Source of the DNA: Nitrospira sp.
GTDB taxonomy: Bacteria; Nitrospirota; Nitrospiria; Nitrospirales; Nitrospiraceae
Assembly: GCA_005116885.1 (NCBI GenBank)
Contig: SWDP01000012.1
Location: 1 to 44,206 of the forward strand
Direction of reading: 5' to 3'
Length of the DNA: 44,206 nt
Each line of letters begins with the position of its first letter. The stretch's first letter is position 1. This document shows positions 1 through 44,206 of this stretch, piece after piece. Position numbers and translations under genes: made by a program. The notes under the pieces are model-generated. The model did not search any database, was not told the origin of the DNA, and saw nothing but the letters and a program-made list of their open reading frames with translations.

Positions 1-1070
1 ACTCGGTTCTCGTCACGGACTCCAATTTCAACCGGTACCCGTTGAGCTCTTCCTTCGCGCACGATATAGACATATTGGGAGTCTTCCAATCGACTTACCG
101 CATCGATGGGGATCTGAATCGCGTTTCGATGAGTGCCGACTAAGACCTCTACACGGGCAAACATGCCGCCTTTCAAGACATGATCCTTGTTGGGAAGATC
201 GACCTCGATCGTCATTGTTCGGGTCGCTCGGTCCAACGCCTGAACAACACGGGTCACTGTGCCCTCAAAGACGCGATCCGGATAGGCTTCAGCGCGAACT
301 TCTGCTTGTTGACCCACCTGGATGAGCGGAACATCCTTCTCGACGACTTCGATCAGAATACGGACTGTCTGGATCTCATGAAGAGTGAGAATCCCTCGAG
401 ACATGGTAGAGGTACCACCGGTTGTCCCGCTGACATAGGACCCGAGATCGAGGTTGCGCCCAGCCACATAGCCCGCGAAAGGCGCACGGATATACGAGTA
501 GGCCAGGTTTGTCTCGGCCTGTGCCAGGGCAACGTCCATCTGCTGGACCTGTGCGCGGAGCGAATCGAGCGCCGCCGCTGCTGTGTCGTACGCGACCTGT
601 GCGTTATCGAGATCTTGCTGCGAAACAAACTGGTCTTTGATCAGCGACTGCATCCGATTGAGCGTCAGGGTCGTGTTCCGGACGCTGGCGTCCTGCTGCG
701 CGACTCTTGCTCTGGCTGCGGCCAGGTTTGCCTTGGCTTGATTAACAGCGTGCCGATAATCCGCGTGATCGATTTCGATCAGGAGCTGGTTAGCTTTCAC
801 CAAGTCTCCTTTCTCGACATAGACCTTGGCAATGTAGCCATCGACCCGTGAGAACAAATTGACCACCTGGTTGGGGGTAATGTCGGCGGTATACGTTAAT
901 CGAATATCAAGGTCACGTTTGAATGGCACCACAGTGGCAACAGTAATAACATGGGGTTTACGAGTGTCTGTCTTGGCGCCGCTGCTTAAGCGAAACACAA
1001 CGAGCGCTGTGACCGCGAAAAAAATGATCACCCCAAGTGTGATAATCGGATGTTGTTTTAGGGGGTTCAT
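1..1070 (-). CDS. Efflux RND/ABC periplasmic adaptor (HlyD/AcrA family), 3' end outside the window
   Basis: This is a membrane-fusion protein that links an inner-membrane pump to an outer-membrane channel. Reading from the ATG at 1070, a single N-terminal membrane anchor (LGVIIFFAVTALVVF) is followed by a biotinyl-lipoyl half motif (FSRVDGYIAKVYVEKGD), a long Ala/Gln-rich coiled-coil hairpin (about residues 105-185), the second lipoyl half (APFAGYVAGRNLDLG) and a beta-barrel segment (YPDRVFEGTVTRV). About 356 codons are visible and the frame is still open at base 1. The pump gene it serves should lie beyond the left edge. Its start codon overlaps the TetR gene stop as ATGA, so the two are translationally coupled and the pump is probably under that repressor. 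Substrate cannot be read from the adaptor. Confidence 0.9.
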   Translation of the reverse strand, partial: MNPLKQHPIITLGVIIFFAVTALVVFRLSSGAKTDTRKPHVITVATVVPFKRDLDIRLTYTADITPNQVVNLFSRVDGYIAKVYVEKGDLVKANQLLIEIDHADYRHAVNQAKANLAAARARVAQQDASVRNTTLTLNRMQSLIKDQFVSQQDLDNAQVAYDTAAAALDSLRAQVQQMDVALAQAETNLAYSYIRAPFAGYVAGRNLDLGSYVSGTTGGTSTMSRGILTLHEIQTVRILIEVVEKDVPLIQVGQQAEVRAEAYPDRVFEGTVTRVVQALDRATRTMTIEVDLPNKDHVLKGGMFARVEVLVGTHRNAIQIPIDAVSRLEDSQYVYIVREGRAQRVPVEIGVRDENR

Positions 1071-1753
1071 CGCAAACGCCGACTCGACGACTTGCGGCCA
1101 ATCGGCATCCTGATCAGGCCGGCGAGAAAGAGATCGACATAGGTGGCGACTGTGGTTTCATGGGATTGATGCATCGGGACTCCGAAGATCTCATGAAGTA
1201 GTCGGTGATGGACGACCATGCCGATGAAAGCGCGAGCTGCCAGAAGAGGATCGACAGAGCGAAATGCCCCATCATCGATCCTTGTGCGAATGTACGCGGC
1301 AAGGTAATCGTAGAATACTTTGTGGTGCTTACCGAAGAACAACTCGGAGAGTTCGTGTCCCTCTAACGCACTGAACAAGAGGAGCCGTAAGAACGTTGAG
1401 TCGGCACCGGGGCGAATCCGATAGCTCGCTATCATCGTAAACACACGGTGGTCATCTCGTTTTGTGACCGCCGCTTCCACGACATCAAGAAGTTCATTCA
1501 CGGTCACTTTTTCTGCCAGGATTGCCGCGTAGAGCGTCCGTTTCGTTGGAAAGTATTTGAAGACTAACGCCTCGCTCACTCCCACCGCTTTGGCGATTTC
1601 TTTTGTGGTGGTGCCGTTGAATCCTTTTGCAGCAAAGAGCGAAGCGGCAGCCGCGATGAGGCTGGCCTGACGATCGCCGGCAGAAACCCGCTGCCCGTTT
1701 TCGTCCCTACCCTCTGCGGTTTGCTTCTTCATGGTAAGTAAGTCTTCACTCAC
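1067..1753 (-). CDS. TetR/AcrR family transcriptional regulator
   Basis: Predicted one-component repressor of the adjoining efflux operon. After a charged N-terminal tail comes a typical TetR helix-turn-helix: ASLIAAAASLFAAKGFNGTT, then TKEIAKAVGVSEALVFKYFP at about residues 50-69, followed by the family-typical KRTLYAAI. The C-terminal two thirds is an all-helical ligand/dimer domain. The 228-residue length is normal. The start used is the GTG at 1753, which has AGGA five bases upstream; an ATG at 1732 is the alternative and would remove seven residues. The gene overlaps the adaptor gene by four bases (ATGA). An inverted repeat 49 bases upstream is a candidate autoregulatory operator. Confidence 0.88.
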   Translation of the reverse strand: MSEDLLTMKKQTAEGRDENGQRVSAGDRQASLIAAAASLFAAKGFNGTTTKEIAKAVGVSEALVFKYFPTKRTLYAAILAEKVTVNELLDVVEAAVTKRDDHRVFTMIASYRIRPGADSTFLRLLLFSALEGHELSELFFGKHHKVFYDYLAAYIRTRIDDGAFRSVDPLLAARAFIGMVVHHRLLHEIFGVPMHQSHETTVATYVDLFLAGLIRMPIGRKSSSRRLR

Positions 1754-1801
1754 CTAAATCCTAGCATGCCCTATTTCACAGCAACAAGCCCTTGACAGGA
1801 A

Positions 1802-1835
1802 CGCCTAATACGCTTGTCTGGAGCCTTATTAGACG
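1802..1835. promoter_or_regulatory. Inverted repeat, candidate TetR operator
   Basis: CGCCTAATA at 1802-1810 and TATTAGACG at 1827-1835 form arms that match at 8 of 9 positions with a 16-base spacer. The site lies 49 bases upstream of the TetR start codon, where a TetR protein commonly binds to control itself and its pump. Assignment to this TetR is inference. Confidence 0.4.
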
Positions 1836-2379
1836 TTACGGAGTTGAAGAAAACCACCTGGCCTGATTCTCCTGGTGGGCCATCCTTTGCTAGCCGTCGT
1901 GTTGGCCAATTATTGATCGGCATCGGCCCATGCGAACAACCCCATCCCCTGGCGGGGTATGAACTTCAGTAAAAGCACCGTGTTTGGTGTGGGCAAGGCC
2001 TTCGACCAGGGCACGTGGTGTGCCCGTGATGGCATGGGAGAAAAATCGCATTCATACTTTGAGGTGGAATGACACTAGCCTGTAGCGAGGGTCGGCGAGG
2101 AAAAGGTCCGAACTCATATCATCATGTCAATAACTTCAGACATGACTGTTACGGGCTGAGATGGTCAGGCGCTTTTAGATTGGAATGCTTGAAATAGGTT
2201 TGTTCTCGTGCCGTGACGAGAAGGGGGTCGATTCCATATGTGCTTGTTGTCCACAAGCCAAAACCGATGCAGCCCATAATCTGAAGAGAGACCCGCTAAA
2301 CCTTTCAGCTGTCAATGACCTGAACTGTAGCGTGAGGACTTGTCTGTCTTTCGTCGATAGGTCGTTACGGTCTCTGTAA
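1836..2379. other. Intergenic region without a convincing gene
   Basis: About 540 bases with stops in all frames. A 37-codon plus-strand ORF (1959-2072) with GGCGGGG just before its ATG, and a 64-codon ORF at 2185-2379, are the only candidates; neither resembles a family I recognise. No RNA gene is visible. Confidence 0.5.
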
Positions 2380-2392
2380 GCCGACAGTCGGC
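2380..2392 (-). terminator. Short hairpin after the PilZ gene stop
   Basis: GCCGAC-A-GTCGGC is a perfect palindrome directly after the stop codon of the minus-strand PilZ gene. There is no clear T-tract behind it, so it may only be an mRNA-end stabilising hairpin. Confidence 0.35.
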
Positions 2393-2779
2393 CTAATCAA
2401 AATGCTCGACATTCGCGCGCAAAAAGTAACGGAGGCGGTTGCGTTCCCGTAGATTCATCTTAAGAATCTCGACTCCGAACCGATGGCCTGAGACCCACGC
2501 TACCTTTGCTTCCATCACGAACAGCGGATCTTGCCCATCGGGCAGATAGAGAAAAATCGCAAGTTCTTTCCCCTGCGAGACGGATACGTTGCCTCGAATA
2601 CCCAATCCCGTAGGTGAGAGATCCGTGACCACGCCATCGCCCATGAGAACTTCGCCGGTAGGCTCTTGCGCCGAGTACATCAATCCAAACTCTACCGACG
2701 GCCGAGGATCATGTCTACGATTGACAGCTTCAACCATAGGCTGAAGCCCTCTACTCGATGTGATGGGTGTTCGTTTCAT
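2393..2779 (-). CDS. PilZ domain protein
   Basis: Small cytoplasmic c-di-GMP receptor of 128 residues made of a PilZ domain only. The two ligand motifs are present: an Arg-rich RRHDPR near residues 21-26 (RxxxR class) and DLSPTGLGIRG around residues 53-63 (D/NxSxxG class). The beta-barrel strand WVSGHRFGVEIL closes the domain. GGAGT lies ahead of the ATG. It is the last of three consecutive PilZ genes on this strand. With no output domain, it should act by binding a partner protein; which partner cannot be seen. Confidence 0.88.
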   Translation of the reverse strand: MKRTPITSSRGLQPMVEAVNRRHDPRPSVEFGLMYSAQEPTGEVLMGDGVVTDLSPTGLGIRGNVSVSQGKELAIFLYLPDGQDPLFVMEAKVAWVSGHRFGVEILKMNLRERNRLRYFLRANVEHFD

Positions 2780-2846
2780 GATGCCAACTCCTAATTCCTG
2801 CTGGCCTCAGGCACTGACGGCACAGCTTGAGAAGGTTTATATGAAC

Positions 2847-3206
2847 TCACAAGTGGAATCGCAAGTAATTCTTCTCCTCCAACGTCAGAGCCTCCATCTC
2901 CACCCCAAATCGGCATCCTTCAACCCAGGAAACTCTGCTCTGGGTAATGCAAAAAGGCTCTTCCACTCCAGGAAGGTCGATAAAGAGGGTGACGGTTACC
3001 CCGGGTGCGACCAATTGATTGCCGCGAATGCCAATCCCTCTCGATGAGAGATCAGAAACGACACCGTCACCGATCAACATCTGGCCGGAATCCATGCAGG
3101 AATAGAGCAATGAAAAAAATGTCGAAGTACGGCTGCTATGTCGACGCTCTGACTGACCGGAGAATTTGGCTGCTGTGACGGTAGGAATGGTAGTGTCAGG
3201 GCACAT
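2847..3206 (-). CDS. PilZ domain protein
   Basis: Second PilZ-only protein of the trio, 119 residues. Motifs are RRHSSR (about residues 21-26) and DLSSRGIGIRG (about residues 53-63), both expected for c-di-GMP binding, followed by strand WVEGCRFGVEME. It is clearly paralogous to the protein encoded just downstream: same motif spacing, and both carry GDGVV before the second motif. The start has a strong GGAGGAG site at close spacing. Gaps of 28 and 67 bases to its neighbours suggest one transcript. The target process is unknown. Confidence 0.88.
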   Translation of the reverse strand: MCPDTTIPTVTAAKFSGQSERRHSSRTSTFFSLLYSCMDSGQMLIGDGVVSDLSSRGIGIRGNQLVAPGVTVTLFIDLPGVEEPFCITQSRVSWVEGCRFGVEMEALTLEEKNYLRFHL

Positions 3207-3234
3207 GGTCTCCTCCGTAACGTTGGATCGATGA

Positions 3235-3651
3235 TTAGAGGATTCGGAATGCCGTTCGGCGATCGTCTAAGGCCGACACACTCATATTTTTCCAAATAAC
3301 GTCTTGCAGCCGCTTGCTTTCGTCTGATGACAGCTTGGGAAATTTGACAGCAAACGAATCTTTGGAGATCCAGGAGACAATGACGTCGGTGAGACGCATG
3401 GGGGTGTGCCCGTCCTCAAGGTCTAGGAGCAGAGTGAGGCGACTGCCTAGGGAGCTCGGTGCCGCACCCAAGATCTTGCAGCCAGTTTTAGAAAGGTCCT
3501 TCAAGGCCCCCTCGCCGGCGACGATTCGTGCGCCTTCTTCACCGAAGTACGTGATTTGGTATCGAATGGGAACTCGCTCCGCATAGCGCCGATCTAAGAG
3601 CGAATGAGCTTTCTGGGTGTTGATCTTGAGAACGGGGTGGTTCAGTTTCAT
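3235..3651 (-). CDS. PilZ domain protein, first gene of the PilZ trio
   Basis: A PilZ protein of 138 residues, more divergent than the next two. It has RRYAERVPIRY as the Arg-rich motif and DLSKTGCKIL as the second motif, so both c-di-GMP contacts look intact. I place the start at the ATG at 3651 because GGAGG sits five bases ahead of it; a GTG at 3663 overlaps that ribosome-binding site and would add four residues. As the promoter-proximal gene it probably leads the operon. Three PilZ-only genes in a row suggest tandem duplication followed by specialisation. Confidence 0.85.
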   Translation of the reverse strand: MKLNHPVLKINTQKAHSLLDRRYAERVPIRYQITYFGEEGARIVAGEGALKDLSKTGCKILGAAPSSLGSRLTLLLDLEDGHTPMRLTDVIVSWISKDSFAVKFPKLSSDESKRLQDVIWKNMSVSALDDRRTAFRIL

Positions 3652-3742
3652 CGGTGCCTCCACAATGGTTCTGCCGAGGTTTCTCTATCTCTCGCGATAG
3701 TGTGAGAATACCGCACCCAAGAATTTCGACAATCCCTAAAGA

Positions 3743-3772
3743 GAGGGGATAAAGGCCCCTCCCGAAGAGGGG
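3743..3772. promoter_or_regulatory. Mutually exclusive hairpins upstream of the PilZ genes
   Basis: GAGGGG (3743-3748), CCCCTC (3756-3761) and GAGGGG (3767-3772) follow one another, so the middle block can pair with either neighbour but not both. It lies about 90 bases upstream of the first PilZ start. An attenuator or leader switch is possible but unproven. Confidence 0.3.
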
Positions 3773-4051
3773 ATACTCGGCAGAAGAATGCAGTGGGTGG
3801 GTGTTTTATAGCAGGAACACCGCAAGAGTGAGTGAAAAGTGATTGTCCCCTGATCAGACTTAATCTAACCCTTTCGGAGGAGTGGGAGACTTCTCGGTAT
3901 CAGGCCAAGAGCCTCGATGAAGGCCAAACAGGAGCGGGATGGCGACTGCTAGTCTTTGGCGGGAATGCCGACAAAGACCACCAACAGTATTCTCGTGGCG
4001 CTCTGAGGCTCAGGATAAGGTACTCCGTACGATTTCCTTTCTTCACTTGCC

Positions 4052-4316
4052 ATGGCCTTGCTGGACGACCTGCGACGGATTCTGAACAAGTCTCTGCCCT
4101 GCAGACCCTCATGGTTCCGGAGCGTACAAGTACTTTCTCAACACCCTGCTAAGAAGTGGAAACTCAAAGCAGGCTGAATTCTTTGCGGAACGAACGGTGT
4201 ACAATACTCAAGAGTCAGCCAAGAATTTAATTGCGGCAGGACAATCTCCTGTTGATCTCGTTGACCATGTGGTAGATGATAATTGGTTGAACAACGATGT
4301 CAGCCAATGGAGGTGA
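4052..4316 (+). pseudogene. Small gene broken by a 1-base frameshift
   Basis: No single frame covers this, but two frames join into one plausible 87-residue product. Frame one starts at the ATG at 4052 (MALLDDLRRILNKS...). A second frame carries GSGAYKYFLNTLLRSG, then FFAERTVYNTQESAKNLI, then DLVDHVVDDNWLNNDVSQWR and a stop at 4314-4316. The shift falls around 4090-4095, where CTGCCCTGCAG would become in-frame with one C fewer; the total length is then an exact 88 codons. The stop lies five bases before the next start codon and overlaps its ribosome-binding site, as in an operon. I do not recognise the family. It may be a real mutation or a sequencing indel. Confidence 0.5.
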
Positions 4317-4321
4317 CAATC

Positions 4322-4504
4322 ATGACCAAATCACAAGCGGCCGCGTTACGCGAGAAGTGGGCGGAGGGGGACAATCCACCTTGTCGGCATCTGCACCTGG
4401 AGTTGGAACACAACAACAACAATTATTTGACGGACAACTATCACTGTACTGCCTGTGGCGAATTAGTTGCCGCGAATACCCGTGATCCCTTTCAAGTCAT
4501 CTAA
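4322..4504 (+). CDS. Small hypothetical protein with a CxH/CxxC zinc-binding-like pattern
   Basis: A 60-residue acidic cytoplasmic protein. The start at 4322 is preceded by a textbook GGAGGTG site, better than an upstream in-frame start at 4283. Visible features are CRHLHLELEHNNNNYLTDNY followed by HCTACGEL: Cys-Arg-His and His-Cys-x-x-Cys pairs that could form a zinc knuckle. It follows the frameshifted small gene by five bases, so they probably share a transcript. Function is unknown; the metal-site reading is inference from cysteine and histidine spacing. Confidence 0.7.
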   Translation: MTKSQAAALREKWAEGDNPPCRHLHLELEHNNNNYLTDNYHCTACGELVAANTRDPFQVI

Positions 4505-4719
4505 CCCTGGTCAATCCATCATCCCTTCATCTTCAGGATCTGAGAGCGGAGTTCGCTGAGCGATAACAGCAGCTGAGCGCATGGCGTTCAAATGCCTTCT
4601 GGTACTCAAGACCAACCACAGTCCACGGTTGCGAATTGCGTTAGCGTGGCGAAAGCCCTAGACAATTGGCTAGCCCTGCACAGAACTCATCTGAAAACAT
4701 TCCGCGGCAGTGACATCAA

Positions 4720-5403
4720 CTATCGCCGTAGGAAGGCGATCCACCGCCACAGGTTCAGCAGACTCGCGAGGGAAGCCGCCACGTAGGTCAGCGCAGCCGC
4801 GGTAAGGATGCGCCGAGCCCCCTGCTCGTCTTCAGGAGACAGGTAATTTCTTTGCTGGAGCACCGGAAGCGCACGCCGAAAACTGGCGTCCCACTCGACT
4901 GGAAGCGTGACAAGATGCACGAGTGTGGCAATCCCCATCGTCGCCATCCCGGCAACCAGGACGACCACACCCGCCACAGGAGTCTGCGCCAACGCGGCGG
5001 CAATTGGAATGCCCATCATCACGACCCCTCCAAGCTTTTCCGCCCCCTGCGCGACCCGCACCAGTCGCGTGCGCTCCGTGAACGGTTGGTAGCCCGTATG
5101 GTCTTGAATGGCATGGCCGACCTCATGGGCGGCCACGGTAACAGCGGTGAGGGATTTCCCATCGAATTTATCGGGAGTCAGGCGGACGGCTTTAGTCTCA
5201 GGGTCGTAGTGATCGCCCTGCTGGGTCATCTCCACTTTGATGTGCTGCATGCCGAGCTGATCAAGCAGGTGTCGCGCCAACTCCGCCCCGGTTCCAGGAT
5301 AGTCAGGCCGAGGCACACTATGCTGGGCAAATACCCGCCTGGTCCATAGTTGCGGACCGAATACGACGATACCGACAATGATCAACAGCAGGGCTAGACG
5401 CAC
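4720..5403 (-). CDS. Neutral zinc metallopeptidase, YugP-like membrane protein
   Basis: A 227-residue integral membrane peptidase of the YugP/Zn_peptidase_2 type. An N-terminal membrane segment (residues 2-18) precedes the catalytic region, where AAHEVGHAIQDH (about residues 91-102) gives the HExxH zinc motif His93-Glu94-His97. Two hydrophobic hairpins follow (about residues 120-165) and a last membrane segment near the C terminus. Length and motif position match the family. The start is a GTG with GGGAG ahead of it. It is divergent from the antiporter gene. Substrate is unknown; membrane-protein quality control is the usual guess. Confidence 0.85.
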   Translation of the reverse strand: MRLALLLIIVGIVVFGPQLWTRRVFAQHSVPRPDYPGTGAELARHLLDQLGMQHIKVEMTQQGDHYDPETKAVRLTPDKFDGKSLTAVTVAAHEVGHAIQDHTGYQPFTERTRLVRVAQGAEKLGGVVMMGIPIAAALAQTPVAGVVVLVAGMATMGIATLVHLVTLPVEWDASFRRALPVLQQRNYLSPEDEQGARRILTAAALTYVAASLASLLNLWRWIAFLRR

Positions 5404-5739
5404 GCTATACTCCCATCACCTCGATCCCACTTGTCAGGCGTGGCACTCTGCCCGGGCCATCGGCACACACATGTGTGGGATCGACCCCTTTCCCCCTCAC
5501 GTTAACACAAGGACGGATGGAAATGACGTGTGGCAACAAGGGCGACGCGCTCGCGACAGACCCTTGCCTCAAAGGCCAAATCCTCCATAATCGCTGAAGT
5601 ACAGCACCCCCATCGCGCTCACCCTCTCTATTTGCCCAGGTGACAGCACCCTCCCTCATATTCTAACAAGCGTGATTCGGTCGTCTGTGCTATAAATCGC
5701 GTCAGACCTCGGCAAACAACCTCGGAAGACACAAGCACG
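5404..5739. other. Divergent promoter region
   Basis: This 336-base spacer separates the peptidase (minus) from the antiporter (plus) and must hold both promoters. A perfect palindrome CACACATGTGTG lies at 5466-5477 and a TATAAA box about 50 bases before the antiporter start, but no good -35 partner is visible. Nothing coding is convincing. Confidence 0.4.
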
Positions 5740-6963
5740 ATGCCGACTTCCATTGCTGTAATCTTCATCGTGTTCTCCACCCTCGTCATTCTGAGCATTT
5801 ACACGATCAAGCTCTCGAATCGGTTCGGCATCCCCTCACTGGTCTTATTCCTCGCCATCGGCATGTTGGCGGGATCCGACGGTCTCGGCGTCATCACGTT
5901 CGACAATCCGCTCCTGGTGCGATCGCTGGGTATCACTGCACTGGTCTTGATTCTATTTTCTGGTGGATTGGACACAGAGTGGTCGGCGATTCGCCCCATC
6001 ATGTGGCAGGGAGTGTCGCTCTCGACGATCGGAGTGCTGATCACTGCGCTGCTCATCGGGATGTTTGTCGCCTGGGTTCAGGGGTTCTCATTCCTGGAGG
6101 GCCTCTTACTCGGCGCAATCGTGTCGTCCACCGATGCGGCGGCCGTCTTCATGGTGCTACGGGCACGGAAAACCAAAATCCCCCGGCGATTGATCCAATT
6201 GCTCGAATTTGAATCCGGCAGCAACGATCCGATGGCCGTCGTGCTGACGATCGCGCTGATTCGACTGTTGACGGAACCCTCGACCTCTTTTGGAGAACTT
6301 GTCCTATTCTTTGTGATGCAAATGGGCGTGGGAACGGTGATTGGCATTGCGATGGGCGAGATCATGCGACGATCGTTCAATGCGCTCGACTTGGAATTGG
6401 AAGGCATTTATCCGGTGCTGTCGGTGGCGCTGGCGCTGCTGACCTACGGTCTAACCGACTACCTGGACGGGAGTGGCTTTCTTGCCGTGTACTTAGCGGG
6501 GCTCGTCATGGCGCGAAAACCGTTTACTCACCAGCAAAGTGTCTTGCGTTTTCACGACGGGCTGGCCTGGCTGATGCAAGTCACCATGTTTTTGGCGCTG
6601 GGACTGCAAGTATTTCCAGCAAGGCTCGTGCCAATTGCCGGGGTGGGCATCCTGGTTTCCCTTTTCCTGATCTTCATCGCCCGCCCGGCGAGTGTCCACG
6701 CGGCGCTGGCCTTTTCGCCGATGTCCTTTCGAGAACAGACGCTCGTGGCCTGGGCAGGACTCCGTGGGGCCGTGCCAATCATCTTGGCTACCTTTCCCTT
6801 AGTGGCTGGGCTCGAGAAGGCCGACGTGATCTTCCATTTGGTGTTCTTTATTGCCCTCACGTCCGTCGTCATGCAAGGAACGGCGATTCCGTGGCTTACG
6901 CGGCTGTTAAAGATCGGAAGCCCACAGCTCAATCCGCAGGCGCCCCCCAAACCGATTCCATAA
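5740..6963 (+). CDS. CPA1-family cation/proton antiporter, NhaP2/CvrA-like core
   Basis: A polytopic inner-membrane exchanger (407 residues, about 12-13 membrane segments) that swaps Na+ or K+ for protons. Diagnostic blocks are VLFLAIGMLAGSDGLG near the N terminus, ILFSGGLDTEW, GAIVSSTDAAAVF (the TDAA exchange-site region, about residues 127-139), LEFESGSNDPMAVVL with the ND ion-binding pair, and AGLRGAVPIILAT. It ends after the membrane domain, so the RCK_C and CorC-like cytosolic tail of full NhaP2 proteins (about 570 residues) is absent. Pore-only homologues exist, so this need not be a truncation. Ion preference cannot be told. A hairpin at 7041-7075 likely ends the transcript. Confidence 0.88.
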   Translation: MPTSIAVIFIVFSTLVILSIYTIKLSNRFGIPSLVLFLAIGMLAGSDGLGVITFDNPLLVRSLGITALVLILFSGGLDTEWSAIRPIMWQGVSLSTIGVLITALLIGMFVAWVQGFSFLEGLLLGAIVSSTDAAAVFMVLRARKTKIPRRLIQLLEFESGSNDPMAVVLTIALIRLLTEPSTSFGELVLFFVMQMGVGTVIGIAMGEIMRRSFNALDLELEGIYPVLSVALALLTYGLTDYLDGSGFLAVYLAGLVMARKPFTHQQSVLRFHDGLAWLMQVTMFLALGLQVFPARLVPIAGVGILVSLFLIFIARPASVHAALAFSPMSFREQTLVAWAGLRGAVPIILATFPLVAGLEKADVIFHLVFFIALTSVVMQGTAIPWLTRLLKIGSPQLNPQAPPKPIP

Positions 6964-7040
6964 CTCTCTTCTGGTTTGCCGGTGCTTGTGGTAGGTCCAG
7001 ATGGGTGACGGGTGAAAACCGTTTGGGAAATCTGGCGCAC

Positions 7041-7075
7041 GAAGGCCCCTCTTACAAGAGGCCCTCGTGGCCTTC
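7041..7075. terminator. Hairpin between convergent genes
   Basis: GAAGGCC (7041-7047) pairs with GGCCTTC (7069-7075), with a second CCTCT/AGAGG hairpin nested inside. It sits between the antiporter gene and the convergent small secreted protein gene, so it could end transcripts from both sides. Confidence 0.5.
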
Positions 7076-7088
7076 ATGATGGCTGGTT

Positions 7089-7454
7089 CTACTGCACGTC
7101 GACGGTGACGCTAGAGGTAGCCATGACAAGGTCATGGTCCTTGGTGGCGCCGGTCACAGTAACCTTGTGTGTCCCCTTGCTCAGGCTCTTCAGCGTACCG
7201 GCAAAACCCTTCTGATACTCTCCATCCACATATGCATGGACATGCGTCGCTTGTGAACCCTTCGTCAAATCGTACTTCACCTCAAAGGTGTCAGCGACTT
7301 TATCCCCGTCCTTTGGAGACGAAATCATCAACTTCGACCGGTCCTCGACCGGTGCTTTCGCTGGTTTATCCCCTGCGAAAGCTGGAACCACACTGAGACA
7401 GCCTGCCAGCGCAATCCCTAACCCCATCAACCCGATACGTCCCATCCTCTGCAT
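7089..7454 (-). CDS. Small secreted Ig-like (Big-type) domain protein, copy 1
   Basis: A 121-residue exported protein. The start at 7454 is chosen because GGAGG lies eight bases upstream and a signal peptide begins there (MQRMGRIGLMGLGIALAG, cleavage after FAG). The mature part is a single beta-sandwich-like domain: ISSPKDGDKVADTFEVKYDL, then HVHAYVDGEYQKGF, then a GTHKVTVTGATKDH strand and VTVDV at the end. It resembles the short domains that carry 'physical property/chaperone-like' annotations, but I cannot name a function. The protein at 7640-8005 is the same length and closely similar; a third, truncated copy lies at 31.3-31.6 kb. All three have the same upstream promoter block. Confidence 0.8.
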   Translation of the reverse strand: MQRMGRIGLMGLGIALAGCLSVVPAFAGDKPAKAPVEDRSKLMISSPKDGDKVADTFEVKYDLTKGSQATHVHAYVDGEYQKGFAGTLKSLSKGTHKVTVTGATKDHDLVMATSSVTVDVQ

Positions 7455-7565
7455 CACGACGACCTCCTTGTTTGAAGCAACTGAATGAACATTACCGCCT
7501 CCCATCCCCTCTCGGATACCCTCTAGTCTGATAACCAATCGTTCCCCGAGAAAGAATATTAAGAC

Positions 7566-7594
7566 ATTTTACTTTCCAGAATTTCCTCAGTCAA
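7566..7594 (-). promoter_or_regulatory. Sigma-70-type promoter of small secreted protein copy 1
   Basis: On the minus strand TTGACT (7594-7589) and TAAAAT (7571-7566) are separated by 17 bases. The same layout and flanking bases occur before the other two copies (8113-8141 and 31715-31743), which is strong comparative support. Confidence 0.75.
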
Positions 7595-7639
7595 TCCGCA
7601 CCTACGCGCTGGTGGCCGTGGAAAAGGTAAGTCGCCGTA

Positions 7640-8005
7640 TTATTCCACTTCGACGATAATGGTATGAGTGGCCGTCACAAGATCATGGTCCTTTGTGGCG
7701 CCGGTCACGGTGATCTTGTGATCTCCCTTGCTCAGGCCCTTGAACGTTCCAGAAAAACCCTTCTGGTACTGACCGTCCAGGTACACATGGGCATGCGTCG
7801 CTTGGGAGCCCTTCGTTAACTCGTACTTCAGCTCAAAACTGTCATCGACCTCATCTCCGTCCTTGGGAGTGGTAATCACAATCTTCGACCCGTCGTTGAT
7901 CGATGGTTTAGCCGGCTTATCCTCTGCAAAGACTGATACCCCTGCAAGCACGCTCACTAACACGATCCCTAATCCCATCAACCCAATACGCCCTATTGTC
8001 TGCAT
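7640..8005 (-). CDS. Small secreted Ig-like (Big-type) domain protein, copy 2
   Basis: Paralogue of the protein at 7089-7454 and of identical length (121 residues) when started at the ATG at 8005, five bases after GGAGG; an ATG at 8017 overlaps that ribosome-binding site. The signal peptide (MQTIGRIGLMGLGIVLVS, cleavage near VFA-ED) is followed by VITTPKDGDEVDDSFELKYE, HAHVYLDGQYQKGF and ITVTGATKDHDLV. Two near-identical genes in tandem, each with its own promoter, show a local duplication and suggest a dose-sensitive or conditionally expressed envelope protein. Function unknown. Confidence 0.8.
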   Translation of the reverse strand: MQTIGRIGLMGLGIVLVSVLAGVSVFAEDKPAKPSINDGSKIVITTPKDGDEVDDSFELKYELTKGSQATHAHVYLDGQYQKGFSGTFKGLSKGDHKITVTGATKDHDLVTATHTIIVEVE

Positions 8006-8112
8006 CGCGGCCTCCATGTTTGAACCAACTAAATAGATACCGTGGTTACCTTCCTCTGCAATACATCCTCTCGTCTGTTTTCCAGCCGTCCTCCTGTGGA
8101 AATTAGTTTGTC

Positions 8113-8141
8113 ATTCTACTTTTCAGGATTGTCCGGGTCAA
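8113..8141 (-). promoter_or_regulatory. Sigma-70-type promoter of small secreted protein copy 2
   Basis: TTGACC (8141-8136), 17-base spacer, TAGAAT (8118-8113), read on the minus strand. The block is nearly identical to the one at 31715-31743. Transcription would begin about 100 bases before the start codon. Confidence 0.78.
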
Positions 8142-8212
8142 TCCGCACCTATTTGCTTCTGGAGGCCCTGCGCATTATTAATCCTTCCACGCTCGCGCCC
8201 TGTCCCTCTCTT

Positions 8213-8308
8213 GGAAGGGCACCCATGTTGGTCTATGTGCGGCCGTCGAACGAGGCCCTTCTGAGGGCGCGCGTTCCAGGAGCACAGGACCAATGTGGGT
8301 GCCCTTCC
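8213..8308. repeat. Dispersed core-and-arms repeat, copy A
   Basis: The outer arms 8213-8233 and 8288-8308 are complementary at 19 of 21 positions. Between them lies a core related to copies B and C: CGTCGAACGAGGCCC, the hairpin GCCCT-TCTG-AGGGC, then GCGCGTTCCAGGAGCACAG. The arms share no sequence with those of copies B and C. A degenerate extra end (GTGCGCGTTCCGCGAGCATG) follows at about 8321-8341. It lies upstream of two divergent genes. Confidence 0.75.
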
Positions 8309-8418
8309 CATTCTTCTTATCGTGCGCGTTCCGCGAGCATGAGGACGGCCAGGCAGCCCTTCCCTTTCCCCCCTCACTCCGATGTATGGTACGGTACAGA
8401 GGAACAGGGCACACAACG

Positions 8419-9363
8419 ATGACCATGCACGCACAATTTCCAGACGAGCAAAGCGTCGAAGGCGCCTTTACCAGGCAGCCGGATGTCTTTCAGGGCTGGG
8501 TGACTGCCAATGGGAGTTCCGGTTTTCCAGCAGCGAGCGGCCGTTACCATCTCTATGTTTCCTGGGCCTGTCCCTGGGCACATCGGACGATCATTGTGCG
8601 AAAGCTCAAGAAGCTCGAAGATGTCATCGGCATGACGGTTGTGGATCCAATCCGCGACGAGCGAGGCTGGGCGTTTCGCGAAGGGCCGGGGCATTCGCTC
8701 GATCCCAGCAACAACTTCAAATTCCTCAGCCAGGCCTACAAGGCCACCGATCCGAACTATCGGGGGCGATTCACTGTCCCTGTGTTGTGGGATACGGTGA
8801 CGAAACGTATCGTCACCAATTCCGACGACGACCTCATGCGCATGTTTAACGGCGAGTTCAATCGCTTCACCGAGAGCAAAATTGACTTGTATCAGGACGG
8901 CATCCGGAAAGAGATCGACGACCTCAGTACCTTCATCTACGAGAACGTGAACGACGGAGTCTATCGCGCCGGATTCGCCACATCGCAGCAGGCCTATGAA
9001 CGGGCCGTGCTGCGCCTCTTCGATGCGCTCGATCAACTTGAGACCAGGCTGGCGCGTCAACGCTATCTCTTCGGCTCACAATTCGTCGAAACCGATTGGC
9101 GCTTGTTCGTCACTCTCGTACGCTTCGACGCTGTCTACCACGGCCATTTCAAGTGCAACCTCCGGCGGATTGTCGACTACCCCAATCTCTTCGGCTATCT
9201 CAAAGACCTCTATCAGACCGACGGGATCGCCGAGACCGTGAACTTCGACCACATCAAGCGGCACTACTACATCACCCACGATGACATCAATCCGACTCGC
9301 ATCGTCCCCCTCGATCCCGACCAAGATCTTTCCATCCCCCACGGCCGCGAACATCTGCGATAA
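8419..9363 (+). CDS. Glutathionyl-hydroquinone reductase (Xi-class GST)
   Basis: A soluble enzyme of 314 residues in the YqjG/ECM4 family, which uses glutathione to reduce glutathionyl-hydroquinones. The thioredoxin-like N-terminal domain carries the catalytic cysteine in SWACPWAHR (Cys51). DPIRDERGWAF and the FTVPVLWDTVTKRIVTNSDD block (about residues 116-135) are family hallmarks, and the C-terminal helical GST domain includes ETDWRLFVTLVRFDAVYHGH. I use the ATG at 8419 because the family begins here; the open frame extends upstream into the repeat without a ribosome-binding site. Length is normal. A 13-bp stem downstream probably ends the transcript. Confidence 0.92.
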   Translation: MTMHAQFPDEQSVEGAFTRQPDVFQGWVTANGSSGFPAASGRYHLYVSWACPWAHRTIIVRKLKKLEDVIGMTVVDPIRDERGWAFREGPGHSLDPSNNFKFLSQAYKATDPNYRGRFTVPVLWDTVTKRIVTNSDDDLMRMFNGEFNRFTESKIDLYQDGIRKEIDDLSTFIYENVNDGVYRAGFATSQQAYERAVLRLFDALDQLETRLARQRYLFGSQFVETDWRLFVTLVRFDAVYHGHFKCNLRRIVDYPNLFGYLKDLYQTDGIAETVNFDHIKRHYYITHDDINPTRIVPLDPDQDLSIPHGREHLR

Positions 9364-9373
9364 CAAACAAACC

Positions 9374-9415
9374 GGTTCATCTGGTTAGTTTCGTCAACCA
9401 AAAACCAGATAAACC
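9374..9415 (+). terminator. Long stem-loop after the hydroquinone reductase gene
   Basis: Arms 9374-9386 and 9403-9415 pair at 12 of 13 positions around a 16-base loop, eleven bases after the stop codon. There is no T-run, so it may protect the 3' end or terminate weakly. Confidence 0.5.
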
Positions 9416-9495
9416 AAATAACGGCCTTCTTCTGCTGGCAGCCTTGTCAACATCCTGGTAAGGTACATTTCTTTTTTCCTGGAAAGTCTGCCTCC

Positions 9496-10380
9496 ATGTC
9501 TATCCAGTGGTTCCCAGGTCACATGAATACGGCGCGCAAAGAAGCGGCCAAAACGATGGAGGCGATCGATGTCGTCGTCGAAGTATTGGATGCGCGCATA
9601 CCGAGCGCCAGCTGCAATCCACTGATCGAAGAGCTGCGCCTGGCCCGCCAGCGTCCTAGCCTCAAAGTCCTCAACAAAGCCGATCTTGCCGATCCCACCG
9701 TCACTCAGGCTTGGCTGGACCTGTATAACCGACAACCTGGCGTCAGCGCCGTAGCCCTTTCTTGTCGTCATGCGGGCGATGCCGCCAAGATACCCCAGCT
9801 CTGTCAGCCGCTCGCCCCTCATCGCCACAGCAGCGCGAAGCCGTTGCGCATGCTGATTATGGGGGTCCCGAACGTCGGCAAATCGACGCTGATGAACATG
9901 CTTCTCAAACGCCGCATCGCTCGTGTGGGAGATGAACCGGCTGTGACCAAGGTCCAACAACGCCACAAACTGAACGACCGCATGGCCATCACCGACTCAC
10001 CAGGACTATTATGGGGAACCATCAAAGACCCTCATGTGGGCCTCCTCCTCGCCACGGTCAACGCCATAGGCCACAAGGTCGTCGATGACGAAACCGTCGC
10101 AGAATTTCTCGCCGTCATCCTGCTTGCGCGCTATCCTGCCAGACTCACGGCCCGCTACGGCTTTGGAGTGGCAGGGATGACAAGTTCTGGCGTAATCGAG
10201 GCCATCGGCAACAAACGCGGCTGCCTGCTGACCAGAAGCGGCGGCGGGATAGACCGGGACAAAGCGGCGAGGATACTCCTGTCGGACTACCGCGACGGCG
10301 CACTCGGCCGCACCAGCTTAGAGACACCGGACAAGCAGGCAGAAGAACAGCCCAGCATGGGCAGTGTATCTAGTGCATAG
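9496..10380 (+). CDS. rbgA: Ribosome biogenesis GTPase A (YlqF/RbgA)
   Basis: A circularly permuted GTPase that acts late in 50S subunit assembly. The permuted order is visible: the N-terminal signature WFPGHM, DARIPSASCNP, G4 motif NKAD (60-63), then P-loop GVPNVGKST (123-131), and the G3 motif DSPG (167-170). A C-terminal helical RNA-binding region follows. At 294 residues the length matches the family. The start has GGAAAG ahead of it. It converges with the RNB nuclease gene, 47 bases apart; no operon partner is evident. Confidence 0.92.
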   Translation: MSIQWFPGHMNTARKEAAKTMEAIDVVVEVLDARIPSASCNPLIEELRLARQRPSLKVLNKADLADPTVTQAWLDLYNRQPGVSAVALSCRHAGDAAKIPQLCQPLAPHRHSSAKPLRMLIMGVPNVGKSTLMNMLLKRRIARVGDEPAVTKVQQRHKLNDRMAITDSPGLLWGTIKDPHVGLLLATVNAIGHKVVDDETVAEFLAVILLARYPARLTARYGFGVAGMTSSGVIEAIGNKRGCLLTRSGGGIDRDKAARILLSDYRDGALGRTSLETPDKQAEEQPSMGSVSSA

Positions 10381-10427
10381 GTTTGTCTGGTCTATTTCGT
10401 TCCCTGAGAACGGCGACCCTCTCACAA

Positions 10428-11885
10428 TCAGGCCCTGCCGAAATCGATAAACCCTCGTTCGACGTCCGTGCTGATAAGCTCTACCCACACCTTATCTCCG
10501 ACATCCAAGCCACGCTGGCCCGTCACCAGTCTCCCTTCAACCGGTGGCTCAAGGAGCCTGACCCACGTCCCTCTATCCGACGCACCCGTCACGATCGAAT
10601 CGAAACGCTGTCCAATCCGCGATTGGAGCAATAGGGCGGCGGCAGACTTACGGAGCTGTCGCTCGACTTTTTCCGCGTCGTTCTCCTTCTCGGTACAATG
10701 GTCGGCCAGATACTTCAGTTCTTCTGGACGGTACGGCGTTGACTCGCCCGCCAACGCCGCTTTGATCAGCCGCTGGGTGATAAGATCTGGAAATCGTCGG
10801 TTGGGAGCCGTGGAATGGGTATACCCCTTCACGGCAAGTCCGAAATGTTCAGGAGAGCCATCTTTCGACTGATCCAATACATACTCACCTCTGCCGATGA
10901 GCTTCACGATGGCCAGGGAGAGATCGGGAAATCTGAGAGGATCCGCCTTTCGACGCGCGACGAGGAACACTTCGAGCGCCTTCGCGTCCGGTTCCGAAGG
11001 CAAATGCTCACCCCAGCGTGCAGCCACCTCAACAATCCGCTGCCAGCGTTCGGGAGAACGCAGAATGCGGCGAAAGGAGGGCATGCCCTTTCCCTTGAGA
11101 TACGACGCCGTCGCCTGATTGGCCGCGATCATAAAGTCCTCAATCAGCTCCTTGGCGCGATTCTTCTGCTCGACCTTGAGATTGGTCAGCACCTCACCCT
11201 CAAACACCGCTCGTGGTTCAATCGTTTCAAGACTCAGCGCTCCCTCTTCATGTCGGCGAGCCTTGAGCCGCTGCGCAACCTGGTCTTGGAGGCGGAGCTG
11301 CGCATCGAGACCAGCAAGGGCTCTAACCGGCTCAGGCACAGGAACCTCCCCTGCAAGCCAGGCTGCGATGTTGTTATAGGCCAACTTCGCATGGTTGTGG
11401 ACCAGTGCCCGAAAGAGAGTCGAGCTGAGGATTGCCCCGTCCTCCGCAACCGCCATCTCCACTACGATCGCCAGACGGTCTTGCCCTTCGCCGAGAGACG
11501 TCAAATCGGTCGACAGTTTTTCCGGCAGCATGGGGAAGATTCCGCCGGACGTATAGACCGACGTCGTATTATGCTTGGCATGCGCATCCAGGGCGGACTC
11601 CTTCGTGACCAGCGCGTCCACATCGGCAATCGCCACCAGAATTGTGACAGACCCATCAGCATGAGATTCGGCCACGGTAAGTTGGTCGAGGTCTAGGGAA
11701 TCGTCGTTGTCGATCGACGCCCAGAGGAGCCCCGTCAAGTCGCGGATGCCCGCGCGCTGATCTGTGGCGGCAGCTTGTACGCGGGCAAGCTCGGCCATCG
11801 CCGCGGGAGAAAACTCCGGCAAGAGGCCTCGTTCGACCATGGCACGACGAGCGATACTTTTGAGATCTGCGCGATGATTTGCCAT
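10428..11885 (-). CDS. RNB-domain exoribonuclease (RNase II/R-like), short form
   Basis: A 3'-5' RNA-degrading enzyme of 485 residues. The catalytic RNB signature is SIDNDDSLDLDQL (about residues 57-69), whose aspartates hold Mg2+. Other RNB blocks follow: SGGIFPMLPEKLSTDLTSL, then KELIEDFMIAANQATASYL, and YTHSTAPNRRFPDLITQRLI with the conserved RRFPD. The N-terminal cold-shock domains of RNase R and RNase II are missing; a short S1-like tail (SIVTGASDRGTWVRLLEPP) is present. I start at the ATG at 11885, preceded by AAGAGA; the longer frame up to 11969 lacks a ribosome-binding site. Confidence 0.88.
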   Translation of the reverse strand: MANHRADLKSIARRAMVERGLLPEFSPAAMAELARVQAAATDQRAGIRDLTGLLWASIDNDDSLDLDQLTVAESHADGSVTILVAIADVDALVTKESALDAHAKHNTTSVYTSGGIFPMLPEKLSTDLTSLGEGQDRLAIVVEMAVAEDGAILSSTLFRALVHNHAKLAYNNIAAWLAGEVPVPEPVRALAGLDAQLRLQDQVAQRLKARRHEEGALSLETIEPRAVFEGEVLTNLKVEQKNRAKELIEDFMIAANQATASYLKGKGMPSFRRILRSPERWQRIVEVAARWGEHLPSEPDAKALEVFLVARRKADPLRFPDLSLAIVKLIGRGEYVLDQSKDGSPEHFGLAVKGYTHSTAPNRRFPDLITQRLIKAALAGESTPYRPEELKYLADHCTEKENDAEKVERQLRKSAAALLLQSRIGQRFDSIVTGASDRGTWVRLLEPPVEGRLVTGQRGLDVGDKVWVELISTDVERGFIDFGRA

Positions 11886-12229
11886 GTATTCTCTTTCGTC
11901 TTTCAGATTAACAAACCACCCTCTCCATCCATCGCCCAAACAAGCAAGGCATACTACCATGTTCATCAAAAGAGTTCGGCGAACACGAACGACTCTTGGC
12001 TATTCCCCCTTTCCTCCAAGCGGAAAATGTATCTGGTCGCGAGTTCGTCTCCACTGGACGTATCCCAGCAACGGATGCAGGAGAAGTCTTCGTAAAAGAT
12101 ACGGCTGGCGCGTACGAGATGCATGGTTCTGATTGCGTTCTCGGTTTGTACCAGTTATATGATAGGAAATAAGTGAGCGATGCCGCGATGAGGGGAACCA
12201 ATACATACTTCTGATGTCCGCTTCAACCA
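11886..12229. other. Intergenic region between divergent genes
   Basis: The 344 bases between the RNB nuclease and the membrane-protein gene show no convincing ORF, RNA gene or long inverted repeat. Promoters for both genes should lie here. Confidence 0.4.
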
Positions 12230-12700
12230 ATGCGCAATAATCCAGCGATACATATCCTTCGATGGGCCCTTGCGGTGCCGGCAGGTATCATGCTGTGGTA
12301 CGCAGCGAACCATTCTATCGGCGCGGCGTTCGGCATTATCCATGGCATTGAACGTGTCGAAGATTTTTGGGAAGCGCCGGATATGGCTGGGGTGCCGATT
12401 ATCGGCACGTACATCATCTTTATCACGAGGACGGTTTCCGCAGCATCCTTTGTGGGTGCGATCATCTACCTCGTACCGAGCTATCGCAAGCAGGTCGCAA
12501 TCATTGCAGCGTCTGTGGTCTGCGTCGCCACTGCAGGCCTCTTAGGTTTTCTCTTGTTTGAAGCCGCGACTTCGGATCCAGGCCTCAGTCCGGACGGCTG
12601 GTACAAACACATTCTGGACATGCTGAGCATTATGTTTGGCGCAACGGCCGGTGCATGGTTGGCACGAAGAAGTCAGCGGCGCCGCATCCGGGCCTCATAA
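12230..12700 (+). CDS. Hypothetical four-helix membrane protein
   Basis: A 156-residue inner-membrane protein of unknown function. Four hydrophobic segments are seen at about residues 9-30, 57-82, 87-110 and 128-145. The first loop contains HSIGAAFGIIHGIERVEDFW. The C terminus is strongly basic (RRSQRRRIR), which places it in the cytoplasm by the positive-inside rule. There is no clear Shine-Dalgarno site, so the exact start is uncertain. Neighbours give no functional hint. Confidence 0.65.
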   Translation: MRNNPAIHILRWALAVPAGIMLWYAANHSIGAAFGIIHGIERVEDFWEAPDMAGVPIIGTYIIFITRTVSAASFVGAIIYLVPSYRKQVAIIAASVVCVATAGLLGFLLFEAATSDPGLSPDGWYKHILDMLSIMFGATAGAWLARRSQRRRIRAS

Positions 12701-12765
12701 GCGCCTCGAACGCTTGTGGAAATCGGCGGCATGGTCCCGTGTGTCGTCTCCTTGGCCGCCTACTC

Positions 12766-13275
12766 TTACGCTCTCTTACGCCCAGTCCCCGCCGCCCCCA
12801 CCATCACGACCACTTGCATAGGACGGGAAAACGCCTGCTCGATGCGTCGCTTTCCATTCGTTGTCATAATCACGATTCCATGATGATGCTCAATGCGGTG
12901 GAGAAAATGGGCCGTCTCCGGATCCGCAAATCGATCATGGCTGTCATTGACCGTGGTGCGCCCCCCAAATAACGCATCGGCTTCGTCGAAAAACAGAATC
13001 GAACCACTGGTCTCTGCTTTATCGAATACATCGTTCAGATTCTTTTCCGTCTCGGCGAGATAGCGGCTCACAACCGCCGACACATCGACCCTGAACAACT
13101 CGACCTGAAGGGATTCGGCCAACCTCTCAGCAGACTTCCTTCGGCGGAGCGCCGTGGAGCCGTGCAGGACCAGGACCACGGCGGATGTCGCCTTGGACTT
13201 CTTCGTCCGACGCACCGACGGCACCTTCTTCACCGAGACCTTCCGCTTCTTCCCTTCGATTATCTTTGCGGCCAT
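12766..13275 (-). CDS. AAA ATPase-like protein lacking the Walker A loop
   Basis: A 170-residue protein matching the middle of a classical AAA module. Walker B is intact (SILFFDEADALFGG, residues 92-105), as is the sensor-1 region (IVIMTTN, about 134-140) and the pre-Walker B block VSRYLAETEKNLNDVFDKAE. The place of the P-loop, normally GPPGTGKT, reads HGSTALRRRKSAER (about 38-51), so nucleotide binding is probably lost. The C-terminal lid and arginine-finger part is also cut short, and the N terminus is Lys/Arg-rich. It may be a degenerate remnant or a pseudo-ATPase; the open frame with a usable ribosome-binding site leaves the second option alive. Confidence 0.7.
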   Translation of the reverse strand: MAAKIIEGKKRKVSVKKVPSVRRTKKSKATSAVVLVLHGSTALRRRKSAERLAESLQVELFRVDVSAVVSRYLAETEKNLNDVFDKAETSGSILFFDEADALFGGRTTVNDSHDRFADPETAHFLHRIEHHHGIVIMTTNGKRRIEQAFSRPMQVVVMVGAAGTGRKRA

Positions 13276-13433
13276 TATTTTTCACGCTCCTCTTACTACG
13301 GTTAACGCTCGTTCCATCCAATGTCCTGCCGCCATCATCGCTCCACAATATGCAGGCGATGGCTTGCGGATCTTATCTGTAATTGATCACAATGAACAAC
13401 AGCGTACCCTGCACATCGGAAAGATTTCTCCTG

Positions 13434-13781
13434 ATGACGCCAACGGCGCTAATTGAACGGGAGCTTGCCACAGCCGAAGCCGCGCGGCACGAACGCAATG
13501 ACGGGAAGGCGAGAGTCTGTGCACGCCGCGCCGTGGCCCATGCCACCGAAGCGTGGATCGCACGGCTGTCTATTCCGGGATGGCACGGGGATGCCATGGC
13601 ATATCTCAGAAAAATACAGGAAGACGCCTCTTTCCCTCTGCCCATCCGCCAAGCAGCCGAAAGATTGGGAACCCCGGTCACCCGTCAGCACACAGCCCCC
13701 TTCGCGACAGACCCAGTCGCCGACGCAAGACTCATCATCGCCTACCTCAGCGGCATCCTGTCAGAGAACGCGCCACAATAA
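13434..13781 (+). CDS. Hypothetical helical protein, possibly HEPN-like
   Basis: A protein of about 115 residues predicted to be mostly helical, with ELATAEAARHERNDGKARVC, ARRAVAHATEAWIARL and DARLIIAYLSGIL. The pattern of a charged helix followed by CARRAVAHA is reminiscent of small HEPN-type domains, but the RxxxxH catalytic motif is not evident, so this is only a suggestion. The frame is open from a TTG at 13383 and an ATG at 13392; I prefer the ATG at 13434, preceded by GGAAAG. It is divergent from the AAA-like gene. Confidence 0.6.
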   Translation: MTPTALIERELATAEAARHERNDGKARVCARRAVAHATEAWIARLSIPGWHGDAMAYLRKIQEDASFPLPIRQAAERLGTPVTRQHTAPFATDPVADARLIIAYLSGILSENAPQ

Positions 13782-13920
13782 CGAGCACGACCTGAGAACA
13801 ACAAGGTGGCGAACCCCTCCAACTTTCCCATACTTCTCTTAAAGGGAGTGGCCGAGGCTGCCTTTCACTGCGCGCATCGAACGATAAACATGCTCCTTCC
13901 AAGCTTGCTCGATTTCCCCT

Positions 13921-14019
13921 AGGAGGGTGGCCTGATTGGTCTCCCACTGCGCGCGTCCAACGAGGGCCTTCTGAGGCCGCGCGTTGCGCGAGCACAGGAG
14001 ACTAACAGGCCACCTTCCT
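13921..14019. repeat. Dispersed core-and-arms repeat, copy B
   Basis: Arms 13921-13944 and 13997-14019 pair over more than 20 bases with few mismatches. The core reads CACTGCGCGCGTCCAACGAG, hairpin GGCCT-TCTG-AGGCC, then GCGCGTTGCGCGAGCACAG. Upstream, a TCCTTCCAAGCTTGCTCG block is shared with copy C (and partly A), and a partial second core start CACTGCGCGCATCGAACGA lies at about 13872-13890. The 3' arm ends two bases before the zwf stop codon, between convergent genes. Confidence 0.8.
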
Positions 14020-14020
14020 C

Positions 14021-15484
14021 TCACCAGCCCAACGCCCACCGATGTCCATTCTTTTCCAGCAGCGCATCCGCTTCTCTCGGCCCCCAGCTCCCCGCGCTGT
14101 AGAAGTGGACGGAATGGTCTCCAGTCAATAACGGGGCATAGAGGCGCCACGCCGTTTCGGTGAAATCTGCGCTGACAAAGAGGGTCTGGTCGCCGATCAT
14201 CACGTCGCGGAGCAACGTCTCATAGGCTTCGGGGAGCTGGCCAAACGCTTGCTGATAGTCGAACTGCAATGCTCGGTCGCTCAGTTGGAACGGTCGTCCT
14301 GGACTCTTCACGGAAAAACAGAGCGAGAATCCTTCACTGGGCTGGAGCGTGATCAGCAACATATTGGGAGAAATACTGCCAGGATCGAGAGACCGAAATA
14401 CTTGAGTGGGCGCCTCACGAAAGGTCACCGCAATCTGGGTCATTTTACGAGGAAGGCGTTTTCCCGTCCTGAGATAAAAGGGCACGCCCTTCCATCGCCA
14501 ATTGTGAATCTCGACTTTCAGCGCCACATACGTTTCCGTGGTCGAATCCTCTGGAACCCCAGGTTCCTCACGATACCCGCGAATCGTCTGGTCGGCGACC
14601 TGCCAGGACGTGTACTGCCCAAACACAACATCGTGAGGAAGAATCGGCGCGATGGAATGTAGAACTTTTTGTTTTTCGTTCAAAATCGCAGCGGCATCGA
14701 ACGACACCGGCACTTCCATTGCCACCACCGTCATGAGTTGAGTGAGATGATTCTGTACCATGTCGCGAAGCGCTCCAGCCTGTTGGTAGTAGGCGCCTCG
14801 ATGCTCGACACCGATATCTTCTGCTACCGTAATCTGAACGTTCTCGATCGTGTCGCGTTTCCAGAGCGATTCAAAAATCGGGTTGGCGAAACGGAACGCC
14901 AAGAGATTCTGCACTGTCTCTTTGCCGAGGTAATGATCGATACGGTAGATCTGGGATTCTTCGATATAGTGATGCAGGGTCGTATTGAGATGCCGGGCTG
15001 AGTGAAAATCGTGGCCAAATGGTTTTTCGAACACGACACGGACCCACCCGTGGCTCTTGAGCAACCCCGTTTGGTCCAGCTTCTCCATCGCGAGAGGTAC
15101 AGTGTCCGGTGGCAACGCCAGGTAAAACACCCGGTTCTCCGGCATCGTGTGGGTACGCTCCAGCCGACGGATGTACAAGGCCAAGGCCTCATAATCTTGC
15201 AATCCCCCTTCATGCAAAGTCTGGTAGTGCAAGCACTCTTCGCACCAGGCGCGCAACTCCGTTTCATTGTGCCAACCTGCTTGCTCAAGACCTTCGAAGG
15301 CCCAGAGCCGAAATCCCTCTTCACCTATCTCTGGCAAGGCGGCTCCGACGATCAGCGTGTTGCGGGTTTCCAGGATTCCCTGGTCCCGCAAATGATAGAG
15401 CGCCGGCAGGAGCTTCCGACGCGTGAGATCGCCAGTCGCACCGATGATGACAAACACATGGGGTTCAACCTGATGCTCCGACAT
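14021..15484 (-). CDS. zwf: Glucose-6-phosphate 1-dehydrogenase
   Basis: Oxidises glucose-6-phosphate to 6-phosphogluconolactone, giving NADPH and entering the oxidative pentose phosphate path. The N-terminal Rossmann motif is IIGATGDLTRRKLLPALYHL (about residues 11-30). The substrate-binding and catalytic block is YRIDHYLGKETVQNLL with the active His and Lys, followed by FANPIFESLWKRD. The 487-residue length is typical. I start at the ATG at 15484, nine bases after GGAGG; the open frame extends further upstream without support. It follows the copper genes on the same strand, and its stop lies against repeat copy B. No 6-phosphogluconolactonase gene is adjacent. Confidence 0.95.
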   Translation of the reverse strand: MSEHQVEPHVFVIIGATGDLTRRKLLPALYHLRDQGILETRNTLIVGAALPEIGEEGFRLWAFEGLEQAGWHNETELRAWCEECLHYQTLHEGGLQDYEALALYIRRLERTHTMPENRVFYLALPPDTVPLAMEKLDQTGLLKSHGWVRVVFEKPFGHDFHSARHLNTTLHHYIEESQIYRIDHYLGKETVQNLLAFRFANPIFESLWKRDTIENVQITVAEDIGVEHRGAYYQQAGALRDMVQNHLTQLMTVVAMEVPVSFDAAAILNEKQKVLHSIAPILPHDVVFGQYTSWQVADQTIRGYREEPGVPEDSTTETYVALKVEIHNWRWKGVPFYLRTGKRLPRKMTQIAVTFREAPTQVFRSLDPGSISPNMLLITLQPSEGFSLCFSVKSPGRPFQLSDRALQFDYQQAFGQLPEAYETLLRDVMIGDQTLFVSADFTETAWRLYAPLLTGDHSVHFYSAGSWGPREADALLEKNGHRWALGW

Positions 15485-15586
15485 CTGCCGGGTCCTCCGT
15501 GGAAACGACCAACCCTCTGTGAGTCTACAATATTCATAGGCCGGTCTGCCCCAATCGGCAAGTTCGGCGAGAGACACCGGTCCTAT

Positions 15587-16444
15587 TCAGAACCACACCC
15601 GCACGCCCACTGCCAATCGAATCTGACTCGGAGTACCCCCATCTTGACGCACAAGGGTGGCGGTCTCGCCGAAACTTCTGTCAAGGGAGATGCCGACATA
15701 GGGGGCAAACTCGCGTCGGATTTCATAGCGCAGCCGAAACCCCAATTCGAGGTTGTTGAGACCCGAGCCAGTCGTGAACTCCTCGACTCGTTGTACGGCG
15801 GCGTTAGTCTCGAAGCGGGTCTGAAGGATCAGTCGTTGCGTCACCAACATGTCCTTCGTCAACGTGAGCCGGGCGGACACCGCGCCGTTCTGATCGATGA
15901 ACGTAGTGGCCTCCACTGCGTAGTTGTACGGCACGCGTCCCTCGATCCCGATCGCGCCGAGCCCGCGGGTGACGTTGCGGCCTCGGAACGTTTGAGTCTC
16001 AACGCGTGGGCCGATCTGAAAATCGTAATATTTCTGGATGAACCGGCCATACAGGAGCTGAAAGTCGACGTCGTAATCTGCTTTGAAGGCGGTGTCTTGC
16101 TGTCCAGAGCTTTTGAACCAGAGTCGGTTGTAATCACCGCCGTACCAGCCCTCGACATCCCACCGGTAGTCATTCGTACTTCCTCCCCCCCCTGTTTTCG
16201 GGCGGTATTCGAGGACGTCGACGAGAGTGAAGAGACGATGCTCCTGATCGTTGACGGGAGGAGGCCAATGTTGTGGTGGAGGGACGGTAGATCGTGTGCC
16301 TACTTGTCCAATGGATAGGCTGGTCACAGTGGGTGCCGTGGAGGGCCCTTGTACAGTTTGTGCAGAGACAACCGTTGCGGCGAGGCCCTGGCTCAGCATG
16401 CCGAGCAGCACCATTGCCAGAACAGCTCGCAGAAAACCTCTCAC
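15587..16444 (-). CDS. copB: Outer-membrane copper resistance protein CopB
   Basis: An outer-membrane beta-barrel of the CopB/PcoB family, about 285 residues, thought to take part in copper export or sequestration. After a signal peptide (LRAVLAMVLLGMLSQGLAAT) and a low-complexity linker, the barrel starts at NDQEHRLFTLVDVLEYRP, with family blocks WDVEGWYGGDYNRLWFKS and LQLLYGRFIQKYYDFQIGPR-like strands, ending in the aromatic VGVRVWF expected for barrel assembly. The start chosen is a GTG at 16444, five bases after GGGGGTG and just before the signal; a GTG at 16483 inside copA is possible. It follows copA by 13 bases, forming the usual copAB unit. Confidence 0.88.
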   Translation of the reverse strand: MRGFLRAVLAMVLLGMLSQGLAATVVSAQTVQGPSTAPTVTSLSIGQVGTRSTVPPPQHWPPPVNDQEHRLFTLVDVLEYRPKTGGGGSTNDYRWDVEGWYGGDYNRLWFKSSGQQDTAFKADYDVDFQLLYGRFIQKYYDFQIGPRVETQTFRGRNVTRGLGAIGIEGRVPYNYAVEATTFIDQNGAVSARLTLTKDMLVTQRLILQTRFETNAAVQRVEEFTTGSGLNNLELGFRLRYEIRREFAPYVGISLDRSFGETATLVRQDGGTPSQIRLAVGVRVWF

Positions 16445-16457
16445 GAGCGCACCCCCG

Positions 16458-18329
16458 TTAGTCACCAGACACCTCGACGACACGGAACATCCCAGCTTCC
16501 ATATGGAGGAGCAGGTGGCAATGAAACGCCCACCGTCCCGGAGCGTCCGCGCTGATGGCGACGGACACCCGCTCGGCGGGCTTCACGATGACCGTGTGCT
16601 TCCGCGGAAGATAGGCGCCAGCGCCATTTTCCAGGTGCATCCACATCCCGTGCAAATGGAGCGGATGCTCCATCATCGTGTCGTTCACGAAGGTCAGTCG
16701 CACCCGCTCACCATCGTGAAAGCGAATGGGCTCTTGCGCTTCCGAATACTTCTTCCCGTCGAACGACCACATGTACCGCTCCATGTGGCCCGTGAGGTGA
16801 AGTTCAATCTCACGCTCCGGTTCCCGTTGGTCGGGGTAAGATGCAAGGCTCTGTAAATCGGTGTACAGCAGCACCCGCCGGTCATTGTCTTCCAGACCTC
16901 TCCCTGGTTCCCCGCTCCGATTCTGTGAATACTCTGCGACAGCTTGATTGCCGGTGCCATGGGTGTCGGGGCCATGCTTGACGGGCTCAGCGCCAGGAAT
17001 CTTCGACCGGCGTGTGTTGTCCGTACCCATATCCGGCATAGCCTCCATGCCCGACATGGGCTGCATGCCTGGACCATGCTCCCTGTGAGAATTATCGCCA
17101 GACTGTTTCATGCTCGGCATATCGCCGGAGGGCTCTATCTTCGGCATGGTTATGCCGCCATGGGGGTCCTTCATCCCTCCGATATCCATCCCCTCCATAC
17201 TCATGCCCATGTCTTCCATTGTGCGGACCGGTCTAGGCCGTCGCTCGGGAATCTCTGCACTCATGCCCTGGCGCGGCGCAAGCGTGCCGCGCGCATAGCC
17301 ACTGCGGTCCATCGTCTCGGCAAAGATGGTATACGCGCGATCCTCGGCAGGTCCGACAATCACGTCGTAGGTTTCCGCCGGTCCCATGCGCAATTCGTCT
17401 ACCACAACCGGCTGGATGTTCTGCCCATCAGCCTGCACCACCGTCATCCTGAGACCGGGGATGCGTACGTCGTAGAAAGTCATACCAGCCGCGTTGATCA
17501 ATCGCAGACGTACCCGCTCGCCCGGACGAAACAGCCCCGTCCAGTTGCCGGCGGGGGAAAGGCCGTTCATCAGATACGTGAAGCTGTATCCGGTGACGTC
17601 CGCAAAGTCGGTCGGGTCCATCCGCATCTGATCCCAGGTCAAGTAGTTCTGCAGCGCGGGCCAGAATCCCATGCGCCCCAAATCGGTGAAAAACTCACCG
17701 GCCGTGCGCTTCTGGAAATTGTAATAGCCCCCTTGTTTTTTCAAATTGGAGAGCAGCGTTTCTGGTGATTCGAAACTCCAATCCGAGAGCATCACCACAT
17801 AATCGCACTCGTAACGAAACGGCTCCGGTTCGATTGGATCGATGATCATCGGCGCGTACATGCCCAAAAGTTCTTGACCACCCGAATGACTATGAAACCA
17901 ATAGGTCCCGCTCTGCTTGACCGGAAAGCGATACGTAAAAGTAGTGCCCGGCTCAATGCCGGCGAAGCTGACTCCAGGCACGCCGTCCATATCGGGCGGG
18001 AGCAGGAGGCCGTGCCAGTGAATCGACGAACTTTCTTCCAGGTGGTTCGTGACGCGCAGCGTGGCCTCTTGACCTTCTTTCAGACGAATGACTGGACCCG
18101 GGATCGTTCCATTGATCGTCATAGCCATCCCGGCTCGTCCATCAAGACGAAACAACTGCTCGCTGATCGCGAGATCGATGACATCTCCGCTGAGCGTCAT
18201 CTGTGAACCGGTATTGGCAATGGTGTTCGTCAGCGCATAGGCGGGGGCGAGTCGCTCCACCGCTGCCAACAGCCCCAGCGCCGCCGCGCGTTTCAGCAGC
18301 AGGCGCCTCGAAATACAATCGGCGTTCAT
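16458..18329 (-). CDS. copA: Multicopper oxidase CopA (periplasmic copper resistance)
   Basis: A periplasmic multicopper oxidase of 623 residues that oxidises Cu(I) and binds copper. A twin-arginine signal (SRRLLLKRAAALGLLAA) means folded export. Copper ligands are clear: IHWHGLLLP and YWFHSHSGGQE in the first cupredoxin domain, then HPLHLHGMWMHLE and WAFHCHLLLHMEAGMF in the last, giving the type 1 Cys and the trinuclear His set. Between the second and third domains (roughly residues 365-450) lies a Met/His-rich insert with repeated MxxMxM and HxxH patterns such as MEDMGMSMEGMDIGGM, the copper-loading region of CopA/PcoA proteins. It is co-transcribed with copB. Confidence 0.95.
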   Translation of the reverse strand: MNADCISRRLLLKRAAALGLLAAVERLAPAYALTNTIANTGSQMTLSGDVIDLAISEQLFRLDGRAGMAMTINGTIPGPVIRLKEGQEATLRVTNHLEESSSIHWHGLLLPPDMDGVPGVSFAGIEPGTTFTYRFPVKQSGTYWFHSHSGGQELLGMYAPMIIDPIEPEPFRYECDYVVMLSDWSFESPETLLSNLKKQGGYYNFQKRTAGEFFTDLGRMGFWPALQNYLTWDQMRMDPTDFADVTGYSFTYLMNGLSPAGNWTGLFRPGERVRLRLINAAGMTFYDVRIPGLRMTVVQADGQNIQPVVVDELRMGPAETYDVIVGPAEDRAYTIFAETMDRSGYARGTLAPRQGMSAEIPERRPRPVRTMEDMGMSMEGMDIGGMKDPHGGITMPKIEPSGDMPSMKQSGDNSHREHGPGMQPMSGMEAMPDMGTDNTRRSKIPGAEPVKHGPDTHGTGNQAVAEYSQNRSGEPGRGLEDNDRRVLLYTDLQSLASYPDQREPEREIELHLTGHMERYMWSFDGKKYSEAQEPIRFHDGERVRLTFVNDTMMEHPLHLHGMWMHLENGAGAYLPRKHTVIVKPAERVSVAISADAPGRWAFHCHLLLHMEAGMFRVVEVSGD

Positions 18330-18367
18330 TGTGTACGACCCTTCACCTTTCTGGGCTTGATGTTCCC

Positions 18368-18392
18368 CTGCCCACGATAGGTACTTGGGCAG
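18368..18392. promoter_or_regulatory. Inverted repeat upstream of copA
   Basis: CTGCCCA (18368-18374) and TGGGCAG (18386-18392) are perfect 7-base arms with an 11-base spacer, 39 bases before the copA start. A metal-responsive operator is plausible. No regulator gene is present in the window. Confidence 0.35.
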
Positions 18393-18464
18393 ACGAGCCC
18401 ACGCAAACCTATTGCAGCTGTTTTTTTTTGGAACGCGTTCTCGTAGACGAAACGGCTATGTAGG

Positions 18465-18719
18465 TCAGCGCACGCGAGGAGGATGGAACTGACGGACAAC
18501 AAGTTTGAATGCAGGTGTGGCAGGAATCATGAGGCTCGAAAGGCCCAGCAAGGCGAAGAGAACAACGATCGTACTCGTGGTCACCGCTCCCATGCAGGTG
18601 GAGCAGGACGTTGCAGCATCGTGGTACAGATGGTCTGAGGCTAGATGATGGCTCCCCATAAGCGGGACCATGCACAACACTGACAGACACAGCAGAAGGA
18701 GAAGAATAGTTTTATACAT
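18465..18719 (-). CDS. Small membrane/secreted protein with His and Cys pairs, between cusA-like gene and copA
   Basis: An 84-residue protein starting at the ATG at 18719, where a hydrophobic signal or membrane helix begins (MYKTILLLLLCLSVLCM). A short periplasmic-looking stretch, SHHLASDHLYHDAATSCSTC, has four histidines and a CxxC-like pair that could hold metal. A second hydrophobic helix follows (TIVVLFALLGLSSLMIP). The C terminus reads RQFHPPRVR. It lies between the metal pump and copA on the same strand, so a role in periplasmic copper handling is a reasonable inference, but I recognise no family. No strong ribosome-binding site is seen. Confidence 0.6.
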   Translation of the reverse strand: MYKTILLLLLCLSVLCMVPLMGSHHLASDHLYHDAATSCSTCMGAVTTSTIVVLFALLGLSSLMIPATPAFKLVVRQFHPPRVR

Positions 18720-19048
18720 AACGGTTTTATGATACTTCTGCGCACAGACTTCGTCAAATGGACGACACCGGCTTCGTGGTGGAAAGTGGTGCTCCTGTTT
18801 TCGCTTCACCGTCACCGACTTTGCAAGCCACGAGCAGATCGAAATTGTCCAGCGCTAAGCTGCTGAGGGTACATCCTCCGGTTTGCGCAGCTCTGGCCGG
18901 CTAGGCAAACGGGAGTCTCAAGACGGTCGTACGACATCACACCCTACTGACCGCAGCGATTTACCTCTCGGCGACGTTCGGTCGCACACGGCCATGTCGC
19001 GTCTTATGCGTGCGACGATTGAACCGCTGTACTGTTCTCGCTGTTTGA
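18720..19048. other. Spacer after the metal pump genes
   Basis: These 329 bases between the pump gene end and the small membrane protein show no ORF that I trust. The copper genes downstream probably have their own promoter here, though no clear -35/-10 pair is visible. Confidence 0.35.
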
Positions 19049-22000
19049 TCAATGGCCGCTTGTGATGCTCGCTGGAGGGCGTGGAACGGCGGCTCGCTCC
19101 TCAATCCACTTATAGAGCACCGGGAGGACAACAAGCGTGAGAATCGTCGAACTGACGAGTCCGCCGATCACCACGACGGCCAGAGGTCGCTGGACTTCCG
19201 ATCCGATTCCTTGGGAAAGGGCGAGTGGCACCAATCCCAGTAGCGCGACTAACGCTGTCATCAAGACGGGTCGAAGACGCATGATACAGCCGGACAGCAC
19301 CGCCTGATGAACCTCCATGCCCTCCTGCCGACGAAGCGAGTTGATATAGGACACCAACACGATGCCGTTCAACACGGCCACGCCGAACAAATTGATGAAT
19401 CCGACCGAGGCCGGCACACTCAAGTATTCCCCCGTCACCCACAACGCGACAATTCCGCCGATGAGCGCAAACGGGAGATTGCAAATGATCAGTGCTGCCT
19501 GCTTGAGCGAGGAAAACGACGAGAATAGGAGCAGAAAAATCACGCCAATAGTGAGCGGAACAATGATCTTGATGCGGGCCATCGCCCGCTGCATATTTTC
19601 GAACGATCCACCCCAGACGACCGTGTACCCCTCCGGAAGCCTGATCTCTCGGGCCATTCGCTCCTGGGCTTCAGCCACAATACCCCCGATGTCGCGTCCG
19701 TGTGTATTAAAGCTGACCGGCAGATACCGCTGAAGTTGATCGCGATTGATGCGCCCCGGCCCTTCGTGCATCCGGATGGTACCGAGATCGCTGAGTGGAA
19801 TGTAGGCCCCACCGCTGGCTTTCAGTCGAATGTTCCCGATGGTCTCAATGCTGTTCCGATACTGTTCCGGAAATCTCACGATCAAATTGAACCGTCGATG
19901 CTCTTCGTACACCCGGGTTGCGGCTTCTCCTCCGATCGCAGTAGCGATCACCTCGCGCACATCCGACACGTTGATGCCGTGTCGGGCGATCTTGCCGCGA
20001 TCGATATCGATCGTAATGTAGGGTTGGCCGAACAGTTGCTCTACCTTTAAATCTTCGACGCCCCGAATCGTGCCGAGGATGCCGGCAATTGCATCTCCCG
20101 TGTGACGCAGTTCATCTAAATCCGGCCCGAACAGTTTGACCGTGACCTCAGCGCGCACCCCCGAGATGAGTTCGTCCACCCGTTGCTGGATCGGCTGGCT
20201 GATCAGAAAGTTCGCGCCGGGCACCTTCGCCAACCGCTCGCGGACTTTCTCTTTCAACTCTGCCATGGTGGAGGCTGTCGTCCATGTGTCGATCGGATGC
20301 AACATCGCGACGGAATCGCTTTCGTTCGGCTCTTGCGGGTCGTTCGCCAATTCCGTGCGGCCGATCTTGGACACCATCATCTGCACTTCTGGAAACTCCA
20401 TCACCGCCTTCTGCACTTCACGCTCGATCTTGATCGATTGCTCCAAGGAAATACTCGGCAAGCGAATGGTGAGAGGGGCCATCGTGCCTTCATTCAGAAT
20501 AGGAACAAACTCCGATCCCAAAAATGGGAAGAGCGCGATGCTGCCTGCCAGCGCCAATCCGGTGGCGGTCAGCACGACACCTCGATGCCCTAACGCCCAG
20601 CGCAGCACGGGAAGATAGGTGCGTTTGGCCCATCGAAGCACGAACGGATCGGTGTCGGCATGCCCTGCCCGCAAACTCAGCAAACACAGAACCGGCGACA
20701 GGGTAATGGATAAAATGAGCGACACCATCAAGGCGATCATGATGGTATAGGCCATCGGCTTGAACATTTTGCCTTCCATGCCTTGGAAAGAGAGGATGGG
20801 CATGAAGACAATGATGATGATAATAATACCGAAGACCACGGGGCGGGCAACTTCCCGCGCGGCATTGAGAATGAGGGCCTGTTTAGGCAGGCCCTGATGA
20901 CGGGGATCCGAGAGATGCCGATGGATGTTTTCCACCACCACGACGGAGGCGTCGACCATCATGCCGATGGCGATGGCCAGGCCACCCAAGGACATCAGAT
21001 TGGCCGTAAGATCGAATCGATCCATCACGAAAAACGTCACGAGTGGTGTGACCGTGAGCGTTGCTGCCACGATCAACGCGCTCCTGGTATCGCCCAAAAA
21101 GATGAATAGCACGACCACCACGAGAAGTATGCCTTCTCCCAGCGCCTTATAGACGGTCTTCAACGCAGCGGAGATCAATTCGATACGATCGTAAAAGGGA
21201 ACGATCCGCCATCCTGCCGGCAGCAGACCCTTGTCCTGTATCTCGGCGATCTTGACCTTGATGCCTTCCACGACATCGCGGGCATTTCCCCCTCGCAGCA
21301 TCAGTGCGATTCCCGCCACCACCTCGCGCTCACCGTTCAGGACGACGGCGCCATGGCGAATGGCATGGCCGATCTGTACCTGGGCGATGTCGTGGATGTG
21401 CACGGGAGTGCCACCCGCTTCCTTCACGACAATGTCTTCGATATCACTCAGCTTCTTAATCAGTCCCGCGCCGCGGACAATGTATTTTTCAGCATAGGTC
21501 TCAAGTATGTTGCCTGCGGCGTTCGCGTTGTTGTTCGCCACGGAGGCAAACACTTCGTCCAGCGAAAGCGCGTATTTCCGCAAGAGTTCAGGCTCGACAA
21601 GTACCTGGTACTGTTTGACATACCCGCCTTGCGAGTTGATGTCGATCACGCCAGGGACACCCTTAAGCAACGGTCGGATGACCCAGTCCTGCACGGTTCG
21701 CTGTTCGATCAATTCGCGTTCGACTGCGGCCTTATCCAGCCCGGCATGCGAAGGGCCTTCCAGATAGTACTGATACACCTCGCCCAGCCCGGTGCTGTTC
21801 GGTGTCATCATCGGCTCAGATCCTGGTGGCAGGTTTTCCTGCACTTCGATCAACCGTTCGAGCACGACTTGGCGGGCGAGGTTGATATCCATCTGATCGT
21901 CGAAGACCACCGTAATCAGCGACAATCCTACTTTGGTAAGCGAGCGGAGTTCCGTCATATGGGGAACCCCGGTGACCTGTTGTTCGATAGGAAAGGTCAC

Positions 22001-22192
22001 CAGCCGCTCGACTTCTTCGGGGGACAGGCCGGGCGCTTTGGTGACGACTTGCACGAGCACGCTCGTCACATCGGGAAACGCGTCGATCGGAATCGTGCGG
22101 AAGGCATAGAACCCCAGAAGGGTCAGCAGGCCGGCGAACGTAAGAATCAGTAGGGGGCGCCGCAGAGAAAACTCAATAAGTTTATCGACCAT
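19049..22192 (-). CDS. Heavy-metal efflux RND pump, CusA/CzcA family
   Basis: An inner-membrane proton-driven transporter of 1047 residues that moves metal ions out through a tripartite channel. It has the RND plan: helix one (RRPLLILTFAGLLTLLGFYAF), a large periplasmic porter domain, helices 2-6, a second porter domain and helices 8-12. The HME signature in the fourth helix, SLGGLAIAIGMMVDASVVVV, resembles the CusA (Cu+/Ag+) form more than the CzcA form with two acidic residues. Together with neighbouring copAB this argues for copper or silver, but the key periplasmic methionines were not aligned. It begins two bases after the adaptor stop (TGAGCATG), so translation is coupled. Confidence 0.93.
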   Translation of the reverse strand: MVDKLIEFSLRRPLLILTFAGLLTLLGFYAFRTIPIDAFPDVTSVLVQVVTKAPGLSPEEVERLVTFPIEQQVTGVPHMTELRSLTKVGLSLITVVFDDQMDINLARQVVLERLIEVQENLPPGSEPMMTPNSTGLGEVYQYYLEGPSHAGLDKAAVERELIEQRTVQDWVIRPLLKGVPGVIDINSQGGYVKQYQVLVEPELLRKYALSLDEVFASVANNNANAAGNILETYAEKYIVRGAGLIKKLSDIEDIVVKEAGGTPVHIHDIAQVQIGHAIRHGAVVLNGEREVVAGIALMLRGGNARDVVEGIKVKIAEIQDKGLLPAGWRIVPFYDRIELISAALKTVYKALGEGILLVVVVLFIFLGDTRSALIVAATLTVTPLVTFFVMDRFDLTANLMSLGGLAIAIGMMVDASVVVVENIHRHLSDPRHQGLPKQALILNAAREVARPVVFGIIIIIIVFMPILSFQGMEGKMFKPMAYTIMIALMVSLILSITLSPVLCLLSLRAGHADTDPFVLRWAKRTYLPVLRWALGHRGVVLTATGLALAGSIALFPFLGSEFVPILNEGTMAPLTIRLPSISLEQSIKIEREVQKAVMEFPEVQMMVSKIGRTELANDPQEPNESDSVAMLHPIDTWTTASTMAELKEKVRERLAKVPGANFLISQPIQQRVDELISGVRAEVTVKLFGPDLDELRHTGDAIAGILGTIRGVEDLKVEQLFGQPYITIDIDRGKIARHGINVSDVREVIATAIGGEAATRVYEEHRRFNLIVRFPEQYRNSIETIGNIRLKASGGAYIPLSDLGTIRMHEGPGRINRDQLQRYLPVSFNTHGRDIGGIVAEAQERMAREIRLPEGYTVVWGGSFENMQRAMARIKIIVPLTIGVIFLLLFSSFSSLKQAALIICNLPFALIGGIVALWVTGEYLSVPASVGFINLFGVAVLNGIVLVSYINSLRRQEGMEVHQAVLSGCIMRLRPVLMTALVALLGLVPLALSQGIGSEVQRPLAVVVIGGLVSSTILTLVVLPVLYKWIEERAAVPRPPASITSGH

Positions 22193-22194
22193 GC

Positions 22195-23433
22195 TCAGTC
22201 TTTGGGCTTCAACAATTCAGATTTCAAGGTAAAGGCGCCTTCCTTGACGACCACTTCCCCTTCCCGCAACCCGTCAAGAACCTCGGCGAAGGTCCCATTC
22301 TTCTCGCCTAATCTGACCGTCCGCGCTTCAAAAACCCCTGGCTCCTGTTGGACAAACACAAAGCTGCGATCCCGATCGTGCTGAACGGCTGCTTCGGGAA
22401 CGACCAGGACATCCGCGGCCGGTTCTGACGAGACGCGAATCGTTGCGAACATTTCCGGCTTCAGCTGCCCAGTGGGATTCGCCAAGGTGAGGCGCACCTG
22501 CATCGTCCTCGTCGCGGTGTCTAGAACGTCGCCGACATACACAACGGTCCCCTGGAACACTTCATCAGGATACGCCGTCACATGGACTTCGACCGGCTGA
22601 TTCGGAACGGTGGTCGCGCGCTGCACATAGGACACATCTTTTTCCGATACATTGGCTACCACCCAGACTGTCGAGAGATCGGCCACCGCAAACAGTTTAT
22701 TAGTGGTTTCGACCAGCTCGCCTTTGGTGAGGTCACGCGCGATCACCCGACCGGCAAAGGGCGCCACAATGGGAACCTGCGAGCGGATCGTTTGGGTCCG
22801 CTCCAAGGATCTGATCTGTTTGTCATCCATGCCTAACAACCGGAGCCCTTCGAGTGCTTCCTGAGCCTCGGCACGGATACTGATCATTTCTCCTTCTCGG
22901 CGTTGCTCTTCCGCCTGGCCGATGACTTTCTCTTTGAAAAGGAACTGCGCCCTCTGATAGGCCTGTTCCGCCACATGTCGCCGCGCGCGGGCCTTGAGAT
23001 AGGCCGACTGGGCGAGCCCGAGATCACCGCTATGGAGCACCGCCAACAGCTGATTGGCTTTGACCATCTGCCCCAAGTCGGCATGCACTTCGGCCACTCG
23101 CCCACGAACGAGGGTCGTAATATTCGCCAACGCGTTTTCGTTCGGCCGTACGACGCCGGGGAAGGTACGGTAGGTACGAAATGCCGTTCGCCCGACTGGC
23201 TCTACCGTCACACCGGACCTGGTGACTTCATCCAGCGGGAACCGGACAAGACGCGCTTCATCCGCTGAACGTTTCGGTCCACTCTCCTGCGCGGGGGCCG
23301 GCGCACGGTCACAAGCCGCAGAGAAAGCCAACAGCAGCATGCCGAAGAAGACTGTACACGTCGCACTCAGACTGGTTCGTGAGCGCGCATCATTCTCGCA
23401 TCGATTTGGATATCGGTCAGAAAAAATGACCAT
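22195..23433 (-). CDS. Metal efflux periplasmic adaptor, CzcB/CusB family
   Basis: A 412-residue membrane-fusion subunit of the adjacent RND metal pump. An N-terminal export signal ends in FSAACDRAP, which could be a weak lipoprotein site. Barrel-sandwich lipoyl halves are TLVRGRVAEVHADLGQMVKA and VAPFAGRVIARDLTKGE, separated by a coiled coil (about residues 140-215). The beta-barrel has DLSTVWVVANVSEKD, typical for CzcB and CusB proteins, and the membrane-proximal end follows. It lacks the Met-rich N-terminal copper motif that I would expect in CusB. It lies 25 bases after the outer-membrane gene and abuts the pump gene. Confidence 0.92.
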   Translation of the reverse strand: MVIFSDRYPNRCENDARSRTSLSATCTVFFGMLLLAFSAACDRAPAPAQESGPKRSADEARLVRFPLDEVTRSGVTVEPVGRTAFRTYRTFPGVVRPNENALANITTLVRGRVAEVHADLGQMVKANQLLAVLHSGDLGLAQSAYLKARARRHVAEQAYQRAQFLFKEKVIGQAEEQRREGEMISIRAEAQEALEGLRLLGMDDKQIRSLERTQTIRSQVPIVAPFAGRVIARDLTKGELVETTNKLFAVADLSTVWVVANVSEKDVSYVQRATTVPNQPVEVHVTAYPDEVFQGTVVYVGDVLDTATRTMQVRLTLANPTGQLKPEMFATIRVSSEPAADVLVVPEAAVQHDRDRSFVFVQQEPGVFEARTVRLGEKNGTFAEVLDGLREGEVVVKEGAFTLKSELLKPKD

Positions 23434-23458
23434 GCCTCTTATCTGTCCTTTTCGCTAT

Positions 23459-24724
23459 TTAGAGTGGACCGCCTACCGCGCGCTCAAACCGCGTGAGCGC
23501 AACGGAAAGTTCATAGCGCGCCAGATTGTAATCTACGGTGATCTGACGTTGAACCCGTTGGGCATCGAGGACATCCAGGAGGCTGGACGCGCCTTGTCGG
23601 AAGCTCAGTTGGGCGATGCGAAGCGCTTCTTGCGCTTGTTTTAAAAGCCCTTCCTCGTAGACGAGGATCTGATCTTGCGCCGTTTCTGCCTCCCGAGCAT
23701 GTTGATTGATTGCGCGGGTGAGGTCGTTCCTGGAACGAAGCAGCTCTGCCTCTTCTTTTCGTTGGGTGCCGAGCGCCGTCGCAATGTGCCCTTGCTGCCG
23801 ATACCAGAGAGGCGTCGGCAGACTCACCCCCGCCACCACCCCTTCACGGCCAGTCTCTCTGGCGTACCCTCCAAACAGGGTCACGTTCGGAACACGGGCT
23901 TGCCGTTCTTTGGAAACGGTAGACTCAGCCTGCTCTACCAATTTTCCCTGGCGCTTGAGAATGGGATGTTGTGACAGATCCCTTGACGCCATCTGCTCAG
24001 GATCCAGACGATCCCGGAGCGATCTGAAATCCCCTTGCACCTGGTACCGAGCCCCCAAAGCCCCGGACGTTAAGGTATCCAATCCGACGAGCTTCACACG
24101 CACGGCATTTTTGGCTTTTGTCATCTCTTGCTTGGCTTTGAGCACCTCCACATCCGCCTTGACCGCTTCGAATTGAGGGCCTTCGCCTGATCGGACACGG
24201 GCTCTGACAATGCGCGCCACCTCCTGAACGATCTCCAAGTTCTGCTGAAGAAGGTCTACTGTCCGTTCCGACAACAGGAGTTCGTAGAATGCCTGCTTCA
24301 CTTCCGCAACAAGATTGAGCCTGGCTTCATCGAGGCCGACGGTCGCGCTGGCCAGACCAGCCTCTGCTGCGTCTTGACGGGCCGCACGCATGCCAGGCCA
24401 TTCCACCGTCTGATGCAACGTCATGCCATACTCAGTCACACGTGGGCCGGTACTAGGGTCTCGAAGTGCGCCACTTCCCGTCTGACCCCCGATCGTGGGA
24501 TTGGGATAGGCGCCGGCTTGGGTCCGCATGCCTTCATTCTGTTCGATCACGCTCCGGGCCCCTGCGATTATCGGATTCCGTTCAAGCGCCAACTCGATGA
24601 TGCGATCGAGATTGAACGTGGATACGTGCTCTTTTGTCTGCGCAAAAGACGACGCCGGCGTCCCGCTTACCCCCGCTACTAATACAGTCATGAGCACTGA
24701 AAAAATCAAAAACCGAGCCAGCAT
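23459..24724 (-). CDS. Outer-membrane efflux channel, TolC/CzcC family
   Basis: The channel component of the metal pump, 421 residues. A signal peptide (MLARFLIFSVLMTVLVAGVSG, cleavage near SFAQT) precedes two OEP repeats with long helical hairpins. Family markers are the start of the mature part, LDRIIELALERNPIIAGA, and the second repeat's LRIAQLSFRQGASSLLDVLD. AAGGAGG lies ahead of the ATG. Gene order is channel, adaptor, pump on one strand with short gaps, which is the classic czcCBA layout. Confidence 0.92.
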   Translation of the reverse strand: MLARFLIFSVLMTVLVAGVSGTPASSFAQTKEHVSTFNLDRIIELALERNPIIAGARSVIEQNEGMRTQAGAYPNPTIGGQTGSGALRDPSTGPRVTEYGMTLHQTVEWPGMRAARQDAAEAGLASATVGLDEARLNLVAEVKQAFYELLLSERTVDLLQQNLEIVQEVARIVRARVRSGEGPQFEAVKADVEVLKAKQEMTKAKNAVRVKLVGLDTLTSGALGARYQVQGDFRSLRDRLDPEQMASRDLSQHPILKRQGKLVEQAESTVSKERQARVPNVTLFGGYARETGREGVVAGVSLPTPLWYRQQGHIATALGTQRKEEAELLRSRNDLTRAINQHAREAETAQDQILVYEEGLLKQAQEALRIAQLSFRQGASSLLDVLDAQRVQRQITVDYNLARYELSVALTRFERAVGGPL

Positions 24725-24797
24725 GTGCTGCCTCCTTCGGAGTCACGATGAGGTTGTCCAGTCGAGATCGAAGGCGAACCGAACCTTCTACGTTGCG

Positions 24798-25127
24798 CTA
24801 ACTGTGTGCGGTCGGAGGATGTAACAGCTGGGAGACGAGGAGGGTGGACGGAGGGATCTCGTCTACCCAGGCATGCGAGCGGCTCAATTGGCAGTCTGAC
24901 ACACTCATGCGAGACGTGACGCAATCCTCCGGCGTCTCTTGCGGCGAATCGTCCTCGGAATCGGCCGCCTCTCCAGCGTCACTGAAATCGCAGGCTTGCC
25001 CACTTCCAGCATCGCCGGTCGAACCGCACATACCATTGAAAGACCATCCGATCTGCGCAGCCGGGAACACAGTGCAGAGAAGCAGTACGAAGACAAGAAT
25101 GGAGAAACATGAACGGATTGTTGCCAC
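24798..25127 (-). CDS. Small Cys-rich secreted protein upstream of the czcCBA-like operon
   Basis: A predicted exported protein of about 109 residues. The frame stays open up to 25277, but a signal-like segment (IRSCFSILVFVLLLCTVFPA) starts just after a GTG at 25127 that follows AAAGG, so I use that. The mature part is acidic with four cysteines: GMCGSTGDAGSGQACDFSD, then ETPEDCVTSRMSVSDC. It leads the metal-pump genes, where small periplasmic proteins such as CzcI occur in other bacteria. I see no sequence signature to call it CzcI; the link is positional only. Confidence 0.5.
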   Translation of the reverse strand: MATIRSCFSILVFVLLLCTVFPAAQIGWSFNGMCGSTGDAGSGQACDFSDAGEAADSEDDSPQETPEDCVTSRMSVSDCQLSRSHAWVDEIPPSTLLVSQLLHPPTAHS

Positions 25128-25397
25128 AGCGCCTTTAAGTAAATACAAAGATGACCAAGCTGTCAATTGATTCTTGAAATCTGTGAGCGACTCCCCTAGC
25201 AGATGCAACGCGGTGTTGATACTCAACGCTATAGTACCCTTCTCGCCACATCGGTTACAAGAAAAACTGTCCCTCACTTGATTCCTGACGGTTAGCCACG
25301 AAATCCCCGGGAAATGCGTTCCGGTCGGCTGTTGTGCCAGTTGAGGTGTGCGCTGATTTTTTTGACCTCCATGTCAACCCAATCAATCTTCCACGAG

Positions 25398-26855
25398 CTA
25401 TCGACTGAAGAGCTCGCTGTTCATCATAAGATGCACGGCGATACTGGCGGCATAGCCCAAGGCAATCGCCCATATCCATTTCAGGTGAGCCGAGAAGGTA
25501 TAGATCCCCCGGCTGTTCATCATAAGATGCACGGCGATACTGGCGGCATAGCCCAAGGCAATCGCCCATATCCATTTCAGGTGAGCCGAGAAGGTATAGA
25601 TCCCCCGGGCCTGCCCCATGAGGGCCACGCCCGCTGCCGACCCGATGGACAGCAATGATCCCCCGACACCGGTGGTCAATGTCACCAACAGCCATTGGCC
25701 GACACTCATATCCGGATTCATGCTCAGGACGGCAAACATGACGGGAATGTTGTCGATCACCGCCGAAAGAATCCCGACGAGTATATTCGCAGTCGTGGCT
25801 CCCAAATCCTTATAGAAGAAATCGGAGAGTGTGGCCAGATACCCCAGCGCGCCAAGACCGCCGACGCAGAGCATAATGCCGTAAAAGAACATGAGCGTAT
25901 CCCACTCCACACGCTTCATGCTGATGAACACATCGAACGGCTTGACGGCAGGCTTGAACAATTCGCGGCGACTCACGTCATTTTCGCCATCAAGAGCGGA
26001 AGTCTCTGTCCAGGTTGCCAGCTCCTTGCGCCGGAGAAAATACCCATACGATTTCAGCACGCCCAACCCCGTCATCATGCCGAGAAACGGGGGCATCTCA
26101 AGATAATGATGCATGAGCACCGTTCCGGCTATGGTGACGAAAAACAGGATCACGATGAGATAGCCGCCAGATTTCACCCGCACGTACTCTGTTCTGGCTG
26201 GCGGCTTCTCGTTCGGAATCGTGACGGAGATCAGTGCGGCCGGAATGAGCCAGTTCATGAGAGAGGGAACAAACAGCGCAAAAAAATCGCCGAAATGTAC
26301 CACACCTTTTTGCCAGACCATGAGGGTGGTGATGTCGCCAAAAGGACTAAACGCACCGCCTGCATTGGCAGCGACCACCACGTTGATGCAGGCCACGCTG
26401 ATGAATCGTGCGTTGCCCGCTCCCATGGCCATTACGACGGCGCCCATCACCAGCGCGGTCGTCAGATTATCTGCGACAGGAGAAATGAGAAACGCCAACA
26501 AGCCGGTCAGCCAGAACACGGCGCGCAAGGACAAGCGGAATGACACGAGACGTGCCCGCAACGCGGTAAAGACATTTCGCTCCACCATGGTATTGATGAA
26601 GGTCATCGCGGAGAGAAGAAACAGCAGCAATTCGGCGTATTCCAGCAGGTTATGGCGCAGGATTTCGGCGACGGCATGGGATCGATCTTGAGACGCATAC
26701 GCAATCGCCGTCAGAATCCAGATCACACCTGCCGCCACCATGACAGGCTTCGATTTCCGCAGGTCAAGATTCTCCTCGACAATGACCAACACATATGCAG
26801 CCAGAAACACCGCGACTGCCACGTAGCCTATCCAATGTTCCGTAAAGCTCAACAT
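25398..26855 (-). CDS. nhaD: NhaD-type Na+/H+ antiporter with a duplicated C-terminal segment
   Basis: A polytopic sodium/proton antiporter of the ion-transporter superfamily. Family blocks are FLISPVADNLTTALVMGAVV and ANAGGAFSPFGDITTLMVWQ (both near conserved Asp residues), and FGILSAVIDNIPVMF-like sequence with the Asp-Asn pair. GGAAGG precedes the ATG at 26855. The 485-residue ORF contains a perfect in-frame repeat of 32 residues at its end (RGIYTFSAHLKWIWAIALGY, then AASIAVHLMMNS, twice). Removing one copy gives 453 residues, close to normal for NhaD. The extra copy would add a membrane helix and invert the C terminus, so it may harm function or be an assembly error. Confidence 0.88.
   Translation of the reverse strand: MLSFTEHWIGYVAVAVFLAAYVLVIVEENLDLRKSKPVMVAAGVIWILTAIAYASQDRSHAVAEILRHNLLEYAELLLFLLSAMTFINTMVERNVFTALRARLVSFRLSLRAVFWLTGLLAFLISPVADNLTTALVMGAVVMAMGAGNARFISVACINVVVAANAGGAFSPFGDITTLMVWQKGVVHFGDFFALFVPSLMNWLIPAALISVTIPNEKPPARTEYVRVKSGGYLIVILFFVTIAGTVLMHHYLEMPPFLGMMTGLGVLKSYGYFLRRKELATWTETSALDGENDVSRRELFKPAVKPFDVFISMKRVEWDTLMFFYGIMLCVGGLGALGYLATLSDFFYKDLGATTANILVGILSAVIDNIPVMFAVLSMNPDMSVGQWLLVTLTTGVGGSLLSIGSAAGVALMGQARGIYTFSAHLKWIWAIALGYAASIAVHLMMNSRGIYTFSAHLKWIWAIALGYAASIAVHLMMNSELFSR
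25416..25608. repeat. Perfect tandem duplication, 96-base period, inside nhaD
   Basis: Bases 25416-25512 and 25512-25608 are identical over 97 positions with a period of 96, so the reading frame is kept. The lack of any difference between the copies means a very recent event or an artefact. Confidence 0.95.
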
Positions 26856-27093
26856 CCCGTCCCTTCCAGAATGATCATGCAAAACAAAAGAACTACCCCG
26901 TCCCTTTGGCCTTTCCTGTCTTCCTGCCGATTTAATATCATAGTTTCTCAGTAGTGTCCCAACGTTATTCGAATAGATTGAACTGGCCGAAAAAATTCGA
27001 TGGCACGCACTCGGCTTCTGAGAGGAGAAGTGGTTGATCTCAGCGGATCACTCGACTATACGAGAGGGCTGTCTATCTTCCTCACTCACACGG

Positions 27094-29358
27094 TCAAACC
27101 GGCTCCGTAGGCATCCTGTGATTCATTTCGTCCTCCGCTAAAAACTCGATGTCGCCCGTCACGACATCGTACATCGCGCCGACGATCACGATCCGCCCCT
27201 CCCGGACGAGGCCATCGAGCGTCTGGCTCTCTTGGCGCATCCGTTCAACGACCCGCGACACGTTGCGGCGGGCCACGGCATCGACGAACGATTGTTTCTC
27301 GGCCGCCGGTTGTTGCTCGACGCCCCGGCAGGTGACCGGGTCGACCGATTGCTGAATATCCCGTACGATGTAGTCGAGGTGCTGGCAGCCGGTGGCCTCG
27401 GCGGGCGTCCGGGTCTCGCCGATGAGGTTGACGGCTGCTGTGACAGCGCCGCACCGGGTATGTCCCATAACCAGGATCAATTTTGCCCCGGCCACCGCAC
27501 AGCCGTACTCCGCGCTGGCTAGCACCTTTCGGCTGGTGACGTTGCCGGCGATGCGGACACTGAAGATGTCACCCAGGCCCAGGTCGAAGACCAACTCGGC
27601 GGGCGTGCGGGAATCGATGCAACTGAGCACGACGGCCAAGGGATGTTGCCCCTCGGCCGTGGCGCGGGCCTGGCGGACGAGGTCGCGGGTCAACCGCCGG
27701 CCGCTGCGAAACCGCTCGTGGCCGCCCTTCAGGATGTGCAAGACCTGCTGCGGCGTGAGTGCATCTTGCAGGTCACGGGTCGAGTAGTCCACATACTGGA
27801 TCTGGTCGTCAAATTGATACTCGCTCCGAAACCCAACCAGGCTCACTTCGACGCCGCGGGCTGGCCCTGTTTGTTCCTTAAAATCTCGAATCAGGTCGAG
27901 CACGTCAGGGTCGATATAGTCCGTATTCTGCGCGTCGAGCAACACATCTCCGCCGCGGGGAACCTCGTTTAACACTTTGGACAGGGCAGCGCGATTCAGG
28001 AAACTCACCTGGTTGGCCAGCTCGATGTGCACCACGTCACCACCCAGGTGCTGCTCCACGAAACGGCGAATCGGCTGGCGCATGTTGCTGTAGAGAATAA
28101 AGCCTGCGCTCACCGTCAGTCCGATCAGAACCCCGATCAGCAGATCGGTCACGACGATGGCCACCACCGTCAACGCAAAGGGGGCGAACTGGTATCGTCC
28201 CTCACTCCACATCTGCCTCACCAGCGCTGGGCTGGCCAGTTTGACGCCCGTGACCACGAGGATCGCCGCCAGACAGGACAGCGGGATCAAGTTCAGCCAT
28301 ACCGGCAGGAGCGCGACGCTGACCAGCAGGAAAACGCCGTGGATGACCGCGGCGAGTTTCGTCTTCCCTCCGGCGTTGATATTCACGGAGCTGCGAACGA
28401 TCACCGATGTGATCGGCAGTCCGCCGATCAGTCCGGCGGTCATGTTCCCGATCCCCTGAACCAGCAGTTCCCGACTCGCGGGCGAAGTCCGCTGCTGGGG
28501 GTCGAGCTTATCGACCGCCTCCAGATTCAACAGCGTTTCCAGTGAGGCCACGGCCGCAAGCGTGACGGCGGCGGTGTACAGGGCCGGGTTCACCCACTGC
28601 GAGAAGTCGGGTAATTGCAGAAACCCGAAGAACCCCGCCAGGCTGTCCGCTACCGGCACTTGCACAAGGTGACTCGGCTCGATGACCCACGCCCCGCCGA
28701 GTTGTCGGAACCACAGGCTGACTCCGACGCCCAGCAGCACCACAATCAGCGGTGCGGGAACAGGGGAGTGCTTCAACGGCTTCCACTTGCCCCACACGAA
28801 CAGCACCACGATCGACAAGAGGCCGATCGCGGCCGCGCCGGGGTGGATGTCCCCGATCGTTCGAGCCAATTCGGAGAACGTGTTCTCGTGGTCCGGTTGT
28901 TGGAAGGCCAGATCCCCTTCCGGGTCGGGGTCGTGGCCGAAGAGGTGGGGGATCTGTTTCAGAATCAGGATCACCCCGATGGCGGCCAGGAGGCCCTTGA
29001 TGACGCTGGATGGGAAGAACGCAGCGAGGAACCCGGCACGGGCGAGTCCCAGGCCGATCTGGATCAGTCCCGCGAGGACCACCGCCAGTAGAAACGCCGG
29101 GAATGATCCGAGTGACAGGATCTGAGCGGCAACGACCGCTGTTAAACCGGCGGCCGGGCCGCTGACGCTGGTGTGCGACCCGCTCAACATCCCCACGAGG
29201 ATGCCACCAACGATCCCGGCCAATACCCCCGAGAGCAATGGCGCACCGGACGCCAGCGCCACCCCCAGACACAAGGGCAGCGCCACGAGGAACACCACCA
29301 AGCCGGACGTGAGGTCGCGCGGCAAGGTAGCAGATAACGGACCGTTCGTCTGCAGCAT
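27094..29358 (-). CDS. SulP anion transporter fused to beta-carbonic anhydrase
   Basis: A fusion of about 754 residues likely to import bicarbonate and convert it with CO2 on the spot. The N-terminal half is a SulP transporter (LPRDLTSGLVVFLVALPLCL; HTSVSGPAAGLTAVVAAQIL; helices to about residue 420), followed by a STAS-like stretch (VLLDAQNTDYIDPDVLDLI). The C-terminal half is a beta-carbonic anhydrase with zinc ligands in SCIDSRTPAELVFD and GHTRCGAV, both complete. The start is uncertain: an ATG at 29445 adds 29 residues but lacks a ribosome-binding site, so I take 29358, after AAGAGTGG. Such a fusion fits an autotroph feeding CO2 fixation. It is more GC-rich than its neighbours. Confidence 0.9.
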   Translation of the reverse strand: MLQTNGPLSATLPRDLTSGLVVFLVALPLCLGVALASGAPLLSGVLAGIVGGILVGMLSGSHTSVSGPAAGLTAVVAAQILSLGSFPAFLLAVVLAGLIQIGLGLARAGFLAAFFPSSVIKGLLAAIGVILILKQIPHLFGHDPDPEGDLAFQQPDHENTFSELARTIGDIHPGAAAIGLLSIVVLFVWGKWKPLKHSPVPAPLIVVLLGVGVSLWFRQLGGAWVIEPSHLVQVPVADSLAGFFGFLQLPDFSQWVNPALYTAAVTLAAVASLETLLNLEAVDKLDPQQRTSPASRELLVQGIGNMTAGLIGGLPITSVIVRSSVNINAGGKTKLAAVIHGVFLLVSVALLPVWLNLIPLSCLAAILVVTGVKLASPALVRQMWSEGRYQFAPFALTVVAIVVTDLLIGVLIGLTVSAGFILYSNMRQPIRRFVEQHLGGDVVHIELANQVSFLNRAALSKVLNEVPRGGDVLLDAQNTDYIDPDVLDLIRDFKEQTGPARGVEVSLVGFRSEYQFDDQIQYVDYSTRDLQDALTPQQVLHILKGGHERFRSGRRLTRDLVRQARATAEGQHPLAVVLSCIDSRTPAELVFDLGLGDIFSVRIAGNVTSRKVLASAEYGCAVAGAKLILVMGHTRCGAVTAAVNLIGETRTPAEATGCQHLDYIVRDIQQSVDPVTCRGVEQQPAAEKQSFVDAVARRNVSRVVERMRQESQTLDGLVREGRIVIVGAMYDVVTGDIEFLAEDEMNHRMPTEPV

Positions 29359-29564
29359 GGAGCCACTCTTCTTTTTCGGTCGGTAGGCTACAAAAGGTAT
29401 TACACTGTGGGGCGTGGTCGGCGTTAGGGACGCTTCGACCGACATGCGTCTACGGCGCTGAACCGTGTATTACTGTATTCGCTAGGCATGCACAGGTCTG
29501 CATGTCTGCAACGAACTTGCTGAAGATGTGACCCTGACCCGAGTTGAACGTACGACCCGCGGGT

Positions 29565-30347
29565 TTAGGAAACGTGCGATTCCGGGGTTCGAACAAGACG
29601 ATGTGCCAGGAAGCGGAGGATCTCTTCAACTTCTCCCTGATGCTTGATGAAATACCCCGCCCGCGACTTTTCATGCCGGCCCACTCGCACCCCCATGGCA
29701 AGCCCTTCTGACAGCTCGAAGACATCCTCATCTGTGTCGTCATCGCCGATGAAGAACAGATGCGTCTGCCGCACATGCTTCATGAGAGCCAAGGCGGCTT
29801 GCCCTTTTCCTTCTTGCCCCGGGTACAACACATTCACCGAGGCTTTCCCAAATATGAGACGCGGAGTCGGCGTGAGCTGATCGAGAAGGACGACCAGGGC
29901 CCCACGAGCCTTGACCGGATCATCGGCCCCTCGATAATGGAAGGTGAGGGTATAGCGTTTATTTTCAATCTCAATCCCATAGAGCTTGAGCGGTTGAGCA
30001 AAGTCCGTGCTCACTCGCTTCATCCATTCCGCACAGACATGTTCAGCCAAGATCAAGGCCGCGGGAGTCGCGCAGGGGCTTTCCAGCCCGTGATTCCCGA
30101 TCAAATAAGGAACCGCTCCATCGACCCGCGGCACAAGATCGGCAAGCGCTCGACCGGAAATCACCGCGCAGGGCGCGCGTGTTCCAAGCTCCTGTAACGG
30201 TTCATGCATGGACGAGGAAATCTTGACGGAGTCTCGATCCGGCGAGATCGGCGCAAGCGTCCCGTCGAAAACGAAGGCATAGAGGACGGGCTTCTCAGTC
30301 AACGCGCACAGTGCCAGGCGCCCTTCCTCAGAAAACACATAGGTCAT
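29565..30347 (-). CDS. otsB: Trehalose-6-phosphate phosphatase with a replaced catalytic aspartate
   Basis: OtsB should remove phosphate from trehalose-6-phosphate. The 260-residue protein has the HAD phosphatase layout: motif II in AVISGRAL, a GNHGLES block, and motif IV GDDDTDEDVF (GDDxTDE). Motif I, which should be DxDGT, reads AFVFDGTLAP, so the nucleophilic Asp is Val26 (codon GTT where GAT is expected); the second Asp remains. Loss of the nucleophile should abolish phosphatase activity. Its start overlaps the otsA stop by four bases. With otsA also broken, the gene is probably decaying, although the frame is intact. Confidence 0.85.
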   Translation of the reverse strand: MTYVFSEEGRLALCALTEKPVLYAFVFDGTLAPISPDRDSVKISSSMHEPLQELGTRAPCAVISGRALADLVPRVDGAVPYLIGNHGLESPCATPAALILAEHVCAEWMKRVSTDFAQPLKLYGIEIENKRYTLTFHYRGADDPVKARGALVVLLDQLTPTPRLIFGKASVNVLYPGQEGKGQAALALMKHVRQTHLFFIGDDDTDEDVFELSEGLAMGVRVGRHEKSRAGYFIKHQGEVEEILRFLAHRLVRTPESHVS

Positions 30348-31345
30348 GCCTGACCGCCTGTGGTCGTGCGCGCGTCTCGCACCCCCGTTTGGCGGGCGAT
30401 GCGGGCTCGTTGCCGCATCCGAGCTGCATCCATCAGCATACGCCCAGCCCAGCGGTAGACGTTAAACTCCTGCACAATGTCGCGCATACTACGCATACGC
30501 GCCCGTTGTTCGCTTGGGGACATGGTCAGGGCCACATGCAAAGCGGCCGCACACTGATCGATGTTGTACGGATTGATCATCAGCGCCTCGGGTAATTCAG
30601 CCGCGGCGCCGGTGAATTGGCTGAGGATCAACACACCTTGCTCATCATCCCGCGCAGCGACGAATTCTTTCGCCACGAGATTCATGCCGTCATGCAGACT
30701 GCTGACGATGCAGAAGTCGACCCCTCGATAATGCGTCGCGATCTCTTGGGGATCGTGGTGTTCGATCCGGAGAGAAATCGGCTGATATCCCTCTCGCCCA
30801 AATCGTTGATTGATGCGTTCGGCCGACGCACGTACTTGCTGCGTGAGCTGCTGATATTGTTCGATCTTGGAGCGGCTGGGGGCGGCAATTTGGATGAAGG
30901 AGAATGTGCCGATCCATTCCGGCTGCAGCTCCAGAAGTCGTTCAACAGCAAGGAATCGCTCGAGAATACCCTTGGTATAATCCATTCGTTCGACGCCGAG
31001 GCCGACGCGCTGTGTGTGCGGGAGTCCGTTACTCGAACGAATATGTGTCCGACACGTCGGCACAGGCGGCTGTTCCTTGAGCACCCGACTAGGCCATTCA
31101 ATCGAAATCGGGTAATGGTTCACCGCGGTTAACTTGCCGCCGTATGAAATCGTGGAGCTGTCCCAATCGATCTTCGTTTCCAGGGCGCGATCCACCGTTT
31201 CGATGAAGTTGGTGCGATTGAAGCGCGTGTGAAACCCGAGAATGCTGCTTCCCAAGAGCCCTTCGAGAATTTCTCGATGCCACGGACAAATCGCGTAGCG
31301 CTCGGGATTAGGCCACGGAATGTGCCAAAACATAATGATCGTTGA
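30344..31345 (-). pseudogene. otsA: 3' part of a disrupted trehalose-6-phosphate synthase
   Basis: This is the C-terminal two thirds of OtsA, a GT20 glucosyltransferase that joins UDP-glucose to glucose-6-phosphate. Homology begins abruptly at IIMFWHIPWPNPE (E. coli OtsA has the matching HIPFP near residue 155) and then covers LLGSSILGFHT, VGLGVERMDYTKGILERFLA and NLVAKEFVAARDDEQGVLIL with the UDP-sugar site. The missing part held the glucose-6-phosphate pocket and the HDYH aspartate. Upstream sequence switches to a copy of the small secreted protein. The first 280 codons of the same gene lie further upstream (to 32804). The fragment could be translated from an internal start but should be inactive. 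Confidence 0.85.
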
Positions 31346-31607
31346 ACGCCCCGGAAAAACCCTTCTGATACTGACCGTCTAAGTACACATGGGCATGCGT
31401 CGCTTGGGAGCCCTTCGTCAACTCGTACTTCAGCTCAAAACTGTCGTCGACCTCTTCCCCGTCCTTGGGAGAGGTAATCACAATCTTCGATCCGTCCTCA
31501 GCTGGTGGTTTAGCCAGTTTATCCTCCGCAAAGAGTGGCGCGCCGGTAAGCACGCCCACTAACACGATCCCTAGTCCCATCAACCCGATCCGTCCCATCA
31601 TCTGCAT
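31346..31607 (-). pseudogene. Truncated third copy of the small secreted Ig-like protein
   Basis: Starting at 31607 after GGAGG, the signal peptide and first two thirds of the mature domain match the proteins at 7089-7454 and 7640-8005 (ITSPKDGEEVDDSFELKYEL, HAHVYLDGQYQKGFSG). After GFSGAFN the homology stops at about 31345 and the frame runs 12 residues into otsA sequence before a stop at 31308. The last 35 or so residues of the domain are lost. Its promoter (31715-31743) and leader are intact, so this block may now drive the otsA remnant and otsB. Confidence 0.85.
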
Positions 31608-31714
31608 CGCGGCCTCCATGTTTAAACCGACTAAATAGATACTGTGGTTAGCGTTCTCTGCGATACATCCTCTCGTCTGATTTCCAGCCGTCCTCCTGTG
31701 GAAAATATTGGGGC

Positions 31715-31743
31715 ATTCTACTTTTCAGGATTGTCCCGGTCAA
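31715..31743 (-). promoter_or_regulatory. Sigma-70-type promoter of small secreted protein copy 3
   Basis: TTGACC (31743-31738), 17-base spacer, TAGAAT (31720-31715) on the minus strand, nearly identical to 8113-8141 including flanks. Confidence 0.75.
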
Positions 31744-31811
31744 TCCGCACCTCCGGGCATTGAGCGACCCTGAGCGCAAATAATCCCTCCAAGCTCGCTC
31801 GTTCTCTCCTC

Positions 31812-31914
31812 AGAAGTGGGGGCTGATGGATCTTCCATTGCGCGCGTCCAACGAGGGCTTTCCGAGGCCGCGCGTTGCGCGAGCACAGAAGATCATCAGG
31901 CTCCATCCCCTTCT
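31812..31914. repeat. Dispersed core-and-arms repeat, copy C
   Basis: Arms 31812-31835 and 31888-31914 pair with small bulges. The core reads CATTGCGCGCGTCCAACGAG, hairpin GGCTT-TCCG-AGGCC, then GCGCGTTGCGCGAGCACAG, almost the same as copy B. The conserved upstream block TCCCTCCAAGCTCGCTCG lies about 20 bases before the 5' arm. It is part of the foreign segment that splits otsA. Confidence 0.8.
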
Positions 31915-31937
31915 CTGTTCTGCGGCAAGAAGAGCAT

Positions 31938-32804
31938 CTAGCCCCGCCCCGACCCTCTATCACCTTGGACCTCGATATCTTGCCCATTCCAATTGTGGAC
32001 GTAGGGCTCGCGATTGGACACGATGAGCACTTCGTCCCCGGCAAGATGGTCATGGAGAATGGCTTTCAATGTCGCCGGGGTCCAGCTCATCTGATGTTCA
32101 TCCCTCAAGCGTTTATCCGCTTCGAGATCATGAATGAGGGAACGAAGATCCTGAGCGACCGGCAGGAGGTCGGCGCCATGCCGCTGATCGCCAATCAGGG
32201 TAGCCAGCCCCTTACCACGGAGCAACGCTCGCACGCCTGTGACCCATCCACGCCAGCTCAGGTGCGCAACCAACACCGTCACAAGGGAGATCACCACGCC
32301 GATGATGGCAAATAGATAGAAGAGGTACCACTTCGTGTCGCTGCTTCGACGCTCAGCCCAGCTCATGTCTTGGACCAGCATGAGGCGCCCCCATGCGCGG
32401 CCATTTCCCTCTATGCCGATCGCAGAGACATGGACCGTCCCTTGGGGGAATGGCAGCAGAGCGGTCTTGCCGGCTACGACGGTGTCGGCTCCGTCACATG
32501 AAATCGAATCAGGGTAGGTCAACGTTTTGTAGACCAGCCTGCCCTCACGGCTGCAAAACCCAACGGCGAAGAGCCGTTCATCCTGAATGATTCGATTAAA
32601 ATAGTTGTGTAATTTCGTCTTGGATTCCGCCGCCAGGAGATCCACAAGGGGCGCTTCGACCGTGCGGCCGATGAGTTCCGACCGCATCTCGAGATCCCGC
32701 ACAAACCATTTCAACGTCAAGGTATCGACAAGGGGAATGACGGCATAGGCCAGGACGGCTAACACCAAGGCCAACGGCAGTAGAAATCGAAGCGATAAGC
32801 GCAT
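31938..32804 (-). pseudogene. otsA: 5' part of a sensor-domain/OtsA fusion gene
   Basis: The 288-residue product has a first membrane helix (residues 4-25), a periplasmic sensor region with FNRIIQDERLFAVGFCSREG, a second helix (WYLFYLFAIIGVVISLV, about 159-183) and a HAMP-like linker. It ends in VLIVSNREPYVHNWNGQDIE, which is the N-terminal strand and glycine-loop area of OtsA. Homology stops after residue 280 (about 31965), and eight unrelated residues lead to a stop. So the intact gene encoded a membrane-anchored trehalose-phosphate synthase fused to a sensor. About 130 residues between this part and the 3' part are missing, judged from E. coli OtsA spacing. Confidence 0.82.
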
Positions 32805-32962
32805 AGATCACCTCTCGTATACGTCGATCGAACAGTCGCTCATGGAATTGCGCCTATCATTACGACCTTATCGGCAATTGTCAAACCCCGACACCGCCCG
32901 GATAGGTAAATTTTGAATCATGAGGGACTAGCGAAAGACGCACAGCTCTGACATCATGGGGC

Positions 32963-33109
32963 ATGTCAAAGCCAACAGCCAAGAAGAAGCCAAAGAAAAA
33001 TCCTACCGATCTCAACCTGCTAGCCCGGTCCGTGGTCGAAGCGGCGATAGGGGAACCGCTTACTCCTAAGCGTAAACCCAAAACGACTAAGAAACTGGGT
33101 CGGCCATAA
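32963..33109 (+). CDS. Small Lys-rich hypothetical protein
   Basis: A 48-codon ORF encoding MSKPTAKKKPKKNPTDLNLL followed by ARSVVEAAIGEPLTP and a basic tail. A Lys-rich start before a short LARSVVEAA-like helix is a pattern I associate with small nucleoid-type or mobile-element hypotheticals, without a known function. The ribosome-binding site is weak (GGGG). Its 3' end overlaps the convergent P63C gene by 23 bases. Confidence 0.45.
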   Translation: MSKPTAKKKPKKNPTDLNLLARSVVEAAIGEPLTPKRKPKTTKKLGRP

Positions 33110-34145
33110 ACGGCAACGCTAGTGTGTCCCCACGTTTAGGGAATGCCTGATTAAGCATTGAATAGAAATGGTTCCACGATGGCGAAACGCGCATGAATGC
33201 TATGACTGCATGAAGATGTTGGGCTAATGCTGGATGGCCAACATCTTCGGTAAGCCATTGGTGGTGCCTGGCTTTTCTGTGCCAATTATCATTCCTTGGG
33301 TTCCGATCTTCAAGCTCCTGCAATATTCCTGGTGCTAAACGTGTATAAACAATGTCCTTGGTCAGCTTGCCAACCATTCTGGGTCGTTTAGTTGAAATGC
33401 TTCGCCATTCCCAGCCACGTAGACGAAATATCTCCTGATAAAACTCATTCGGAAAACGACTCGCCCACGCAGCTAGTTCTTTTCTAAGAAAGGCATCAAG
33501 GATGGCCTGCAATGCCTGCCGATCTCGCACGTCTTGATACCCTGTAGCTTCATCAATCAAGGCAACAATTCCCACGTGGGCAAGGCCACGAATGAGGATA
33601 TGTGCGCGTTCCGCTATATGCTTTTGACCAGCCAATAATGCACCCTTCTTTTCAGCATCTAGAAATACGTCGCACACATTCGGAAGAAGGTCCGCCGAAT
33701 ATCCAAAGGCCCTAGCACCACGCAATGGTCTAAATTCAATTTGGCTAGACGTCACCTCTAACTCTTTGGAGATAAAGGGTTTAAGGTTCTTTGCCGTCAA
33801 GAATGCAGGCAAATTGACGTCGGCATCATAATACTGACGTCCTTTGGCTTGCCGCGCCCTACCTAGAGCCCGCATAAAACCGCTTTGAGTCAAAACTCTC
33901 TGTCCGCCTTCTAACACAGCACACGGAATCTCCATCGTTCCAATTTTCAAAATGCCTTCATGGGTAGCCCTCAGCAGAGGAGGACCCTTCCGTTCCTTTA
34001 CCCATCTCGCTTCCGCTGCTTGCCGCGCAATCTCACTGCGATCTTCAGGTGACAGCTTTGCCGCCCTAGCATTTCCTCCCTTAGCAGCTCCCAATTCAGA
34101 TAAGGCTTGAGCTGCTTCACTCGCCTGGTCTCGTGCGTTGTCCAT
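33087..34145 (-). CDS. P63C-domain protein
   Basis: A soluble protein of about 352 residues. The N terminus has a histone-like AAKGGNARAAKLSPEDRSEI stretch, followed by ARQAAEARWVKE; the middle contains EIPCAVLEGGQRVLTQSGFM and a helical region; the C terminus has the P63C-type block WEWRSISTKRPRMVGKLTKD and YTRLAPGILQELEDRNP. P63C is a domain of unknown function found in phage and accessory contexts. I start at the ATG at 34145 after GGGAGG; the open frame extends to 34292 through the operator palindromes, which makes that longer start unlikely. Two palindromes in its upstream region suggest tight repression. Confidence 0.8.
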   Translation of the reverse strand: MDNARDQASEAAQALSELGAAKGGNARAAKLSPEDRSEIARQAAEARWVKERKGPPLLRATHEGILKIGTMEIPCAVLEGGQRVLTQSGFMRALGRARQAKGRQYYDADVNLPAFLTAKNLKPFISKELEVTSSQIEFRPLRGARAFGYSADLLPNVCDVFLDAEKKGALLAGQKHIAERAHILIRGLAHVGIVALIDEATGYQDVRDRQALQAILDAFLRKELAAWASRFPNEFYQEIFRLRGWEWRSISTKRPRMVGKLTKDIVYTRLAPGILQELEDRNPRNDNWHRKARHHQWLTEDVGHPALAQHLHAVIAFMRVSPSWNHFYSMLNQAFPKRGDTLALPFMADPVS

Positions 34146-34172
34146 ACGATCCTCCCTTGGTTGGCGTGCCTT

Positions 34173-34192
34173 ATGCTTGCATGGGCAAGCAT
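34173..34192. promoter_or_regulatory. Perfect 8-4-8 palindrome, candidate operator
   Basis: ATGCTTGC-ATGG-GCAAGCAT lies 28 bases before the P63C start codon, where a repressor would block that gene. A near copy follows at 34209-34228, 36 bases away (centre to centre). Confidence 0.6.
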
Positions 34193-34203
34193 ATACTTTA
34201 ACA

Positions 34204-34233
34204 TTGACATGCATGCATGAGCAAGCATAAAAT
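34204..34233 (+). promoter_or_regulatory. Plus-strand promoter with an operator palindrome in its spacer
   Basis: TTGACA (34204-34209), 18-base spacer, TAAAAT (34228-34233) points at the transposase relic. The spacer is filled by the second palindrome, ATGCATGC-ATGA-GCAAGCAT (34209-34228, 7 of 8 arm matches). A factor bound there would exclude RNA polymerase. Confidence 0.55.
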
Positions 34234-34259
34234 AAATCCGTCGAAACAAGGGGGAAACC

Positions 34260-34882
34260 ATGAACAAGTTGAGCACTGAAAAACGAATGCAAGTGGTTGC
34301 GGCTCTCGTTAAGGGAAGCAGCGTCAACAGCACTGTCCGCATGACCGGCATATCGAAGCCCACTATTCTAAAGTTGTTCGCTGACCTCGGCACCGCATGT
34401 GCGAAATATCAAGATGAGAAATTGCGAAACCTCTCCTGCAAACGCGTTCATGCTGATGAAATATGGTCATTCTGTTTTGCGAAGGACAAGAATTTATCAG
34501 AAGAAATGAAAGGCAAGTTTGGATTTGGCAGCGTGTGGACATGGACGGCGATCTGTGCGGATACCAAGCTCATGATCTCGTGGCTTGTGGGGTGCTGCGG
34601 AACACGGACACACAATGTGACTGGCAACCCGGATGGGGACCATACCTCGACAAGCTTTGCGGAGAGGATGAACTTACAGATACGGATGGATATGAGGCGG
34701 TTCACGAGATTGACGAATGCTCATTCCAAGAAGGTGGAGAATCACCGGCACGCGCTGAGCCTTTATTTCATGTACTATAACTTCGCTCGGATTCATTCGA
34801 CATTAAGAGTCACGCAAGCGATGCAGCAGGAGTGACCGATCATGTATGGTCACTTGGAGAAATCGTTAGCTTGCTGGATTGA
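34260..34882 (+). pseudogene. IS1-like DDE transposase relic with internal deletion and frameshift
   Basis: The 191-residue ORF begins with a helix-turn-helix (MNKLSTEKRMQVVAALVKGS; SVNSTVRMTGISKPTILKLF) and continues as an IS1-family-like transposase (ADEIWSFCFAKDKN; FGSVWTWTAICADTKLMISW). After SWLVG about 70 residues, including the second catalytic Asp, are missing, and the frame resumes at GTRTHNVTGNPDGDHTSTSF with the Glu block. One base is also lost near 34826-34834: ATGCAGCAGG would be in frame as ATGGCAGCAGG, after which AGVTDHVWSLGEIVSLLD runs to a stop at 34880-34882. It cannot catalyse transposition. The HTH part and ribosome-binding site (AGGGGG) are intact. No terminal inverted repeats were found. 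Confidence 0.8.
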
Positions 34883-34902
34883 CCGAGAGGCCTAAAAACA
34901 CT

Positions 34903-34955
34903 GAGGCCGGTCCCTTTCGGGAGCCAGCCTCGCACCCTGGCCCGAAGGCTCAGGG
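34903..34955 (+). promoter_or_regulatory. Twin hairpins upstream of the NYN gene
   Basis: Hairpin one, 34903-34931, pairs GAGGC/GCCTC outside and GGTCCC/GGGAGCC inside around a TTTC loop. Hairpin two, 34935-34955, pairs CCCTGGCC with GGCTCAGGG (one bulged T) around CGAA. Then GGGGGATAATC follows. The pair sits about 56 bases before the NYN nuclease start and may be a structured leader, a terminator of upstream transcription or a small RNA. Confidence 0.5.
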
Positions 34956-35571
34956 GGGATAATCGATGAACAGAGTATATCGCTCAAAAGGAAGGTGTCA
35001 AGGGAGGTTCTATGCCTAGGGTTAATGTCTATATCGATGGCTTTAATCTTTATTATGGAGCGTTGAAGAGATCGCCATACAAATGGTTAGACGTGAGTAA
35101 ATTATGTCAGGCATTGCTCCCGACAGATACAATCCAATCCATAAAATTCTTTACGGCGAATGTTAGCGCTCGCCCACATGACCCCCACCTACCTGTTCGC
35201 CAACAGATTTACTTTCGGGCATTAAAGACTATTCCAAATCTCACGATGGTTTATGGTCATTTCCTGACGCATTCTGTCCGTATGGTTCTCACCGGAAGTG
35301 ATCCGATAAAAACAGTATGGGTAGATAAAACGGAGGAGAAGGGCTCAGATGTAAACCTCGCAGCGCATCTTCTTCATGACGGATTTAAGGGGCTATTCGA
35401 TACCGCCGTCATTATTAGTAATGATTCTGACCTTGCAGAACCAGTTAGGCTAGTCAAACAAGTTTTGAACTTGCATGTGGGAATACTCAATCCTCACGAG
35501 AGACATAGCCAAACATTGCAGCAGTATGCAACGTTTGTAAAAAGGATACGACAAAACCATCTTATTGCTAG

Positions 35572-36392
35572 GTTCTGTCGACATTTACTTGAGCCATAAG
35601 TAGCTGGCCGCGAGCTGCACGAACGACAGGAAGGAGAGCGCGGTTTTGTCGTACCGCGTCGCCACTCGACGGAAATGCTTGAGGTACCCAAACATCCGTT
35701 CTACCCGATTGCGCTCCTTGTACAGCGCTGTGTCGTAGTCGCGGAGGACCGTCCGGTTCGATCGCGGTGGGATCACCACCAAGGCCCCAGTCTGTTGAAT
35801 CCATTTGACCAGCTCATCCGCATCATACCCCTTATCAGCCAGCACCGCGTGGGCGTGGAACCCCTCCAGCAGTGCTTGGGCTTGGGTACAGTCATGCCGT
35901 TCGCCCCCCGTTACAATGAATCGGAGCGGATTGCCCAACGCATCGCACACGGCATGCAGTTTCGTGGTAAACCCACCACGGCAACGCCCTAGTGCCTGCG
36001 TCTGCTGCCCCCTTTTGCGCCCGCGGCGTGTTGATGGGCGCGAATGATGGTGGCATCAATCATCAGCCATTCCGTGTCGGCATCGACCGCCAAGGTATTG
36101 AACAGCATTTGCCAGACACCGGCTTTCGCCCACCGTCGGAACCGTTGGTGCACCCCAGACCAGGGTCCGTATACGCGAGGCAACGCGCGCCAGGGGGCGC
36201 CGCTGCGCCCCATCCACATCACGGCCTCGATAAAGCGTCGATTATCGCCCGTACGGCCCACATCGCCGGCTTTGCCGGGGAGCGAATCTTTGATCCGCTC
36301 CCACTGATCCTCTCGTAAATGCTTCGTATAGTCCATGAGAACCTCCTGGGTTAGAAGATTCTCGCGCAATTTCTACTAAATGTCGACAGGCC
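35572..36392 (-). mobile_element. IS5-family (IS427-like) insertion sequence, complete, 821 bp
   Basis: The boundaries are set by a 4-base target duplication CTAG (35568-35571 and 36393-36396) and terminal inverted repeats GTTCTGTCGACATTTA on the left and GGCCTGTCGACATTTA on the right (reverse strand), matching at 14 of 16 bases. CTAG targets and a two-frame transposase are typical of the IS427 group. Both ends and the coding frames look intact, so the insertion seems recent. Confidence 0.93.
35585..36336 (-). CDS. IS5-family transposase made by -1 frameshift
   Basis: Two overlapping frames form one DDE transposase of 250 residues. The first frame starts at the ATG at 36336 with GGAGG five bases ahead (MDYTKHLREDQWERIKDSLP), includes the first catalytic Asp in WLMIDATIIRAHQHAAGAKG and stops at 35989. 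The second frame, entered by slipping back one base at the AAAAGGGGG run near 36011-36019, reads QQTQALGRCRGGFTTKLHAV, has the second Asp in LADKGYDADEL and the Glu in ERNRVERMFGYLKH, and ends at 35585. Programmed -1 frameshifting is usual in this IS group; a length of exactly 251 codons with the shift supports it. Confidence 0.85.
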
Positions 36393-36457
36393 CTAGTCAG
36401 TTCCCAAATCCAATGACTGATTCCAAGGGCATTTTCCATAAACCGCAAGATTGGTAA

Positions 36458-36839
36458 TCAAACTTTACCACTACCCACCGCTCGGATAGGTCGGCACCGC
36501 TGGATGAGCCGGCGCTCTCACCTGAAATTCGGCATTGATCAGGATCTCGATAGGGTGACGCACGACTTGCGGAAACACCTCTCGCGCCATTGACCGACCT
36601 GAGTACGGACTTGCTCAACGCCGCTCCTGCCACAACCGTATTTCTCCGACTACGAGGAGAATAGGAACGAGTGAACAGGAGAATGAACCGGCACAGAGGC
36701 GGGAGCCTGAACAGGGACAGATGGCTTCGTGTCCATGGAGAGAACGGAAAAGGACACCGCTGGAACCTTTATCGCAGCGCAACCTCCTCCCGGTCTCGGC
36801 TACAAGAATGGTCGCCCGAGACTCCCTGATGGCAATCGC
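36458..36839. other. Intergenic region, no firm gene
   Basis: These 382 bases lie between the NYN gene remnant and the UspA gene end. A minus-strand ORF of 39 codons at 36471-36590 (MAREVFPQVVRHPIEILINA...) is the only candidate and has no clear ribosome-binding site. No RNA gene seen. Confidence 0.35.
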
Positions 36840-37718
36840 TCATCGAACGACAAGCACGGAACCTTTCGCGTGCTGCACCACTCGCGTCGACACACTCCCG
36901 ATGAGAAACCGGGCGATGGCGCCGAGCCCTTGGGCCCCCATCACGATCAGATCGGCCCGTTGTTGCGAAGCCGCCTTCATGATCTCTTCAGCAGGATTGC
37001 CAAGGTAACAGAGAGGTTCGGCTGTAAATCCCGCCTTGATCAGCTTCTGCACGCTCTGGTCGAGTAATGTCCGGCTTTCCTCCTTGACCTTCAGTCTCCG
37101 TTGCTGGGTCCAGGGGATCGTCGTGCCGATATCGAAGGGGGCTAACGGGCGGCGTAGGGTCACATGGATCACGCTCACATGAATCGCCGCCGACCGGCCC
37201 TTGCCGGTCGGCCGATCAGGCTGAAACTTGGTCAGCACAAATTCCAGGGCTTTGGCCGATGCAGGGGACCCATCGGTCGCCAAAGCGATGCGTCGCACGG
37301 GGACCGCCTCGTTCTTGACGACAAGCACAGGACAGGTCGCCTGCTGGATGAGTTTCGTCGACACACTGCCGAGCGTGAAGCGGTCGAGAGCGCCGAGGCC
37401 CTGACTGCCGACCACCAGGAGCCCATTGTGTTTGGGTGTGCGTTTCAGGATCGTCGGCGCCACACTCCCTTCTTCCTCACGGGCCGTACCCGTAAGTTTC
37501 AGCGCCGCCAACTGCTCGGTGACTTTCTTGAGCGTTCGTGCTGAGCGCGCTTCCACGCGCTGCGTCTCTACCTTCGTCCGAAACGGCAATTGAAGCCACG
37601 CACGATCACGCACATGCAGCGCCAGCACTTTGGGCGGCTCAACCAGCGGTAGCTTGGGCACCCAGTGCAATGCCCAGTGCCCGTACTTCGATCCATCCAT
37701 CGCCACGACCACATTCAT
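36840..37718 (-). CDS. Universal stress protein with two Usp domains
   Basis: A cytoplasmic stress protein of 292 residues built of two tandem UspA domains. Each ends with the ATP-binding G2xG9xGS/T motif: GSQGLGALDRFTLGSVST in the first half and GAQGLGAIARFLIGSVST in the second. The N-terminal strand VVVAMDGSKYGHWAL carries the usual Asp. An AAGGAGG site precedes the ATG. It lies 18 bases downstream of the phosphofructokinase gene, so both are probably one operon, linking an adenine-nucleotide-binding stress protein to glycolytic flux. Its exact partner or target is unknown. Confidence 0.92.
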   Translation of the reverse strand: MNVVVAMDGSKYGHWALHWVPKLPLVEPPKVLALHVRDRAWLQLPFRTKVETQRVEARSARTLKKVTEQLAALKLTGTAREEEGSVAPTILKRTPKHNGLLVVGSQGLGALDRFTLGSVSTKLIQQATCPVLVVKNEAVPVRRIALATDGSPASAKALEFVLTKFQPDRPTGKGRSAAIHVSVIHVTLRRPLAPFDIGTTIPWTQQRRLKVKEESRTLLDQSVQKLIKAGFTAEPLCYLGNPAEEIMKAASQQRADLIVMGAQGLGAIARFLIGSVSTRVVQHAKGSVLVVR

Positions 37719-37736
37719 GATGCACCCTCCTTGTGT

Positions 37737-39002
37737 TTAAGAGCCCGTTATCTTCAACCCAACAGGCTGAAACCGGTCTCGAAAGGCCTCCGGCGATAGT
37801 CCTGTGAGGGCTGCATAGCGGCCCAATGCGACAGGGTCTGTGAAATCTTCGTCGGATAGCCGAATCATGTACTGGCGCGCGATCTGATACGACTGCGCCG
37901 TGATATCCACCATCCGTACTTTCGCACGGCCGCTGACGGGATCCAGCATCTGCGTGAAAGGAATCGGGGTAAATCGCCCATTTTGGATCGACACCATGGC
38001 CGCCGTGCCTCCATCGAGAAGAAACTGCGCCGCACAAAAGCCGAGATCGCGGGTGTATTCCATATCGAACGGGATCGGGTCCGCACAGCGTAATTCATAC
38101 CCCACATTCTTAGCGACGATCGTCGTGGCAAGTCCTAAGGCTTTCATGCCTTTCGTGACTTCACGCCGGAGCACATCGCCGATATCCACATCTGCTAATC
38201 GCAGGTTGCCATGCTCATCCCGCTCGACATGCTCCAAGCCACCCAGGTCTTGCGGATCAAGAATCTCGATCAGTCCTTCCGCCAACACGACCGCCCCGTC
38301 AGAGCGCCCTCCGCTAAGCCGCTTGATCATCGTCCCGATCACGAGATCGACCAGGCGCTGAAGCTTCACGGGTCGTTCCCCAAATTCCTCGGGAATAATC
38401 GTGAGGGTCGCGCCGACAGCCTTGCCGACTCCAAGCGCCAAATGGCCGGCTTTCCGCCCCATGGTCACCGCAAAATACCAGCGCGAAGTCGTGTGAGCGT
38501 CCACCATGAGGTTTTTCACGATTTCGACAGCGACATGCCGGGCCGTTTGAAAACCGAATGTCGGAATGCCATAAGGAAGATCGAGGTCGTTGTCGATGGT
38601 CTTCGGCACATGCACAATTTGAATCCGCCCAGCCGCCTGCTCCTCCAGTTTGAGCGATGAGAAGGCGGTATCGTCGCCGCCGATGGTCACCAAGCGCGTA
38701 AGGCCTAACCTCATCAAGGAGGATAGGACCTTGGCGAGAGACTCAGCCTTCTTCGTCGGATTCGCCCGCGAGGTACCGAGATACGACCCGCCCCGGAAGT
38801 GAATGCGACTGACTTCTTCAATGGAGAGGGGGCGTACCCGACTCTCACTGTCTTCCATAAGCCACTTGAATCCGTCAATGATGCCGACCACGTCGCAGCC
38901 GCCGAGTATGCTTCGGATCGTGACCGCGCTGATGACACTGTTGATTCCCGGCGCCGGTCCACCCCCGACTAGGATACCGACAGTCGCGCGAGGGGAAGGC
39001 AT
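37737..39002 (-). CDS. Pyrophosphate-type 6-phosphofructokinase
   Basis: An enzyme of 421 residues that phosphorylates fructose-6-phosphate, judged PPi-dependent from sequence. The phosphate-donor loop reads TIGGDDTAFSS, with GGDDT in place of the ATP-form GGDGS, and the substrate motif is PKTIDNDLDLPYG, with Lys before TIDND as in PPi-dependent enzymes (ATP forms have GTIDND). Other blocks are GILVGGGPAPGINSVI and FAVTMGRKAGHLALGVGKAV. PPi enzymes run reversibly and serve gluconeogenesis too, useful for an autotroph. AGGAG lies ten bases before the ATG. The universal stress protein gene follows after 18 bases. Confidence 0.9.
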   Translation of the reverse strand: MPSPRATVGILVGGGPAPGINSVISAVTIRSILGGCDVVGIIDGFKWLMEDSESRVRPLSIEEVSRIHFRGGSYLGTSRANPTKKAESLAKVLSSLMRLGLTRLVTIGGDDTAFSSLKLEEQAAGRIQIVHVPKTIDNDLDLPYGIPTFGFQTARHVAVEIVKNLMVDAHTTSRWYFAVTMGRKAGHLALGVGKAVGATLTIIPEEFGERPVKLQRLVDLVIGTMIKRLSGGRSDGAVVLAEGLIEILDPQDLGGLEHVERDEHGNLRLADVDIGDVLRREVTKGMKALGLATTIVAKNVGYELRCADPIPFDMEYTRDLGFCAAQFLLDGGTAAMVSIQNGRFTPIPFTQMLDPVSGRAKVRMVDITAQSYQIARQYMIRLSDEDFTDPVALGRYAALTGLSPEAFRDRFQPVGLKITGS

Positions 39003-39101
39003 AATGTCAAAACTCCTGTGATGCTAACAGTTTGTGTGAAAACTCAATTTTCGTGTAACAAACTGTCTGGGAGCACGTAGGACACTACTACCTGAATAGT
39101 C

Positions 39102-39230
39102 AGCAGGATGCTCAAAAGGTCCGTCCAGCAAGGCCGCAGGCGAGTCGAAACCGGAGACGTACCCTCTGGGGTACGTTGAGGATTTCGATGAGCTGAGAAC
39201 GCCGCTGGCGGACTTTTTCAGCATCCTGCT
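39102..39230. repeat. 129-bp palindromic repeat element
   Basis: The ends AGCAGGATGCT and AGCATCCTGCT are perfect inverted copies, arms continue imperfectly (AAAAGGTCCGTCC against GGCGGACTTTTT), and the centre is the hairpin GTACCC-TCTG-GGGTAC (39159-39174). I recall this type of long palindrome as dispersed in Nitrospira genomes, but only one copy is in the window. It abuts the formate channel stop codon and may act as its terminator. Confidence 0.75.
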
Positions 39231-40050
39231 ATTCCGAGTTTCTCAAATACACCGTCCAATAGACCAATGCGACGAGAACAGTCCCGCCGAAGATATTGCC
39301 GATCGTGACGAGCGCAAGATTGCTCAATGCATCAACGGCTGAGAGCGGCATCGAAGTCCCCGCAGCGAGTGCCACGCCGATGGGAAGAAAATACATGTTG
39401 GCCACGGAATGTTCAAATCCGCAGGCGACGAAGGCACTGATGGGGAAAAGAATCGCAAGGATCTTATCCGTGACACTCCGTGCGCCCATGCACAACCAGA
39501 CGGCCAGACAGACCAGCACATTACAGAGGACGCCACGGGCTACTGCCGAGACCGGATCGAGCGCGATCTTGCCACGCGCAATCTGGACCATCGTCTATCC
39601 GACCGCGCCATCGCTCATGCTCTGTATGCCTACTAACGCTGCTGTTCCAACTGCTCCGATCAGGTTTCCGAGATAGACCCATCCCCAGTTCCTTATGACT
39701 TGTTGCGTCGTTACTCGACCGGAAGCCCAGGCCATGGCAATCAGGTTATTGCCGGTAAAGAGCTCCGCCCCGCCCACCACCACGAGAATGAGCCCCACAC
39801 TAAACGTGATACCGCCCGCCACACGCATGAGTCCAAACGCTGGAAGTTGACCGGTCTTGCCCCCGGTCATCGTGACGGTAAAGAACACGGCGCCCAGCGC
39901 AATGAAGGCCCCCGCCAAGACGGCCAAGGCAAACATGGTCAGGACCGGCATTGAGGCTTTCGCGACGCCGATTTCACGCACCCGAAGAGCAATCTCCGCG
40001 GGTGCGTAGGCATCGAGCAGGGAAATCGGTGTGGCGGTTGTTTGATCCAT
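39229..40050 (-). pseudogene. Formate/nitrite channel gene with an in-frame amber codon
   Basis: A FocA/NirC-family pentameric channel gene, 274 codons overall, with six membrane helices. Family blocks are GGAELFTGNNLIAMAWASGR and WVYLGNLIGAVG before the break, and GVLCNVLVCLAVWLCMGARS plus SAFVACGFEHSVANMYFLPI after it. The frame is the same on both sides; a single TAG at 39595-39597 (AVG-stop-TMVQIA) divides it after codon 151. The expected codon there is probably CAG, so one base change would explain it. The downstream half could start at the ATG at 39591 but would give half a channel. The neighbouring formate dehydrogenase makes formate the likely substrate. Confidence 0.88.
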
Positions 40051-40061
40051 CGGTTAATTGA

Positions 40062-40138
40062 GCAATCAGCTTTCAACCCTCAGTAGTCGGCTCAACCTAT
40101 CGTTCAGATCCGCCCACTGAAAGCTGACGGCTGATCGC
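40062..40138. repeat. Degenerate CAGCTTTCA-type inverted repeat
   Basis: ATCAGCTTTCA near 40065 is mirrored by TGAAAGCTGACGGCTGAT near 40118-40135. The same CAGC/GCTG motif recurs at 42996-43060. It fills the space between fdhA and the channel gene. Confidence 0.4.
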
Positions 40139-40143
40139 TATCA

Positions 40144-42988
40144 TTATGTAATCAATTGTCGGCGCATGTGCCGCAGTTCCGCTTCATCTTCCGGGTCGAG
40201 TTCATCCCGTTCGATCGGTTCCACCCGCACGGCGGATACCTTGTACTCCGGACACTTTGAACTTTCATCCGCACTCGACGAGAGCAATGAATTCACCGTT
40301 GAGGCCGGAAAGTGAAAACTGGTGAAGAGATGCCCCGACATGACTCGTTCACTCCCCACGACGGGAAGCAATGCCTCGCCACGGGCACTCACCACACGAA
40401 CGACCTCACCGTCACGCAGCTGCAGCCTCTCCATATCGGCTGGATGCATTTCCAGCACATCGGTATCGACCAACTCGAGAATGTCTGTCCGGCGTGTTTG
40501 AGCCCCGCAGTTGTAATGTTGGAGAATGCGTCCAGTCGTCAGCACGAACGGATACTCCTTACTCGCCGCTTCTCCAGGCGGCAAGTACTCGATAGCAACA
40601 AAATGCGCCTTCCCCTTTGGGAATGTTTCCTGATGCATCAGTGCTGTGCCTTCGTGCATGGCAGTCGGCACAGGCCACTGTAAACCGGTATGCTGATCGA
40701 GCCGATCGTAGGATACACCGGCGAACATCGGTGTGAGCATCGCGATCTCGTCCATGATCTCTGAGGGATGCCGATAGGGCATAGGATAACCCATCCGGGT
40801 TGAGACTTCGCAGACCACACGCCAATCTGGAAGAATCCCGTGAGGCGGCTCTACGACTTTCCTGATCCGCTGAATACGACGTTCAAGATTGGTAAAGGTA
40901 CCGTCTTTTTCGAGGAACGATGCGCCGGGCAATACTAGATGTGCAAACTTCGTGGTCTCACAGAGAAACAGATCTTGCACCACGAGAAACTCCACCTGCT
41001 TCAGGGCCTCGTGCACCTTTTTCAAATTCGGATCGGTCTGTGCGACATCATAGCCGATGATCCAGAGCCCCTTGAGCCGACCCGCAATCGCCGCGTCCCA
41101 CATATCGGGTGTTTTCATGCCGCGCTTCGTGGGCAACGGACGGCCAGTGATGGCCTGATGCAGCGCTGCCAGCTTCGGGTCGTCCAAACTCTGGTAGCCG
41201 GCGAAGTAGGTCGGAAGGCAACCCATATCAGAAGCCCCCTGCACATTGTTTTGTCCACGCAAGGGATTGATGCCGGTGCCCGGCTTTCCGATGTTGCCGG
41301 TGGCCAAGGCGAGGTTGCAGAGCGCGATCACCCCCCTGCACATTGTTTTGTCCACGCAAGGGATTGATGCCGGTGCCCGGCTTTCCGATGTTGCCGGTGG
41401 CCAAGGCGAGGTTGCAGAGCGCGATCACCCCGTGACTGCCCCAGCGATGTTCCGTGACACCGAGACCATGGACACAGAACGCCGCACCGCTACTCCCATA
41501 GCGCCGAGCTGCCTGCGCGATGAGATGGGCCGGCACGCCGGTGATAACCTCAGCCGCTTCCGGCGTACAGTCCGAGACGGTCTTGAGCCAGTCTTCGACA
41601 CCCTCGGTCCTTGTCGCGATGAAGGCCCTATCGAGGAGCCCCTCCTTGACCAGAACATGGCCCATCGCATTGAGCAAAGCGACATTGCTGCCGGGTCGCA
41701 GTTGCAGATGCAGATCGGCCAGTCGCGCCAGTTCCGTGCGCCTGGGATCGATGACGATCAAGGGCACCCCTCGCCGATGCGCCTGTTTGATCTTGGCCCC
41801 GATCACGGGATGGGACTCCGTGGGGTTCGCCCCCACCACCATAATCAACTGAGTCAGATCGAGGTCCTGAATGGAATTGGTTGCCGCCGAAGCGCCGAGC
41901 GTGTCCATCATGCCGGTGACGGTTGCGCTATGACAGACACGGGCACAGTTGTCGATGTGGTTCGTGCCGATCACGCCGCGCATGAACTTGGCGAAGAGAT
42001 AATTTTCTTCGTTCGTGCCTCGGCTTGATGAAATGGTCGCGAGGGCATCCGGACCCTGCGTCTCCTTGATGCGCGTAACCTCCTGCGCCACCCGATCCAA
42101 TGCCGATTCCCAGGAAATCTCTTCCCAGTCATTGCCGTGTCGCAAAAGAGGGACTCGCAGACGATCCGGTGCATCGTTATAGGTCCAGCCGAACCGCCCC
42201 TTCATGCAGGCGTGTCCCCGATTTGACGGCCCATCGTCTGCCGGCATCATCTGAACCACTCGTCCATTCCGCACACCGGCATCGAACGCACAGCCTACGC
42301 CACAATAGGCGCAGGTCGTCCGCACCATGCGGGTAGGGACTCCTTGTTCAAGCACTGTGTTCTCAGTAAGCGCGCCGGTCGGACATTCCTTCACACAGGC
42401 GCCACACGACACACAGTTGGATGTGGCAAAGGCTGCCGCTTCACCCATAATTGGGCCGGCTCCCGCTGCCGGTCTTGCCGGAAATCCTCGCCCGATCATG
42501 GTCAAAGCATGGGTGCCTTGAATTTCATCGCAGGCTCGCACGCAGCGTGCGCAGGAGATGCAGGCTACATTGTCGAAGGTGAAAAACGGGTTCGAGTCGT
42601 CCCGCACGGAAGCGCGCTTGCTGCGCGCCCCATCGGGATACCGCACTCTATCCACGCCGCAGGCGAGCGCCAGTTCGCGCAATGGCCCCGACATCTCGCT
42701 GCCTTCAGGCTGTTCAGACACATAGAGTTCGACGATGTTATGGCGATGCCGCCTGAGCCGATCGCTCTCAGTGCGGACGACCATATCGGGTCTGACTGGA
42801 GTCGTGCAGGAGGCAGAAGTTCCGGACTGCCCCTCAATTTCGCAGATACAGAGTCGGCAGGAACCGAAGGGAGCGAGTTGATGCGAGACGCAGAGGCTGG
42901 GGACCGAAATCCCGGCCTTCCGCGCGGCCATATAAATGGTATCGCCCGGTTCGGCAGCGACAGAACGGCCATTGATGGTCAGATTCAT
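40144..42988 (-). pseudogene. fdhA: Formate dehydrogenase alpha subunit, frameshifted by a tandem duplication
   Basis: The catalytic subunit of a soluble NAD-linked molybdenum formate dehydrogenase. The N terminus has a 2Fe-2S domain (CRLCICEIEG), two 4Fe-4S clusters (CISCARCVRACDEI; CVSCGACVKECPTG) and the CAYCGVGCAF cluster motif before the molybdopterin domains. The Mo ligand is Cys, not selenocysteine (NCARVCHSATV). The C-terminal cofactor-binding block VLTTGRILQHYNCGAQTRRT is intact. At 41235-41431 a 97-base repeat shifts the frame: the first ORF ends at 41228 and the rest is read in 40144-41355. Removing 97 bases leaves exactly 916 codons, a normal full gene. It is followed by the channel gene. 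Confidence 0.92.
41235..41431. repeat. Perfect tandem duplication, 97-base period, inside fdhA
   Basis: Bases 41235-41334 and 41332-41431 are identical over 100 positions with a period of 97, not a multiple of three, which causes the frameshift. The coding content is the stretch IALCNLALATGNIGKPGTGI and NPLRGQNNVQG. Confidence 0.95.
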
Positions 42989-42995
42989 CGTTTCC

Positions 42996-43060
42996 AGCTT
43001 TCAGCAATCAGCTCTCAGCGGTCAGCTTATTGCTGACTGCTGAATGCTGACAGCTTGCTT
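42996..43060. repeat. CAGC/GCTG simple inverted repeat
   Basis: Overlapping units such as AGCTTTCAGCAATCAGCTC and GCTGACTGCTGAATGCTGAC fold back on each other. It spans the gap between the two fdh genes and supplies the last codons of the beta subunit (KLSAFSSQQ). Confidence 0.45.
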
Positions 43061-44206
43061 CTGAATTCATTCGGAAAATGTTCAATCGCCGTCAACACAG
43101 GGTATGGGGCACGCCCCCCTAATGCACAGAGGCTGGTCGCTTTCATGGTCTCGCCGAGATCGGACAGGAGGAAGAGATCCTCCGCAGTTCCCTGGCCGCT
43201 CTGAATCCGTTCGAGAATTTCGCGGCCTCGCACCGATCCAATGCGACATGGTGTGCACTTGCCGCACGATTCGTCCGCCGTGAATGCCATGAAATGCCGT
43301 GCCAACTCGACCATGTCCGTCTCGTGATCATAGACGACGATACCGCCATGACCGAGAATGGCTCCGGCCTCGGCGAACGCGTCATAGCAAATAGGGATAT
43401 CCAGTTGCGATTCGGGAAACAGGCTCCCCAACGGCCCCCCGATCTGCACAGCTTTGAACCTCGAGCCTGCTGCCATGCCGCCACCGAATCGATCCAAGAT
43501 GTCACGGAGCGTGAGGCCAAAAGGAATTTCAATCAGCCCGGGCTGCTTCACCCGACCACCGAGCTGCACGGCCATCGTCCCACGCGACCCTTCAGTACCA
43601 AGAGAGGCATGCCACGCGCCCCCGTTGGCTAAAATATTGGGAATCGTCGCGAACGTCAGAACGTTGCTGACGATCGTCGGTTTGCCATAGAGTCCGGACT
43701 CTGCCGGGTAGGGCGGCTTGGCCAGCACGACACCACGGCGGCCCTCAAGCGATTCCAACAAGGCGGTTTCCTCGCCGCAGACGTAGGAGCCGGCACCGCT
43801 CACCACCTCAAGATCGAACGAATAGTCGTCGCTGTCCAAAAGGTCCGCCTCGCGCGCCTTCTGAATCGCAAACCGCATGGCCCGCGCCGCCGCTGGATAT
43901 TCGTACCGGCAATAGATGTAGCCACGAGTCGCCCCGATCGCACGCGCACAGACCAACATGCCTTCGATCAATCGGAAGGGATCGCCCTCCATGATCATCC
44001 GATCGCAATAGGTGCCGGCGTCCCCTTCGTCGGCATTCGCCACCACGTACTTCTGCTCGGACCTGATCCGTTGCGCAACCTGCCACTTCTTCCACACAGG
44101 AAACGCCGCGCCCCCGCGACCGCGCAATCGCGAGATGCGCAACTCTTCGACGATCGCTTCCGGCGAGAGGCTCCGCGCCGCCGCCAATCCCTTGAGTCCG
44201 CCTCGC
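43027..44206 (-). CDS. fdhB: Formate dehydrogenase beta subunit (NuoF-like), 5' end outside the window
   Basis: The NAD- and FMN-binding subunit that passes electrons from formate to NAD. The frame is open at the right edge (RGGLKGLAAARSLSPEAI), so the start lies beyond the window; there is no need for the internal TTG at 44187. NuoF-type motifs are RLRGRGGAAFPVWKKW and VVANADEGDAGTYCDR (FMN and NADH loop), GAGSYVCGEETALLESLEGR, and the 4Fe-4S site ESCGKCTPCRIG near the C terminus. It precedes fdhA on the same strand by 38 bases. A NuoE-like partner may lie upstream outside the window. The last few residues come from an intergenic repeat and are unlikely to matter. Confidence 0.92.
   Translation of the reverse strand, partial: RGGLKGLAAARSLSPEAIVEELRISRLRGRGGAAFPVWKKWQVAQRIRSEQKYVVANADEGDAGTYCDRMIMEGDPFRLIEGMLVCARAIGATRGYIYCRYEYPAAARAMRFAIQKAREADLLDSDDYSFDLEVVSGAGSYVCGEETALLESLEGRRGVVLAKPPYPAESGLYGKPTIVSNVLTFATIPNILANGGAWHASLGTEGSRGTMAVQLGGRVKQPGLIEIPFGLTLRDILDRFGGGMAAGSRFKAVQIGGPLGSLFPESQLDIPICYDAFAEAGAILGHGGIVVYDHETDMVELARHFMAFTADESCGKCTPCRIGSVRGREILERIQSGQGTAEDLFLLSDLGETMKATSLCALGGRAPYPVLTAIEHFPNEFRSKLSAFSSQQ

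Follow-up and report, generated by a model that had tools for sequence, protein, structure and literature searches.

The window, i.e. the whole stretch of 44,206 nucleotides that was analyzed, contains three copies (A, B and C) of a hairpin element in which the sequence of the stem is free and its pairing is kept. Most bacterial repeat families conserve letters, while this Nitrospira family conserves the fold of one strand, a preferred place and a polarity. The family is real, spread across its host family, conserved in structure, polar with respect to the strand and self-nesting; mobility is suggested by sequence comparison only. We give about an even chance to the view that A, B and C are small non-coding mobile elements of Nitrospiraceae, which act as a folded single strand. 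The hosts are environmentally central nitrifiers, and the family is present in nearly every sampled genome and nests in its own loops. It is a natural test of how single-strand folds are recognized and moved in chromosomes, and orthologous sites allow arms, cores and loops to be traced separately.

Fold, covariation and strand polarity

The covariance model placed three full hairpin elements on the + strand, where the original prediction had put them: copy A at 8212..8310 (core 8238-8284), copy B at 13922..14019 (core 13948-13994) and copy C at 31813..31910 (core 31839-31885). The predicted GC-rich shared core was recovered as the pattern CGCGTTGCGCGAGCACAG, which has three matches with up to three mismatches in the window, where 0.08 are expected. 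Copy A is a diverged member of this 47-nt core family; between copies B and C the identity is 84% over 90 nt. The folding energies of the + strand are -69.5, -68.7 and -53.8 kcal/mol for A, B and C respectively, and these hairpins of about 96-100 nt have z values of -9.0, -6.9 and -2.7 relative to shuffled sequences.

The element is a hairpin of ~99 nt, which consists of a conserved core of 47 nt and variable outer arms of ~22 bp. The core, with the consensus TGCGCGCRTCSAACGA-N15-GCGCGTTSCGCGAGCA, is the best-conserved part. The bases TC on its 5' side are unpaired; further features are a G-A mismatch and a 5-bp stem (CAACG/CGTTG or GAACG/CGTTC) with AAC/GTT inside; the apical stretch of 15 nt comes in a few types. 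Of 39 copies from the genome to which the window belongs (hereafter the own genome), which were found by BLAST with the spacing left free from 6 to 45, 38 have a core of 47 nt. A loop of 15 in 166 of 172 copies is a biased count, because the pattern used for fetching them fixes the core spacing.

A covariance model, the check proposed in the original prediction, was built from 62 copies, and covariation of the pairs was found. In the alignment A1 (62 of 73 copies, chosen for a pairing score of at least 20 and for diverse left arms) double changes occur at 29 of 34 pairs, and none of 500 shuffles reached the observed value on any of five covariation measures. The pairs of the core helix are intact in 98.3% of the alignment cells. 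The compensation that had been noticed in the inner hairpin of copy A is real and general: at column pair 37/65, 33 of the 62 aligned copies have C-G and 29 have G-C, and at 34/66 the counts are 42 for G-C and 15 for A-U. Because A1 was picked for pairing its arm statistics are inflated; sets of 155 and 284 copies are less selected.

The 155 copies were fetched by their core only, with the arms unused; they remained after 17 of 172 pattern matches had been dropped because of another loop length, N or short flanks. The two arms of a copy pair with a mean score of 31.3, compared to 17.4 with the arm of another copy and 13.5 for shuffled arms, and 144 of the 155 copies are above the 95th percentile of the shuffled arms. 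This upholds the predicted pairing within each copy. The further claim that the arms are unrelated between copies holds in part: the median identity of the left arm is only 0.42, compared to 0.81 for the core, but the arms fall into several recurring families, and the 84% identity of B and C was mentioned above. With a conserved centre and covarying arms the element is indeed the reverse of an ordinary MITE.

The pairing also has a strand polarity. In the 224 of 284 distinct copies whose arms could be aligned (the other 60 are below the alignment threshold) the mispairs on the + strand are 329 G-T versus 60 A-C (5.5 to 1). More G-T occurs in 157 copies and more A-C in 15, with a scoring that treats the two alike; in a smaller set the counts are 218 and 47. 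The + strand has a more stable fold than the - strand in 224 of 284 copies. G-T and A-C should be equally frequent unless mutation or selection is biased towards one strand; hence selection appears to act on the + strand in its folded, single-stranded form, be it RNA or DNA. The suggestion of a structure under pairing selection is therefore supported, now with a polarity.

Position behind genes and the leader

Genes were called with a home-made hexamer-based caller. The context set of the own genome comprised 82 of the 89 model matches (seven weakest or opposite-strand rows were omitted), one of them at a contig edge. Only 1 of 81 own sites overlaps a coding call; in the sets collected by regular expression the overlap is 1 of 76 for own copies, 3 of 150 for the named genomes and 4 of 38 for other copies of the genus. 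The 3' end of the right-hand gene faces the element at 60 of the 81 own sites, with a median gap of 19 nt, while the gaps to the left-hand gene have medians of 165-177 nt.

The same preference is evident when only gene ends within 40 nt of the hairpin are counted, omitting copies near contig ends (2 own, 19 from named relatives, 2 from others in the genus). Among own copies (n = 74) there are 36 gene 3' ends on the right and 4 on the left, with 7 and 6 for 5' ends. Named relatives (n = 131) have 62 and 2 for 3' ends and 3 and 10 for 5' ends; the other loci of the genus (n = 36) have 21 and 0, and 0 and 2, respectively. About half of the copies are directly 3' of a stop codon, and in these cases the + strand that folds is the one antisense to the gene. 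Neither this placement nor the antisense polarity was part of the original prediction; the same holds for the restriction to one family and the turnover at orthologous sites described below.

In the window, copy B is immediately 3' of the stop codon of the G6PD gene (14021-15577, -), and a gap of 27 nt separates copy C from the gene at 31938-32804 (-), on the side of its 3' end. Copy A is an exception and sits between two divergent genes, 7640-8017 (-) and 8419-9363 (+). A small gene is present in three copies in the window (7089-7538, 7640-8017 and 31308-31619), which have a conserved upstream region and, by eye, a signal-peptide-like start. Two of them adjoin copies A and C; the one at 31308-31619 has a shorter and different C-terminus. 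A Pfam search with the three genes gave no match. They were considered as a part of the elements and are not needed for them.

A function of the hairpin as intrinsic terminator of the gene in front was ruled out by T runs at no more than 1-2 of 38 own sites: in the sense of the gene, at least five T in the first 10 nt after the hairpin were found at one site, and TTTT near the hairpin end at two. Intrinsic terminators were also considered as insertion targets, as one site ends in CGTTTTT in some genomes; over the 38 own sites this idea was rejected. A second repeat, AGCAGGATGCTGAAAAAG...CTTTTTCAGCATCCTGCT, is present at 39102-39230 of the window and at many loci of the own genome, and has a terminator-like part, GGCC...GGCCTTTTT, in other loci. 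Judged by eye, about 11 of the 38 displayed hairpins next to genes have the left end of this repeat in front of them.

The block that the original prediction had seen upstream of the copies is a conserved leader of about AAATGATCCTTCCAAGCTCGCTCGTTTTCTCTTCA, which mostly ends 34-38 nt before the core. It was found within 140 nt upstream of 81 of 284 copies and downstream of 21; in the controls there were 4 in shuffled flanks and 3 for the reverse complement. On the + strand of the window the leader precedes copy B at 13885..13920 (TAAACATGCTCCTTCCAAGCTTGCTCG..., row L001) and copy C at 31778..31811 (row L004); before copy A an inspection by eye gave only a weak candidate, a diverged, leader-like stretch at 8176..8211. 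Many leaders contain ATAAATG or TATAAATG, which by eye loosely resemble a -10 box at a fixed distance. By-eye searches for a small reading frame in the leader or for pairing between leader and core gave no support for either.

The chief rival explanation is an element that works at the level of RNA. Transcripts of the + strand, antisense to the gene at its 3' end, would then contain the hairpin RNA as the functional unit, for example a stable antisense RNA or a block at which antisense transcripts on their way into the gene are stopped or cleaved; we regard this as possible, if doubtful. The G-T/A-C asymmetry and the more stable fold of the + strand are equally compatible with RNA and with single-stranded DNA, and the position and antisense polarity behind genes, together with the -10-like motifs in many leaders, are also in its favor. 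However, only 81 of 284 copies have the leader, and an RNA gene does not need elements that sit in each other's loops or swap their cores. It also speaks against this explanation that Rfam has no family at the gathering cut-off across the window, so that a known Rfam RNA family was dismissed; at a relaxed threshold the region of copy B matched only WT1-AS_4 at E 2.5.

Nesting and turnover at orthologous sites

Parts of further elements adjoin all three copies on the + strand, as judged by eye. The 5' half of a second element (left arm and core to ...CGAACGA) lies left of copy B at 13844..13884. Copy A is followed by the 3' half of another element (part of the apical loop, GCGCGTTCCGCGAGCA and right arm) at 8310..8360, and copy C by a 3'-half remnant (GTTCTGCGGCAAGAAG) at 31917..31932.

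In 17 nest candidates a complete element is flanked by two halves, the 5' half on its upstream side and the 3' half on its downstream side. Their outer arms pair with a mean score of 22.0, compared to 16.0 for swapped and 12.8 for shuffled arms. Nine of the 17 (scores 40, 40, 32, 32, 28, 28, 25, 23 and 20) are above the shuffled 95th percentile of 18.05 and eight, with scores of 18 or less, are not. In the best nests (L094, L198, L043, L121, L250, L065 and L181) a complete hairpin is inside the apical loop of another, and a broader search for paired halves added L260, L225 and others. The nested unit is a whole element, in which the hairpin is preceded by 30-50 nt of leader and followed by a short tail; in several nests the leader is the left part of the inner unit. 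The original prediction had spoken of an element that inserts into hairpins, and whole copies in apical loops, with outer arms that are still paired, agree with this. At the site of copy A in genome G004 a hairpin also appears, by eye, between the two halves of another hairpin; the automatic nest test chose a different outer half there and gave a score of 9. Short duplications at the target site were seen by eye in some cases (CCTTCT repeated in L260, TCA in G005 and G020), and none was evident in L094.

Halves with an arm score of at least 30 and at most 6 kb apart form 18 pairs, nine of them 38-186 nt and nine 263-1,667 nt apart. The possibility of an autonomous copy, whose loop would contain a gene, was considered and set aside; recurring arm families can yield half pairs by chance. 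The apical loops of L216, L218 and L225 are about 120-180 nt long and contain TCTGGTCTATCTGGTC-like repeats, which resemble a separate inverted repeat.

We also compared orthologous sites. The 3' end of the G6PD gene was located in 21 of 32 genomes of the genus, and 13 of these loci have a model match within about 50 nt. There is no model match at L210 and L219; by eye L214, L216, L218 and L225 have broken or long-looped elements and L221 has a half element, while the sequence of L226 stops short of the site. The own genome, G004 and G009 are 95-96% identical over the matched stretch and have different hairpins behind G6PD (L206, L207 and L208). A clean pair of filled and empty sites with matching flanks was not established in the comparison of the genus.

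A second locus, C1:353489 of the own genome, is present in 25 of the 32 genomes. In 23 of these 25 it shows AACGGGG, followed by different hairpins. The same initial arm type is found in seven genomes (G000, G009, G013, G018, G019, G026 and G027), and the remaining ones begin with several further arm types. The own genome and G009 have common arms and different cores; G002, G003, G004, G012, G022 and G025 have a hairpin based on AACGGGG with different middles. Own arms pair with a mean score of 24.6, compared to 20.4 for the arms of other genomes (n = 25), a modest difference from a test that covers the first 24 nt only, with one side lost in many genomes. The proposal that the element copies flanking sequence in inverted form is weak: AACGGGG does pair with its complement across the hairpin in several genomes, but an inherited resident hairpin explains this equally well. 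Of the earlier interpretation as a whole, the reverse MITE, the pairing selection and the insertion into hairpins thus stand, while inverted copying of flanks does not fare well.

The nesting, the exchange of cores with the arms kept and the different hairpins at the same site in relatives are points for mobility. Points against it are the inconsistent target-site duplications, the lack of a clean filled/empty pair, the eight nest candidates whose outer arms pair no better than the shuffled 95th percentile, and the lack of a mover among Y1 transposases, integron integrases and reverse transcriptases (see below). If the elements are mobile, they would be non-autonomous and moved by a recombinase or transposase acting in trans, and this putative mover would recognize the folded + strand at the core, as in integron attC sites or IS200/REP hairpins. 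We propose that the arms are locus-specific because the outermost hairpin would be an old resident, which diverges together with its gene through compensatory changes; newer copies would nest in the tip of this resident hairpin. Long paired arms at old resident sites are not needed for simple mobility and suggest an additional role at the level of the host.

In another explanation the elements are inactive REP/ERIC-like repeats, which are reshuffled solely by homologous recombination between cores, with correction by template switching keeping the stems complementary. Near-identical cores would supply the homology, and nested-core junctions that recur could be spread by core conversion. Chimeric elements whose two arms are unrelated (L122, L051, L125, L045 and L058, by eye) and the common arms with a different core in the own genome and G009 are in agreement with it. 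However, correction on a duplex template predicts no strand preference, while G-T exceeds A-C 5.5 to 1. Furthermore, the right ends behind stop codons (62 to 2) and the whole hairpins with leader inside loops are left unexplained. We consider this explanation improbable.

Distribution, candidate movers and known systems

With copy B as BLAST query, 50 matches with E up to 10 were obtained in the own genome, which comprises 3.19 Mb in 49 contigs. The covariance model gave 89 with E up to 0.1, three of which are A, B and C; a few are weak or at the same place on the opposite strand. All 32 genomes of the genus sample have model matches, 15 to at least 128 per genome, and so do 139 of 147 genomes of the Nitrospiraceae sample. 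With stricter filters 74 of 295 genomes of the phylum sample have matches and all 74 belong to this one family, which is Nitrospiraceae to judge from record titles; of the 221 without a match 20 were listed, including 5 Nitrospiraceae. The candidates scored per genome were the best 128 for the genus, the best 28 for the family and the best 13 for the phylum. A pattern scan of contigs resulted in at least 116 stretches, and the listed ones are from Nitrospira, Nitrospiraceae or Nitrospirae/Nitrospirota except for L080 and L087, which have no model match at 1e-5 and were taken as chance. We infer that the family is confined to Nitrospiraceae as far as tested.

None of three candidates is suited as the sole mover. 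The Y1 transposase (PF01797) is present in 96 of 147 Nitrospiraceae genomes, but a RAYT-type enzyme was rejected in this role because 14 of the 32 genus genomes have no match; G025, which is 99% complete, has no Y1 candidate, yet has 92 element matches. The integron integrase (TIGR02249) is above the cut-off in only 2 of 32 genomes (G008:C10:192882-193826, 464 bits; G014:C280:2834-3772, 463 bits), compared to elements in all 32. Weaker matches to tyrosine recombinases were found in all 32 genus genomes and in 13 of the 14 genomes used as controls. The reverse transcriptase (PF00078), as in a group II intron or retron, was found in 8 of 32 genus genomes, and in neither the own genome nor G025. 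A Nitrospiraceae recombinase, e.g. a chromosomal tyrosine recombinase, might also form an integron-like system across the chromosome without an integron integrase; it would recognize the AAC/GTT core in the antisense strand when this is folded, and would continually exchange and nest hairpins behind the stop codons of resident genes. We think this rather unlikely; if true, 3' regions would be shuffled while the genes stay put.

Several known systems resemble the family. The double-hairpin elements of fungal mitochondria are mobile hairpins that keep their structure while the stem sequence varies, a similar habit of fold over sequence in a different genetic system. REP-type sequences are recognized on one strand by related IS200/IS605 transposases. 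Integron attC sites directly follow cassette genes, and the Nitrospira elements are attC-like in that the hairpin strand is antisense to the preceding gene; this would agree with true attC sites dispersed over the chromosome. Such an origin is nevertheless very improbable and largely refuted by the distribution of the integrase. As described in PMC2727003, attC sites fold on the bottom strand with extra unpaired bases on one side, keep structure over sequence and conserve AAC/GTT, much as the Nitrospira elements do on their one-polarity strand. In attC, however, it is the base of the stem that has the conserved R boxes, with a variable tip, while here the base varies and the middle and tip are conserved. 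Also unlike attC, the Nitrospira elements are dispersed, and most hosts have no integron integrase above the cut-off.

Like the REP/BIME sequences in the part of PMC2817692 that deals with them, which are many short imperfect intergenic palindromes in mosaic, tandem and composite arrangements, the Nitrospira elements are many intergenic hairpins in mosaic, tandem and composite arrangements. They differ from REP in that a GTAG or GTGG head is missing from the base of the hairpin in the 62 copies of A1, and in their length of 99 nt, with a conserved core on a variable stem, compared to about 20-40 nt in the REP accounts available in part. Unlike with REP/RAYT, there are genomes with ~90 copies and no Y1 match. 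ERIC, Correia/NEMIS, RUP and CIR are dispersed intergenic long stem-loops of about 100-200 bp according to excerpts of PMC2229807, and share size range, place and form with the Nitrospira family. By the same excerpts most such MITE-like repeats have terminal inverted repeats, TA ends and target duplications, CIR being without a terminal repeat; in the Nitrospira family conservation is lowest in the outer arms, and a search for fixed termini gave none. Measured against these partial accounts, the family has principles in common with REP/RAYT, MITEs and attC, and from each of them it differs in a defining feature.

No paper describing the family was seen among the top-ranked ones listed from open PMC full text, a search outside subscription journals. 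A table row of RepRanger (PMC12306157, seen in excerpt) lists generic predicted REP candidates for Nitrospira moscoviensis, which may include pieces of this hairpin family; the excerpted text gives no Nitrospira consensus, core, arm covariation or polarity.

Finally, the window contains exact head-to-tail duplications of 96 and 97 nt at 25416-25607 and 41235-41428, inside long reading frames. They are possibly assembly artefacts or the result of recent slippage; 97 is not divisible by three.
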